Shown piece by piece: positions 1 through 44,854 of a stretch of 44,854 bases of DNA (positions are counted from its first letter, which is position 1; each line of letters begins with the position of its first letter). Both the position numbers and the translations under genes were made by a program. The notes beneath the pieces were generated by a model. The model worked only from the letters and a program-made list of their open reading frames with translations, searched no databases and was not told the DNA's origin. The stretch comes from Bradymonadales bacterium (GTDB lineage: Bacteria; Bdellovibrionota; UBA2394). The DNA is taken from the NCBI GenBank assembly GCA_007693605.1, contig REDG01000022.1, positions 1-44,854 on the forward strand, in the 5' to 3' direction.

Positions 1-1058
1 ATTCCCAGATCTACCCCAAAGACTTGAGCCAGAAAGACGGTCGCGACCCCCTGATAGAGAGAAGTTCCCGTCATATTGATGGTGGCTCCCAAGGGAATCA
101 CAAACTGAGAGATTGACGGTCGTACCTGAAAACGATCTTCAGCCGTTTTTATACTCAGTGGCATGACTGCTGCTGAACTAGAGGTCGAGAAGGCCAGCAG
201 AAGCAACTCCCTCATGTCACGAAGAAAAACCCAAGCGGCTCTCCGAATCACAAGCTGCACGAATAAGAGATAGCCTCCCATCAAAATCAGAAGGCCAAGA
301 AGCACACAGGCCACATAGGCCGATAAGCCCACCAGGGCCTCGAAGCCCACTCGAAACACGGCTTGGCTCATCAATCCAAAAACCGCCAAGGGAGCCAGTC
401 TCATCGCCCCCTTCACCACGACCATGCAGACTTCTTGGATGGCGGCAAACAGGCTGAGAAGAAGTGCGCTTTGATCGCGTCTCAACGACAAGAGTGCAAT
501 TCCCACCACAGCGGAAAAGAAAACAACCGGAAGCATTTCAAACTCGATCATTGAACTCAAAGGATTCGAAGGAATGATTCTAAAAATCAGTTGAGGCAGA
601 CTCTCCATGGGGGCGCCTACCTCAGGGCTCGCTTCCTCTGGTGGGAGGCTCTTTCCGTGGATGAAATGGCCAGGACCAATCAGCAGACAAAGGCCAATTC
701 CGATACAAATGGAAAGAATGGTCGCAGTGACAAAAAAGAAAACTGACTTTAGGCCGATCGATTTAAGTTGTTCTAGATTGTCGCTGGCCGATATTCCTCT
801 CACAATGGACGCCATCACAAGTGGGATTACAATCATCTGAATTAGAGCCAGAAAGATTTGCCCGGGTAGGGCAATCCACTCGACGAGGGCCTTGGCATTG
901 TTATACTCGACCCAATTAATTTCAGGGCTCAGCGCTAGCCCCATCAATACTCCCAGAAACATGCCCACCAGAACCTGTAGCCAAAGCCGTTCTCGAACTA
1001 GGCTTTTGAGATGACGACTCATGGCTTTTAGAGATTTTAGGGGTTCGAGGGCCTTCAT
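1..1058 (-). CDS. Dicarboxylate/amino-acid:cation symporter (DAACS family), 3' end off the window
   Basis: This inner-membrane secondary transporter would use a cation gradient to import dicarboxylates or acidic amino acids. I translated the complement: the product starts MKALEPLKSLKAMSRHLK and has alternating hydrophobic segments. Family motifs are near the window edge: the serine-rich FSTSSSAAVMPLS, then IPLGATINMTGTSLYQG, which matches the NMDGT-type substrate/cation site (here NMTGT). About 352 codons are visible and the C-terminal end lies left of base 1, so the gene is cut by the window and not necessarily broken. The ATG at 1058 begins a short basic N-terminus before the first membrane helix; a second in-frame ATG (MSRHLK) is possible. 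It is divergent from the polysaccharide export gene, with about 64 bp between them. Substrate cannot be assigned from sequence. Confidence 0.93.
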   Translation of the reverse strand, partial: MKALEPLKSLKAMSRHLKSLVRERLWLQVLVGMFLGVLMGLALSPEINWVEYNNAKALVEWIALPGQIFLALIQMIVIPLVMASIVRGISASDNLEQLKSIGLKSVFFFVTATILSICIGIGLCLLIGPGHFIHGKSLPPEEASPEVGAPMESLPQLIFRIIPSNPLSSMIEFEMLPVVFFSAVVGIALLSLRRDQSALLLSLFAAIQEVCMVVVKGAMRLAPLAVFGLMSQAVFRVGFEALVGLSAYVACVLLGLLILMGGYLLFVQLVIRRAAWVFLRDMRELLLLAFSTSSSAAVMPLSIKTAEDRFQVRPSISQFVIPLGATINMTGTSLYQGVATVFLAQVFGVDLG

Positions 1059-1122
1059 TCTGAGCTGAGCCTAGCAGGCCAAAAAACCAAAAATAAAGCC
1101 TCTGGCCCCAGTATTCTGAATT

Positions 1123-2421
1123 GTGTATGAGAGGGGGATGTTCAGAACGCTAAGCAATTTCGGATTTTTGAGTCTTATCCTTTGCTTTGGGCTCGGTCTC
1201 GAGCTTTTGGCACAGAGGACCAACGCTCAAGTTAGGTCGCCGGGCACCGAGGATTTTTTTGAGGGGGGGCAGAGGGTCTTTCCCCGAAGTGTTCAGCAGG
1301 GGAGCCCCCGAGCCGATCGACTGGTTTTAGATGTCAACACACAAGCCCCAGAGGACTATCCCGTCGGGCCGGGGGATCAGTATCTGGTGAATTTTTGGGG
1401 AAGAGTCGAGGACAATATTCTTGTAAGCATCAATTCAGAAGGGGTTTTGTTCATTCCTCGGATTGGGGTGATTGACACCGATGGGATGAACTATGGGGAG
1501 CTTCGAGCGGCTATGGAAAAGGCGATCGGAGATTCTTTGCGAGATGTTCAGTTTACGATTTCACTTTACCGACCCAGAGAATTTCGAGTTTTTGTGCTGG
1601 GCTCTGTCAATCGGCCAGGTCCCGTCAGGGCCTCTGCGACTTTGAGGGCGAGTGAGATCGTTGCGATGGCTGGGGGGATTCCTTCGATTGGTTCCAGTCA
1701 ATTCATCGAGCTCCGCCGAAGGGGAGAGGTTCAGCGAGTGGATCTCACTCGTTTTGCTTCTTTGGGGGATTTTTCTTTGAATCCTTTTGTGACTGACGGC
1801 GATGTCATTTTTGTTCCGAATCTTTCTGACTTTGTGACCATCACCGGAGCGGTGGTGTCTCCGGGCACCTTTGAGATTCGAGAGACACGAAATTTATCTG
1901 AGGTCATTCAACGACTTGGGGGCTTGAGTGTTTATGCCGATCGAGCCTCGCCTTTTCGTTTATCTCGTTTGCAATCGGATGGCACACGAACTCAGATTCA
2001 AGTCTTGCAAAGGGAAGATCAGAGAAGAACAGATCGTGAGGTTCTTTTGGAAAGTTTGGTTCTGCAAAACGGTGATGAAATTTTCATTCCGTCCACGCAG
2101 CTCTTGATTCCCTCGAAATCAAACTCGGTTTTTGTTACGGGAGCGGTCAGAGCGCCAGGAGCGAAGCCCTATCAGATATCGACCTCCGTCGAAGAGTATA
2201 TTGGGTTTGCAGGCGGCCTCACAGAGCGAGCCAATTTCTCTAGTGCGGTGGTCTATAAAGCCGACGGCTCAAGCATTCGACTGAGTCCTAGGTTGTCTGT
2301 AGAGCCCGGGGATACGATCTATATTCCAGAAAAGACATTTAAGTTCTGGCAAGATCATGTATCCCTGGTGTCCACCTTTATATTGCTTGCCACGCAGATT
2401 ATCGTATTTTCGGGTCGTTAA
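1123..2421 (+). CDS. Polysaccharide export protein, Wza-like, with SLBB domains
   Basis: Proteins of this family form the periplasmic/outer-membrane conduit for exo- or capsular polysaccharide. After a signal sequence (hydrophobic LSLILCFGLGLELLA), a Poly_export domain starts near residue 55 at YPVGPGDQYLVNFWG. It is followed by about three SLBB/beta-grasp repeats, each opening with a V-x-G-x-V-x-x-P-G pattern (VLGSVNRPGPV, TITGAVVSPGTF, FVTGAVRAPGA). A hydrophobic C-terminal helix (LVSTFILLATQIIVF) may be the outer-membrane anchor. No lipobox cysteine is seen, unlike classical Wza. The GTG at 1123 lacks a Shine-Dalgarno; the ATG at 1138 follows GAGAGGGGG very closely and could be the true start. 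The next gene follows after 3 bp, so the two are probably co-transcribed. Confidence 0.9.
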   Translation: MYERGMFRTLSNFGFLSLILCFGLGLELLAQRTNAQVRSPGTEDFFEGGQRVFPRSVQQGSPRADRLVLDVNTQAPEDYPVGPGDQYLVNFWGRVEDNILVSINSEGVLFIPRIGVIDTDGMNYGELRAAMEKAIGDSLRDVQFTISLYRPREFRVFVLGSVNRPGPVRASATLRASEIVAMAGGIPSIGSSQFIELRRRGEVQRVDLTRFASLGDFSLNPFVTDGDVIFVPNLSDFVTITGAVVSPGTFEIRETRNLSEVIQRLGGLSVYADRASPFRLSRLQSDGTRTQIQVLQREDQRRTDREVLLESLVLQNGDEIFIPSTQLLIPSKSNSVFVTGAVRAPGAKPYQISTSVEEYIGFAGGLTERANFSSAVVYKADGSSIRLSPRLSVEPGDTIYIPEKTFKFWQDHVSLVSTFILLATQIIVFSGR

Positions 2422-2424
2422 AAT

Positions 2425-3021
2425 ATGAGATGGATGCAAGCCACTATCGTAGGCCTTCTTTTTAGTCTCGGTGCGACCCATGTAGAAGCCTCTTACTCTT
2501 TCCGTCAGAGGGATCGAATTGTCGAATTTGGATTGTATTACCCCATCACTCAGCTGAAGCCTAACTTCTCTCGCAGAAACCGAGGCGGCGCCGCCGGCGT
2601 TCATGTTCACTATCAATTTTTCGTGCATCGGAATTTTGCCTTCAGCCTCTATCCAAATGTTTGGTTGGCCCCTCTGTGGTATCGCTCAGAGCCTTCAAGT
2701 AGTCGACAACGAGCCATGCTCTATTCGATGAACCTCGAAGTCGGTGGCGTGTTTCGGCCCTTTCCGGACAATTATTTTGACCCCAGTCTTTACTTAAGCT
2801 CAGGGGTCGCTCGTATGGATGCTGGCAGCGGGGTTGATGCACGGTGGGCTGTGCCGGTGACTTCTCGAATTGGCTTTAATCTTTGGAGGCAGATGGATCG
2901 CTTTAAGGATTACAATTTGGCCTTTCATGTCTACGGTGGGGCGCGATATCACCTTAGGGGGATTGAAGCCATTCGACCGCTGGTTTTTGATTTTGGAATC
3001 GCTTTTCGAGGAAGTTTTTAA
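2425..3021 (+). CDS. Predicted secreted outer-membrane beta-barrel protein
   Basis: I do not recognise a named family. The 198-residue product has a signal peptide (GLLFSLGATHVEA, cleavage expected before SYSF). The mature part has alternating polar/hydrophobic stretches rich in Tyr, Phe and Arg, such as FGLYYPITQ, AFSLYPNVWLAPLWY and LVFDFGIAFRGSF. The C-terminal phenylalanine is typical of outer-membrane barrels. It lies 3 bp after the polysaccharide export gene and most likely shares its transcript, which suggests a role in envelope polysaccharide export or anchoring. Its stop is 5 bp from the end of the convergent chain-length gene, and no clear terminator separates them. Confidence 0.7.
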   Translation: MRWMQATIVGLLFSLGATHVEASYSFRQRDRIVEFGLYYPITQLKPNFSRRNRGGAAGVHVHYQFFVHRNFAFSLYPNVWLAPLWYRSEPSSSRQRAMLYSMNLEVGGVFRPFPDNYFDPSLYLSSGVARMDAGSGVDARWAVPVTSRIGFNLWRQMDRFKDYNLAFHVYGGARYHLRGIEAIRPLVFDFGIAFRGSF

Positions 3022-3026
3022 ACTCT

Positions 3027-4301
3027 CTAGTTGAGATGAACGCGTTTGGTCGGAGGCGAGTCTTTTTCGCGAATGTCGACCCGAACAATTCTAGTGAGAC
3101 CCTTCGGAAGCGCTGAAAACTGATTCAGAACCAAAACAAGGAATGTACTCAAAATCATTCCGAGCAAAAAGCCGAGCACCGTGTTCAGTCGTTTATTAGG
3201 AGCAACGGGGATAAGGCCCTCCACGGGGGGGTCAATCAATTGAAAAACAGGCTCTGATCTCTTGGTTTCAATGCGAGCGACTTCAAGCTGGCGGCTCAGA
3301 AGTTCAATCAGGCTGACTTGAGTTTTATAAAGCCTCTCAGCATTTGCAAACTTAAACTGAAGTTCAGAGCTTTCATCCAAGGGCGTAAAGAGCTCTAGCA
3401 TTTTTTCCGCGTCCGTCTCAGAAGTGCCACTGCCTCGGATGAGGCGCCGCAACTGGGCTTCCAACTGCTCCTTTTCTTGGGTCAGCCGCCGCACTTCGCT
3501 AGAATCTCTCATTACATTTTTATAAAGCTCAATTTGCATTTCTTTTTCAATGATCTGAGATCGCAGATTGGTGGCGGTTCCCAAAGCAAAGTTGATTTGA
3601 GACGGAAGTTGAACGATGCCCAAATCCCTCTTCATCTCGAGATACTGGGCTTCTACCGTGGCTAGATTAGCCTCCACCTCTTCCAACCTCGCCTCAATGA
3701 AAAGCTCGGTCGAGCGCGCCTGAGTCAAAAGATTGCTTCGAATGTACTGCCTCAAAGCTTCCAAATAAAAATCTACGATGTCTCGAGCGACGATAGGATC
3801 TGGGTGGCGAAAAGAAAGTCGCAGTACTTCTCTTTCAGTTTCAATTCGAATCCCTCCTCGGAGGCTCCGGATCAGACCGTCTCTTGCTTTCAGCTCACCC
3901 CGAGGGTCCTCCCTGTCAATCTCCACTTCTAAACGAGACAGGAGTTCATTCTCATCCACAACATTGGAAGCAATTTGGCGGCTTTGAAGAATCTCCTGAT
4001 ACTTGATAATGGCCTGGCCGGGTCCCCCCAGCATCAAAAAAGTTCCAACGGGAGAGCTTTCCCCTAGATTCCGAAGCCCGGGGCTTGCAGAGGAATCCTT
4101 GGCTTCCATAATGACAGCGCGTGATTCAAACTGAGGGGTCAGTAAAAAAAAGCTTACCAGCGCGGCAATCAGGGCGAAGCCAAAAGCAGTTGTGGCAATC
4201 AAAAGCTTGTTTCGCCACAACAGAAGAATCACTTCTTTCAAGTCGATTTCATCGTTGGTGGGCCGGTAGACAGGACCCGAAGGGGGCAATTTAGATGTCA
4301 A
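3027..4301 (-). CDS. Polysaccharide chain-length determinant / Wzz-GumC-type protein without kinase domain
   Basis: This inner-membrane polysaccharide co-polymerase would control chain length or couple polymerisation to export. A Wzz domain begins at about residue 17 (EIDLKEVILLLWRNKLLIA) with a first membrane helix (AFGFALIAALVSFFLL). A long periplasmic part follows, with predicted coiled coil around residues 200-350. The family-typical proline/Asn region PVAPNKRLN comes just before the second helix (FLLGMILSTFLVLVL). At 424 residues it ends shortly after that helix and has no Wzc-type tyrosine-kinase domain. The start is a TTG at 4301, preceded by AGGTG at suitable spacing; an upstream ATG is out of frame. 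It is convergent with the Wza-like operon, and together they form an export set without glycosyltransferases. Confidence 0.88.
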   Translation of the reverse strand: MTSKLPPSGPVYRPTNDEIDLKEVILLLWRNKLLIATTAFGFALIAALVSFFLLTPQFESRAVIMEAKDSSASPGLRNLGESSPVGTFLMLGGPGQAIIKYQEILQSRQIASNVVDENELLSRLEVEIDREDPRGELKARDGLIRSLRGGIRIETEREVLRLSFRHPDPIVARDIVDFYLEALRQYIRSNLLTQARSTELFIEARLEEVEANLATVEAQYLEMKRDLGIVQLPSQINFALGTATNLRSQIIEKEMQIELYKNVMRDSSEVRRLTQEKEQLEAQLRRLIRGSGTSETDAEKMLELFTPLDESSELQFKFANAERLYKTQVSLIELLSRQLEVARIETKRSEPVFQLIDPPVEGLIPVAPNKRLNTVLGFLLGMILSTFLVLVLNQFSALPKGLTRIVRVDIREKDSPPTKRVHLN

Positions 4302-4392
4302 TTCAGCACCTGCGTTTCCATCCCCTAGAGCTTAGCATGGCCCCTGAATTCGACAAAATGGGGATTGCGTCGACTTGTAAGGCCAGAATAGG

Positions 4393-5436
4393 TTGAGAGA
4401 AGTGGCTGGAATCGATGAGAAGAGGCTTTACGATGTGATTTGCGTGGGAGGTGGCCCGGCGGGAATATCGCTTGCCGTCGAGTGTCAGACGATGGGTCTC
4501 GATCGCCAGGGGGTTCTGGTCTTGGAAAAAGGCCCCGAAATTATTCAGGCGATTCGACAGTTCTACCCAGATAAAAAAATGACCCTGGCCAACTACAAGA
4601 ACCTTCCGGTCGAAACCTTTGGGGTTTTAGAGAGCTTTCCCGATTTGACCAAATCCGAAACCCTCGATTATTTCGCCGATATCATTTCAAAGTATCAAAT
4701 CAACTATCACCTGAACTCGGAAGTTTCAAAGGTGACCCCCGAGAGGGACTATTTTCGGATTCAGGTGAACCAGGCAGAACTTCGTGCGAAGGTCTGCGCG
4801 ATTGGAATCGGCATTCTTGGACGCCCCAACAAGCCAGACTTCAAGCTACCCGTGAAGCTCAGAAAACAGATTCTTTTTGATTTGACCAGTCAACCCGTGA
4901 AAAATGAGAAGGTCTTGGTGGTCGGAGGTGGCGATACTTCTTCAGAGTACTGCCAGATTCTGTTTCAGGAAAACTGTGAACTGACGCTTTGCTACCGTTC
5001 GGAAGACTTCCATCGGATGATGCCAGTCAACCGTGAGGCCGTTTTGAAGATGGAAGCTTCGAAGCAGCTAAAAATTCTTCGAAGTTGTGAGATCCAAGAG
5101 ATCGTCGACGATGGGGGGCGACCCAAGGTGTTGTTTAAAAAACCGGAGCAGTTTCCTGCAGAGTCTTTTGACAAGATTATCTTCGCCATTGGTGGGAGCA
5201 CTCCCGTAAATTTTTTGAAAACGATGGGTTTAGAGTTTGACGAACAAAACTGGGTGAAAGTAGGCCCCGACGGCGAGACGAATATTCCCAATCTTTTTTT
5301 GATTGGAGACTTGGCGGTGAGCAAAACGGGGGGCTCGATTATCACGGCCTACAATTCTTCCTACCGAAGCGCGAAGCGCATTCTGCAGTCTTTGCTTCGA
5401 GATCGTGAACAGCAGCAGACTCAGGAGAGTCGGTGA
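4393..5436 (+). CDS. FAD/NAD(P)-dependent oxidoreductase, thioredoxin-reductase/YpdA-like
   Basis: This is a two-dinucleotide-fold flavoprotein. The FAD fold lies near the N-terminus (YDVICVGGGPAGISLAVEC). A second Rossmann motif, VLVVGGGDTSSEYC, lies around residues 173-186. The FAD-closing segment NLFLIGDLAVSKTGG is near residue 300. The redox-active CxxC of thioredoxin reductases is not present between the domains. This points to the YpdA-like group, known in Firmicutes as bacillithiol disulfide reductases; in this genome a different low-molecular-weight disulfide or ferredoxin partner is possible. The frame opens with TTG at 4393; GTG at 4402 is an alternative. The stop overlaps the next gene's start by 4 bp (GTGA), so the two are translationally coupled. 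Confidence 0.85.
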   Translation: MREVAGIDEKRLYDVICVGGGPAGISLAVECQTMGLDRQGVLVLEKGPEIIQAIRQFYPDKKMTLANYKNLPVETFGVLESFPDLTKSETLDYFADIISKYQINYHLNSEVSKVTPERDYFRIQVNQAELRAKVCAIGIGILGRPNKPDFKLPVKLRKQILFDLTSQPVKNEKVLVVGGGDTSSEYCQILFQENCELTLCYRSEDFHRMMPVNREAVLKMEASKQLKILRSCEIQEIVDDGGRPKVLFKKPEQFPAESFDKIIFAIGGSTPVNFLKTMGLEFDEQNWVKVGPDGETNIPNLFLIGDLAVSKTGGSIITAYNSSYRSAKRILQSLLRDREQQQTQESR

Positions 5437-6167
5437 GGGCCGTGGATGCAGTCGAGAGAGTTCGACAGCATTACGATCAATACCCCTATCCCTATTACCC
5501 CTGGTACGCGCGGGCCCGGTGGCATCAGCTTGAATCGGTCGATTTTAAAAGTTGGAAAATCTCTCGCGGCGTAAGAGACGCGTGGATCGCCGGCTGTGGA
5601 AGCATCTCGCCTCTCATGTTTGGACGAAGAAACCCAAGTGTACGAATTGTGGCATCAGATCTTTCAGAAAAGAGTCTGAAGATCTTGGCGTGGAGACAGC
5701 TCCTTTACGGAATTCACAATGTCCTACGACGACAAGAGAATCTTCTAGAGTCTGACTACCACGAGGCTTTTGATGCCATTGATTGCTTTGGAGTTCTCCA
5801 TCATTTGCCAGACCCAAGTCAGGGCTTGCGAATTCTTGCCAAAGCCCTGAGGCCTCAGGGAGTTCTAAGGCTGATGCTCTACGATCGTGAGAAGAGAAAG
5901 GATCTCGAAAAGTGGAGGCAAGAACTCATAGAGAAGTCCATCTCTGATCTTGCAGAAGTGGATCGTTTTTTGAAAGAGAGAGGAATCGAAAGAACGGGGG
6001 ACTTGAGTAGTCAGGTTGGAATGGCCGACGCCCTTCTTCACCCTCTTGTTTGGACATACGACAGGGCAGAATTAGATCGACTTTTGAAATCGGTTCCAGA
6101 GTTAAGAGTGCGGGACATTCGAGATCAGTCGAACTTCGTTATCTTCTGTGAAAAGCTGGGCTCTTGA
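5433..6167 (+). CDS. Class I SAM-dependent methyltransferase
   Basis: A Rossmann-fold methyltransferase of 244 residues. The SAM-binding motif I is WIAGCGSISP. The acidic end of strand 2 is IVASDLSEKSL. The DxxxFGVLHHLPDP segment (IDCFGVLHHLPDP) is motif IV/post-IV of this superfamily. The N-terminus carries an aromatic/proline motif (HYDQYPYPYYPWYARARW) resembling the QYxxYPYP head of a group of uncharacterised bacterial methyltransferases. The acceptor is unknown. The GTG start at 5433 overlaps the stop of the flavoprotein gene by 4 bp, so the two products are made together and may act in one pathway. The 3' end overlaps the convergent lipocalin gene by 29 bp. Confidence 0.85.
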   Translation: MRAVDAVERVRQHYDQYPYPYYPWYARARWHQLESVDFKSWKISRGVRDAWIAGCGSISPLMFGRRNPSVRIVASDLSEKSLKILAWRQLLYGIHNVLRRQENLLESDYHEAFDAIDCFGVLHHLPDPSQGLRILAKALRPQGVLRLMLYDREKRKDLEKWRQELIEKSISDLAEVDRFLKERGIERTGDLSSQVGMADALLHPLVWTYDRAELDRLLKSVPELRVRDIRDQSNFVIFCEKLGS

Positions 6168-6741
6168 GTTTCGAGTAAATGCGGATCTCAGAAGTGAAAA
6201 TCAGAGGAGAAACATCGAAGCCTTTACTCTCAGCCATTTGCACCAAATCTTCGATCAAGAGTTCATCGGGGTTTTCCTCGCGGGTCAGAATCCAGAGAAA
6301 TCTTCCTCGAGGTTCACTCACAATCGCAGCCTGGTAATCGGGATCGATATAGATCACCCAATAATTGCTTGAGAAGAGAGAGATAGGAAATCGAGAGAAT
6401 CGAAGCTTCAATTGACCGGGTTTCAGCGGATCAGGAAGCCAAGCTCGACCTTCCACAGATTTCCAGCTTCCGTCTTCCCTTAGACACTGATTCACCACCC
6501 CCAATTCCTCATTGGGGCGAAGCTCATATCGAGCCTGACTTTTGATGCAATCCTTTTGAAAACGGTTGGGCAGTCTAGCGGCCTCGAACCATCGGCCCGA
6601 GTATCGCTCTAAATCGAGTTCAGAGACGCTCTTCAGAGCCCGACTGGAGTCTCGATAGCTTCGTTGGCAGGCGCTTTGAAACATGAGAAGGGCAGTGACT
6701 AAAAACACAGAGAGGGCTGAAAGAATTCTGCGCTCACTCAT
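6139..6741 (-). CDS. Lipocalin family lipoprotein (Blc-like)
   Basis: Bacterial lipocalins of the Blc type are outer-membrane lipoproteins that bind fatty acids or lysophospholipids. The mature domain begins with the lipocalin signature YSGRWFEAARLPNRFQ and includes the typical YELRP...VVNQC strand pair and NYWVIYIDPDYQAAIV. The 200-residue product has a hydrophobic signal and a lipobox-like FQSAC with Cys at about residue 25; Gln at -3 is unusual, so lipidation is likely but not certain. The ATG at 6741 overlaps the stop of the upstream 149-residue gene by 4 bp (ATGA), making a two-gene unit. Its end overlaps the convergent methyltransferase gene. Confidence 0.9.
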   Translation of the reverse strand: MSERRILSALSVFLVTALLMFQSACQRSYRDSSRALKSVSELDLERYSGRWFEAARLPNRFQKDCIKSQARYELRPNEELGVVNQCLREDGSWKSVEGRAWLPDPLKPGQLKLRFSRFPISLFSSNYWVIYIDPDYQAAIVSEPRGRFLWILTREENPDELLIEDLVQMAESKGFDVSPLIFTSEIRIYSKLKSPAFHRR

Positions 6742-7187
6742 TCCGGCTCTTTATCTTTAATCGGAATCGAGATGACGGGTTCTTTAAACTCCTTTTTTTT
6801 GAAACGAATCTCGAGTTGACCCGGTTCAAACTGGGCTTGCGCCGTCGCCGCGACGACAGGAATCATGATCGGCAAGACTTGGTGTACGCGACCGACACCC
6901 GGAGAAACCGCATCGATCTGCAAGTTCCCATTCTCGTAGCCCACAAACAGGCTTCGCCTCTCGATTGGGGGCAAGGGCAAGCGAATCTTAATCTCTGACT
7001 CGGACTCCTGAACGGCGACTTGAATCGCCCCCTTCATCTGTTCCAAAGCCTGCTCTAAGACACGGGGGTCTGAAGCCATCTTCTTCAAGATGCTGCCCAA
7101 ACTGGGCTCAAAGCCCTTCTCGGGCCGCCCTTTGGCCTGTTTCTTAGGCCTTGGTCGAAATGGGATAATCTTTGCCACTGCACCCAA
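6738..7187 (-). CDS. Conserved-looking hypothetical protein of 149 residues
   Basis: I do not recognise this protein. It has a basic, proline-rich N-terminus (IIPFRPRPKKQAKGRP) and a short helical stretch (LEQALEQMKGAIQVAVQ). Strand-like alternating segments (EIKIRLPLP, NGNLQIDAV, QLEIRFKKKEF, PVISIPIKD) follow and could form a small beta-sandwich, but that is only a pattern reading. There is no signal peptide, so it is probably cytoplasmic. The open frame begins at a TTG (7187); an in-frame GTG nine bases later is an alternative. It is translationally coupled to the lipocalin gene downstream and divergent from queC. Confidence 0.6.
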   Translation of the reverse strand: MGAVAKIIPFRPRPKKQAKGRPEKGFEPSLGSILKKMASDPRVLEQALEQMKGAIQVAVQESESEIKIRLPLPPIERRSLFVGYENGNLQIDAVSPGVGRVHQVLPIMIPVVAATAQAQFEPGQLEIRFKKKEFKEPVISIPIKDKEPE

Positions 7188-7315
7188 GATAGGACAGCAT
7201 TTTGGGAAGTCAACCCGATCCGCCTATTCCCTTTCTTTCGATATTCTGGCCCCTTCGACCTGAATTCGTATATTTCCAGCTGGGGAGCCGAATTTGTGCT
7301 ATAGAGTGGCCTGTT

Positions 7316-8014
7316 GTGAAATCCGTGGTTCTTCTTTTGAGTGGGGGTCTCGACTCGGCGGTTCTTCTGGCCGACTTGAAGTCTCAGGGCTTAGAGCTTT
7401 GGGCCTTGAATATTGATTACGGCCAAAGACACTCGCGTGAAACTCGCGCTGCCAAGAGATTGGCCGAGAAGTATTCGGTCCCTCTCTTTTCGTTGCAACT
7501 TCCGCAGCTGAGGCAGTTGATGGGGGGGAGCGCCCTCACTTCTGAAAGTATTCCGGTACCCGAGGGGCACTACCAAGAAGAAGTGATGAAGCAAACCGTC
7601 GTGCCGAATCGAAATATGGTCTTTCTCTCGTTAGCCGCTTCTTACGCCCTTTCGGTGAAAGCGGAAGGGGTCGCTTATGCCGCTCATTCGGGGGATCATC
7701 ATATCTATCCGGATTGCCGACCCGAATTCATTCAAAAAGTTTCAGAGGTCTTGAGGGTCTGCGATTGGCATTCCGTCGGCTTGCTGACACCCTATGCTCA
7801 GTTTTCGAAGGGAGAAATTCTAAAGAGGGGCATCGAGCTGGGGGTGCCGTTCGAAGAGACATGGAGCTGTTATCAAGGGGGGGCTGAGCCCTGCGGCCTT
7901 TGTGGAACTTGTGTCGAGAGGGCCGAGGCCTTTGCAGCCTGTGGGATTGAAGATCCGCTTCTCCGCTCAGATGATCAACTCACATTGAGAGAAAAGCGGC
8001 AGGGGCGACTTTGA
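7316..8014 (+). CDS. queC: 7-cyano-7-deazaguanine (preQ0) synthase QueC
   Basis: QueC converts 7-carboxy-7-deazaguanine to preQ0 using ATP and ammonia, a cytoplasmic step of queuosine synthesis. The PP-loop ATP motif SGGLDS lies at residues 9-14. NIDYGQRHSRE follows, and the zinc ligands are in the C-terminal CYQGGAEPCGLCGTC. The frame is open from 7202, but the family starts one or two residues before the first strand. I therefore chose GTG at 7316, giving 232 residues, the usual family length. A possible extended -10 element (TG at 7297-7298, TATAGA at 7300-7305) lies very close to this start, so the leader may be very short. The stop TGA shares its final A with the queD ATG. Confidence 0.95.
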   Translation: MKSVVLLLSGGLDSAVLLADLKSQGLELWALNIDYGQRHSRETRAAKRLAEKYSVPLFSLQLPQLRQLMGGSALTSESIPVPEGHYQEEVMKQTVVPNRNMVFLSLAASYALSVKAEGVAYAAHSGDHHIYPDCRPEFIQKVSEVLRVCDWHSVGLLTPYAQFSKGEILKRGIELGVPFEETWSCYQGGAEPCGLCGTCVERAEAFAACGIEDPLLRSDDQLTLREKRQGRL

Positions 8015-8409
8015 TGGCGTGGACTCTTGAGAAAGACTTTCGATTTGAAGCGAGCCATCAACTTCCGAAACATGATGGAAAGTGTGCTCGATTGCACGGG
8101 CATTCCTGGCGAGGCCGGTTGATTTGTCGGGGGCGGCAGTTGCAAGAGACTGGCCCTCACGAAGCGATGCTGATCGACTATTCTGAGATGAGAGGGGCAA
8201 TTCAGTCTCTACTAGAAGAAAAATTGGACCATTGGCATTTAAACGACAGCCTTAAAATGCAATCTCCCACTTCTGAGGCCATCGCCAAATGGATCTATGA
8301 TCAGGTGAAACCGAAGCTTCCGAGTTTGTTGGCCGTTGAGATTGAAGAGACTTGTACAAGTCGATGTCGGTATGAGCCCGAACTCATCTCTTCAGAAAGG
8401 GGCGCTTGA
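8014..8409 (+). CDS. queD: 6-carboxy-5,6,7,8-tetrahydropterin synthase QueD
   Basis: QueD converts dihydroneopterin triphosphate to 6-carboxytetrahydropterin, the first committed step towards preQ0. The zinc-binding histidines are visible as H15 (FEASHQL) and H28/H30 (LHGHSW), with the catalytic Cys24 between them. The acid-rich segment LIDYSEMR and the C-terminal EIEETCTSRCRYEP fit the PTPS/QueD family. The 131-residue length is normal. ATG at 8014 is chosen over the TTG just before it because it overlaps the queC stop as TGATG, a common coupling arrangement. The queE ATG follows the stop directly. Confidence 0.93.
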   Translation: MAWTLEKDFRFEASHQLPKHDGKCARLHGHSWRGRLICRGRQLQETGPHEAMLIDYSEMRGAIQSLLEEKLDHWHLNDSLKMQSPTSEAIAKWIYDQVKPKLPSLLAVEIEETCTSRCRYEPELISSERGA

Positions 8410-9060
8410 ATGAAGCCAGAAGCGAGGCCTGGAGATTTAAAGTTGGTGGATTCGACACGAGCTTTAGGGACCTATCGAATCAACGAGGTCTTTTATAGCT
8501 TGCAGGGGGAGGGAATGAGAGCGGGCACGGCCAATATCTTTATCCGCTTCTCTGACTGTAATCTGCGCTGCAAGAAAGAGCGGGAAGGCTTTGATTGTGA
8601 TACCGAGTTTGTGTCTGGGGAGCTGTGGGATGTCCAGCGGCTGCTCTCATATTGTGAAAGTTTAAGCCCGTCGTGCCGGTCAGTGATCTTCACCGGAGGA
8701 GAGCCCGCGCTTCAATTGGACGAAGAACTGATTCGGCGCTTCAAATTGGCTGGATATTTTCTGGCGGTCGAAACCAACGGCACAAAAGAGCTTCCAGCTG
8801 GCTTAGATTGGATCTGTGTGTCTCCGAAGACGGCAGAACACTGTCTGCGGCAAAAAACGGCTCATGAAGTTAAGTATGTTCGAGCGGCGGGAATGGGCAT
8901 TCCAAAACCTCAAGTGCAGGCTGACTATTACCTTCTAAGTCCCGCATTTGAAGGGGACTTCGTTCCGAAAGAAAATCTAGACTGCTGCATTCAGCTTGTG
9001 AAAGAGAATCCAAAGTGGCGTTTGTCGGTACAGCAGCATAAAATCTGGTGCGTCCGCTAG
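8410..9060 (+). CDS. queE: 7-carboxy-7-deazaguanine synthase QueE (radical SAM)
   Basis: QueE makes 7-carboxy-7-deazaguanine from carboxytetrahydropterin using SAM and a [4Fe-4S] cluster. The product has the family opening INEVFYSLQGEG and the IFTGGEPALQ SAM-binding region. It ends with LSVQQHKIW, matching the usual C-terminus, so it is full length at 216 residues. The cluster cysteines are C50, C54 and C63. The spacing is therefore CX3CX8C and not the canonical CX3CX2C, although the last cysteine is still followed by Asp-Thr. The gene immediately follows queD, so 7316-9060 encodes all three enzymes from dihydroneopterin triphosphate to preQ0. The GTP cyclohydrolase and later steps are not in the window. 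Confidence 0.93.
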   Translation: MKPEARPGDLKLVDSTRALGTYRINEVFYSLQGEGMRAGTANIFIRFSDCNLRCKKEREGFDCDTEFVSGELWDVQRLLSYCESLSPSCRSVIFTGGEPALQLDEELIRRFKLAGYFLAVETNGTKELPAGLDWICVSPKTAEHCLRQKTAHEVKYVRAAGMGIPKPQVQADYYLLSPAFEGDFVPKENLDCCIQLVKENPKWRLSVQQHKIWCVR

Positions 9061-9095
9061 CGAGCCGTTTAGTTTCAGGTAAAGCCTTGGCGAAA

Positions 9096-9653
9096 CTATA
9101 CTGGAACGACTTCTTTTACTTCTGGCACCAAGGTCTTTAGTCGACTCTCGACTCCCTCTTTCAAGGTCATCAGAGAAGAGGGACAGCCCGAGCAAGAGCC
9201 TTGCATTTTTAGATACACGACCCCCTCTTGAAAGCTTTCAAACTGAATGTCGCCGCCGTCCATTGCCACGGCTGGACGAACTTCCGCATTTAAAAAATCG
9301 ACAATCTTTTGTTCGACCTCTGAAAATGTTTGGTCAGTACTTTCTTGAATAGCACCGGGCTTCACCACGGGGCGCCCCTCTTTCAGGTGGGCGCGAATGC
9401 ATTCGGTAATCTTTTCGTTCAGTTCATGAAGTTCGTCTTGGCTCTGAAGACTCACGGTCACAAAGCCCGCCCCCAACATGACAGACTTAATGCCACCGAG
9501 TTGAAACAAGCTCTCTGCCAATTCAGATTTCTCTTTCGCTTCCTCTGCGCTCGACAGAAACAAAGTCCCTTTTGTTAAGATGCTCCGATTGACCAAATAC
9601 TTCAAACTGTCTGGGTTTGGAGTAAACTCTAGATCGACATAAATTTCACTCAT
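9096..9653 (-). CDS. Nfu-type iron-sulfur cluster carrier protein
   Basis: A cytoplasmic iron-sulfur scaffold/carrier that would hand [4Fe-4S] clusters to target enzymes. The N-terminal half is an Nfu_N domain (TPNPDSLKYLVNR; then the ELAESLFQLGGIKSV segment). The C-terminal half is the NifU C-terminal domain, with AMDGGDIQF and the cluster-binding CxxC in GSCSGCPSS. The length of 185 residues and the domain order match mitochondrial-type Nfu1. The start has AGAGAGGG at good spacing. It lies 10 bp after the glycosyltransferase gene and ends convergent with queE. Likely clients in this window include MiaE-independent Fe-S enzymes such as QueE and NuoB/F/G/I, but that is inference. Confidence 0.92.
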   Translation of the reverse strand: MSEIYVDLEFTPNPDSLKYLVNRSILTKGTLFLSSAEEAKEKSELAESLFQLGGIKSVMLGAGFVTVSLQSQDELHELNEKITECIRAHLKEGRPVVKPGAIQESTDQTFSEVEQKIVDFLNAEVRPAVAMDGGDIQFESFQEGVVYLKMQGSCSGCPSSLMTLKEGVESRLKTLVPEVKEVVPV

Positions 9654-9663
9654 AGCGCCCTCT

Positions 9664-10878
9664 CTATAGCTGAACGAGTTGAGGTTGACGAGGGCTTTTG
9701 AGGGCCTGTTTGGGGTAGAATTCCCGAGTCATTTCATGGACAAAGCGAAGGCTTTTCAGGGCGTCAAAAAACTCAAGAAAGCGTTGAGACCTTCGTGGCT
9801 CTCTCTCTTGTTCTTGAATCTTCAGCAATTCAGCCCAGTGGCCCTGCTTTTGCAGAACAAAGCGAGTTCGTTCGCTAAGCCGCTCTAGTTGAGAGTCTCT
9901 GAATGCTGTCAATAGCTCTTTGAGTTCAGCAAAGCAGCGCGGATCGTAGAGTTCAGGCAGGCATCCTTTTTTTAGCTGATCTCCAATCTTTAGAGTCGAC
10001 TGGGTCGTTCCAAACAGAACCTCTGTTCGTAGGCGCCCTTGCAGTTCAATGGGCTGGCCGACGAGCTCTTGAATCGGTCCTATTTTGCGAAGTTTGTTCA
10101 AGATATAAAAGTCTTCTCCGGCCTCTCGATTCGGAAAGCCTCGAACTTGTGCATAAGCTTGAACAGGAATTGCCAAACAGCTTCCTAGGCTGACATAGGC
10201 GAAGGGGGATCGAGCCCATTTGAGTTGATCGGCGTAGTATCTAATAGAGTAATCATAAAAGCGAAGAGCTTCTTTGTAATCTCCGAGCCCATCGGTCAGG
10301 TGAAAAAACGGATAAAGGGCGGCTGAAAATTCTTGTGCATTTGATTCTGAGACTCTCAAAAAATAGTCGTCTGGCAAACGCGCGTCGGCATCAGAACTGT
10401 GTATCCAGGAGCCTTGCATGCGGCCTGTCGCGAAGAGCTGGCAGGCAAGATCGAAGCCGATTTTTCGAGCGAGGCCCACGCCCTGCTTTTCTTTAAAGAA
10501 AAAGCCCTGCTGAGAATGATGAAGCACGCAAAAGTTGGTTGCCTGTATTTTGAAGCAGTAAGAGTACTGTCCTTCTCGAAGTTTTGAGTTGGCGGAATCA
10601 GATCTAGAGAGCAGCTTTTCGACGAGGGCTTGGTTGGCAGCGAGGCAGGCCCGCGAGTCTGTTTGTCTCGCATTGATTACAAGAATAAAGAGCGCTTCAG
10701 CCTTAGATCGAAGCCTTAGCCAGGTCTCAAGGCTTTTCCAAAACTCTTCACTTTCATTCTTGATGGGAACGACACAGATATGACTCAGTTTCGAGGGGAG
10801 TTCTTCAAGTGTTTGGAGGATGTCATGAGAGACATCAGAGTGGGATCTTAGATACTTTTGAAGGCTTAAGTTGCGCAT
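9664..10878 (-). CDS. Glycosyltransferase family 2-like protein
   Basis: The 404-residue product resembles a GT-A fold glycosyltransferase. It opens with an HICVVPIKNESEEF segment, where family 2 enzymes bind the nucleotide sugar. It has a DxD-type motif in HSSDADARLPDDYF, and GSCLAIPVQAYAQVRGFPNREAGEDF corresponds to the acceptor/catalytic ED region. No membrane helices are evident, so it is probably cytoplasmic or peripheral. The sugar and acceptor are unknown. The gene starts 19 bp after miaE and is followed by nfu after 10 bp. That placement in a tRNA-modification/Fe-S operon is unexpected for a cell-surface glycosyltransferase. Confidence 0.75.
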   Translation of the reverse strand: MRNLSLQKYLRSHSDVSHDILQTLEELPSKLSHICVVPIKNESEEFWKSLETWLRLRSKAEALFILVINARQTDSRACLAANQALVEKLLSRSDSANSKLREGQYSYCFKIQATNFCVLHHSQQGFFFKEKQGVGLARKIGFDLACQLFATGRMQGSWIHSSDADARLPDDYFLRVSESNAQEFSAALYPFFHLTDGLGDYKEALRFYDYSIRYYADQLKWARSPFAYVSLGSCLAIPVQAYAQVRGFPNREAGEDFYILNKLRKIGPIQELVGQPIELQGRLRTEVLFGTTQSTLKIGDQLKKGCLPELYDPRCFAELKELLTAFRDSQLERLSERTRFVLQKQGHWAELLKIQEQEREPRRSQRFLEFFDALKSLRFVHEMTREFYPKQALKSPRQPQLVQL

Positions 10879-10897
10879 GACCCTTAAACAATTTTCT

Positions 10898-11506
10898 TTA
10901 GTGAACTGCAGGTCGTAGTTTCAGGACAGAGACAATCTCGGCCTCTCGTTGAAGTAAAAAGCGGAGCCTTTCTTCTACTTGTTCTTGTTCAAAGTACAGG
11001 CAAGCAAGATCCACAAAAGACTGATGATGTCTCGCCTCAGCTTCAGTCAGTTTGCGATAAAATCGTCGCAGACTCGAGTCTGGATGATTTTCTGCGACCA
11101 AACCAAATCGCTCGGTTCCCCGAGCTTCGACGACTCCAAAGCAGAGGAGTCGATCTAAAAAATGCTCGTCTCGCCCGTGACGACATTCACCCAGAAGGAG
11201 ATTAATGTAAGGATCTTTTTCATCACCTCCGATGGAGATTTTTCTCTCCAAAAGAAGTCGAGCCACTTGATGGAAGTGCAAGAGCTCTTCTCTCGCCAAT
11301 CGAATCATAGGGTCAACTAGGCCCAAACGATCAGGATACTTCACAACGAATTGAATGGCCGTCGCAGAGGCTTTCCGCTCACAGGCGGCGTGATCTACTA
11401 AAAAAAGATCAAATTTTTCAAGCACCTGTGAGATCCAAGCAGGCGAGGTCTTCGCCAAGAGACGAATTTCAAGAGGGGACTCATGGGCTGTTTCTAACTG
11501 AATCAT
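10898..11506 (-). CDS. miaE: tRNA-(ms2io6A)-hydroxylase MiaE
   Basis: MiaE is a non-haem di-iron monooxygenase that hydroxylates the isopentenyl group of 2-methylthio-N6-isopentenyladenosine at tRNA position 37. The carboxylate/histidine ligands are seen as DHAACERKAS, REELLHFHQV, EARGTERF and EAEARHHQSF, in ferritin-like helical order. The frame stays open upstream to a TTG at 11581, but that extension would run into the divergent TPP riboswitch. I place the start at ATG 11506, giving 202 residues, close to known family members. It leads a minus-strand unit with the glycosyltransferase and nfu genes. Confidence 0.93.
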   Translation of the reverse strand: MIQLETAHESPLEIRLLAKTSPAWISQVLEKFDLFLVDHAACERKASATAIQFVVKYPDRLGLVDPMIRLAREELLHFHQVARLLLERKISIGGDEKDPYINLLLGECRHGRDEHFLDRLLCFGVVEARGTERFGLVAENHPDSSLRRFYRKLTEAEARHHQSFVDLACLYFEQEQVEERLRFLLQREAEIVSVLKLRPAVH

Positions 11507-11576
11507 GGGGCTTCTCTTAGGCTCTAACGAATTCTCAAGCAAATTGACAAATGTTTTTGAATCTCCTAGCAAGGGG

Positions 11577-11655
11577 ATCAACCCGGGGTGCCTTCGGTGA
11601 AGGCTGAGAAATACCCGTTGAACCTGATCTGGTTAAGACCAGCGGAGGGAAGGTC
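11577..11655 (+). promoter_or_regulatory. TPP (thi-box) riboswitch
   Basis: The conserved thi-box core is present: GGGGTGC, then GCTGAGA AATACCC, then TTGAACCTGATCTGGTTA and ACCAGCGGAGGGAA. An outer P1 helix can form between GATC (11577) and GGTC (11652). The GGAGGGAAGG at 11644-11653 is both the 3' part of the aptamer and the Shine-Dalgarno for the ATG at 11658, so thiamine pyrophosphate binding should block translation initiation directly. No terminator hairpin lies between aptamer and gene. Confidence 0.97.
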
Positions 11656-11657
11656 TC

Positions 11658-13076
11658 ATGTCGAAAGAATTTTTATCTGAAATACAGCTTCGCTCTTTTC
11701 TAGGGCCCTTAGATTGGTTTGTCTTCTTTTTAGTGTTGGCGGTCACTCTCGGAGCCATCCTTTGGGGGCATTGCCGAAAACAGAGAGCCTCAAACGAGGG
11801 CCCCGATTTTGTTGACTATCTGTTGATGGGGAGAAGGCTCTCGCTGCCTTTGTTTGTGGCGACTCTTGTGGCCACTTGGTATGGCGGCATCTTTGGGGTG
11901 ACTCGAATCGCCTACGAATATGGAATCTACAATTTTTTAACACAGGGCGTGTTTTGGTATTTAAGTTATCTGATATTTGCAATTTTCTTAGTATCTCGAG
12001 CTCGCAGCTTTGAGGCTCTCACATTGCCGGAGATGGTGGGCAAGATGTTTGGTCCGAAGTCGAGGTATCTCGCGGCGGCTTTCAATTTCTTCAATGTCCT
12101 TCCGATTTCGTATGCGATCAGTCTGGGTTTGTTTGCCCAGCTGCTGTTTGGCGGCAGTTTCTTTGTAAACATGAGCTTAAGCGTTGCGGCCGTTGTTCTT
12201 TACTCAATCTGGGGGGGATTTCGCGCGGTTGTCTTCTCAGATCTCATCCAATTTTTTGTGATGTGTAGTGGCGTTGCTCTGGTGGTCATTTTTTCTTTTG
12301 CTGAATTCGGAGGCTTGAACTTTCTTCGGTCTCATTTGCCAGAGGCGCACTTCCATTGGGCGGGCGAGCTCGGCTGGGGCGAGGCTTTGGTTTGGGGTTT
12401 TATCGCGATGGCCACTTTAGTGGATCCGAACTTTTATCAGAGATGCTTTGCAGCGAATTCGACCAGAACGGCGAGGATTGGAATTTTAGTTTCGACAGGC
12501 GTGTGGGTAGTGTTTGACATTTGCACCACGGCTGGTGCTCTTTATGCCCGAGCGGTTTTGCCTGAAGCGGACTCGGGCTTTGCCTATCTGCTCTATGCCG
12601 TCCAACTGTTGCCGGAGGGGCTTCGGGGCTTTTTCCTAGCGGGCATATTGGCCACGATTTTGTCGACCATCGACTCCTACCTCTTTGTTGCCGGTTCGAC
12701 CGTTTCTTATGATTTGTTTCCGGGTCAGTGGCAGAGCCTCGTTAAGAGAATGCGCCTTTCTTTAGTTGTGGTGGCGGTTCTGTCAGTTTTTATGGCGATG
12801 GTCTTTGATGGAAACATAAAGCTTGTGTGGCGAACTTTGGGTACCTATTTTGCGGCCTGTCTTTTGTTTCCTGTCATGTTTGGATTTCTCTTCCCCAAGA
12901 AGATTTCAGACCACCTCTTTGTGGGGGCCAGTTTGGTTGGAGTTGTTGTGGTGACTCTTTGGAGGTGGTCCCCCTACTCAGAGGCGGTCGCCGCTCTTTA
13001 TCCGGGCTTGGTTTCTACCTCTCTGGTCATTCTGGGCTCACTTTGGTTGAGCCGAATTCGGGCAGACAAAGCGTGA
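11658..13076 (+). CDS. Sodium:solute symporter family protein under TPP riboswitch control (putative thiamine or precursor transporter)
   Basis: A 472-residue inner-membrane protein with about 13 hydrophobic segments typical of the SSS family. The usual motif region after the first helices is present (LLMGRRLSLPLFVATLVATWYGG), as is YSIWGGFRAVVFSDLIQF. Regulation by the TPP riboswitch directly upstream argues that it imports thiamine, a thiamine precursor or a salvage product. Comparative genomics has predicted a riboswitch-controlled SSS transporter called ThiV, and this gene may be of that kind, but I cannot confirm orthology. The stop lies 34 bp before the TamB-like gene. Confidence 0.88.
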   Translation: MSKEFLSEIQLRSFLGPLDWFVFFLVLAVTLGAILWGHCRKQRASNEGPDFVDYLLMGRRLSLPLFVATLVATWYGGIFGVTRIAYEYGIYNFLTQGVFWYLSYLIFAIFLVSRARSFEALTLPEMVGKMFGPKSRYLAAAFNFFNVLPISYAISLGLFAQLLFGGSFFVNMSLSVAAVVLYSIWGGFRAVVFSDLIQFFVMCSGVALVVIFSFAEFGGLNFLRSHLPEAHFHWAGELGWGEALVWGFIAMATLVDPNFYQRCFAANSTRTARIGILVSTGVWVVFDICTTAGALYARAVLPEADSGFAYLLYAVQLLPEGLRGFFLAGILATILSTIDSYLFVAGSTVSYDLFPGQWQSLVKRMRLSLVVVAVLSVFMAMVFDGNIKLVWRTLGTYFAACLLFPVMFGFLFPKKISDHLFVGASLVGVVVVTLWRWSPYSEAVAALYPGLVSTSLVILGSLWLSRIRADKA

Positions 13077-13110
13077 TGCTTTCCGATCCCTCTGATATCC
13101 TGGCGAAGCC

Positions 13111-16100
13111 ATGGCGAAGCAAGACAAGAAAGATGTTCGCTCTAGAATTCGGTCCAAAGTGACCAAGATTGTTTCTTGGGTGGCAGGCCTATCGCTGGGC
13201 TCGGTCTTTGCCGCCGTTCTGCTTTCTTTAGTCGCCGTTGCAATTTTTGCTCAAACTCGTTTCTTTCAAGACTGGTTAAGAGATCAAGTGGTCGAGGCAG
13301 CTCAAGACACGCTTGATATTGAAATCGACTACGAAGATGCCCGACTCAGAGTTTTTCGTCTCTTTCCGGAGCTCAGTTTCAATTCCGTAAAGCTGACGGA
13401 CATTAGAACAGATAGTCGAGTTGAGATCGAACAGGTTGCTGTAAGGATATCCGCCTTTTTAAGTGTTCCACTGTTTTTTTGGAATAAGATTTATATTTCT
13501 GAGGCCAGAGTGAGGGGTTTGAGTTACGACTTAGAGACTCTGGATATTCTTGAAGATTGGCGGTCTAGGCTTAGGGGTGAGGGGCAGAAAGCCGAGGAGG
13601 AGCAAGACGAGCCAGGTCGATTTGAAACCATTGTTCATCGAATTTCTTTTCAAGACTTTAGATTGAAAGTGGATCTTCCTGTAGATCTTGAATGGCTTGA
13701 TCGTCTTCAGGCGGAGCTTCGCTTGGAAAACTTTCGGATTCGTATTGATCGAAAGGATACCTTTTTTTCGGGCAATTTCTCTTTTTCAAGAATTGATCTG
13801 GGCGATTATGTTTTACATGAGGGCAGAGTCAGTCTTGAGAACTCGGTCTTGAGTGAAAACGAGCTTCGGCTTGGGCAGTTTCAGCTTCAGACAGTTGATG
13901 ACTTTATTCAGGTCGCAGGCTTGTTTGTTTTCGAAGAGGTTTTAGAGCTTGACCTGGCCAGTGTGCTTCGAATTCGCCTTGAGAATTATTCTGTGGATCA
14001 AGCGGTGACAGGTTTTCTTCGTGCAGACTCCGAAATCAGAGGGCCAATTTCTGGCTTGAGTGGTGTGGGGCGATTTCAGATAGAAGACCTTCATTGGAGA
14101 GATAAGACTTGGGAGGAGATTGCCGGAAGTTGGCGTCTTCAGGAGGATGAGCTTGAACTGCCGGAGGTCCGCTGGTCATCAGGCCAAGAGAGAAGCTCTC
14201 TTCGTGCGACGGTTCCTCTCTCCGATCTCCACGAGGCTCAATGGGGCTTGCAGCTTGGGGGGGCTCACTTTGGGGAGTATCTCGGGCTTGAAGACCAAAA
14301 GCTCTCAAACTATCGGGGTTTGGCAAGCTTGTCGGTCTCTGCAAAGGGAATTCCCTTTATGAGTAGGGTGAGAGATTTTCGATTGGAGGGAGTGATGGAG
14401 GGCCTATCGATTATTGATGAAGGAGGCTCCATCATTTATGACCCTGGGGGAGAAGCTATCCAGTTAGAGTTGGTGGGGGGCTCTGATGACGAAGAAAGCC
14501 TGAAGGTGTCTGGTCGAGTGTCTCCGTCTTTTGCCGATATTCCTGTAGAACTAAGTCTAAGTCTTAAAGAGATTGAGTTGGTTGCTAGCCCAGAATTTAA
14601 TGCTCCTGAGGCGGGTCAACTTTTTGATTTTGCCGTGGGCGTTGTTGGTCCACTTCAAATGCGACTTTTTGGGAGTCTCAAGCAACCTCGTCTTGAGATT
14701 CACCCAAACTTGGATCGCTTTTATCTGGGTCAAATGGAGTTTCAACAGCTTCAGGGTTTGTTTGCCTACCATCATAGAGATATGTGGGCCGAAGATCTTC
14801 AAGCTCACAACTTGAAGGTCAATGGAGGACTTGAATTTCAACCGGGTGGACTTCCAAGTTTGTTTAAACAACTTCAATTTGAGATATCAGATATTAGTTT
14901 TGATTCGATCATCTCGAGCTTAGACCTCTTGCCAGAGGCCAACACCTATCGGCCGAGGGGGCTTTTGAGTGCGAAGGGTCTGTTGGAAGGGCCCATGAGG
15001 TCTCCGACAGGTAAGGGGGATCTGAGCATAAAAGACTTCGCCATTCTTGAAGACCGTGTGCGAGGAAGAGCGGCGAGTTCAGATTGGGCGATCAGTGAGG
15101 GCGCTCTGAGTTTTTCCGATCTTCAAATTCAGGCTTCAAGAGAGGGCGGATTGCTGCGGGGAGAAATCTCTCTGAACAGTGATGGCGAGCTTGAGGACTT
15201 TGACTTGAGGGGGGATCGGGTTCGAGTGAACGATTGGTTCTCGATTTTTGATCTTCAGCTTCCGTTTCAAGCCACCTCAAACTTTCGGCTATGGCAACGG
15301 CTATCGGATCAGTCGTTCGGCTTTCAGGGGGCTTTGATAGAGACCAGTATTGGAGGGGGATTTCTTCCGAACTCTGAATGGAACTTTAGGTCGACTCGGG
15401 CGGAATTCGACGGATCCGCCTCACTTTTGGGCGGTCAGATTCAAGCAAACCTGAGGGATGAAGGGCGACAAGATGCGCGGCTTGAATTTGAGTTGCGCGA
15501 ACTTCGAGTTTCTCGTCTGCTAAGAGTTTTGAATCGGAGCAATCTCGACTTCCAAGTATCAGGGCTTGGAAACTGTCGTGGTCGTCGAAATTCTCGTTCG
15601 AACTTGTTGATCAGCGGTTTTGTGGAAGCACTCACCGGCTGGGAGTGTTCGCTGGCCGTTGAGCCTTCGAGAGTGTTGAGGGCAGGTTCGGAGCTTCATC
15701 GAATGGATCGGTTCGAAGTGGTCGTTGAAAGAAATGCTTCGGAGCGACCTCAGTTGAGGGTGCCAAGTCTCTTGCTAAGGACGAATTCGAAAGTTCTTCA
15801 GCTTGGCGGGTATTTCGCAAGTGCTTCCGACTTTTCGTGGAGCCTGCAAGGGGCAAGCGTTCTTGACAGTCTTTCTTATTTCATTCCGTTTCTGAATCGA
15901 TCGAGTGGAAACCTTCAGGTTGATGGGCGCTGGGATGCGGAGGGTTTTCATGGCTCAGTGGAATTGGACGACGGCACTCTATTTTTTCAGGATTCTCCGC
16001 TGGTTGTTCGAGAGGTTGCGGCACGACTTCGGGCAGAGGAGTCTCGGTTTGATCTTCGGGCGTTGAATGGTCAAATGAGAGACGGCGACATTCGAGCCTC

Positions 16101-17151
16101 TGGGGGATTTGAGTTGAGAAACTTGGATGTTGTGAATGCAGACATTCGAGTGCAGTTAAATGGCCCCCTCTTAGAGCCGCAGTCTGGACTTCGATTTCGC
16201 CTGAACGGTCCGGTGGAGTTAAAGATCTCAGATGGAGACGCACTTATGTCGGGAGACCTAGAGATCTTCGAAGCCAGCTTTCGACGACGAATGAACATTC
16301 GAACAGATCTCTTGAGAGCCTTTCAACCCACCCAGACTCAGTACCGATTTTTTGAGCAGAGAGAGAGTTATATCGATACCTGGCGCTTGAATATTGGCCT
16401 GAAGTCGACACAGCCGGCTGTTATTCGTAACAATATTGCTGACGGAGAGTTGGATCTTGATTTAAGGCTGGTCGGTCGGATTGGGCGGCCCATCTTGCAA
16501 GGAGCGCTCGGGGTGAGAAGGGGTCGGTTTACCTACTTTAACCGAACCTTCGAGGTGGAGTCGGGTTCAGTTCAGTTCGTGGGCTCGCCTTCGAACATTC
16601 CCAGATACGACTTGCGAGCAGAGACCAGGGTTGCTGAGTATAGCGTTTTTCTCAACTTGATTGGCGACTCGGAAGATCAAAGAGTGTTGTATTCTTCAGA
16701 CCCTCCTCTCAGTGAGCGGGAGATTCTTGCCCTTGTCAGTTATGGCATAACACCCGCAAGAGAAGATGAGATTAGAGACGGAGATGTGACAACCCAGGCG
16801 GCCTTCGCCGGAATATCCTTTGTCACGGGACAGCTTCAAGACACCCTAGAGGGCGCTCTTGCGACGGATTTCGGGATTCAAAGGCTTCAGCTTTTTCCGG
16901 CTTTTTTTGAAGAGACGGGCCGAACAGAACTGCAGCTGAAGGTTGGAACCGACTTGATTAGAAACCGACTCTCTCTTAACTATTTGAATTTTGTCACCGC
17001 AGAGGGGGGGCATCAGGTCGAGCTGGACTTTCAGATTAACCGAAATGTTTCGCTGATTGGGGGGTGGAGAGAGATTAGACAGGGTCGAGAGCAGCAGAAC
17101 ATCTCTGGAGATTTTGGGGGAGACATTGTTTTTCGATTTGAGTTTGATTGA
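13111..17151 (+). CDS. tamB: TamB-like translocation and assembly module protein (AsmA-like)
   Basis: A 1346-residue periplasm-spanning protein anchored by one N-terminal membrane helix (VFAAVLLSLVAVAIFAQ). The rest is a long series of short amphipathic beta segments typical of the bridge-like AsmA/TamB lipid-transfer and assembly proteins. The C-terminal DUF490 region is recognisable (GRIGRPILQGALGVRRG; VQFVGSPSNIPRYDLRA; SERE-ILALVSYG; and the end GGDIVFRFEFD). The size and the C-terminal domain match TamB rather than the shorter AsmA. It is followed after 12 bp by an Omp85 gene, the usual TamA partner position. Likely function is transport of phospholipid or assistance in outer-membrane protein insertion. 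Confidence 0.9.
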   Translation: MAKQDKKDVRSRIRSKVTKIVSWVAGLSLGSVFAAVLLSLVAVAIFAQTRFFQDWLRDQVVEAAQDTLDIEIDYEDARLRVFRLFPELSFNSVKLTDIRTDSRVEIEQVAVRISAFLSVPLFFWNKIYISEARVRGLSYDLETLDILEDWRSRLRGEGQKAEEEQDEPGRFETIVHRISFQDFRLKVDLPVDLEWLDRLQAELRLENFRIRIDRKDTFFSGNFSFSRIDLGDYVLHEGRVSLENSVLSENELRLGQFQLQTVDDFIQVAGLFVFEEVLELDLASVLRIRLENYSVDQAVTGFLRADSEIRGPISGLSGVGRFQIEDLHWRDKTWEEIAGSWRLQEDELELPEVRWSSGQERSSLRATVPLSDLHEAQWGLQLGGAHFGEYLGLEDQKLSNYRGLASLSVSAKGIPFMSRVRDFRLEGVMEGLSIIDEGGSIIYDPGGEAIQLELVGGSDDEESLKVSGRVSPSFADIPVELSLSLKEIELVASPEFNAPEAGQLFDFAVGVVGPLQMRLFGSLKQPRLEIHPNLDRFYLGQMEFQQLQGLFAYHHRDMWAEDLQAHNLKVNGGLEFQPGGLPSLFKQLQFEISDISFDSIISSLDLLPEANTYRPRGLLSAKGLLEGPMRSPTGKGDLSIKDFAILEDRVRGRAASSDWAISEGALSFSDLQIQASREGGLLRGEISLNSDGELEDFDLRGDRVRVNDWFSIFDLQLPFQATSNFRLWQRLSDQSFGFQGALIETSIGGGFLPNSEWNFRSTRAEFDGSASLLGGQIQANLRDEGRQDARLEFELRELRVSRLLRVLNRSNLDFQVSGLGNCRGRRNSRSNLLISGFVEALTGWECSLAVEPSRVLRAGSELHRMDRFEVVVERNASERPQLRVPSLLLRTNSKVLQLGGYFASASDFSWSLQGASVLDSLSYFIPFLNRSSGNLQVDGRWDAEGFHGSVELDDGTLFFQDSPLVVREVAARLRAEESRFDLRALNGQMRDGDIRASGGFELRNLDVVNADIRVQLNGPLLEPQSGLRFRLNGPVELKISDGDALMSGDLEIFEASFRRRMNIRTDLLRAFQPTQTQYRFFEQRESYIDTWRLNIGLKSTQPAVIRNNIADGELDLDLRLVGRIGRPILQGALGVRRGRFTYFNRTFEVESGSVQFVGSPSNIPRYDLRAETRVAEYSVFLNLIGDSEDQRVLYSSDPPLSEREILALVSYGITPAREDEIRDGDVTTQAAFAGISFVTGQLQDTLEGALATDFGIQRLQLFPAFFEETGRTELQLKVGTDLIRNRLSLNYLNFVTAEGGHQVELDFQINRNVSLIGGWREIRQGREQQNISGDFGGDIVFRFEFD

Positions 17152-17163
17152 AATGAATCACTG

Positions 17164-19902
17164 ATGAAGACTTTCGCAGCCACTTTTCTAATATCTCTCG
17201 GATTTATTTTTGGAAAGAGTCTGTTCGGACAGAGCATTTCGCATATTGAAGTGTTGCCCGAGTCTGAGAGGAGCTTTGTGGAGCTCAGTCTTCCCTTTGC
17301 TGTGGGTGATGATTGGCGAGTCGAGCATTCTCGGCTGGCCGACCGCTTTCTGTCTGCGACGGGTCGATTCGAGGCGGTTCGAGTCAACTGGATCTCTGAG
17401 TCAGAGACCCTTCGGGTTGAGGTCGAGCCACGCGAGTTCTTTGGTCGAGTCTTGTGGAGGGGGGACTACCCACGCAATCGCAGGAGCATACAGAGAAGTT
17501 GTGTTCGGTCTCAAGAGGAGAGACGACTGACCCAGGGTCGACTCAACGAAATGACAAACTGTATTCTCAATCAGTTGAGAGGCAGGGGTTATCTCGACGC
17601 CCAAGTCATCGTGTTCGCAGAGAAGGACAGCTTGATTATCGAGACAATGATTGGAGAGCTCTATCAAGTCTCTCGAGTCTCCTTTGATGGGGCGGGAAAA
17701 TTGAGAACCGGCCTACTTCGAGTACGACTTCGAAATCAAGAGAACCAAGCCTTTTTACCTTATCAGATACAAGAGGACAGCGAGCGAATTCGGGAGTATT
17801 ACCGCGATCGAGGCTATCATATGGCCCAAGTCTATCAGCCGAGCATTCGAATCTCACCAGTCGATCGCCAAGTTGAGCTGGAGTGGCGAATTGAGGAGGG
17901 AAATCGCTATCAAATTGAGATTCTGGGCACTTATCGGTCTCAGGACTTGATCGATCGAATTGTGAAGTCGGGCGACTCCTTGCCAGAGTGGTTTCTCGAT
18001 GAGGTCGAAGAAGAAATTCGGGTTGATCTCATGTCTGAGGGGTTTTTAGATGTTCAGATTCGCAGAGAGGATCGCGAGCGAGGATTTCAAAGAAAACTCA
18101 TTCGATTTTTTGTGGATCGAGGCAGGCAATATCGCCTCTTGCGACCGGAGTGGATTGGCGTAAATGATCTCGAGAGCATTGAGGATATTTATTTCTCAAT
18201 TCCACAGTTTAGAGAGGGTCAACGCTTCCATGAGAGTCAGTTTCGAGAGGATTTTGAAGAGATTTTTTTTCCTGCCCTTGCTGAGCGAGGCTATCTTGAT
18301 GTTCGTGTTCGGGCGGTAGAGTTTTCGGTGGACTCTGATCGGGCGCTGGTAACTCCGTTGATCTATATGACGGAGGGGGAGCCCTTTCGAATTGCCGAGG
18401 CAGAGTTTGAGGGCTTTCCGAAAGTCTTTTTGAGAAGCCAGCAAATGAGGCGACTTCGGTCGGTCATGAGGACGGGCAGAATTTACAACCCGATTTTGGC
18501 GGATCGATATCAGCGAGAACTTGAAGAGTTTTTGAAGTCTGAAGGTTATTTAGACTTAGAGATTGAAAGGTCTCGTGAGCTGACAGAGACGGGGGAGTAT
18601 CATTTTCGATTTGAGTGCAGATCAGGGCCTCGCTATCGAGTGGGTCATGTGATTATTAGTGGACTTCGTCGAACACAGCTTCAAGTGATTCGTCGCGAGC
18701 TGCTGGTAGAGCGGGGAGGCTATTTCCGTCAGGAGGCGGTTGACGATAGCATTTCTCAAGTTCTTCGACTTGGAATCGCCAGAAGTGTGGATATTCAAGT
18801 TCTTGAAAAGTACCCAGAAGAGGGGGAAGTGATCTTGATTGCGAGCATCGAGGAGGCGGCTCGCTTTCGTTTTGAGACGGGCCCGGGCTTCGGAACAGTG
18901 GAGGGACTTCGCGCAGTCTTTCGGGGCACTTATGCCAATATCGGAGGAACGGGTCGAAGGTTAAATTTAGGAGCAAGAGCGAGCCGAAAGCTCTCTGCGA
19001 GAGAGAGACCAGACCCCGAGGAGTTTTTAGATCCGAAGCGGGTTCCATTCATTGAGAGACGAGTTTCTTTGGAATATTTTGAGCCTTCCATTTGGGAGTT
19101 TCCCTTAGATGGTCGGATTGTGATTTCTCATCTTCAAGAGTCTCGCCGTCAGTTTGGCGTCTTGCAGAACTCCGTTACCGGATCGATCGACTGGAGAATC
19201 AATCGTCATTTGTCACTGACTCCGGAATATCGGGTAGAGTACTCAAATCCGTTCAATGTGGAGATTACAGAGGGCGTCGTTGCAAGTGACCCGCAGCCCA
19301 ATCGATTGCATTCCCTAAGGACAATCTTTCGGGCGAATTACCTAGATGACAACTTTAGTCCCGTTCAAGGCTATCGAGGAAATGTACGGGCTGAGTTGTT
19401 TGACTCGAGGCTGGGTGGAGATCTTAACTTTTTAATGATCGAGACGACTCAAGATTTTTTCTATCCCCTTTACAGACCCCTCACTCGAAGGCCGATTGGT
19501 TTTGCGGTTTCGCTCAACGCGGGTTTTTCGTCTGCCTATCGAGACACAGAAGCCGTGCCAGTGGAAAAAAGATTTCGATTGGGCGGTGAGACGACCGTGC
19601 GAGGTTTTGCAGAAGACGGAATACTTTTAGAAGATCGAAATGGTGGAAAGAGTCGATTTTTCTTTCGAAGTGAGTTGAATTTTCCATTGGCAGGCAGTTT
19701 GGATCTTTTGGCCTTTTTTGACGGGGGAAATGTCTATCGAACGAACAAGGATTTTAATCCGATAGACATTCGATTGGGCACGGGCTTTGGCTTTCGCGTG
19801 AACACTCCCGTGGGTCCACTTAAGTTTGGTTACGCGTTTATCATCGCGCCCCGTCCTGGAGAAGATTCAGGACGAATCTACTTCGGAGTTGGGCCAATTT
19901 AG
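17164..19902 (+). CDS. Omp85-family outer-membrane protein (TamA/BamA-like) with about seven POTRA repeats
   Basis: A 912-residue protein with signal peptide (TFLISLGFIFGKSLFG). Residues about 25-565 are periplasmic POTRA-like repeats, the middle ones carrying the typical GYLDAQV-type strand: GRGYLDAQV, DRGYHMAQV, SEGFLDVQI, ERGYLDVRV and SEGYLDLEI. I count about seven repeats, against five in BamA and three in TamA. The C-terminal 340 residues form the 16-strand barrel, with the diagnostic VRGF motif (TTVRGFAEDG). The last residue is Ile, not the usual Phe. Adjacency to tamB suggests a TamA role, but POTRA number alone would not exclude a BamA paralogue. The start has no strong Shine-Dalgarno. 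Confidence 0.88.
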   Translation: MKTFAATFLISLGFIFGKSLFGQSISHIEVLPESERSFVELSLPFAVGDDWRVEHSRLADRFLSATGRFEAVRVNWISESETLRVEVEPREFFGRVLWRGDYPRNRRSIQRSCVRSQEERRLTQGRLNEMTNCILNQLRGRGYLDAQVIVFAEKDSLIIETMIGELYQVSRVSFDGAGKLRTGLLRVRLRNQENQAFLPYQIQEDSERIREYYRDRGYHMAQVYQPSIRISPVDRQVELEWRIEEGNRYQIEILGTYRSQDLIDRIVKSGDSLPEWFLDEVEEEIRVDLMSEGFLDVQIRREDRERGFQRKLIRFFVDRGRQYRLLRPEWIGVNDLESIEDIYFSIPQFREGQRFHESQFREDFEEIFFPALAERGYLDVRVRAVEFSVDSDRALVTPLIYMTEGEPFRIAEAEFEGFPKVFLRSQQMRRLRSVMRTGRIYNPILADRYQRELEEFLKSEGYLDLEIERSRELTETGEYHFRFECRSGPRYRVGHVIISGLRRTQLQVIRRELLVERGGYFRQEAVDDSISQVLRLGIARSVDIQVLEKYPEEGEVILIASIEEAARFRFETGPGFGTVEGLRAVFRGTYANIGGTGRRLNLGARASRKLSARERPDPEEFLDPKRVPFIERRVSLEYFEPSIWEFPLDGRIVISHLQESRRQFGVLQNSVTGSIDWRINRHLSLTPEYRVEYSNPFNVEITEGVVASDPQPNRLHSLRTIFRANYLDDNFSPVQGYRGNVRAELFDSRLGGDLNFLMIETTQDFFYPLYRPLTRRPIGFAVSLNAGFSSAYRDTEAVPVEKRFRLGGETTVRGFAEDGILLEDRNGGKSRFFFRSELNFPLAGSLDLLAFFDGGNVYRTNKDFNPIDIRLGTGFGFRVNTPVGPLKFGYAFIIAPRPGEDSGRIYFGVGPI

Positions 19903-19954
19903 TCTCAATTCGAATTGAAGGATTGAGGGGGGCGCAACTCAACTTGATCGACAC

Positions 19955-20884
19955 TTAGGCTTTTTCATAGAGAAGGCCAATTCTTACCCCCGCGTCGGCG
20001 CAAGTGACCTCTTTCAGAGAAAAGAAATTCATGATGCAGCTTAAGATGCAAAGCCCGCCTCCAAAGACATCAGCCCGTTTGGGTTCGAGGCCCTTTAGGC
20101 TTTGTCTCTCTGGCGTATCTAGAGACATGATGTGATCTCTCCAATACAAGACTCGCTCTAGAGAAATCTTCTGGCCATTCACCAGGTCTCGATCGTAGCG
20201 TTCAAGAGCTTTCTCGACAGCGATCAGGCTGGTCATCGTGCCAGCCACTCCAAAGGCCTCTTGCTTTGACTTGTGAAAAGACTCTTTGATCTCTAAAAGC
20301 CTGGCTGACTTTTCAAACAGATTCAGGACTTCATGGCAGGCATCCTGCAGGCTTTGCGCTCTTTCGAGCCCGAATCTTTGGCTGAGAATGACACAGCCAA
20401 TCTTTTCAGAGGTCTTCAATTCAATTCCTGCCGAAGATCCAAGAACGATTTCAGTGCTGGCCCCGCCAATGTCAAAGACGAGTTTCTTGACCTGGGCGTC
20501 TGGGCTCGGAAATTCAAACTCCACACTTTTAAAAGATAGCTCGGCCTCTCGATCACCCGAGATGAGCTCAATCTCATGCTCAACGGCCTCTTCAAGTTGT
20601 CGCTTAATCTCTAAGCCGTTTCTCGGCAGTCGAAGGCTTTCTGTGGCGACAATCTTCAGATCCTTTTGGGCTGAAAATTGATCAACGATTTTCTTGTAAT
20701 CCCTTAAACAGGTCTTTGCATCTTCAAGTTTCTCATCAGAAATTTTTGAGTTTTCGTGAACACCTTTAATTAAGCCAACCACGCGGGCCTCATCGTGTTG
20801 GAGCTTGACTCTTTCGTTTGGTCTTGGCGCTTCGGCAATGGCCAAAAGAATGGAGTTAGAGCCGATATCAATCGCTGCTTTCAT
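19955..20884 (-). CDS. Ppx/GppA family exopolyphosphatase / guanosine pentaphosphatase
   Basis: An ASKHA-fold phosphatase acting on polyphosphate or pppGpp in the cytoplasm. Phosphate-1 motif AAIDIGSNSILLAIAE starts at residue 3. ATESLRLPRNG, the catalytic-region SGDREAELSF, and phosphate-2 motif LVFDIGGASTEIVLG are all present in order. At 309 residues only the two-lobe catalytic core is present, without the C-terminal HD-like domain of long Ppx enzymes. The frame opens at a TTG (20905), but ATG 20884 sits directly before the first strand, as in the family. It is downstream of tolB after about 100 bp and convergent with the Omp85 gene. Confidence 0.92.
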   Translation of the reverse strand: MKAAIDIGSNSILLAIAEAPRPNERVKLQHDEARVVGLIKGVHENSKISDEKLEDAKTCLRDYKKIVDQFSAQKDLKIVATESLRLPRNGLEIKRQLEEAVEHEIELISGDREAELSFKSVEFEFPSPDAQVKKLVFDIGGASTEIVLGSSAGIELKTSEKIGCVILSQRFGLERAQSLQDACHEVLNLFEKSARLLEIKESFHKSKQEAFGVAGTMTSLIAVEKALERYDRDLVNGQKISLERVLYWRDHIMSLDTPERQSLKGLEPKRADVFGGGLCILSCIMNFFSLKEVTCADAGVRIGLLYEKA

Positions 20885-20985
20885 TTGGCCTATCAGAATA
20901 GACAATCTGAGCTTTAAATGTCACTGAGGGATCTGCCCTGATTGCAATGGGCGGATGTCGCCAAACTCTTGATTTGGGAGTGTCG

Positions 20986-22323
20986 CTAATAGCCCAAGCG
21001 CGGGGACCACGACGGCATCGTGGCCTCCCCGGGCAGATTGGTGATCTTCGTGACCTGAGAGCCGTCGGCCTTCATCACATGAATTTCGTTTCGCCCGCTT
21101 CGTCGAGAGCTAAAGACGACTAGTTGACCGTCCGGGCTCCATGAAGGGGTTTCGTTGTGTCGGGCATCAAAGGTGATCCGAGACATCTGGTTTCCTTCGT
21201 GGTTCATCGAGAAGATGTCGAACTCTCGGTCTACATCCATTCCCTGAAAGAGAATTGTATTCTCTTTGGGATGCCAGGCACATGAATCGTTCAATGTGCC
21301 CACTCGCGTTAGCCTGGTTGATTGAAGGCTTTGAAGCTCCATTCGAAAAACATGCAGTGCCCCCATTCGACCAGAGCTGAAACAGAGAAAGTTGCCGTCC
21401 GGACTAAAGGAGGGAGCCAGATCGATGACTTCTGATCGGCGAGTCAATCGTCTCCGCTCTCTGCCATTCATATCAAGAAGATACAAATCAGACTCGCCGT
21501 CCTTTGACAGGGCGACCACCATTTCTCGTCCGTTGGGGTGCATACTTGGCCCAAGTGCAGAGCCCGGGAAGTTGGTCAATTGGGTGGATCGATTTCTTCT
21601 TCGTTCGAAGCGCCATAGATCCCAGCCCTTGAGGGATGCCGACGAAAATATGATGTTTTGCCCGTCTAAAGTCCAAGTCGGACTGAGGTTGGTTCGATTA
21701 TTTTGGATGAGTGGTTCCGGATTGCGGCCGTTAAAGTCCATGACCCAGATTTCTTTATGTCTCGAATTGGGCGCTTGATAGACGAAAGCGATTTTGGTGG
21801 AGAAGAGGCCGGGCTCTCCGGTGACTTGTTGAACAATGTCATCTCCTAGTTGGTGAGCTAAAACCTCATAGTCAGTTCGACGAGTGGAGTAGGTCTTCTC
21901 AAACAGTTTTCGACCGTCATGAATGCGAAACATCCAGGCTTTTAGACTGGTCTCGTTGTCTCTTTGAGACACGGAAGCTCTCACGACGAACTGGGCCCCA
22001 GTTTGGCGCCAAGGCCCAACTTGTATCTCACCCAGCTCTCCCTTTGTGGCCTCATCCATAATGGCTTCACTGGGAATGACTCGAAAGAGTCTCGAGAAGA
22101 TCAGGTTGGCGGTTAGGCTAGCCTCAAGGTCGGTAGAGACTCGAGTTAAGCCCTCAGACTCTGTTCTGAAGTTTTGAATGGCGATAGGGATGGCGGCCTC
22201 ACGAGCGTCTCTCAACACAATTCCTTGACCGATGGCAGAGCTGCTCATGGTCGAAAGAATGAGTAGGGCTAAGGCAAAAAATTGAGATCGAACCGGAATG
22301 CCGGATTCGATTAGGGGTAGCAT
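20986..22323 (-). CDS. tolB: Tol-Pal system beta-propeller protein TolB
   Basis: TolB is the periplasmic partner of Pal and TolA in outer-membrane constriction during division. The 445-residue product has a signal peptide (FFALALLILSTMSSSAIG), an N-terminal TolB domain (residues about 35-165), and a six-bladed propeller of WD40-like PD40 repeats. Repeat signatures are LSPTWTLDGQNIIFSS, LAPSFSPDGNFLCFSS and TPSWSPDGQLVVFSS. The ATG lies inside the 3' end of the tolA-like gene, overlapping it by 13 bp, which implies translational coupling. Confidence 0.95.
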   Translation of the reverse strand: MLPLIESGIPVRSQFFALALLILSTMSSSAIGQGIVLRDAREAAIPIAIQNFRTESEGLTRVSTDLEASLTANLIFSRLFRVIPSEAIMDEATKGELGEIQVGPWRQTGAQFVVRASVSQRDNETSLKAWMFRIHDGRKLFEKTYSTRRTDYEVLAHQLGDDIVQQVTGEPGLFSTKIAFVYQAPNSRHKEIWVMDFNGRNPEPLIQNNRTNLSPTWTLDGQNIIFSSASLKGWDLWRFERRRNRSTQLTNFPGSALGPSMHPNGREMVVALSKDGESDLYLLDMNGRERRRLTRRSEVIDLAPSFSPDGNFLCFSSGRMGALHVFRMELQSLQSTRLTRVGTLNDSCAWHPKENTILFQGMDVDREFDIFSMNHEGNQMSRITFDARHNETPSWSPDGQLVVFSSRRSGRNEIHVMKADGSQVTKITNLPGEATMPSWSPRLGY

Positions 22324-23126
22324 TGAATGATCTCCTCTTTTCCTGTCAAATCTGCAATCACATCGGGCCCAAAGATCTCTTGGCTAAGAGCCTGTCGAAT
22401 CGCGAGCTCACAGCTTCTATCAAGAATCGCAATCCCCGAGCTTTCCACCAAGCTCAAAGACGCGATCTCGAACTGATTTCCCACACCTACTAGTCTAACC
22501 CGAAAATATCCAAGAGCGGTGGGATGGGTTTCTTTCAGTCGATTTCCTACGGGGAGTTCAAAATGCTTCCTCATAGCCGATTGTAAAGCAAGTAGACTTG
22601 GCCTGGCTTGAATCTGTGCGGTTCCTCCCGTCCCTCGACCCCCCTCTTCTCCATCTTCGATGGTGGGGTAGTTGTCATCTCGTGGCAGCCGATCGGCAAT
22701 GATCCCCTGTTCTTGACGCATTCGATCGATCAAAGCACGCATATCTCTTCTTCGATCTTCCAAATCGGGGGGCTTCGGTGCCTCAGGCTTTGAGGCCTCA
22801 GGGGTCTTGGGTTGGGGTGTTGCCGGTTTAGCTTGAGGAACGGGTCGAGGAGGGCTGGGTTTGGGCATGGCCGTTTGAGGGGCTTGGGTTTCTGTTCGCA
22901 CCTGTGGTGGAGGAAGTTCTGTTCGAGTTTGGCCTCGTCTCATGGCGGTCTCAGTCGGACGATAAATGAGATTCACTTCAACAACGCCAGATAGCTTCAC
23001 CTCCTCGCGAGTGGAGATGAAGCGGGCAATTGAAAATTCCGTTGACCAGACCATCAACACGATCAGCAAGCTGTGCAGGATTAGCGAGATGAGAGCAGCC
23101 TTGGCCATACTTCCTCTATTTTGCAT
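22311..23126 (-). CDS. tolA: TolA/TonB-family energy-transducing protein
   Basis: An inner-membrane protein that couples the TolQR motor to periplasmic partners. One N-terminal helix (AALISLILHSLLIVLMV) carries the SHLS-like ISLILHS signature. A proline/lysine-rich linker follows at residues about 65-120 (PKPSPPRPVPQAKPATP). A small C-terminal TolA/TonB-like domain (residues about 175-271) includes RPSLLALQSAMRKHF and LSLVESSGIAILDRSCE. At 271 residues it is much shorter than E. coli TolA and lacks the long helical domain. Gene order assigns it to tolA. The start could be the ATG at 23126 or the one at 23108, which has AGAGGA close upstream. Confidence 0.85.
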   Translation of the reverse strand: MQNRGSMAKAALISLILHSLLIVLMVWSTEFSIARFISTREEVKLSGVVEVNLIYRPTETAMRRGQTRTELPPPQVRTETQAPQTAMPKPSPPRPVPQAKPATPQPKTPEASKPEAPKPPDLEDRRRDMRALIDRMRQEQGIIADRLPRDDNYPTIEDGEEGGRGTGGTAQIQARPSLLALQSAMRKHFELPVGNRLKETHPTALGYFRVRLVGVGNQFEIASLSLVESSGIAILDRSCELAIRQALSQEIFGPDVIADLTGKEEIIQCYP

Positions 23127-23147
23127 CGAAACGATAAAAACCTGAAA

Positions 23148-23570
23148 TTATTGTCGTGAAGGATCTGTTTCAAAGGCCATTCGAGAAATTCCGGCCTGCT
23201 GAATTCTTGCCATGACCTGTATCACAAAGCCATGAGAAACCTCTTCGTCCGCTCGTATGTAGATCTCTTTTCGATCTCGATTTTCAAAAATTGCTCTAAT
23301 TCGCATGCTCAACTCTTCAAAACTGATCTCCTGACGGCCAATGAACAGCTTTCTGTCCTTCTGTATTGCAAGGATGACGCTTTCCTCTGACGCATCCGAC
23401 TGTTGAGCTTGGGCTTGCGGCAGGTTGATGTCTACGGTGTCATACATCATGGGTGCGGCGATCATGAAGATGATCAACAGAACGAGCATGATGTCTACCA
23501 GGGGAATGATATTGATTTCAGACTCAAGAGAGTCTTCCCCCAGATCTCCGCCCTTTATCTTGGCCCCCAT
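23148..23570 (-). CDS. tolR: Biopolymer transport protein TolR/ExbD
   Basis: TolR completes the proton-driven stator complex with TolQ. The single membrane helix contains the essential aspartate in INIIPLVDIMLVLLIIFM. The periplasmic domain has the expected DINLPQAQ and IYIRADEEVSHGFVI segments. The 140-residue length is normal. It starts directly after tolQ with AAGGA as ribosome site, and the tolA gene follows after 21 bp. Confidence 0.95.
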   Translation of the reverse strand: MGAKIKGGDLGEDSLESEINIIPLVDIMLVLLIIFMIAAPMMYDTVDINLPQAQAQQSDASEESVILAIQKDRKLFIGRQEISFEELSMRIRAIFENRDRKEIYIRADEEVSHGFVIQVMARIQQAGISRMAFETDPSRQ

Positions 23571-24287
23571 CTACAAATTCCTTTTGGCCGTGTTCAAGAA
23601 GGCCGTTGAAAACTGAGTCATCTGTGAGCTTAGAATTCTGATCTTATTGATGAAAAAATTATAAAAAAGAACGGCGGGGATGGCCGCAAAGAGGCCCATG
23701 GCTGTTGCGATAAGGGCTTCGGCAATTCCCGGGGCGACAACCGCGAGATTGCTGGCCCCTGTTGCTCCGATTCCAATAAAGGAGTTCATGATCCCCCAAA
23801 CAGTTCCGAAAAGTCCAATAAAGGGTGCGGCACTGGCTGTATTGGCAAGAAAGGGGACATACTGGCGATACTTTTCTGACTCGGCTTTGGCCGCCTGATC
23901 CAGCGAACGAGCGACATTAGACTCTAAGAGTTCAATCTTTTCATCTCTCGAGAGATCGAGAGCGCTCACTTGCTTGTACTCGTTCATTCCTGTTTCAAAG
24001 ACACGATTCAAGCTAGCATCGGGATGCGCTTTGCTTGCTCTTAAGGCTCCATCAAGAGATCCAGACGCCCAAAAGCTCTCCGAAAAGGCCCTATTCTGCG
24101 CTGCGGCATCTTTCAGCAGCCACCACTTCCAAAAAATGATGGCCCAACTGATGATGGAGGCCAAGAGGAGAATAATCATCACCCCCTGAACGACGAGTCC
24201 AGCCTGCAGAACGAGATCCCAAGGGTTTAACTGTGCCCCCGGAGTTGGGTTTGAGACCAAGAGTGTTGGAAAAAAGCTATTCATCAT
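23571..24287 (-). CDS. tolQ: MotA/TolQ/ExbB proton channel family protein TolQ
   Basis: The three-helix proton channel subunit of the Tol motor in the inner membrane. Helix 1 is VVQGVMIILLLASIISWAI. Helices 2 and 3 are around APFIGLFGTVWGIMNSFIG and APGIAEALIATAMGLFAAIPAV, both classic TolQ/ExbB sequences. The length is 238 residues. This is the first gene of a minus-strand tolQ-tolR-tolA-tolB unit. Its ATG is only 41 bp from the chosen start of the divergent FtsE-like gene, so their promoters must overlap or lie inside the other leader. Confidence 0.95.
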   Translation of the reverse strand: MMNSFFPTLLVSNPTPGAQLNPWDLVLQAGLVVQGVMIILLLASIISWAIIFWKWWLLKDAAAQNRAFSESFWASGSLDGALRASKAHPDASLNRVFETGMNEYKQVSALDLSRDEKIELLESNVARSLDQAAKAESEKYRQYVPFLANTASAAPFIGLFGTVWGIMNSFIGIGATGASNLAVVAPGIAEALIATAMGLFAAIPAVLFYNFFINKIRILSSQMTQFSTAFLNTAKRNL

Positions 24288-24328
24288 ATCTAAATAAAAT
24301 GATTACATTACTAAGAGAGGTTGGCAAA

Positions 24329-25045
24329 TTGCTGTTTCAATTTAAAAAAGTTCACAAATCTTACGGAATTCAAAAAATCTTTCGGGACCTCGACTTCTGT
24401 CTTCAGCGGGGAACCTTCTCGATTCTAACAGGGGCAAGCGGCTCGGGCAAAACAACTTTGTTTCGATTGCTCTGTGGGGTCGAAAAGCCAACTGCAGGGG
24501 AGATTCATTTTTTGGGGCGTCGTCTGGTCGAGCACTCTCCGGTTCATCTGAGGAATATTGGATTTATCTTTCAGAGCCCGAGGGGCCTCTTCGACCGGAC
24601 GGTTTTCGAGAATGTGGCCTTGCCGCTGATGGTGGACAGAGTCCCAAGACCAGAGATCGAGAGCCGAGTGATGGCGTGGTTGGATGACCTCGGCCTGCGT
24701 CATCGCGTCAAATCGAAGTATGGCGACCTTTCAGGGGGAGAGATTCAGAAGCTGGAGTTCGCTCGGGCGATGATTCGTCGCCCGAGACTTGTTTTGGCAG
24801 ATGAGCCAACCGCTCATCTGGATGCGATTCAATCTGACCTCCTTTTGGATATTCTTTGGGAGCACTATCGGAATGGGGCCAGCGTCTTCATTTCGACCCA
24901 TCACCCCCCCAAATTCCACCACCCGTCGATCTTGCGCTACCATATTGAAGATCAACAGATTCGACAGCTTTCTTCTGAGGAGGTTCATATCCCTCGGCTC
25001 GGGGAAGAGAGCTCGGTTCAAAAAAAGTTGGAGCTTGAAAGATGA
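24329..25045 (+). CDS. ftsE: ABC transporter ATP-binding protein, FtsE-like
   Basis: The nucleotide-binding subunit of a two-gene ABC unit. It contains Walker A GASGSGKTT, Q-loop GFIFQSP, signature LSGGEIQKLEFARA, Walker B RLVLADEPTAHLD and H-loop STHH. The frame is open from 24233, overlapping tolQ, and an ATG occurs at 24299. I prefer the TTG at 24329 because GAGAGG lies 8 bases before it and the product then begins LFQFKKVHKSYG, like FtsE. FtsE-FtsX transmits division signals to periplasmic cell-wall hydrolases and does not transport. The following genes (FtsX-like, coiled-coil, Ctp) support this role, but a lipoprotein-release-type transporter cannot be excluded. Confidence 0.82.
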   Translation: MLFQFKKVHKSYGIQKIFRDLDFCLQRGTFSILTGASGSGKTTLFRLLCGVEKPTAGEIHFLGRRLVEHSPVHLRNIGFIFQSPRGLFDRTVFENVALPLMVDRVPRPEIESRVMAWLDDLGLRHRVKSKYGDLSGGEIQKLEFARAMIRRPRLVLADEPTAHLDAIQSDLLLDILWEHYRNGASVFISTHHPPKFHHPSILRYHIEDQQIRQLSSEEVHIPRLGEESSVQKKLELER

Positions 25046-25842
25046 TTGGATTTCGCTTTTTCATTAGAGAGTTTGGCTTAGCCTCGGCATTTATTGCTCT
25101 TGGAGCGCTTCTTTTGATCTGTCTTTGGTTTAGTTTGAGCGTTCAATCAAGCTTTTTGAATGAGTTTCGACAGGATCAATTGAGCCTGATTTTAGATCCG
25201 ACAGAGAAGGAGAGTTTTGAGCAACTCATGAGAGAGGAGTCTGGAGTGCTTCGCTACTCTCTGCAAACAGCCGAAGAAAATCGAGATCGAATTCGCTCCC
25301 TATATCCGGAGCTGGATTCAGTGATCGACTCTATCTCGATTGAGAATTTTCCTGTTTCAGCTTTAGTCATTGTCGAAGACGGAAGAAAAATGATGAGTTT
25401 TTTTGAAACTCGACCTGAACTGATTCAGGCTCAGATGATTCATCAGGCTCCAGACAGCTTGAAGACATTGATTTCAGTGGCGACGACGATCTTCCTGTTT
25501 CTTTGGGTTTTCACTCTCATTCTCTTTCTATACTTTCAACTAGAAGGCGTGGCTCATCGTCAAAGCGCAAAGTGGTCTCTGATGAAGATGTTGGGAGCAA
25601 AGTCTTCACGAATCTTTCTTCCACTTTGGGGGCTTCAGATGACACGGCTTCTGGTGTCTTCTGTTTGTGCTTGTGTCTTGGCCTGGTGGGCCACGAGCTA
25701 CTTATTGAGTTTTTCGAATTGGACTTGGGCAGGCCTGGGGTTGAATTTGTCTCTCGGGTTTATACTTGCGAGTCTTGTTCTTGGCTCCCTTTGTCTATAT
25801 AGCCTCTTCTTGGTTCAGTTTCGCAGGGTTTCGGTATGTTGA
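25042..25842 (+). CDS. ftsX: FtsX-like permease / division protein
   Basis: An inner-membrane protein of 266 residues. It has an N-terminal helix (ASAFIALGALLLICLWFSL), then an extracytoplasmic domain of about 110 residues and three C-terminal helices (VATTIFLFLWVFTLILFLY; LVSSVCACVLAWWATSYLL; LGFILASLVLGSLCLYSLF). This is the FtsX topology. The segment SAKWSLMKMLGAKSSRI matches the conserved cytoplasmic coupling region (KLLGAT-type). The ATG overlaps the stop of the ATPase gene as ATGA, so the pair is translationally coupled. It also overlaps the next gene by 7 bp. Confidence 0.82.
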   Translation: MIGFRFFIREFGLASAFIALGALLLICLWFSLSVQSSFLNEFRQDQLSLILDPTEKESFEQLMREESGVLRYSLQTAEENRDRIRSLYPELDSVIDSISIENFPVSALVIVEDGRKMMSFFETRPELIQAQMIHQAPDSLKTLISVATTIFLFLWVFTLILFLYFQLEGVAHRQSAKWSLMKMLGAKSSRIFLPLWGLQMTRLLVSSVCACVLAWWATSYLLSFSNWTWAGLGLNLSLGFILASLVLGSLCLYSLFLVQFRRVSVC

Positions 25843-26426
25843 GTGGGGGCTTATCTAGAGTCGGTTCGGCGCCTCTAGGGGTCTTGGCGCTGTCGACTCT
25901 GTGCTTGTTCTCGAGCTTCGGGCCTTCTATTGAAGCGAGGAGTGTCGATCCACAAGAAGAGCTAAGAAAGTTGATTGGAGAGAGGGCTCCTATCGAGGCG
26001 AGTTTGCAAGAACTGGAGAATTCTGTTTTGGCCTTAGAGGCTCGGCAAATCGAGCTCAGCCAAGAACTGATCGATTTTGAGCGTGACCTAGAGGCTAAGC
26101 TTCGCGATGCGATGCTTCCCCTGCTCTCGTGGCCCGAGGGGGGGCGCTTCTTGCAAACAGCCTCTTGGCTGGAGTATCAGCAGACGGAGCTCTTGATACA
26201 ACACACCAGAAAGGCGCTTCTGAGAAAGCCTCTTGAGTTGATTGAAGAGAGGAAGACTCGAATCGCGGAGCTTTCGGACTTAAGGAGCTCTATGTCAAAC
26301 CAGATCCGAGAATTACAAATTCGCAAAAGTCTGATAGATTTCGAAGAAGAGGAACTGCTTCTGATGAAGCGACGAGCCGAGACCGAACTGCCCCAGGCGA
26401 CAGGTAGAAGCAAGAGCCTCCAGTAG
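25836..26426 (+). CDS. Secreted coiled-coil protein in the EnvC position, without LytM domain
   Basis: A 196-residue product with a signal peptide (LGVLALSTLCLFSSF, cleavage near EARS). Almost continuous Glu/Leu/Arg-rich heptads follow (residues about 40-95 and 125-185), which predict a coiled-coil hairpin. EnvC proteins that activate amidases through FtsEX have such a coiled coil followed by a LytM/M23 domain, and envC commonly precedes a ctp gene. Here the coiled coil is followed by a stop and no LytM-like sequence is found before ctp. I call it EnvC-like from position and architecture only, since sequence homology is not certain. The ATG overlaps the FtsX-like gene by 7 bp. Confidence 0.7.
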   Translation: MLSGGLSRVGSAPLGVLALSTLCLFSSFGPSIEARSVDPQEELRKLIGERAPIEASLQELENSVLALEARQIELSQELIDFERDLEAKLRDAMLPLLSWPEGGRFLQTASWLEYQQTELLIQHTRKALLRKPLELIEERKTRIAELSDLRSSMSNQIRELQIRKSLIDFEEEELLLMKRRAETELPQATGRSKSLQ

Positions 26427-26437
26427 GAATTTTTGAG

Positions 26438-27739
26438 ATGAAATCTAAATCACTTACCCTTTCGATTCTTGGTCTTTCGTTTGTTGCTTTCTTGTCAGGA
26501 GGATTGTGGACTTATTCTTGGTCGAACGAGAGGGTTCGAGAGGCCTATCGGAGTCTTGAAAAGTTTGCGAGAGTTTATGAGATTATCAAGAGTCAATATG
26601 TCGAGGAGCCCGACGATTCAGAGCTGGTGGACGGAGCCATTAGAGGGATGCTGCAATCTCTCGATGAGCACTCGGTTTATCTGACGGCTCAAGACTTTAA
26701 AGACATGCAGGAAGACACTCGGGGTCGATTCGGCGGATTGGGAATTGAGATTTCGATGAGGAACAATCAGCTGACGGTGGTCGCTCCTATTGAGGGGACT
26801 CCAGCGGAAAAGGCAGGAATTTTGAGTGGGGATGTTATTGCCTTTATTGAGGATCAGCCAACCTCAAAAATGACTTTGATCGAGGCGGTTAAGCTGATGC
26901 GCGGAGAGCCTAACTCGAAGGTCACGATTCGTATAAAGAGAGAAGGCGTTCCCGATTTGATTCGGATGTCCTTGAAGCGCGCCATCATTCAGTCTCGAAG
27001 TGTCCAGGCCGAGCTAAAGGATAATAATATTGGAGTCGTTAGATTACGGGGCTTTTCGGAAAGAAGTTCGAGCGAGTTGAGAGAAGCCATTAGAAAGTTT
27101 AGAAATGAGATTCGAGAGAAAGAGTCGGCGAGTGATTTAAGGGCTCTGATTTTAGATCTGCGCTCCAACCCAGGAGGCCTGTTGCAGCAGGCTGTCGAAG
27201 TATCAGATGTCTTCTTGAGAGAGGGTCTGATTGTTTACACTCAGGGTAGAGACAAGCAAAGAGTGTCAAGGAGCTTTGCAAACTCTTCAGGAACCGAGCC
27301 AGACTATCCCATGGTGGTTTTGATCAATCGAGGCAGTGCATCGGCGAGCGAGATTGTTGCTGGAGCCTTGCAAGATCAGAAACGGGCAAGGGTCATAGGC
27401 ACCAAGAGCTTTGGAAAAGCTAGTGTGCAGCATGTCATTCCTCTTGAGGACGGAAGCGGAATTAAGTTAACCGTCGCACACTATTACACTCCGAGTGGTC
27501 GCCAGATTCAGGGAGAGGGGATTGAGCCGGATCAGATCGTTCGAGGTCCGTTTGACCGGGATCCCGACGAAGATTCTGAGGAAAGATCAGAAGGAGAGAA
27601 GCGTTCTGAGGGGCCCGAGGCGCCCACTTCTGAAGGTGTGGCTCAAACGGAGCCTCCTGTCGATCCAGAAGAGGTGGGTGATCCGCAAATGGACGCCGCT
27701 ATTGAGTATTTGAGCCGTCGTCTAGCGATGGCCCGTTAG
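26438..27739 (+). CDS. C-terminal processing peptidase, S41 family (CtpA/Prc-like)
   Basis: A secreted or membrane-anchored serine protease that trims periplasmic proteins, including wall hydrolase regulators. It has an N-terminal signal anchor (LTLSILGLSFVAFLSGG), a helical cap (residues about 36-90) and a PDZ domain around residues 100-180 (GRFGGLGIEI...EKAGILSGDVIAFIE). The catalytic core includes LDLRSNPGGLLQQAV. By spacing to E. coli Prc, the catalytic dyad is Ser302 (NRGSASASEI) and Lys327 (SFGKASVQ). An acidic, Glu/Pro-rich tail follows around residue 375. It begins 11 bp after the coiled-coil gene with AGGA as ribosome site, so it belongs to the same unit. Confidence 0.94.
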   Translation: MKSKSLTLSILGLSFVAFLSGGLWTYSWSNERVREAYRSLEKFARVYEIIKSQYVEEPDDSELVDGAIRGMLQSLDEHSVYLTAQDFKDMQEDTRGRFGGLGIEISMRNNQLTVVAPIEGTPAEKAGILSGDVIAFIEDQPTSKMTLIEAVKLMRGEPNSKVTIRIKREGVPDLIRMSLKRAIIQSRSVQAELKDNNIGVVRLRGFSERSSSELREAIRKFRNEIREKESASDLRALILDLRSNPGGLLQQAVEVSDVFLREGLIVYTQGRDKQRVSRSFANSSGTEPDYPMVVLINRGSASASEIVAGALQDQKRARVIGTKSFGKASVQHVIPLEDGSGIKLTVAHYYTPSGRQIQGEGIEPDQIVRGPFDRDPDEDSEERSEGEKRSEGPEAPTSEGVAQTEPPVDPEEVGDPQMDAAIEYLSRRLAMAR

Positions 27740-27750
27740 CTTCGAGTTTC

Positions 27751-27775
27751 AGCCTGACTTTTTTGGCTTTTTTTT
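27751..27775 (+). terminator. Weak candidate intrinsic terminator after the Ctp gene
   Basis: A short inverted repeat, AGCC (27751-27754) and GGCT (27765-27768), is followed by a run of eight T on the + strand. The stem is only four pairs with a ten-base loop, so the T run is the stronger part of the signal. It fits the end of the ftsE-ftsX-envC-like-ctp unit. Confidence 0.35.
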
Positions 27776-27791
27776 CTAAATCTAGGTTGAA

Positions 27792-30700
27792 ATGGATTTT
27801 GAGGCTCAGTTAATCCAATCACAGAACTGGTCGGAGTTGAGGCGGCATTACGCTCGAACGACCGGCTATTCGTGGGAGCAGGCCTGGCTCCACCTACATC
27901 AAATGGAGGATAGAGGGACCGCCATTGAGCATTTCAGGGCAGCGCTGCGAGATCCTCGATTTGAAGAAGCCTCGATGATCATGTTGTGGAGGTTAGGTCA
28001 GAAGCCCAGCCTTCGACCAGCCTCGATTCCCCCGAGTTTAAGGCTTTATGAGGCCTATCAAGAGGGAGAGCTTCGACCCTTTCTGTCCTTTCTGATGTCC
28101 AGAGAGGCAGAGCCCGCGACAAGGGCAACGATCTTTCGACAGGTTTTGTTATCCAAAAGGGCCATTCAGAAGGAGGACCTTGATTTCGTATCTCTGAAGG
28201 CGCTCGACCCGATTAGTGCTTACTTCGTGGGGCAGATTTTTTCGCAGAGACTGAAGCAGCCTCAGGTAGCCAGGCCTCTGTTTGAGTCGTTTGTAACGGA
28301 TGTATGGACTCAGCGCGTTTTGAAAGAGTCGAGACGCTGTCTGGTGGACTCAGATATGCAACGAAGGCTTCGACACGCTTACGCTCAGAAGGACGGTCAG
28401 AGTTTGAAGCGGCTTTATCGAGCCATGGAGGCCAAGTTAAAGAAGCAAGAGATCCCTCCAATCTGGCAGAAGGCATTGACCGAGGCCTTGAAGAGAGAAC
28501 AGAAAGACTTGACCCAAAACTTAGTGGGCTATGCTTTCTGGAGAGGGATCGAATGGAGCCCATCCGCTCTTTTTGAGATGCGATCGATTGCTTTTCCAGA
28601 GCCTCTCAAGCCACCGCCCTTTGTAGAGGCTTGGGAGAGATTTTTCAACTCAACCGAAAAAAAGTTAGCGCCTCCAATCGAATTGGAGCCTGATCGTTTA
28701 AGCCTATGGCAGATTTGTGTTGAGTTGAACCCGGCACGACTTTCAGACGCTCTCCTTCGCTTTCCGACTGAAGAGCGGTTTTTGTTTTTGTGGTCCTTAA
28801 GAAGTCGAAGTCTTGAGAGTGGGGTCGATTCTTTGTGGCCGGCCGGAGAGGTGGAGTCTGAAGTCGTTCGAAAAAACCTTGAGAGAGCTTTTGAGAGAAG
28901 CACGAATAAGCTCATATGGTTTGATCGATTGAGACAGTGTGGGTGCTCTCAAAGTTTTTACGAGTTTGCGATTTCTCAGATTGAGGTTCCTATTCCGAGC
29001 ATTTTGGAGGATCTGAAGGCCGGAAGATTAAAGCCAAGTGCTGAGGTGCGAGCACACTTGAAGTCCCAGTTGACTCTGACCTCTGCCAAGGGGAGCGAAT
29101 CAAGCCAACTTTCATCTGAACAGATCCTCGATAGCTTTTCTTACCTGACGCCTGCAGAAATGCAGGAGGTTTTGCTTTCTCGCTATGTGATGTTAGAGAT
29201 TCCGTCTGAGATTCTCAATTTGGAGTATCTTGACCTCTTTTGGGGGGCGATGGATAGGGTCAGCGTTTCAGTTCAAGAGAGGTGGACCCGATCGGCGGTG
29301 GACTTTATTACAACCAGAGTCGATTCGCAGAATCTTCAAGAACGGGAGTGGCGATGGATTCAACGGCTATGGCAGTTTGATCAGAAGGCTTTGGAAGATT
29401 TTTCTCCAAGCTATCAAGATTCCGAAAACTTTCCTTGGAGCGCATATTTGGAGGCCGCAGTTCAGCACTCGATGGATGTCTTGGTAAGCGCATGCATTCC
29501 TCAGATTCCAGATGAAAGACAGCGAGCGCATTGGATTGAGCGGTTGATTGACCGACTTCCGATGACCAATCTGAAGAAGTGGGCTTCAAACTTTCAAGAT
29601 GACAATCTTCGACTGGATTTGCAGATTGAGATTTTGAGGCGAGAAGCGGAGCCGCTGCCATTGATAAAGGCGCTTGTCGAAAAGCTTGAAGCATGCTCAG
29701 TGCTGAACGAAAAACCCAGTCTGATTAGGGAAATCATCACCAAGTTTTTTGAACTAAGAGAAGAAGAGCAGCTTCATCATTTTGACCTCTTGCAGAGGCT
29801 GCTAGAAGAGATGCAGTCTTTGGGGGCTTGTGATGCCTCATTTATGGCTAAACTGATCGAAGCGGCAGATGCTCTAGGAGACTGGGGAAAGTCTTGGCAG
29901 TGGAATTTGCAGGCCTGGTTCTTGGCCACCGATAAAGAGAAGAATGAGATTTTAGATCAGTTTCTGGATTCTGCGTTTCGGGCTCGGGCGATCGAAGAAG
30001 CTCAGCGAATATTGGTAGACTTTGTGTTTCAAAGCGCAAGACCCAACGACTTAAACCGAAACATTCTGGATCGGCTTTTGGGGGAGTCTTCGGCATTTCG
30101 AATCAAACATCTTAGACGAGAATTGATTCTGCGATCGGGCTGTCTGTATCCCTTGCACCAGAAGATTTTAGAGTATCGGGCTCAGTTTGACTACAGAGCC
30201 TATTTGTTATGGCGGGCTTTTTATGGAGATCAGTTAGATTCTGTTTGTGAGCCCCCGGTCATGAAGAAACGAAAGTTTTATAGGTTTTGGGGTTTGATAC
30301 AGGCGAACACACAGCCCGAGATGGTGAGCGCATTCACCCGTTATTTAGATCCTCTGTCGGGGCCACCCCAAACGACTGAGGGGCATGCAGCGCTGGGGTC
30401 GGCTCAGAAGTTGCTCAATCAGTGGCAGAAGAGCTTTCGAGTGAAGTCAAAAGTGAAAGTCTTCTTGTCTTCAAATCTGCAAACTCCCCTCCGGTTTCAT
30501 TTGGAGTCGCAGGCGATCTCTGCGCACCCTCTCTTTTTCAATGAAATCGACGAGAAAATTTGGGCGGCGATTGTGACCGGCTATTTGCAGATTCTGGCGG
30601 ACCGTGAGAGGGGGCTGTACTCCGAACCAGCCCTTATGGAGAGATTTTTTCAGGGCTGCCTTCTTGCGGGGAGCCCCATCGAAAAAGTGATCAAGCTTTG

Positions 30701-30863
30701 CACCTGGCTCGCTATTCATGAGGGCATTGTAGGAAAGAATATTTTAAGGGCTGAGCCGCAAGAACTTGTGAGTTCGATTGGGTTTCTGAATCAGTTACTG
30801 ATCTTTTACCTTGGCGAGGATTTTGAGAGAAAACAGTCTGAAGACGGCATTCCGCTCTGCTAG
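27792..30863 (+). CDS. Large helical-repeat-like protein of unknown function, 1023 residues
   Basis: I do not recognise this protein. It has no signal peptide and no membrane segment, so it should be cytoplasmic. Almost the whole length is predicted helix: amphipathic segments of 15-20 residues rich in Leu, Glu, Arg, Trp and Phe, separated by short turns with Pro or Asp. Examples are SWEQAWLHLHQMEDRG near residue 27 and EAQRILVDFVFQSARPND near residue 738. This pattern resembles solenoid proteins of the TPR or HEAT type, but I see no clean TPR consensus. No catalytic motif stands out. ATG 27792 is preceded by AGG at good spacing. It sits between ctp and xseA on the same strand. Confidence 0.75.
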   Translation: MDFEAQLIQSQNWSELRRHYARTTGYSWEQAWLHLHQMEDRGTAIEHFRAALRDPRFEEASMIMLWRLGQKPSLRPASIPPSLRLYEAYQEGELRPFLSFLMSREAEPATRATIFRQVLLSKRAIQKEDLDFVSLKALDPISAYFVGQIFSQRLKQPQVARPLFESFVTDVWTQRVLKESRRCLVDSDMQRRLRHAYAQKDGQSLKRLYRAMEAKLKKQEIPPIWQKALTEALKREQKDLTQNLVGYAFWRGIEWSPSALFEMRSIAFPEPLKPPPFVEAWERFFNSTEKKLAPPIELEPDRLSLWQICVELNPARLSDALLRFPTEERFLFLWSLRSRSLESGVDSLWPAGEVESEVVRKNLERAFERSTNKLIWFDRLRQCGCSQSFYEFAISQIEVPIPSILEDLKAGRLKPSAEVRAHLKSQLTLTSAKGSESSQLSSEQILDSFSYLTPAEMQEVLLSRYVMLEIPSEILNLEYLDLFWGAMDRVSVSVQERWTRSAVDFITTRVDSQNLQEREWRWIQRLWQFDQKALEDFSPSYQDSENFPWSAYLEAAVQHSMDVLVSACIPQIPDERQRAHWIERLIDRLPMTNLKKWASNFQDDNLRLDLQIEILRREAEPLPLIKALVEKLEACSVLNEKPSLIREIITKFFELREEEQLHHFDLLQRLLEEMQSLGACDASFMAKLIEAADALGDWGKSWQWNLQAWFLATDKEKNEILDQFLDSAFRARAIEEAQRILVDFVFQSARPNDLNRNILDRLLGESSAFRIKHLRRELILRSGCLYPLHQKILEYRAQFDYRAYLLWRAFYGDQLDSVCEPPVMKKRKFYRFWGLIQANTQPEMVSAFTRYLDPLSGPPQTTEGHAALGSAQKLLNQWQKSFRVKSKVKVFLSSNLQTPLRFHLESQAISAHPLFFNEIDEKIWAAIVTGYLQILADRERGLYSEPALMERFFQGCLLAGSPIEKVIKLCTWLAIHEGIVGKNILRAEPQELVSSIGFLNQLLIFYLGEDFERKQSEDGIPLC

Positions 30864-30870
30864 TGGTTCA

Positions 30871-30904
30871 GCCGGAGATAGTGTAACGGTTGGACCACTA
30901 GGCT
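30871..30904 (+). other. Resembles the 5' half of a tRNA (acceptor strand and D arm only)
   Basis: GCCGGAG is followed by a D-arm-like AGTG-TAACGGTTGGAC-CACT with a perfect four-pair stem (30880-30883 with 30896-30899) and a box-A-like loop. No matching anticodon stem, T arm or 3' acceptor strand (a CTCCGGC-like sequence) follows before xseA, so this cannot be a working tRNA. It may be a decayed tRNA remnant or chance. Confidence 0.25.
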
Positions 30905-30946
30905 CAAAGCTTGTTTTATTCTAAGATTCTGTCTAAAGCTGCGAGT

Positions 30947-32251
30947 ATGAATGCTGAGACCTTAGGGAAGTCGATAGAAGCCTCGGGCTTGGCTTCGTCT
31001 GAAAAACTCCTGACCGTCACTCAACTCACTCAGTTGATCAAAGACAACTTAGAAAGCAGCTATTCTGATGTGGTTTTGGTCGGAGAGATTAGCAACTTTA
31101 AGGCTCATAGTTCCGGACATTTTTATTTCAGCCTTAAAGACGAAGGAGCTCAGATTTCGGCCGTCATGTTTAAGGGCTCCAATCAACGATTGAAGTTTGT
31201 GCCTGAAAACGGAATGAAGGTTTTTGGGATTGGAAAGATTTCTGTCTATCCTCCGCGCGGAAATTATCAAATTGTGTTGAGTCGGCTCGAGCCTGAAGGT
31301 CGTGGGGCTCTGCAACTGGCGTTCGAACAACTGAGAGAGAAGCTCAAACTAGAGGGTTTGTTTTCGGCGGACAGGAAGCGACCCATTCCAAGATTTCCAG
31401 AGAAGATTGGAATTGTGACCTCTCCGACTGGGGCGGCAATTCAAGATATGCTTAGCGTCTTAGGCCGTCGATTCTCGGGTGTAGAGCTTAAGATTCTTCC
31501 GGTGAGGGTTCAGGGCGAGGGGGCGGCGGTTGAAGTTGCGAGAGGCATCGAGTGGTTCAATCAGTTTTTTTCAGAAATGGATGTTTTGATTGTTGGAAGA
31601 GGGGGAGGGAGTCTTGAAGATCTTTGGGCCTTTAATGAAGAGATTGTCGCAAGGGCAATTGTAAACTCGAAGATTCCAATCATTTCAGCCGTAGGCCACG
31701 AGGTTGACTTTAGTATTGCCGACATGGTGGCCGATCTTCGAGCCCCAACCCCATCTGCGGCGGCAGAGCTGGTGGTATCGGATCGACTCGAGACTCTTCG
31801 GCGGCTCGACAGCCTGAGCCGCCGGTTGCGAAGATCTCTAGACAAACTTGAAACGCTTCAGATGCGAGTTGATGAGCTGATTCAGCGACTCTATCGAGGC
31901 CTTCAACGGGGGCTGATGGAGCGGCAGGCTGTGTTTCAAAGGCTTCAGATTCGTCTTTCAGACCGCTCCCCTCTATTGAGACTTCGAGAAGTCTCGCATC
32001 GATATCGAGACTTGTCTCAACGAAAGCTTCAGGCCCTGAGAAGACGAATTGAGGCTTACCAGCGGAGGCTCGAGTCTCTTGACATCAAGCGACAGCTCCT
32101 TGACCCTCGGTCAATCATGGCAAGGGGCTATAGCCTGGTCAGAATTCAAAAGACCGGAAAGATCATCCGAAAGGTTTCGGAAGTTCAAATGGGTGAGCGG
32201 CTAGTGATCGAGCTCGCCAAGGGGAAAATCACAGCCCGGGTTTCATCTTAG
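30947..32251 (+). CDS. xseA: Exodeoxyribonuclease VII large subunit XseA
   Basis: XseA with XseB degrades single-stranded DNA in both directions. The N-terminal OB-fold includes VVLVGEISNFKAHSSGHFYFSLKD. The catalytic core has RFPEKIGIVTSPTGAAIQD, IVGRGGGSLEDLWAFN and SAVGHEVDFSIADMVADLRAPTPSAAAE, all diagnostic. A long coiled-coil segment follows, and the C-terminus is closed by DPRSIMARGYSLVR. The frame opens at TTG 30911, but ATG 30947 gives a normal 434-residue protein. The small subunit xseB is not beside it. The 3' end overlaps the convergent mscS gene by 23 bp. Confidence 0.95.
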   Translation: MNAETLGKSIEASGLASSEKLLTVTQLTQLIKDNLESSYSDVVLVGEISNFKAHSSGHFYFSLKDEGAQISAVMFKGSNQRLKFVPENGMKVFGIGKISVYPPRGNYQIVLSRLEPEGRGALQLAFEQLREKLKLEGLFSADRKRPIPRFPEKIGIVTSPTGAAIQDMLSVLGRRFSGVELKILPVRVQGEGAAVEVARGIEWFNQFFSEMDVLIVGRGGGSLEDLWAFNEEIVARAIVNSKIPIISAVGHEVDFSIADMVADLRAPTPSAAAELVVSDRLETLRRLDSLSRRLRRSLDKLETLQMRVDELIQRLYRGLQRGLMERQAVFQRLQIRLSDRSPLLRLREVSHRYRDLSQRKLQALRRRIEAYQRRLESLDIKRQLLDPRSIMARGYSLVRIQKTGKIIRKVSEVQMGERLVIELAKGKITARVSS

Positions 32252-33380
32252 TTTGAAGAGCGTCACCAGGCTGAGGGGCCTGAGGCATTTGATTAGGCCC
32301 CCAGTAGAGTGAGGTCGAAGGAAAGGCAAAGGAAACCCCGAGTCTTTCGGCCAGTCTCATAAACTCCAGATTGATCTCCTCTCGAATTCTCAAATACTCG
32401 GCCCACTTTGTGGTTGCAGTAAAGTAGTGAACAAAAATATCAAGAGAGAACGAGTTGAAGTTCTCAAAATGAACCATGTAGACATCTTTTTGCACCTCAG
32501 GATGATTTGCAATGATTTCCCGAACACCATCAACGAAAGCCTTCACTTTGTCTGCCGAGGTGTCATAGGTGATTCCCAAGTACATTCTTACTCGTCTCTT
32601 CGGCATGGCAGACCAGTTCGTGACCACCGAGTTTGCGAGAACTTTGTTGGGAAATGTCACTTGGCTTTTGTCGAAGGTCCGAACTCTGGTAGAGCGAAAC
32701 CCAATTTCTTCGACATCTCCGTTGATCCCGTCCACCTCAATCCAGTCTCCCACTTTAAAGGGTCGATCGGTCAGTAAAACAATAGAGCCAAAGAAATTAG
32801 AAAGCGACTCTTGAGCGGCAAGAGCCACCGCAAGCCCGCCAATGCCAAGGCCCGCCAAAAGACTCCCGACAGAGTATCCGAGGTTTTGGATAATCAGAAG
32901 TCCTCCCAAAATCAGGACAAAAATTCTTAGGCTCTTCTTCATGAGGGGAATGAACTGTTTTTGAACGACGGTGTCTTTATTTGAAAATCGCTCAGACAAG
33001 AACATGGCGAAGATGTCTGTCAGTCGAAACAAAGTCCACACCAATACAACGGCTACAGAAACGCGAAAGGCCTCAAAGACATAGCGGCGAATATCGAGGG
33101 GCTGATCCGGCAAATCTAAGATGTTAAGAGCCACAAAAAGGGAGGCGATGAAGAACAGAGAAGAGACGGGCGGGTTCAGGGCCTTGATCAAAGCCTCATC
33201 GTATTTAATAGAGGTTCTGGAGGTGACCCTCAAAAGGAAGCGAGAAATGTAAATGTCGTAGATCTTCTTTGCGACCAAGCCCAGCAAAAGGGCTCCAAAG
33301 GCCAAAAGGTAACGGCCCCAGCCCTGTTCTCCGAGGCCTAAGAGTTGAAAGAATTCAGCTGTCTGTAGGTTCTCCCACAT
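32229..33380 (-). CDS. Mechanosensitive ion channel, MscS family
   Basis: A 383-residue inner-membrane channel that opens on osmotic downshock. Four or five helices precede the pore-lining segment YSVGSLLAGLGIGGLAVALA, which has the Ala/Gly packing pattern of MscS TM3. It is followed by AQESLSNFFGSIVLLTDRPF, the beta-domain entry VGDWIEVDGINGDVEEIGFRST and the mixed alpha/beta C-terminal domain (YDTSADKVKAFVDGVREI). The gene begins 6 bp after nuoI, so it could be read through from the nuo operon, although it has no known link to complex I. Confidence 0.94.
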   Translation of the reverse strand: MWENLQTAEFFQLLGLGEQGWGRYLLAFGALLLGLVAKKIYDIYISRFLLRVTSRTSIKYDEALIKALNPPVSSLFFIASLFVALNILDLPDQPLDIRRYVFEAFRVSVAVVLVWTLFRLTDIFAMFLSERFSNKDTVVQKQFIPLMKKSLRIFVLILGGLLIIQNLGYSVGSLLAGLGIGGLAVALAAQESLSNFFGSIVLLTDRPFKVGDWIEVDGINGDVEEIGFRSTRVRTFDKSQVTFPNKVLANSVVTNWSAMPKRRVRMYLGITYDTSADKVKAFVDGVREIIANHPEVQKDVYMVHFENFNSFSLDIFVHYFTATTKWAEYLRIREEINLEFMRLAERLGVSFAFPSTSLYWGPNQMPQAPQPGDALQTKMKPGL

Positions 33381-33386
33381 GAGGCC

Positions 33387-33920
33387 CTAACTTGCCTTAC
33401 GAAGCTTCTGAGTGACAAGTTTTTTCGGCTCTCGAAAGACGCTGATATTCTTGCCTTTGAGTTGTGGGCGATCGGCTAGATACTCAATGCCGACAACGAA
33501 GTTTCTTTCTGAAAGCTCTGCGTACTCATAGTCTCGGCCCATTCGAACCGCATCGACAGGGCAGGCATCTTCACAATAGCCGCAAAAGACGCATCTCATC
33601 ATGTCGATTTCATAGACTGCGGGGTACTTTTCGACAGTGGGCTTTGGCGACTCGGCGGCGACAATATGAATACAATCAGCCGGACAATTGGTCGCGCACA
33701 GCATGCAGGCGGTGCAAGCGATGTCACCATCGGCCTTTCTGGTGAGCACATGAACCCCCATGAACCGATTGGAATAGGCGCGCCTTTCTTCTGGGTACTG
33801 AATTGTGGGCCGATCTCCGATGCCGAGTAGATTTTGTACGAAGTGCTTGCCGGTGGTCGCAAGACCAAAGAGAGTGCTCACAATATAAGACTTGGCCTTT
33901 AAGTTGTTTAGAGCCTTCAT
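33387..33920 (-). CDS. nuoI: NADH-quinone oxidoreductase subunit I (NuoI)
   Basis: NuoI carries clusters N6a and N6b, which pass electrons to N2 in the complex I peripheral arm. Both [4Fe-4S] motifs are complete: CTACMLCATNCPADCI and CVFCGYCEDACPVDAV. The length of 177 residues and the LQYPEE-like segment (IQYPEERRAYSNRF) fit the family. The ATG overlaps the nuoG stop by 4 bp. In many operons nuoH would lie between nuoG and nuoI; here it is absent. Confidence 0.96.
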   Translation of the reverse strand: MKALNNLKAKSYIVSTLFGLATTGKHFVQNLLGIGDRPTIQYPEERRAYSNRFMGVHVLTRKADGDIACTACMLCATNCPADCIHIVAAESPKPTVEKYPAVYEIDMMRCVFCGYCEDACPVDAVRMGRDYEYAELSERNFVVGIEYLADRPQLKGKNISVFREPKKLVTQKLRKAS

Positions 33921-35434
33921 TGCTGTGCCCCTTTCCTTCGATCAATTTCAGTGGGCTTTTTGTACTCTTCCAATAAGAGCCGAAAGCACTCATCGAGCGA
34001 GAGGCTCTCCTTGATCATTCGAAAGCCTCCAGAAAGCTGCTGCTCGCGTCCCTGGAAGTTAATCATGCAGCCTTTCTTTTCATAATGACTGATGCAAGGA
34101 ATCGAAAGAGCTTGGGCGAACAGATCAGCCGCCGCCGTTTGAGGGGTCAGTAGGCTGACAAAAGTATCCGGAGAAGTCGCCTGCGAGAGCGGCGCCAAAA
34201 GATCTGTCACTTGAGGGTCTTCCGGCGCGATGATCAGAAGATGGCCAATCTTGCCCGACTCGAGATCCTTTTTTAAACTCTGCAAGTTCTTCGTTTCAAT
34301 TTTGTGAGCTTTCATTCCCTTCACAAAGCCGCGGCTGTTCGGATAAGGGTCGTTGCGCATCATCAACTCGTCTTTCACTTCGTCTTCATCGATAAGAGCC
34401 TGTACATCGATGGAGTAAAAGGCATTGATTTCCAGGTCCCCTTTCAATGTCTTAAAGACCGTCTCTAGATCTTCGTTCGTTTCAGTCGGAAACAACAGGA
34501 CGGCGATCTCGTCTTGTTGTTCCATCGCAACCAGAGTTTTCAGCTCAGCGGCCAGCATCTGAACCGCCTCTCTTAGCGGAAGCTTTACCCCCCCCAATCT
34601 GGCGGCATTCAACCGTTTATCAAAGTTTGCAGACTTGTAGGTCAGGCGACCTTCGTCGCACATCCAATAGGCGTTCACATCGGCGTTGTATCGAGGTTTC
34701 AGTCGATAAATATGCTTACCCGCTTTGTGGTGTATGTTCACATTGCAGCCGGTGCTACAGCCCCGACAAATGCTTTCAGCCTCCTCTAGAAACCAAACTC
34801 TCTGTTCGAACCGAAAATCCGTCGATGTCAGTGCCCCGACCGGGCAGATATCGACCGTATTGACCTGGTAGTTGCCCTTCATGGGCTCATTGTTGACGGT
34901 TCCGATCACCGACCGATCCCCTCGGTTGAAAATGGCCAGATCAGCCGTCTTTGAGACTTCTTGTGTAAAGCGCACACAGCGACTGCAAAGAATGCAGCGT
35001 TCTTTATCGAGAGTGATTTTGTCTCCTAGGGGAACGACTTTTTCTTTGAGAACTTTTTGCTCTCGCATTTGGCTCTTATATTTTCCGTGCTCCATGAAGT
35101 ACTCTTGCAGGCCGCACTCGCCGGCTTGGTCGCAAATGGGGCAGTCAATCGGGTGGTTGATCAGGTGAAACTCGAGGTTCCACTTGACGGCATCTTTGAC
35201 GCGATCAGACTCCGTACTCACCTTTAGACCGTCTTTGCATTGCATATTGCAGGCAATCTGCAACTTCGAATTACCCTCTTGTTCGACGACGCACATTCGG
35301 CACTGTCCGGCCACGCTTAAGCCTGGGTGGTAGCAGTAATGGGGAATCTCAATGCCATTTTCCTCTGCAGCGTCTACAAGATTTTTACCATCTTCGACTT
35401 CAAACTCTTTTTCATTGATGGTTATTTTCGCCAT
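33917..35434 (-). CDS. nuoG: NADH-quinone oxidoreductase subunit G (NuoG), short form with N7 cluster motif
   Basis: The 75-kDa-type subunit of complex I. It has the N-terminal [2Fe-2S] ferredoxin domain (CYHPGLSVAGQCRMC). The His/Cys N5 motif follows (HPIDCPICDQAGECGLQ), then the N4 motif (CILCSRCVRF with CPVGAL). CRGCSTGC with a further Cys 28 residues later (YWMCDEGR) matches the off-pathway N7 cluster found only in some bacteria. The product is 505 residues, whereas NuoG is usually about 680-900, so most of the molybdopterin-oxidoreductase-like domain is missing. The start has AAGGAGC upstream, and the gene is 1 bp after nuoF. Confidence 0.95.
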   Translation of the reverse strand: MAKITINEKEFEVEDGKNLVDAAEENGIEIPHYCYHPGLSVAGQCRMCVVEQEGNSKLQIACNMQCKDGLKVSTESDRVKDAVKWNLEFHLINHPIDCPICDQAGECGLQEYFMEHGKYKSQMREQKVLKEKVVPLGDKITLDKERCILCSRCVRFTQEVSKTADLAIFNRGDRSVIGTVNNEPMKGNYQVNTVDICPVGALTSTDFRFEQRVWFLEEAESICRGCSTGCNVNIHHKAGKHIYRLKPRYNADVNAYWMCDEGRLTYKSANFDKRLNAARLGGVKLPLREAVQMLAAELKTLVAMEQQDEIAVLLFPTETNEDLETVFKTLKGDLEINAFYSIDVQALIDEDEVKDELMMRNDPYPNSRGFVKGMKAHKIETKNLQSLKKDLESGKIGHLLIIAPEDPQVTDLLAPLSQATSPDTFVSLLTPQTAAADLFAQALSIPCISHYEKKGCMINFQGREQQLSGGFRMIKESLSLDECFRLLLEEYKKPTEIDRRKGAQQ

Positions 35435-35435
35435 A

Positions 35436-36806
35436 TCAAAGAAGCTCCTTTGCTTGCAGCTTTTCGCTTAGAGAGGATTGGCCTGAAGACTCGCTAAGAT
35501 ATCGATCAAATTCTTCCGGAAACTTCTCGATATAACTCAGAACGGGCATTGCAATGGAATCGGCTAAAACGCAGATGGTTCGTCCGATCATATTGTTAGA
35601 GGTTGTCTTTAAAAGCTCAAGATCTATCGGTCGAGCCTGTTTCTCTGTAAAGCTGTGAAGGATCTTCATCAGCCAACCCGTTCCCTCGCGGCAGGGGGTG
35701 CACTGACCGCAAGACTCATCGTGATAGAACTCAGACAAGTTCTTCAGTACCTGAACCAAATCTCTTGTTTCGTCCAAGATGATCATTCCTCCAGAACCCA
35801 ACATGCTTCCCTTCGAGGCAATCGATTCATAGTCGAGGGTCATGTCCATCGCTTCGGCCGCCGTCAGAATTGGAGCTGAAGAACCCCCAGGAATGACGGC
35901 CTTCAACTTGCGGCCGTCTTTCATTCCCCTGCAACAGTCTTCCAGCAGAGTTTGAAAGCTGGCCCCACATTCCACCTCGAAAACGCCTTGGCGAACTACA
36001 TCACCGCTGACGGACCACAACTTAGTTCCCGTACTTTTTTCCGTACCAATTCCGGAGTAGGCCTTGTCACCATTGTTGATAATCCAAGGCACCGCGGCCA
36101 GAGTTTCAACATTGTTGACCACGGTAGGGCATTTCAGATAGCCCTCAACGGCTGGAAAGGGGGGCTTCAATTTTGGCCAACCTTTCTTTCCTTCAAGCGA
36201 AGAGATGAGACCGGTTTCTTCACCGCAGATGTAAGCCCCCGCGCCTCGGTGAACAAACATATCATGATCGAAGCCGGAGCCCAGAATGTTCTTGCCGAGG
36301 TAGCCTGCTCGATAAGCTTCTTTAATCGCTTCTTCGACAATCTTGGTCGCATAGGTGTACTCCCCTCGAATATAGACATAAGACTTTTTGGCCTGGACGG
36401 CGTAAGCACCAATAATCATTCCCTCAATCATCATATGGGGGAGGTGTTCCAAGATCACACGATCCTTAAAAGTGCCTGGTTCAGACTCATCGGCATTGCA
36501 AAGAAGGTAGTGGGGTTTGCTCTGATCTTTGGGAACGAAGTTCCACTTCAAGCCTGTCGGAAAGCCGGCACCTCCTCGGCCTCGAATGCCGGAACCCTTC
36601 ACGGCTTCAATCACTTGATCAGGGCTGAGCTTCTTCTCCAGAATTTTTTTGAGAGCATTGTAGCCACCCTTTGATTCATAGACAGAGATTCTCCGAATCC
36701 CTTGAACGCCCAAATGCTCAAGCAAGATTCTCTTTTCTCCTGGGGCTGGACTAAGATCGACTGCCATGGGCCGCATATTTCGGTGATGTTGAGTTTCTCT
36801 CATCAT
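35436..36806 (-). CDS. nuoF: NADH-quinone oxidoreductase subunit F (NuoF)
   Basis: NuoF is the NADH-oxidising flavoprotein subunit. It binds NADH/FMN through IRGRGGAGFPTGLKW, and GAGAYICGEETGLISSLEG. It ligates cluster N3 through SCGQCTPCREGTGW plus a later Cys (RTICVLAD). The frame can be extended upstream into nuoE, but the ATG at 36806 overlaps the nuoE stop as ATGA. That gives 456 residues and is the better start. Confidence 0.96.
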   Translation of the reverse strand: MMRETQHHRNMRPMAVDLSPAPGEKRILLEHLGVQGIRRISVYESKGGYNALKKILEKKLSPDQVIEAVKGSGIRGRGGAGFPTGLKWNFVPKDQSKPHYLLCNADESEPGTFKDRVILEHLPHMMIEGMIIGAYAVQAKKSYVYIRGEYTYATKIVEEAIKEAYRAGYLGKNILGSGFDHDMFVHRGAGAYICGEETGLISSLEGKKGWPKLKPPFPAVEGYLKCPTVVNNVETLAAVPWIINNGDKAYSGIGTEKSTGTKLWSVSGDVVRQGVFEVECGASFQTLLEDCCRGMKDGRKLKAVIPGGSSAPILTAAEAMDMTLDYESIASKGSMLGSGGMIILDETRDLVQVLKNLSEFYHDESCGQCTPCREGTGWLMKILHSFTEKQARPIDLELLKTTSNNMIGRTICVLADSIAMPVLSYIEKFPEEFDRYLSESSGQSSLSEKLQAKELL

Positions 36807-37345
36807 GGCGTTTGAGGCTCTCCTTCTTTGCACGAGTTGATTAAGCGATTCAATTTTTCAGGGTTCAGATTTTCGTAGTAGGCTTCGTTCACTTGTACGA
36901 TGGGAGCTGACCCGCAACTTCCCAAGCACTCCACTTTCGCTACACTAAATTTTCCGTCTGGAGTGACTTCTCCTGGCTTGATGCCAAGCCGAGAGCATGT
37001 GTTCTTATAGAGTTGATGAGACCCCGCCATCCAGCAACTTAAGGTCATGCAAAACTGTAAATGGTGCTGACCCACAGGGTGTCGGTGATACATATGGTAG
37101 AAAGAAACAACCTCTGTTACTTGAGCAGGGCTCAAGTCCATCAACTCAGCGACATATTCAACGACGGAGTCTGAGAGGCTGCCGAACTCATCTTGTGCCA
37201 AATGAAGTACAGGAAGTAGCGCAGACCTTTTAGAATCGTAACGAGTCAGAAGCTCATCGAATTTCTTTTTTGCCTCATTCGAAAACTTGGGTGTTTCTCG
37301 GTCTGGTTTTTGTTCTGGTACTGCCGAATTTGCCATCGTCTCCAC
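36803..37345 (-). CDS. nuoE: NADH-quinone oxidoreductase subunit E (NuoE)
   Basis: The 24-kDa-type subunit carrying [2Fe-2S] cluster N1a. The four ligands are in CMTLSC and ECLGSCG, the normal thioredoxin-like arrangement. The helical N-terminal part (LLPVLHLAQDEFGSL) is typical. The length is 180 residues. The start may be GTG 37345, with AAGGAG just upstream, or the in-frame ATG at 37336. The gene lies between nuoCD and nuoF in the usual order. Confidence 0.95.
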   Translation of the reverse strand: METMANSAVPEQKPDRETPKFSNEAKKKFDELLTRYDSKRSALLPVLHLAQDEFGSLSDSVVEYVAELMDLSPAQVTEVVSFYHMYHRHPVGQHHLQFCMTLSCWMAGSHQLYKNTCSRLGIKPGEVTPDGKFSVAKVECLGSCGSAPIVQVNEAYYENLNPEKLNRLINSCKEGEPQTP

Positions 37346-37364
37346 TTTCTCCTTACCTAAACTC

Positions 37365-39062
37365 CTATCGATCTAGTTCGCCCGCAATCACATTCATCTG
37401 CCCCAGAGTGGCCACAGCGTCTGCAATCAAGCCCCCTTGAACGACTTCTTCAAAAGATTGGTAGATCGGAAAACAAGGGGGGCGGACCTTGAGTCGGTAG
37501 GGCCGTCCACTTCCGTCTGACACCAAATAAAAACCGAGCTCACCGTTGGCGGCCTCGGTGTAAGAGTAGACATCTCCCACTGGAGGCTTGATCCCGTCGA
37601 TGATTAACATAAAGTGGTTCATGAGGGCTTCAATATTGGAGTAAACTTCATGCTTTGGAGGCAGAACAATCTTAGGGTTGTCAATAGACACAGGCCCTCC
37701 GGGAAGCTTGTCTAGGGCTTGTTCAATAATCCGACAACTCTGTCTCATCTCTTCAATTCGAATCAAGTATCGAGAGAAGTTGTCTCCGTCAGTTAAGCAG
37801 GGGATATCGAACTCAAACTCATTGTAATGATAGTAGGGCTCCAGCTTTCTCAAATCCATGTCGACACCAGAGGCACGCAAACATGGGCCGGTGAACCCAT
37901 AGTCAATGGCCATATCTTTGGGAATGACACCGGTGTCTCTCATTCGTTTGAGCCAGATCTTGTTGTTGGTGAGCAAGCCGTCTACTTCGTCGATTGTTTC
38001 TCTTAGAGCTTTCACTCGTATTCTGGCGTCTGCGATCCAATCATCTGACAGATCACCGGCTAGTCCTCCGACCCGAGTGATCGAGGTGAGCATTCTATTT
38101 CCGCAAAGCTTTTCAAAGAGTGTGTAGACATCCTCACGCGCCCGAAAGCAAAACCAAAAAGTGGAGAGCGCCCCCATGTCGACAGATGTCGTGCCAATAC
38201 ATACCAAGTGATCAATAATTCTAGAAAACTCATTCAAAATGACTCGGATGAACTGAGCTCGATCTGGAATTTCGACTCCAAGCAGCTTTTCAACGCTCCT
38301 ACAATACCCGTCATTGTTCATCGGGGCAGAACAGTAATTCAGTCGATCGGTGTAAGGGATGACCAGATTGTAGGTGTGAGTTTCTGCCATCTTCTCAAAA
38401 CAGCGATGAAGGTAGCCGATTTCAGCGATTGCCCTTGTGATGGTCTCTCCTTCAATTTCAACGAACCATCTGAAGGTGCCGTGCGTTGCAGGGTGCGAGG
38501 GCCCCAGGTTGAGAGTCATTCTTTGATCTGTTAAAACATCTTCATCTTCATCAACGGGAAGCGGATCGAATTCAAAGTCGATAGGCTTGCTCAATACTTG
38601 GTTGCCGGTAGCCGGATAATCCTTGCGAAGCGGATGACCTTTAAACTCGTGATGACAAAGAATTCTCGTCAAATTCGGATGCCCATCAAAGTCGATTCCA
38701 ATCATATCGAAGGCTTCTCGTTCAAACCAATTGGCAGCTCGGTAGACCTTGGTCAGAGACGGAATCTTTTCTCCCTCTGAGTGGGGGACTTTCACTCGGA
38801 TTCGCTTGTTTTGCTCTCGGTTAAAAAAATGATAGACGGCCTCAAGCGGCTTCTCTCGCTCGGGGTAGTGCACTCCGGCAATGTCCATCAGCCAATGAAA
38901 TCTGCGCTCATTCTTTAAGAACCCGGCAAGTTTTTCTACGGCCTGGGGCTTGATCGTGATGACGAGTTCATTCGAGTTAGTGGAGCTCTCTTGTATCGAA
39001 TCGACTTGGTCGTTCGGAAGAAGCTTCTTCACTTGTTGATCAATTTGATAAAGGTACTCCAC
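37365..39062 (-). CDS. nuoCD: Fused NADH-quinone oxidoreductase subunits C and D (NuoCD)
   Basis: A 565-residue fusion of the 30-kDa and 49-kDa subunits near the quinone site. The NuoC part covers residues about 1-160 and has YPEREKPLEAVYHF, and WFEREAFDMIGIDFDGHPN followed by HHEFKGHPLRKDYP. The NuoD part starts near residue 178 with MTLNLGPSHPATHG, the quinone-site segment. It contains GYLHRCFEKMAE and ends in the family-typical ATLGQMNVIAGELDR. Fused C-D genes occur in several proteobacterial and other lineages. The start is GTG at 39062, with AGGAG nine bases upstream. Confidence 0.96.
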   Translation of the reverse strand: MEYLYQIDQQVKKLLPNDQVDSIQESSTNSNELVITIKPQAVEKLAGFLKNERRFHWLMDIAGVHYPEREKPLEAVYHFFNREQNKRIRVKVPHSEGEKIPSLTKVYRAANWFEREAFDMIGIDFDGHPNLTRILCHHEFKGHPLRKDYPATGNQVLSKPIDFEFDPLPVDEDEDVLTDQRMTLNLGPSHPATHGTFRWFVEIEGETITRAIAEIGYLHRCFEKMAETHTYNLVIPYTDRLNYCSAPMNNDGYCRSVEKLLGVEIPDRAQFIRVILNEFSRIIDHLVCIGTTSVDMGALSTFWFCFRAREDVYTLFEKLCGNRMLTSITRVGGLAGDLSDDWIADARIRVKALRETIDEVDGLLTNNKIWLKRMRDTGVIPKDMAIDYGFTGPCLRASGVDMDLRKLEPYYHYNEFEFDIPCLTDGDNFSRYLIRIEEMRQSCRIIEQALDKLPGGPVSIDNPKIVLPPKHEVYSNIEALMNHFMLIIDGIKPPVGDVYSYTEAANGELGFYLVSDGSGRPYRLKVRPPCFPIYQSFEEVVQGGLIADAVATLGQMNVIAGELDR

Positions 39063-39088
39063 TTCGTGAATCTCCTAACTTTTCCTTC

Positions 39089-39652
39089 TTACTTTGAGCC
39101 CGGGTTGAGCGCCTGGTCGTAGGTTTCTGCTTCAGCATTACTCTTTGCGGCGATTTGCCGGCGATTTTGAATTCGATCTCTAGGGCTTTGGCCTTTCATG
39201 ATTTTTTCCTGAAGCTTGATGATCGCGCCAATGACCGACTCTGGGGTGGGAGGGCAGCCGGGCACATAAACATCCACGGGGATAATCGACTGAATGCCCT
39301 GAACGGTGTGGTAGGCTCGGTAAAAGCCTCCAGAGGAGGCGCATACGCCCATGCTTACGACCCATTTGGGGTCTGGCATCTGTTCGTAGACCCGACGAAG
39401 AACCGGGGCCATTTTTTCGGTGATTGTGCCCGCCACAATCAGTAAGTCACTTTGTCTTGGAGAGAATCGTACGACTTCGGCGCCAAAGCGAGAGACATCG
39501 TAGTGAGATCCTACGACGGCCATATACTCGATTCCGCAACAAGCCGTCCCGAAGGGGAGGGGCCAAAGGGAGTGCTTCCGACTCCAATTAACAAAGTCTT
39601 GAATCCGCGTCGTAAAGACGGGGATTTGGTCGAGAGGGGTCAATGTCTTCAT
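39089..39652 (-). CDS. nuoB: NADH-quinone oxidoreductase subunit B (NuoB)
   Basis: NuoB binds cluster N2, the last electron carrier before quinone. The ligands are visible in the tandem cysteines of [10 protein letters not shown], in [10 protein letters not shown] and in [13 protein letters not shown]. The length of 187 residues is normal. AAGGAG lies six bases before the ATG at 39652. It is the first gene of the nuo unit; no nuoA-like frame is present upstream. Confidence 0.96.
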
Positions 39653-40012
39653 GAAGCGCTCCTTCTTCGAATTTTAGGAGTAAATCGAGCCCAGCCGTCT
39701 GGTCCGAAAATCAGGTTGCCTCCAAATGGGGCCTGAACACCTGAGTTTAAGGTAACATAAACTGAAGAATCGGAAAAAGCTCCTAAACGCTCATTTATCT
39801 TAGTGAAAGCCGTAAACTTGGGCAACTTTCGACATCTTCAATTTACGGGCTTAGAAGCCCCTTCGATGGGTCCGAAGCCCAAACCCACCAAGCCAGAAAG
39901 CGAATCTTTTTGCTGCCCCCGCCCAAAGACAATTTAAGTTGATTCTCAAGCTCTCTCGACTTATTGCTGATATCGGCATCTCTTTTCCAGGCCATTCGAC
40001 CCCCAATCGCAT
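39653..40012. other. Intergenic region between nuoB and tRNA-His
   Basis: About 360 bp with no credible gene. The left part is the leader of the minus-strand nuo operon and contains the candidate promoter described separately. Around 39848 a short GGGCTT-AG-AAGCCC hairpin is visible. I see no clear promoter for the tRNA in the right part. Confidence 0.5.
39797..39825 (-). promoter_or_regulatory. Candidate sigma-70-type promoter of the nuo operon
   Basis: Reading the minus strand, TTGCCC (39825-39820) and TAAGAT (39802-39797) are separated by 17 bases. Each matches four of six consensus positions. Transcription from here would give a leader of roughly 140 bases before nuoB. Confidence 0.35.
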
Positions 40013-40089
40013 GGTGTCTGTAGCTCAGTTGGTAGAGCCCCGGATTGTGATTCCGGTCGTCGTGGGTTCGAGTCCCATCAGACACCCCA
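40013..40089 (+). tRNA. tRNA-His (anticodon GTG)
   Basis: The full cloverleaf is visible. The extra 5' G (40013) pairs with the discriminator C (40086), as expected for tRNA-His. The acceptor strands GTGTCTG and CAGACAC pair over seven bases. The D arm is GCTCAGTTGGTAGAGC, the anticodon loop is TTGTGAT, the T loop is TTCGAGT, and CCA is encoded at 40087-40089. Its 3' end is the left edge of the accessory island. Confidence 0.97.
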
Positions 40090-40094
40090 TCTTG
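40076..40094 (+). repeat. Attachment-site-like repeat, copy at the tRNA-His 3' end
   Basis: CATCAGACACCCCATCTTG covers the end of the tRNA and five following bases. The same 19 bases occur at 44793-44811 and, with one T missing, at 41745-41762. This is the pattern left when an element integrates into a tRNA 3' end and restores it. Confidence 0.7.
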
Positions 40095-40142
40095 CGTCCT
40101 CTTTTTCCGCCCAGCTTCGTTGCTCTCCTCACTGCGCTGCTC
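40083..40142 (+). repeat. Repeat unit copy A, left part (interrupted by the IS element)
   Basis: These 60 bases are identical to 44610-44669 in copy B. They include TTTTTCCGCCCAGC (40102-40115), the left arm of an inverted repeat whose right arm is beyond the IS insertion. The sequence begins within the tRNA-His 3' end. Confidence 0.9.
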
Positions 40143-40144
40143 AT

Positions 40145-40158
40145 ATGGATGACCAACC
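40145..40158 (+). repeat. IS subterminal inverted repeat, left
   Basis: ATGGATGACCAACC is the exact reverse complement of 41602-41615. The related TTGGATGACCTCC also occurs at the transposase start (about 41515-41527), so a third imperfect copy sits inside the element. Confidence 0.88.
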
Positions 40159-40396
40159 GGCAAGTTAGAATATTGAATATTTTCAAACATATGATGGTCT
40201 CTTGGACTTTACAACCTCATATTCGCGTGCTGGTTAACGCATTAAGTTTTGTCCGTACGAAAGGCTTATCCACAATCTCGCGTCAGATGCTTTGTTTCTA
40301 AGCAGCGCCCGTGGGCTACCTTTCATTCCACTTCATCACTGTTTATTCAATAGTCTCCTCGTCCTTTTTTGATCGTTTGATCAAAGTTTCAAATTC
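40159..40396 (-). ncRNA. Predicted location of the IS1111-type guide (bridge/seek) RNA
   Basis: This 238-bp stretch lies downstream of the transposase and has no coding frame on the element strand. In the IS1111 group the programmable guide RNA is encoded at this end. Two hairpins are visible in the minus sense: TTTGATC-AAAC-GATCAAA right after the transposase stop, and one around GCCCACGGGC. The latter adjoins GCGCTGCT (complement of 40301-40308), which equals the target flank at 40134-40141 next to the insertion point. Exact RNA ends cannot be set from sequence. Confidence 0.5.
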
Positions 40397-41515
40397 TTAA
40401 GCGGCAGCCCTCAGAGACTCCCAAACAAAACCCAGCAGCTCCCGAGCACAAGCCACTTTCACCTTATTGACGGGCTTGCCCGCATACAAAAGCCTGGAGG
40501 ACTTCTTGTGCAGCCGTTTCATACAACGATCCGCAATTTCAACAAGTTTTGGATCCACCCCCTTTCTCTTCTCCTTCAATCTCACACTCAGCTGAGGGAT
40601 TCGAGAGGCCATCTGACAGGCTTCCACTGCACTCGTCCTGATTCGATAATTTCCCATTTTGCTGAGCTGATACCGTCGATGCCGACCCCCGGAGCTATAT
40701 TCTCGCAAATCCAAGCCCGCATAAGAGGTCAACCGACGAGGGTGATCAAACCTCTGGATGTCCCCAAGCTCTGTGATCAAGGTCATCGAGGTCAGGGTGT
40801 CGATCCCCCGATAGCAATTCAAAGCCGCCACTTTTTTTCTATAGAGCGGAGCTTCCGCAATCCTCAAGATCTCTTCATCATAAACGGCCACAGAACTCTC
40901 CATCTGATGGAGCTGACTCAGAAGAATCTTAAGGTTAAACTCAAGGGCCCTTTCCGTGAGCCTCCCGAGTTCGGCCTCTAGCCAATTCAGATGAGACTTT
41001 GTCCAATACGCCGCTTTCTTCGAGCCTCTCGACTCGCGATAATCCAGCTTATGACGCCGACATAAAGCCAAAATATGCCGCTTTAGATCATTTACCTGCT
41101 CCTTCTGAAACTTTCGAGAGCGAATCAAATCTCGAATACTCTCTTCTTTCTCATCAGGGATATGAACAATACTTAACAAGCCCTTCTGGTAATACTCGGC
41201 TAGCTCCCGACAGTCGACCTTGTCCGTCTTCACCGCCTTGCCCACTCGTCGAGGAATCGAAGAGGGGGCCACCACTTCGCACAATACCCCCTTAAGAGCC
41301 AAAGCCCTCTGAAGACTAAAGCCAAGATAGGTCGCCTCGTAACACAGCTTTACGGGCTGACCCAGATCCATAAAAACCTTTAGCTTCTTTAGTAAAGCCC
41401 CCACGCTCGGCTTACACCTGAATTCTACCCGCTTTTCAGGCCGCCCCTCAATGATCCCACAACCGTGAAACGCTTCATCATCGACATCAATTCCTACATA
41501 TGTTACCAACTCCAT
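40397..41515 (-). CDS. IS110-family transposase (DEDD recombinase)
   Basis: The 372-residue product has the N-terminal RuvC-like DEDD domain: GIDVDDEAF with D10, LCYEATYLG with the Glu near 60, and KTDKVDCRELAEYY with the two Asp residues near 97-100. A helical middle follows. The C-terminal Transposase_20 domain has ALNCYRGIDTLTSMTLITEL, TSYAGLDLREYSSGG and QLSKMGNYRIR. AAGGAGG lies about nine bases before the ATG. No frameshift is present, so the enzyme should be active. IS110-family enzymes act with an element-encoded guide RNA and a serine in the C-terminal domain. Confidence 0.96.
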   Translation of the reverse strand: MELVTYVGIDVDDEAFHGCGIIEGRPEKRVEFRCKPSVGALLKKLKVFMDLGQPVKLCYEATYLGFSLQRALALKGVLCEVVAPSSIPRRVGKAVKTDKVDCRELAEYYQKGLLSIVHIPDEKEESIRDLIRSRKFQKEQVNDLKRHILALCRRHKLDYRESRGSKKAAYWTKSHLNWLEAELGRLTERALEFNLKILLSQLHQMESSVAVYDEEILRIAEAPLYRKKVAALNCYRGIDTLTSMTLITELGDIQRFDHPRRLTSYAGLDLREYSSGGRHRRYQLSKMGNYRIRTSAVEACQMASRIPQLSVRLKEKRKGVDPKLVEIADRCMKRLHKKSSRLLYAGKPVNKVKVACARELLGFVWESLRAAA

Positions 41516-41601
41516 TGGATGACCTCCTTCTTCTTGTTTACATCTAGAAAATGATCACTTGATCACTTTATGTGTGAGGTAACCAGCCCTCGATTTAAAG
41601 A

Positions 41602-41615
41602 GGTTGGTCATCCAT
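41602..41615 (-). repeat. IS subterminal inverted repeat, right
   Basis: GGTTGGTCATCCAT is the exact complement of the left repeat and lies five bases inside the right junction with repeat copy A. Confidence 0.88.
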
Positions 41616-41620
41616 TATTT

Positions 41621-41762
41621 CTCGAGTAGTGTTGAACTACACTCCGCTGCTCGTTTCGTCGGCGCCTTGCTGGGCGAAAAAATTGAACGCAATCTGGCGA
41701 GGAGGTGTCTTTCTAGGACTCGAACCCACGAGTGGGGGAGAGGGGCATCAGACACCCCACTT
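41621..41762 (+). repeat. Repeat unit copy A, right part
   Basis: This segment continues copy A after the IS and matches 44667-44811 with only a few differences. It contains the right arm GCTGGGCGAAAAA (from 41669) of the inverted repeat, a tRNA-His-like hairpin, and an attachment-like CATCAGACACCCCACTTG at its end. Confidence 0.88.
41703..41755. other. tRNA-His-like mini-element in repeat copy A
   Basis: GGTGTCT (41703-41709) can pair with AGACACC (41749-41755), the same acceptor strands as tRNA-His, and a CCA follows. Inside, ACTCG-AACCCA-CGAGT (41717-41732) forms a perfect five-pair hairpin. Read on the minus strand, the left half resembles a decayed tRNA-His 3' half (GTGGGTTCGAGTCC then AGACACC). 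Confidence 0.45.
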
Positions 41763-42001
41763 GCTCAGATAAGCGCATTTTCGCCATACTTTCTCAGCCT
41801 CGGTACTCACTCAGTTACGTAGCATCCAAACTACGCGCCTTCGTTCGAACGCATCGGCTTCGTCGTCTGGCTCGCTTCTCTTTGTAGCTGGCGAGAAGGT
41901 GTCTTCAGGGACTCGAACCATTTTTCCTCCATTTTCAAGCCGGAGGGTATTTTCAGTGTCGCTCTAAATGGATTTTTGATAGGGGTGAAAAAGGTGGTTT
42001 T
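41763..42001. other. Non-coding stretch with a third inverted tRNA-3'-like motif
   Basis: No convincing gene is found here. At 41889-41920, GCTGGCGAGAAGGTGTCTTCAG precedes GACTCGAACCA, a shorter relative of the motifs at 41695 and 44741. On the minus strand it reads as a T-arm box GGTTCGAGTCC followed by AGACACC. Downstream, a CCTCC/GGAGG pair and AAGGTGG precede the next gene, the last being its ribosome site. Confidence 0.45.
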
Positions 42002-42664
42002 ATGGGTTTAATCATTCGATCGGTGTTGGTTGGAATCTTTTCTTTGGGGCTTGGATCAGCGAAGGGGAGCGACTGCGCAGCTGTGATTCGTGCAGCAGTA
42101 GTAGACCCCTTTAATGTGACAAGACTTGTGTACTCTAGTCCTGATGCAGTGGGCGAGGCCCTTCGTCGATTTCTACAGTTGGATATGCCTGCTGAGCGGC
42201 GAGAATTGCCACAGGTGCCAGTTGGCTCATTGGCGGAGTTTTTTAGTTTCCATTTGCCTGCCAAGTCTATTGGTGAAATGCATAAGGCGCCTCAAGTTAA
42301 GATTTATGGAGAGATGCTTGCGTGGTTCTGGTTGACTCAGCAGGGCAACATTCCAGATGGGGCGCTGCTGTCATGTCGATCATGTGGGACTTTGCCGGAT
42401 ACCCCTGTATTGGTCGAGATGCGATCCGGCTCTGATGTTGAGAGACTGGAGGCAGGAATGACAATCGCAGGAGTTTCTCGGCCGATCGAAGGAGTTTCGG
42501 AATTTGTTCTCACGATTGAGAGTCGTGATGGCAGATTCAAGGCTCAGTTCGTTGAAGATCTAAGTAGGGGTGGATTTCTGGTAAAAGTCACGACTGTTTC
42601 ACGAGGGCGTTTTCGGAATAGAGTAGAAAGCCATTCATTTCAGGTGGAGTCGCTGGCGCCATAG
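42002..42664 (+). CDS. Secreted protein of unknown function, 220 residues
   Basis: I do not recognise this family. A signal peptide is clear (RSVLVGIFSLGLGSAKG, cleavage expected near SDC). The mature protein has three or four cysteines, including a CRSC pair at about residue 124. Strand-like segments fill its second half (TPVLVEMRSG, SEFVLTIESRD, GGFLVKVTTVS). AAGGTGG lies five bases before the ATG, an unusually good ribosome site. It is the only plus-strand gene of the island's second module and converges on the darTG unit. It may be cargo carried by the element. The DLSRGG sequence recalls PilZ, but the needed RxxxR is not evident and the protein is exported. Confidence 0.7.
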   Translation: MGLIIRSVLVGIFSLGLGSAKGSDCAAVIRAAVVDPFNVTRLVYSSPDAVGEALRRFLQLDMPAERRELPQVPVGSLAEFFSFHLPAKSIGEMHKAPQVKIYGEMLAWFWLTQQGNIPDGALLSCRSCGTLPDTPVLVEMRSGSDVERLEAGMTIAGVSRPIEGVSEFVLTIESRDGRFKAQFVEDLSRGGFLVKVTTVSRGRFRNRVESHSFQVESLAP

Positions 42665-42699
42665 TTGTCTTCTTCTTATGAGTTGGCCGACCGCTAATC

Positions 42700-42864
42700 T
42701 TAGGCGGTAACGTTCTGAACTGTTCTCGCATGCCACCTTCCCTTTTTTGTCTTCGGTGGCACCTTCAACGTGTTGAGAATCTCTGAAATTTTCCAATAGC
42801 TATAGCCCTTCTCGCGAAGCTCCTTCATTTTTTCGATGGTCTCGGCCCGCTTTCGCAATGGAAG
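42700..42864 (-). pseudogene. Fragment of a serine-recombinase C-terminal (Recombinase) domain
   Basis: Directly after the darG stop the same frame stays open for 54 codons to a TAA at 42700. It encodes IEKMKELREKGYSYWKISEI, then LNTLKVPPKTKKGRWHARTV. This matches the usual tail of the large serine recombinase DNA-binding region (LR-x-x-G-x-S/T-y-x-x-I-a-x-x-L-N, then W-x-x-x-x-V). No resolvase catalytic domain is nearby. It could start at TTG 42858 or ATG 42828, but it looks like a remnant. Confidence 0.6.
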
Positions 42865-43392
42865 TCAATGTGCAGGCCGTGCGAGATTAACGGCCTTTGA
42901 TGTGCTGCTGTTGCGAGTTCCCCCAAGCACATACGGGCCGATTTCTTCGGCAGCCCTGGGTAGATAGACAAAGACTTCAAGGTCTGAAATATCTCCCAGG
43001 TGTTTCTCAATCAGAAGCTTTACATCGTGCCACTTTAGGCCACCTAGGCTGCAACCAAGAGCAGGCATTGCAAGTGTGTGAATGCCTAGATCCGTGTAAT
43101 GTTCAGCCAAATACTTAAGGCCAGCTTCAACATCTTCAAGATAAGAAGGTTCTTTCCAATGACGTTTCGTTGGGAAGTTTAAAATCTGAACCTGATCGTC
43201 CTCCCATAGATAAGGAACGCCCGGCTTCACTTCGCCACGTCCGCAGCGCTGTTTATAGTCGTCAAAAAGTGCAGGGTATCGAGCCTTGAACTCAAGAGCG
43301 AGTCCCTTTCCCATCGCCCCCGCACAATTGACAGAGTTGGTGAGAACCTGAGCAGGAGAGTCAAAAATATTTCCTTCCACGTATGTGATCAC
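42865..43392 (-). CDS. darG: DarG-type macrodomain antitoxin (DNA ADP-ribosylglycohydrolase)
   Basis: DarG removes ADP-ribose that the DarT toxin attaches to thymidine in single-stranded DNA. The macrodomain signatures are ITYVEGNIFDSPAQVLTNSV, NCAGAMGKGLALEFKARYP, NFPTKRHWKEPSYLEDVEAG and ALGCSLGGLKW, all close to DarG. The open frame extends to a TTG at 43422. GTG 43392 is the better start: it overlaps the darT stop by four bases (GTGA) and has AGGG upstream. The 175-residue product is essentially the macrodomain alone, without the extra C-terminal DarT-binding domain many DarG proteins have. The frame is intact. Confidence 0.9.
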   Translation of the reverse strand: MITYVEGNIFDSPAQVLTNSVNCAGAMGKGLALEFKARYPALFDDYKQRCGRGEVKPGVPYLWEDDQVQILNFPTKRHWKEPSYLEDVEAGLKYLAEHYTDLGIHTLAMPALGCSLGGLKWHDVKLLIEKHLGDISDLEVFVYLPRAAEEIGPYVLGGTRNSSTSKAVNLARPAH

Positions 43393-44040
43393 TTGTGCCC
43401 TGCCCTTTCTATGAAATACCAACCAGGGTTAATCTTCACTGTCCTATTTATACCAAACCGCTTCAGAACGGCCAAGGTGTTCGCCTGAGCTTCTTTAGAA
43501 TAGCAAATAATATCCAGGATCCAGGAGATGGTCAATTGGCAAAGAATCTGGAACAAGGACTTCAGCCTGTTTCTTACGCTTGAGGTCGAGGTCATGAGCA
43601 TATTTGACGGTCTGGATGGCCTTTGAATCAATGACTGCCAGATCATCTATCGTTTTAAAGACTTTGAATTGAGTATCTATTGAGCGCGCGTTCCCATCAG
43701 AGATGACAACTCCCTGCAGGCTGAGAATGTCCAAGGAAAATCTTAGAAACAGAAGATTGTCGTTCTGATCTTGATTCCGAGCGACCATAGGAGTTTTAAA
43801 GCCAAAATATAGTGGGACGTAATCATGCAGTGGTCGATCTGTTTCTTTGATCCGTATGCCTGCCCTGCCTTTTTGTACGTCCTCATTGGAAAGGTTAAAA
43901 TAAGTACGCCCCCGCATTCGATTGTAAGACTGCAAGTTTCCACATTCAAAAATGCTTTCCAGATTCTGATGGTGAGTCATGTGATGTGCGGGGCCAAGTT
44001 GAAACCGCTCTTTGATTGTCTGGTAGAGGGGCTCTGGCAT
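43389..44040 (-). pseudogene. darT: DarT-type ssDNA-thymidine ADP-ribosyltransferase toxin, frameshifted
   Basis: The first 174 residues match DarT (DUF4433). They include HHMTHHQNLESIFECGNL as the NAD-binding start, YVPLYFGFKTPM, and AEVLVPDSLP with Glu160 as the expected catalytic residue. At 43512-43525 the sequence ATCCAGG is present twice in tandem. This shifts the frame and yields PGYYLLF and a stop at residue 181. Removing one copy restores an uninterrupted 214-residue reading (LLD then IICYSKEAQANT, ending NPGWYFIERAGHK) that stops exactly at the 4-base overlap with darG. The last 40 residues are thus lost in the present gene. Whether the stump keeps activity cannot be told from sequence. 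Confidence 0.88.
43512..43525 (-). repeat. 7-bp tandem duplication breaking darT
   Basis: ATCCAGG at 43512-43518 is repeated at 43519-43525 (CCTGGAT twice on the coding strand). It lies ten codons after the catalytic Glu160 codon and shifts the frame by one base. Confidence 0.9.
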
Positions 44041-44073
44041 TGCCCAAAAATTTGCAAAGATTTTTGGATTTTG

Positions 44074-44481
44074 TCAGGTAATTAATCTCGATGTTAATTT
44101 GAGGGCCTGGCAGCCAAATCCCCCAAAAAACAGTTCTGGCTTGCCATTGGCCCCTTCCCGTCTGCTGCGCTTGAGGATGGAGTGGACGACCTTCCGGTCC
44201 CACTTTTCAAGACCTGTTTTTGTCCTAATATTTTGGCTCGTCAGCCAATCTGCTATTTCTCGATATGTGTTACCGTTGGTACGTAGTCGCCGCATTTCTA
44301 AAATCAATTTTTGCTCAGATCGATGAGGAACGACCTTACCCCTTTCCAGTTTATACCCGAACGCCAATTGGCCAGTGAAGCCTGTTCGTAGCGGCCCCTG
44401 TCTGATCGAGATTCCGAAGAGATCTAAATGCTTCATTACTGACGACCTAGCGCAGCCGATTTCTCTGGCAATTTGGCCCAT
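44074..44481 (-). CDS. Helix-turn-helix protein with recombinase-type C-terminal domain, probably 5'-truncated
   Basis: The 135-residue product begins with a clear helix-turn-helix (MGQIAREIGCARSSVMKHLD) and then resembles the DNA-binding tail of serine recombinases: GQLAFGYKLERGKVVPHRSE, then LRTNGNTYREIADWLTSQNI and W-DRKVVHSILKR. The resolvase catalytic domain is absent. The same frame remains open and protein-like upstream (QPYKDRDFLYREYVKNGKS fits the HTH entry) for at least 43 codons, to where repeat copy B begins at 44610. No ATG, GTG or TTG occurs in that stretch. The gene was therefore probably cut at the repeat junction. It ends 33 bp before darT and may act as its regulator or be a remnant. 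Confidence 0.65.
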   Translation of the reverse strand: MGQIAREIGCARSSVMKHLDLFGISIRQGPLRTGFTGQLAFGYKLERGKVVPHRSEQKLILEMRRLRTNGNTYREIADWLTSQNIRTKTGLEKWDRKVVHSILKRSRREGANGKPELFFGGFGCQALKLTSRLIT

Positions 44482-44609
44482 AGACTTCCCGTTTTTTACG
44501 TATTCGCGGTATAGAAAATCTCTATCTTTGTATGGCTGAGCCTCAAAAAACGGTGTAGTTATAATGAGATCGCTGTGGGGATCGTTAACTAGTTTACTGG
44601 AGCGTCTTG
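44482..44609 (-). other. Coding-like upstream extension of the truncated HTH/recombinase gene
   Basis: This stretch is open in the frame of the gene at 44074-44481 and contains the residues SDLIITTPFFEAQPYKDRDF, but no usual start codon. It ends at the edge of repeat copy B. I see no other gene or clear promoter in it. Confidence 0.5.
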
Positions 44610-44749
44610 CACCCCATCTTGCGTCCTCTTTTTCCGCCCAGCTTCGTTGCTCTCCTCACTGCGCTGCTCGAGTAGTGTTGAACTACACTCCGCTGCTCGT
44701 TTCGTCGGCGCCTTGCTGGGCGCAAAAATTGAACGCAATCTGGCGAGGA

Positions 44750-44803
44750 GGTGTCTTTCTAGGGCTCGAACCCACGAAGTGGGGGAGAGGCTCATCAGAC
44801 ACC
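44750..44803. other. tRNA-His-like mini-element in repeat copy B
   Basis: GGTGTCT (44750-44756) and AGACACC (44797-44803) can pair as in the tRNA-His acceptor and are followed by CCA. The inner hairpin of copy A (ACTCG/CGAGT) is reduced to CTCG with CGA here, by one substitution and one inserted A. Confidence 0.4.
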
Positions 44804-44811
44804 CCATCTTG
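44793..44811 (+). repeat. Attachment-site-like repeat, right copy
   Basis: CATCAGACACCCCATCTTG is identical over 19 bases to the sequence across the tRNA-His 3' end at 40076-40094, in the same orientation. It is the best candidate for the right end (attR) of the island. Confidence 0.7.
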
Positions 44812-44854
44812 ACAGGGTGGTACACCCGTGTAACACTTAACCCATGCCCACTGA

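What the first reader, a model, noticed from the sequence alone, without database searches (positions are those of the whole stretch)
40134..40396. Predicted guide RNA with an 8-base match to the target flank
The 238-bp non-coding 3' end of the IS contains AGCAGCGC at 40301-40308, the complement of GCGCTGCT at 40134-40141 immediately beside the insertion point and including its CT core. It sits next to a GCCC/GGGC hairpin. In IS110/IS1111 elements a guide RNA pairs with target DNA in just this way, and this end is where IS1111-group RNAs are encoded. A rough count suggests an 8-base match by chance is uncommon in so short a region, but not impossible.
Basis: partly seen in the sequence, partly recalled or inferred. 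Interest (0 to 1): 0.7.

Follow-up and report, generated by a model that had tools for sequence, protein, structure and literature searches.

The report
IS1111 element with target-matching guide RNA
A small jumping gene carries, just behind its recombinase gene, the code for a guide RNA whose two short guide stretches match the DNA on the two sides of its insertion site; relatives at other sites carry correspondingly changed guides, so this is a genuine but already described kind of RNA-guided DNA insertion.

Summary
The element is an IS1111-type insertion sequence, window 40142-41622, minus strand. AGCAGCGC (40301-40308) encodes GCGCUGCU in the minus-strand RNA. It matches the flank GCGCTGCT up to and including the core; chance of that 8-mer in the non-coding end is about 0.002.

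The decisive evidence is comparative. Twelve relatives (44-58% identical recombinases where aligned) have the same RNA fold in the same place. The guide segment sits unpaired between a covarying outer stem and a conserved apical stem, and its sequence changes to match each element's own flank. Over 13 elements, 59.9 of 78 variable guide positions match their own flank, against a mean of 27.0 and a maximum of 50.5 in 50,000 flank permutations.

The empty site lies in the window. A deletion derivative elsewhere in the genome sits at the same target, which belongs to a dispersed palindromic repeat. The proposed GCCC/GGGC hairpin is not conserved.

This is a new member of a known kind (seekRNA/bridge RNA, 2024). 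Unexpected by-product: several relatives insert just upstream of Shine-Dalgarno sites.

The parts
40142..41622 (-). Whole IS1111-type insertion sequence (1481 bp): 7-bp left extension AGAAATA, 3-bp right extension ATG, in transposase orientation
   Evidence: Ends fixed by the empty site at 44610-44784, and by the 7/3 extension rule of IS1111 (PMC11187229) shared by relatives
40397..41515 (-). IS110/IS1111 DEDD recombinase, 372 aa
   Evidence: Pfam DEDD_Tnp_IS110 6e-8 and Transposase_20 7e-17; PDB relatives ISCro4 9t56 and IS621 8wt6; SG motif and KTD..D conserved
41602..41615 (-). Left subterminal inverted repeat ATGGATGACCAACC
40145..40158 (-). Right subterminal inverted repeat
40197..40328 (-). 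Guide RNA (bridge RNA/seekRNA) region matched by the covariance model R1
   Evidence: E 2.4e-21 in own genome, single hit; note the window sequence was one of the 13 used to build the model
40301..40308 (-). First target guide GCGCUGCU: 7 guide positions 40302-40308 plus core-facing base 40301
40277..40283 (-). Second target guide ACGCGAG: matches the other flank plus core, as ACTCG-AG (4 of 5) at the window site and GAGCG-AG (3 of 5) at the C71 site
40298..40300 (-). Apical stem 5' strand (UAG), pairing with CUG(A) at 40283-40286
40311..40314 (-). Stem closing the target-binding loop, 5' strand CCAC
   Evidence: Compensatory CCAC/GUGG, CCUC/GAGG, CCUU/AAGG among relatives
40270..40273 (-). 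Stem closing the target-binding loop, 3' strand GUGG
40216..40223 (-). Donor-matching segment AAUAUGAG, 7 nt identical to the circle junction ATATG|AG
   Evidence: Junction match; switches to AAUACGAG in all four relatives whose right end is ATACG
40134..40141 (+). Left target flank GCGCTG plus CT core
41623..41629 (+). Right target flank CGAGTAG (core CT is 41621-41622, counted in the IS)
44661..44675 (+). Uninterrupted target GCGCTGCT|CGAGTAG

Best explanation
The non-coding end downstream of the recombinase gene encodes an IS1111-type seekRNA/bridge RNA on the minus strand. Shown: a conserved two-module fold. In the first module an internal loop carries on its 5' side a guide of 7 nt plus core (GCGCUGCU), and on its 3' side a short guide ending in the core (ACGCGAG). 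These match opposite strands of the target on the two sides of the core. The second module carries AAUAUGAG, which matches the joined right end of the element. Inferred: the DEDD recombinase binds this RNA, the first loop pairs with the target and the second with the circular form of the element, and recombination at the CT/AG dinucleotide inserts the element in one orientation.
For: Guide-target covariation over 13 elements: 59.9 matches against permutation mean 27.0, maximum 50.5, 0 of 50,000; still 0 of 50,000 with only one Shine-Dalgarno-targeting element kept; second guide 27.0 against mean 13.9, maximum 26.5, 0 of 50,000. Register control: 0.756 matching in register, 0.19-0.40 at all other shifts; matching falls from 8/13 at guide position 7 to 1/13 at position 8. 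One guide, several sites: five sites AGG[GT]CGGTTA next to identical right ends in G029, three AGTCTG sites and two AGGAGG sites in G011. Fold: 90.5% of cells paired, 12 of 21 pairs with double changes, 0 of 500 shuffles; slid controls 24-54%. In the home genome a deletion derivative sits at CACTGCGCTGCT|CGCTCC; 2 of 5 perfect-match repeat sites are occupied against 0 of 93 one-mismatch sites, Fisher p = 0.002. Guide order (top-strand complement first) and 7/3-bp extensions are as described for IS1111.
Against: No transcript has been observed. The second guide is imperfect at both home sites (4 of 5 and 3 of 5). Some relatives match weakly (L052 3 of 6). L040 fits the fixed register poorly (2 of 6) and fits well only one position away. 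The C-N-UAG anchor was chosen after the first alignment; with MAFFT columns, as first run, the first-guide test gave 1 of 20,000. The 5' donor guide is only partly consistent. MFE of the window RNA alone pairs part of the guide with AAGCA, while its centroid does not.
Confidence: 0.94

Rival explanations
1. The 8-base match is a coincidence in a non-coding end.
For: Any 8-mer of a 30-bp target, either strand, occurs in 7% of shuffled ends.
Against: The match is core-anchored, lies at the position homologous to the guide in 12 relatives, and covaries with flanks.
Confidence: 0.01
2. The element finds its site by protein recognition of the palindromic repeat fold, and the RNA match was acquired secondarily or is regulatory.
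For: The target lies in a palindromic dispersed repeat, and IS1111 members are known at REP and attC sites.
Against: Relatives with similar recombinases use unrelated sites that match their guides; two very abundant one-mismatch variants of the repeat carry no insertion.
Confidence: 0.03
3. The RNA is a transposase-regulating antisense or attenuator whose loop resembles the target because it came from captured flank DNA.
For: It lies next to the transposase gene.
Against: Two guides matching opposite strands in the fixed IS1111 order, a conserved fold and donor-segment switching are not predicted by this.
Confidence: 0.02

Closest known systems
seekRNA of IS1111-family elements (ISEc11, ISKpn4, ISPa11, ISPst6; Siddiquee et al. 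2024, PMC11187229)
   Same: Downstream non-coding RNA, subterminal inverted repeats, 7/3-bp extensions, guide complementary to the top strand placed 5' of the guide matching the other strand, matches overlapping at the insertion point, natural redirection among relatives; ISPa11 also targets a genomic palindromic repeat
   Different: A different subgroup with a different target; recombinase 372 aa against 330-350 aa; RNA and movement not tested
Bridge RNA of IS110/IS621 (Durrant et al. 2024, PMC11208160)
   Same: Target-binding internal loop with two guides including the core, a donor-matching segment, CT core, guide-target covariation
   Different: RNA lies at the 3' (right) end, not upstream of the recombinase; long subterminal repeats; donor segment in a hairpin with only one side clearly matched

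Membership tests
IS1111 family insertion sequences | DEDD (RuvC-like) plus Transposase_20 recombinase with SG motif | tested here: met
   Pfam hits, SG invariant and KTD..D conserved; the GL-P part of the motif reads GLDL here
IS1111 family insertion sequences | Perfect or near-perfect subterminal inverted repeats, usually 11-13 bp | tested here: met
   14/14 bp
IS1111 family insertion sequences | Extensions of 7 bp left and 3 bp right, insertion without target duplication | tested here: met
   Empty-site comparison; one of the two copies of the shared bases is assigned to the IS by that convention
IS1111 family insertion sequences | Long non-coding region downstream of tnp | tested here: met
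   254 nt, 40143-40396
seekRNA/bridge RNA | Two guides matching opposite strands, overlapping at the core, in IS1111 order | tested here: met
   the second guide is imperfect in the window element
seekRNA/bridge RNA | Guides covary with target in relatives | tested here: met
   0 of 50,000 permutations
seekRNA/bridge RNA | Donor-binding loop matching the element ends | tested here: inconclusive
   3' side matches the junction and switches T/C with the right end in 13 of 13; 5' side only partly consistent
seekRNA/bridge RNA | RNA expressed, bound by the recombinase, required for insertion | not testable with these tools
   Needs RNA-seq, pull-down and transposition assays

The most novel reading that the evidence does not exclude
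Within this RNA-guided IS group, some elements have guides that resemble anti-Shine-Dalgarno sequence (GAUCCUCC, AACUCC, GUUCUCC) and insert directly upstream of the ribosome-binding site of genes. This would give the element many near-universal landing sites and could let it transcribe host genes without destroying their translation signals.
Probability: 0.6. Interest if true: 0.6.

Novelty: new member of a known kind. Interest (0 to 1): 0.4.

Why it matters
It verifies by covariation that a guide RNA can be read off a single IS1111 copy, and it extends natural guide reprogramming to a group of elements in this phylum. Sets of one guide with several natural sites (five in G029, three and two in G011), plus a home genome with about 95 near-match repeat sites, give natural data on guide length (7 nt plus core, sharp edge) and mismatch tolerance. 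The relatives that land just upstream of ribosome-binding sites pose a testable question about target choice.

Tried and rejected
Rfam: nothing but tRNA-His in 36000-44854. Close relatives in viral contigs: none; genome contigs: one locus, 59% identical and apparently the same contig as G352 C46; plasmid records match only below 60% identity, best listed about 35%, too far for RNA alignment. The GCCC/GGGC hairpin was rejected as non-conserved. A first permutation test with MAFFT columns was off by one for most sequences and was replaced by the C-N-UAG anchor. Fold significance of the window RNA alone is weak (z -1.3 and -2.2), so single-sequence folding was not used as evidence.

Full report
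Check of the observation. GCGCTGCT is at 40134-40141 and AGCAGCGC at 40301-40308. The element is delimited by 14-bp perfect inverted repeats (40145-40158, 41602-41615) and by an empty copy of the target at 44610-44784 in the same window; the two flanks overlap by CTC. With the IS1111 rule of a 7-bp left and 3-bp right extension (PMC11187229) the element is 40142-41622, and the target, in transposase orientation, is CACTACTCG|AGCAGCGCAGTG. In shuffled non-coding ends the core-anchored 8-mer occurs with probability 0.0018, and with CGAG following it 0.0003.

The recombinase (40397-41515, minus) is an IS110/IS1111 DEDD enzyme with solved relatives ISCro4 (9t56) and IS621 (8wt6). The phylum search found 37 other genomes with matches, about a dozen of them with long matches at 44-59% identity.

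Relatives. Around them I found the same kind of ends (ATGGATGACC or a similar repeat, extensions beginning AGAA on the left, ATG or ACG on the right) and the same 3' non-coding region. The RNA segment homologous to 40301-40308 differs in each and resembles the reverse complement of that element's right flank. Examples: TTATTAC for flank AGTAATAA, CCACGGTCC for AGCACGGACCGTGG, GATCCTCC for AGGAGGATC, AACTCCT for AGGAGTT, GCAGAC for AGTCTGC. A second segment further 3' matches the left flank plus AG: GGCAAG for GGCA|AG, GCGAAG for GCGA|AG.

Covariation test. With the guide anchored by the following C-N-UAG, 13 elements score 59.9 of 78 for variable positions 2-7; 50,000 permutations of flanks among elements give mean 27.0 and maximum 50.5. 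Keeping only one Shine-Dalgarno-targeting element still gives 0 of 50,000. The second guide scores 27.0 against mean 13.9 and maximum 26.5 (9 elements). Shifting the register drops matching from 0.756 to 0.19-0.40. Position 7 matches in 8 of 13 and position 8 in 1 of 13, so the guide is 7 nt plus the core-facing base. Caveat: the anchor was settled after an earlier test using MAFFT columns, which still gave 1 of 20,000 for the first guide. Permutation does not model relatedness among the elements.

Fold. RNAalifold on 13 sequences gives an outer stem, a CCAC/GUGG stem (CCUC/GAGG and CCUU/AAGG in relatives), an apical UUAG/CUGA stem with the guides unpaired on either side, then a second hairpin. 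Pair counts: 90.5% paired, 12 pairs with double changes, 0 of 500 shuffles. A covariance model finds 19 places in 14 of 369 phylum genomes and exactly one in the home genome; most of the sequences it finds were used to build it. The second hairpin carries AAUAUGAG, seven bases of which equal the circle junction ATATG|AG; in the four elements whose right end reads ATACG the RNA reads AAUACGAG.

Home genome. A deletion derivative on contig C71 keeps both ends and lacks the gene and RNA; it sits at CACTGCGCTGCT|CGCTCC. A right-end remnant on C30 is followed by CT|CGGG. The target belongs to, or resembles, a dispersed palindromic repeat with about 95 near copies of CTGCGCTGCTCG against 4 for the reversed pattern. 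Of perfect-match sites 2 of 5 are occupied, of one-mismatch sites 0 of 93 (Fisher p = 0.002; assembly gaps at repeats could hide insertions).

By-product. In G011, G057 and G022 some elements sit directly 5' of AGGAGG, AGGAGTT or AGGAGAAC, 10-13 nt before the ATG of open frames of 140-413 aa, with guides matching those sequences. A fifth site in G057, AGAGTATATT-ATG before a 365-aa frame, has no readable guide. Elements with similar ends and RNA in G029, and the AGTCTG element of G011, do not target such sites. A literature search for IS1111 with Shine-Dalgarno found nothing to the point by title and abstract.

Verdict. The finding is right: a guide RNA of the seekRNA/bridge RNA kind. It is a new member of a known kind. 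Expression, binding and RNA-dependent movement are inferred.

Noticed in passing
L041 and L043 (G011), L046 and L149 (G057), L057 (G022), right flanks: Relatives of this IS inserted immediately 5' of Shine-Dalgarno-like sequence, 10-13 nt before start codons, with anti-Shine-Dalgarno-like guides where the guide can be read.
   Followed up: partly
Own genome, about 95 sites on many contigs; L109, L113: Dispersed palindromic repeat with units about 122-123 bp apart in tandem and 27-bp inverted ends, containing CTGCGCTTCTCG...CTGCGATGCTCG; often at contig ends.
   Followed up: partly
L060 (G000:C71:22044-22171): Deletion derivative of the IS (about 124 bp) joining the right end to the start region of the gene at a shared TGGATGACC; presumably movable only in trans.
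   Followed up: partly
L130 (G024:C81:4359-4487): A guide RNA between IS-like ends without a recombinase gene, apparently a small non-autonomous element carrying only its RNA.
   Followed up: no
window 42865-44481: Macro-domain gene next to a DarT gene (a DarTG-like pair) and a Recombinase-domain fragment, between repeats downstream of tRNA-His (40083-40142/41621-41738 and 44610-44784).
   Followed up: partly
window 44803-44854 and G000:C54: The window's right end overlaps one end of contig C54, and the other end of C54 stops exactly at the IS junction sequence GAGCAGCGC, so a further copy of target or IS may lie there.
   Followed up: no
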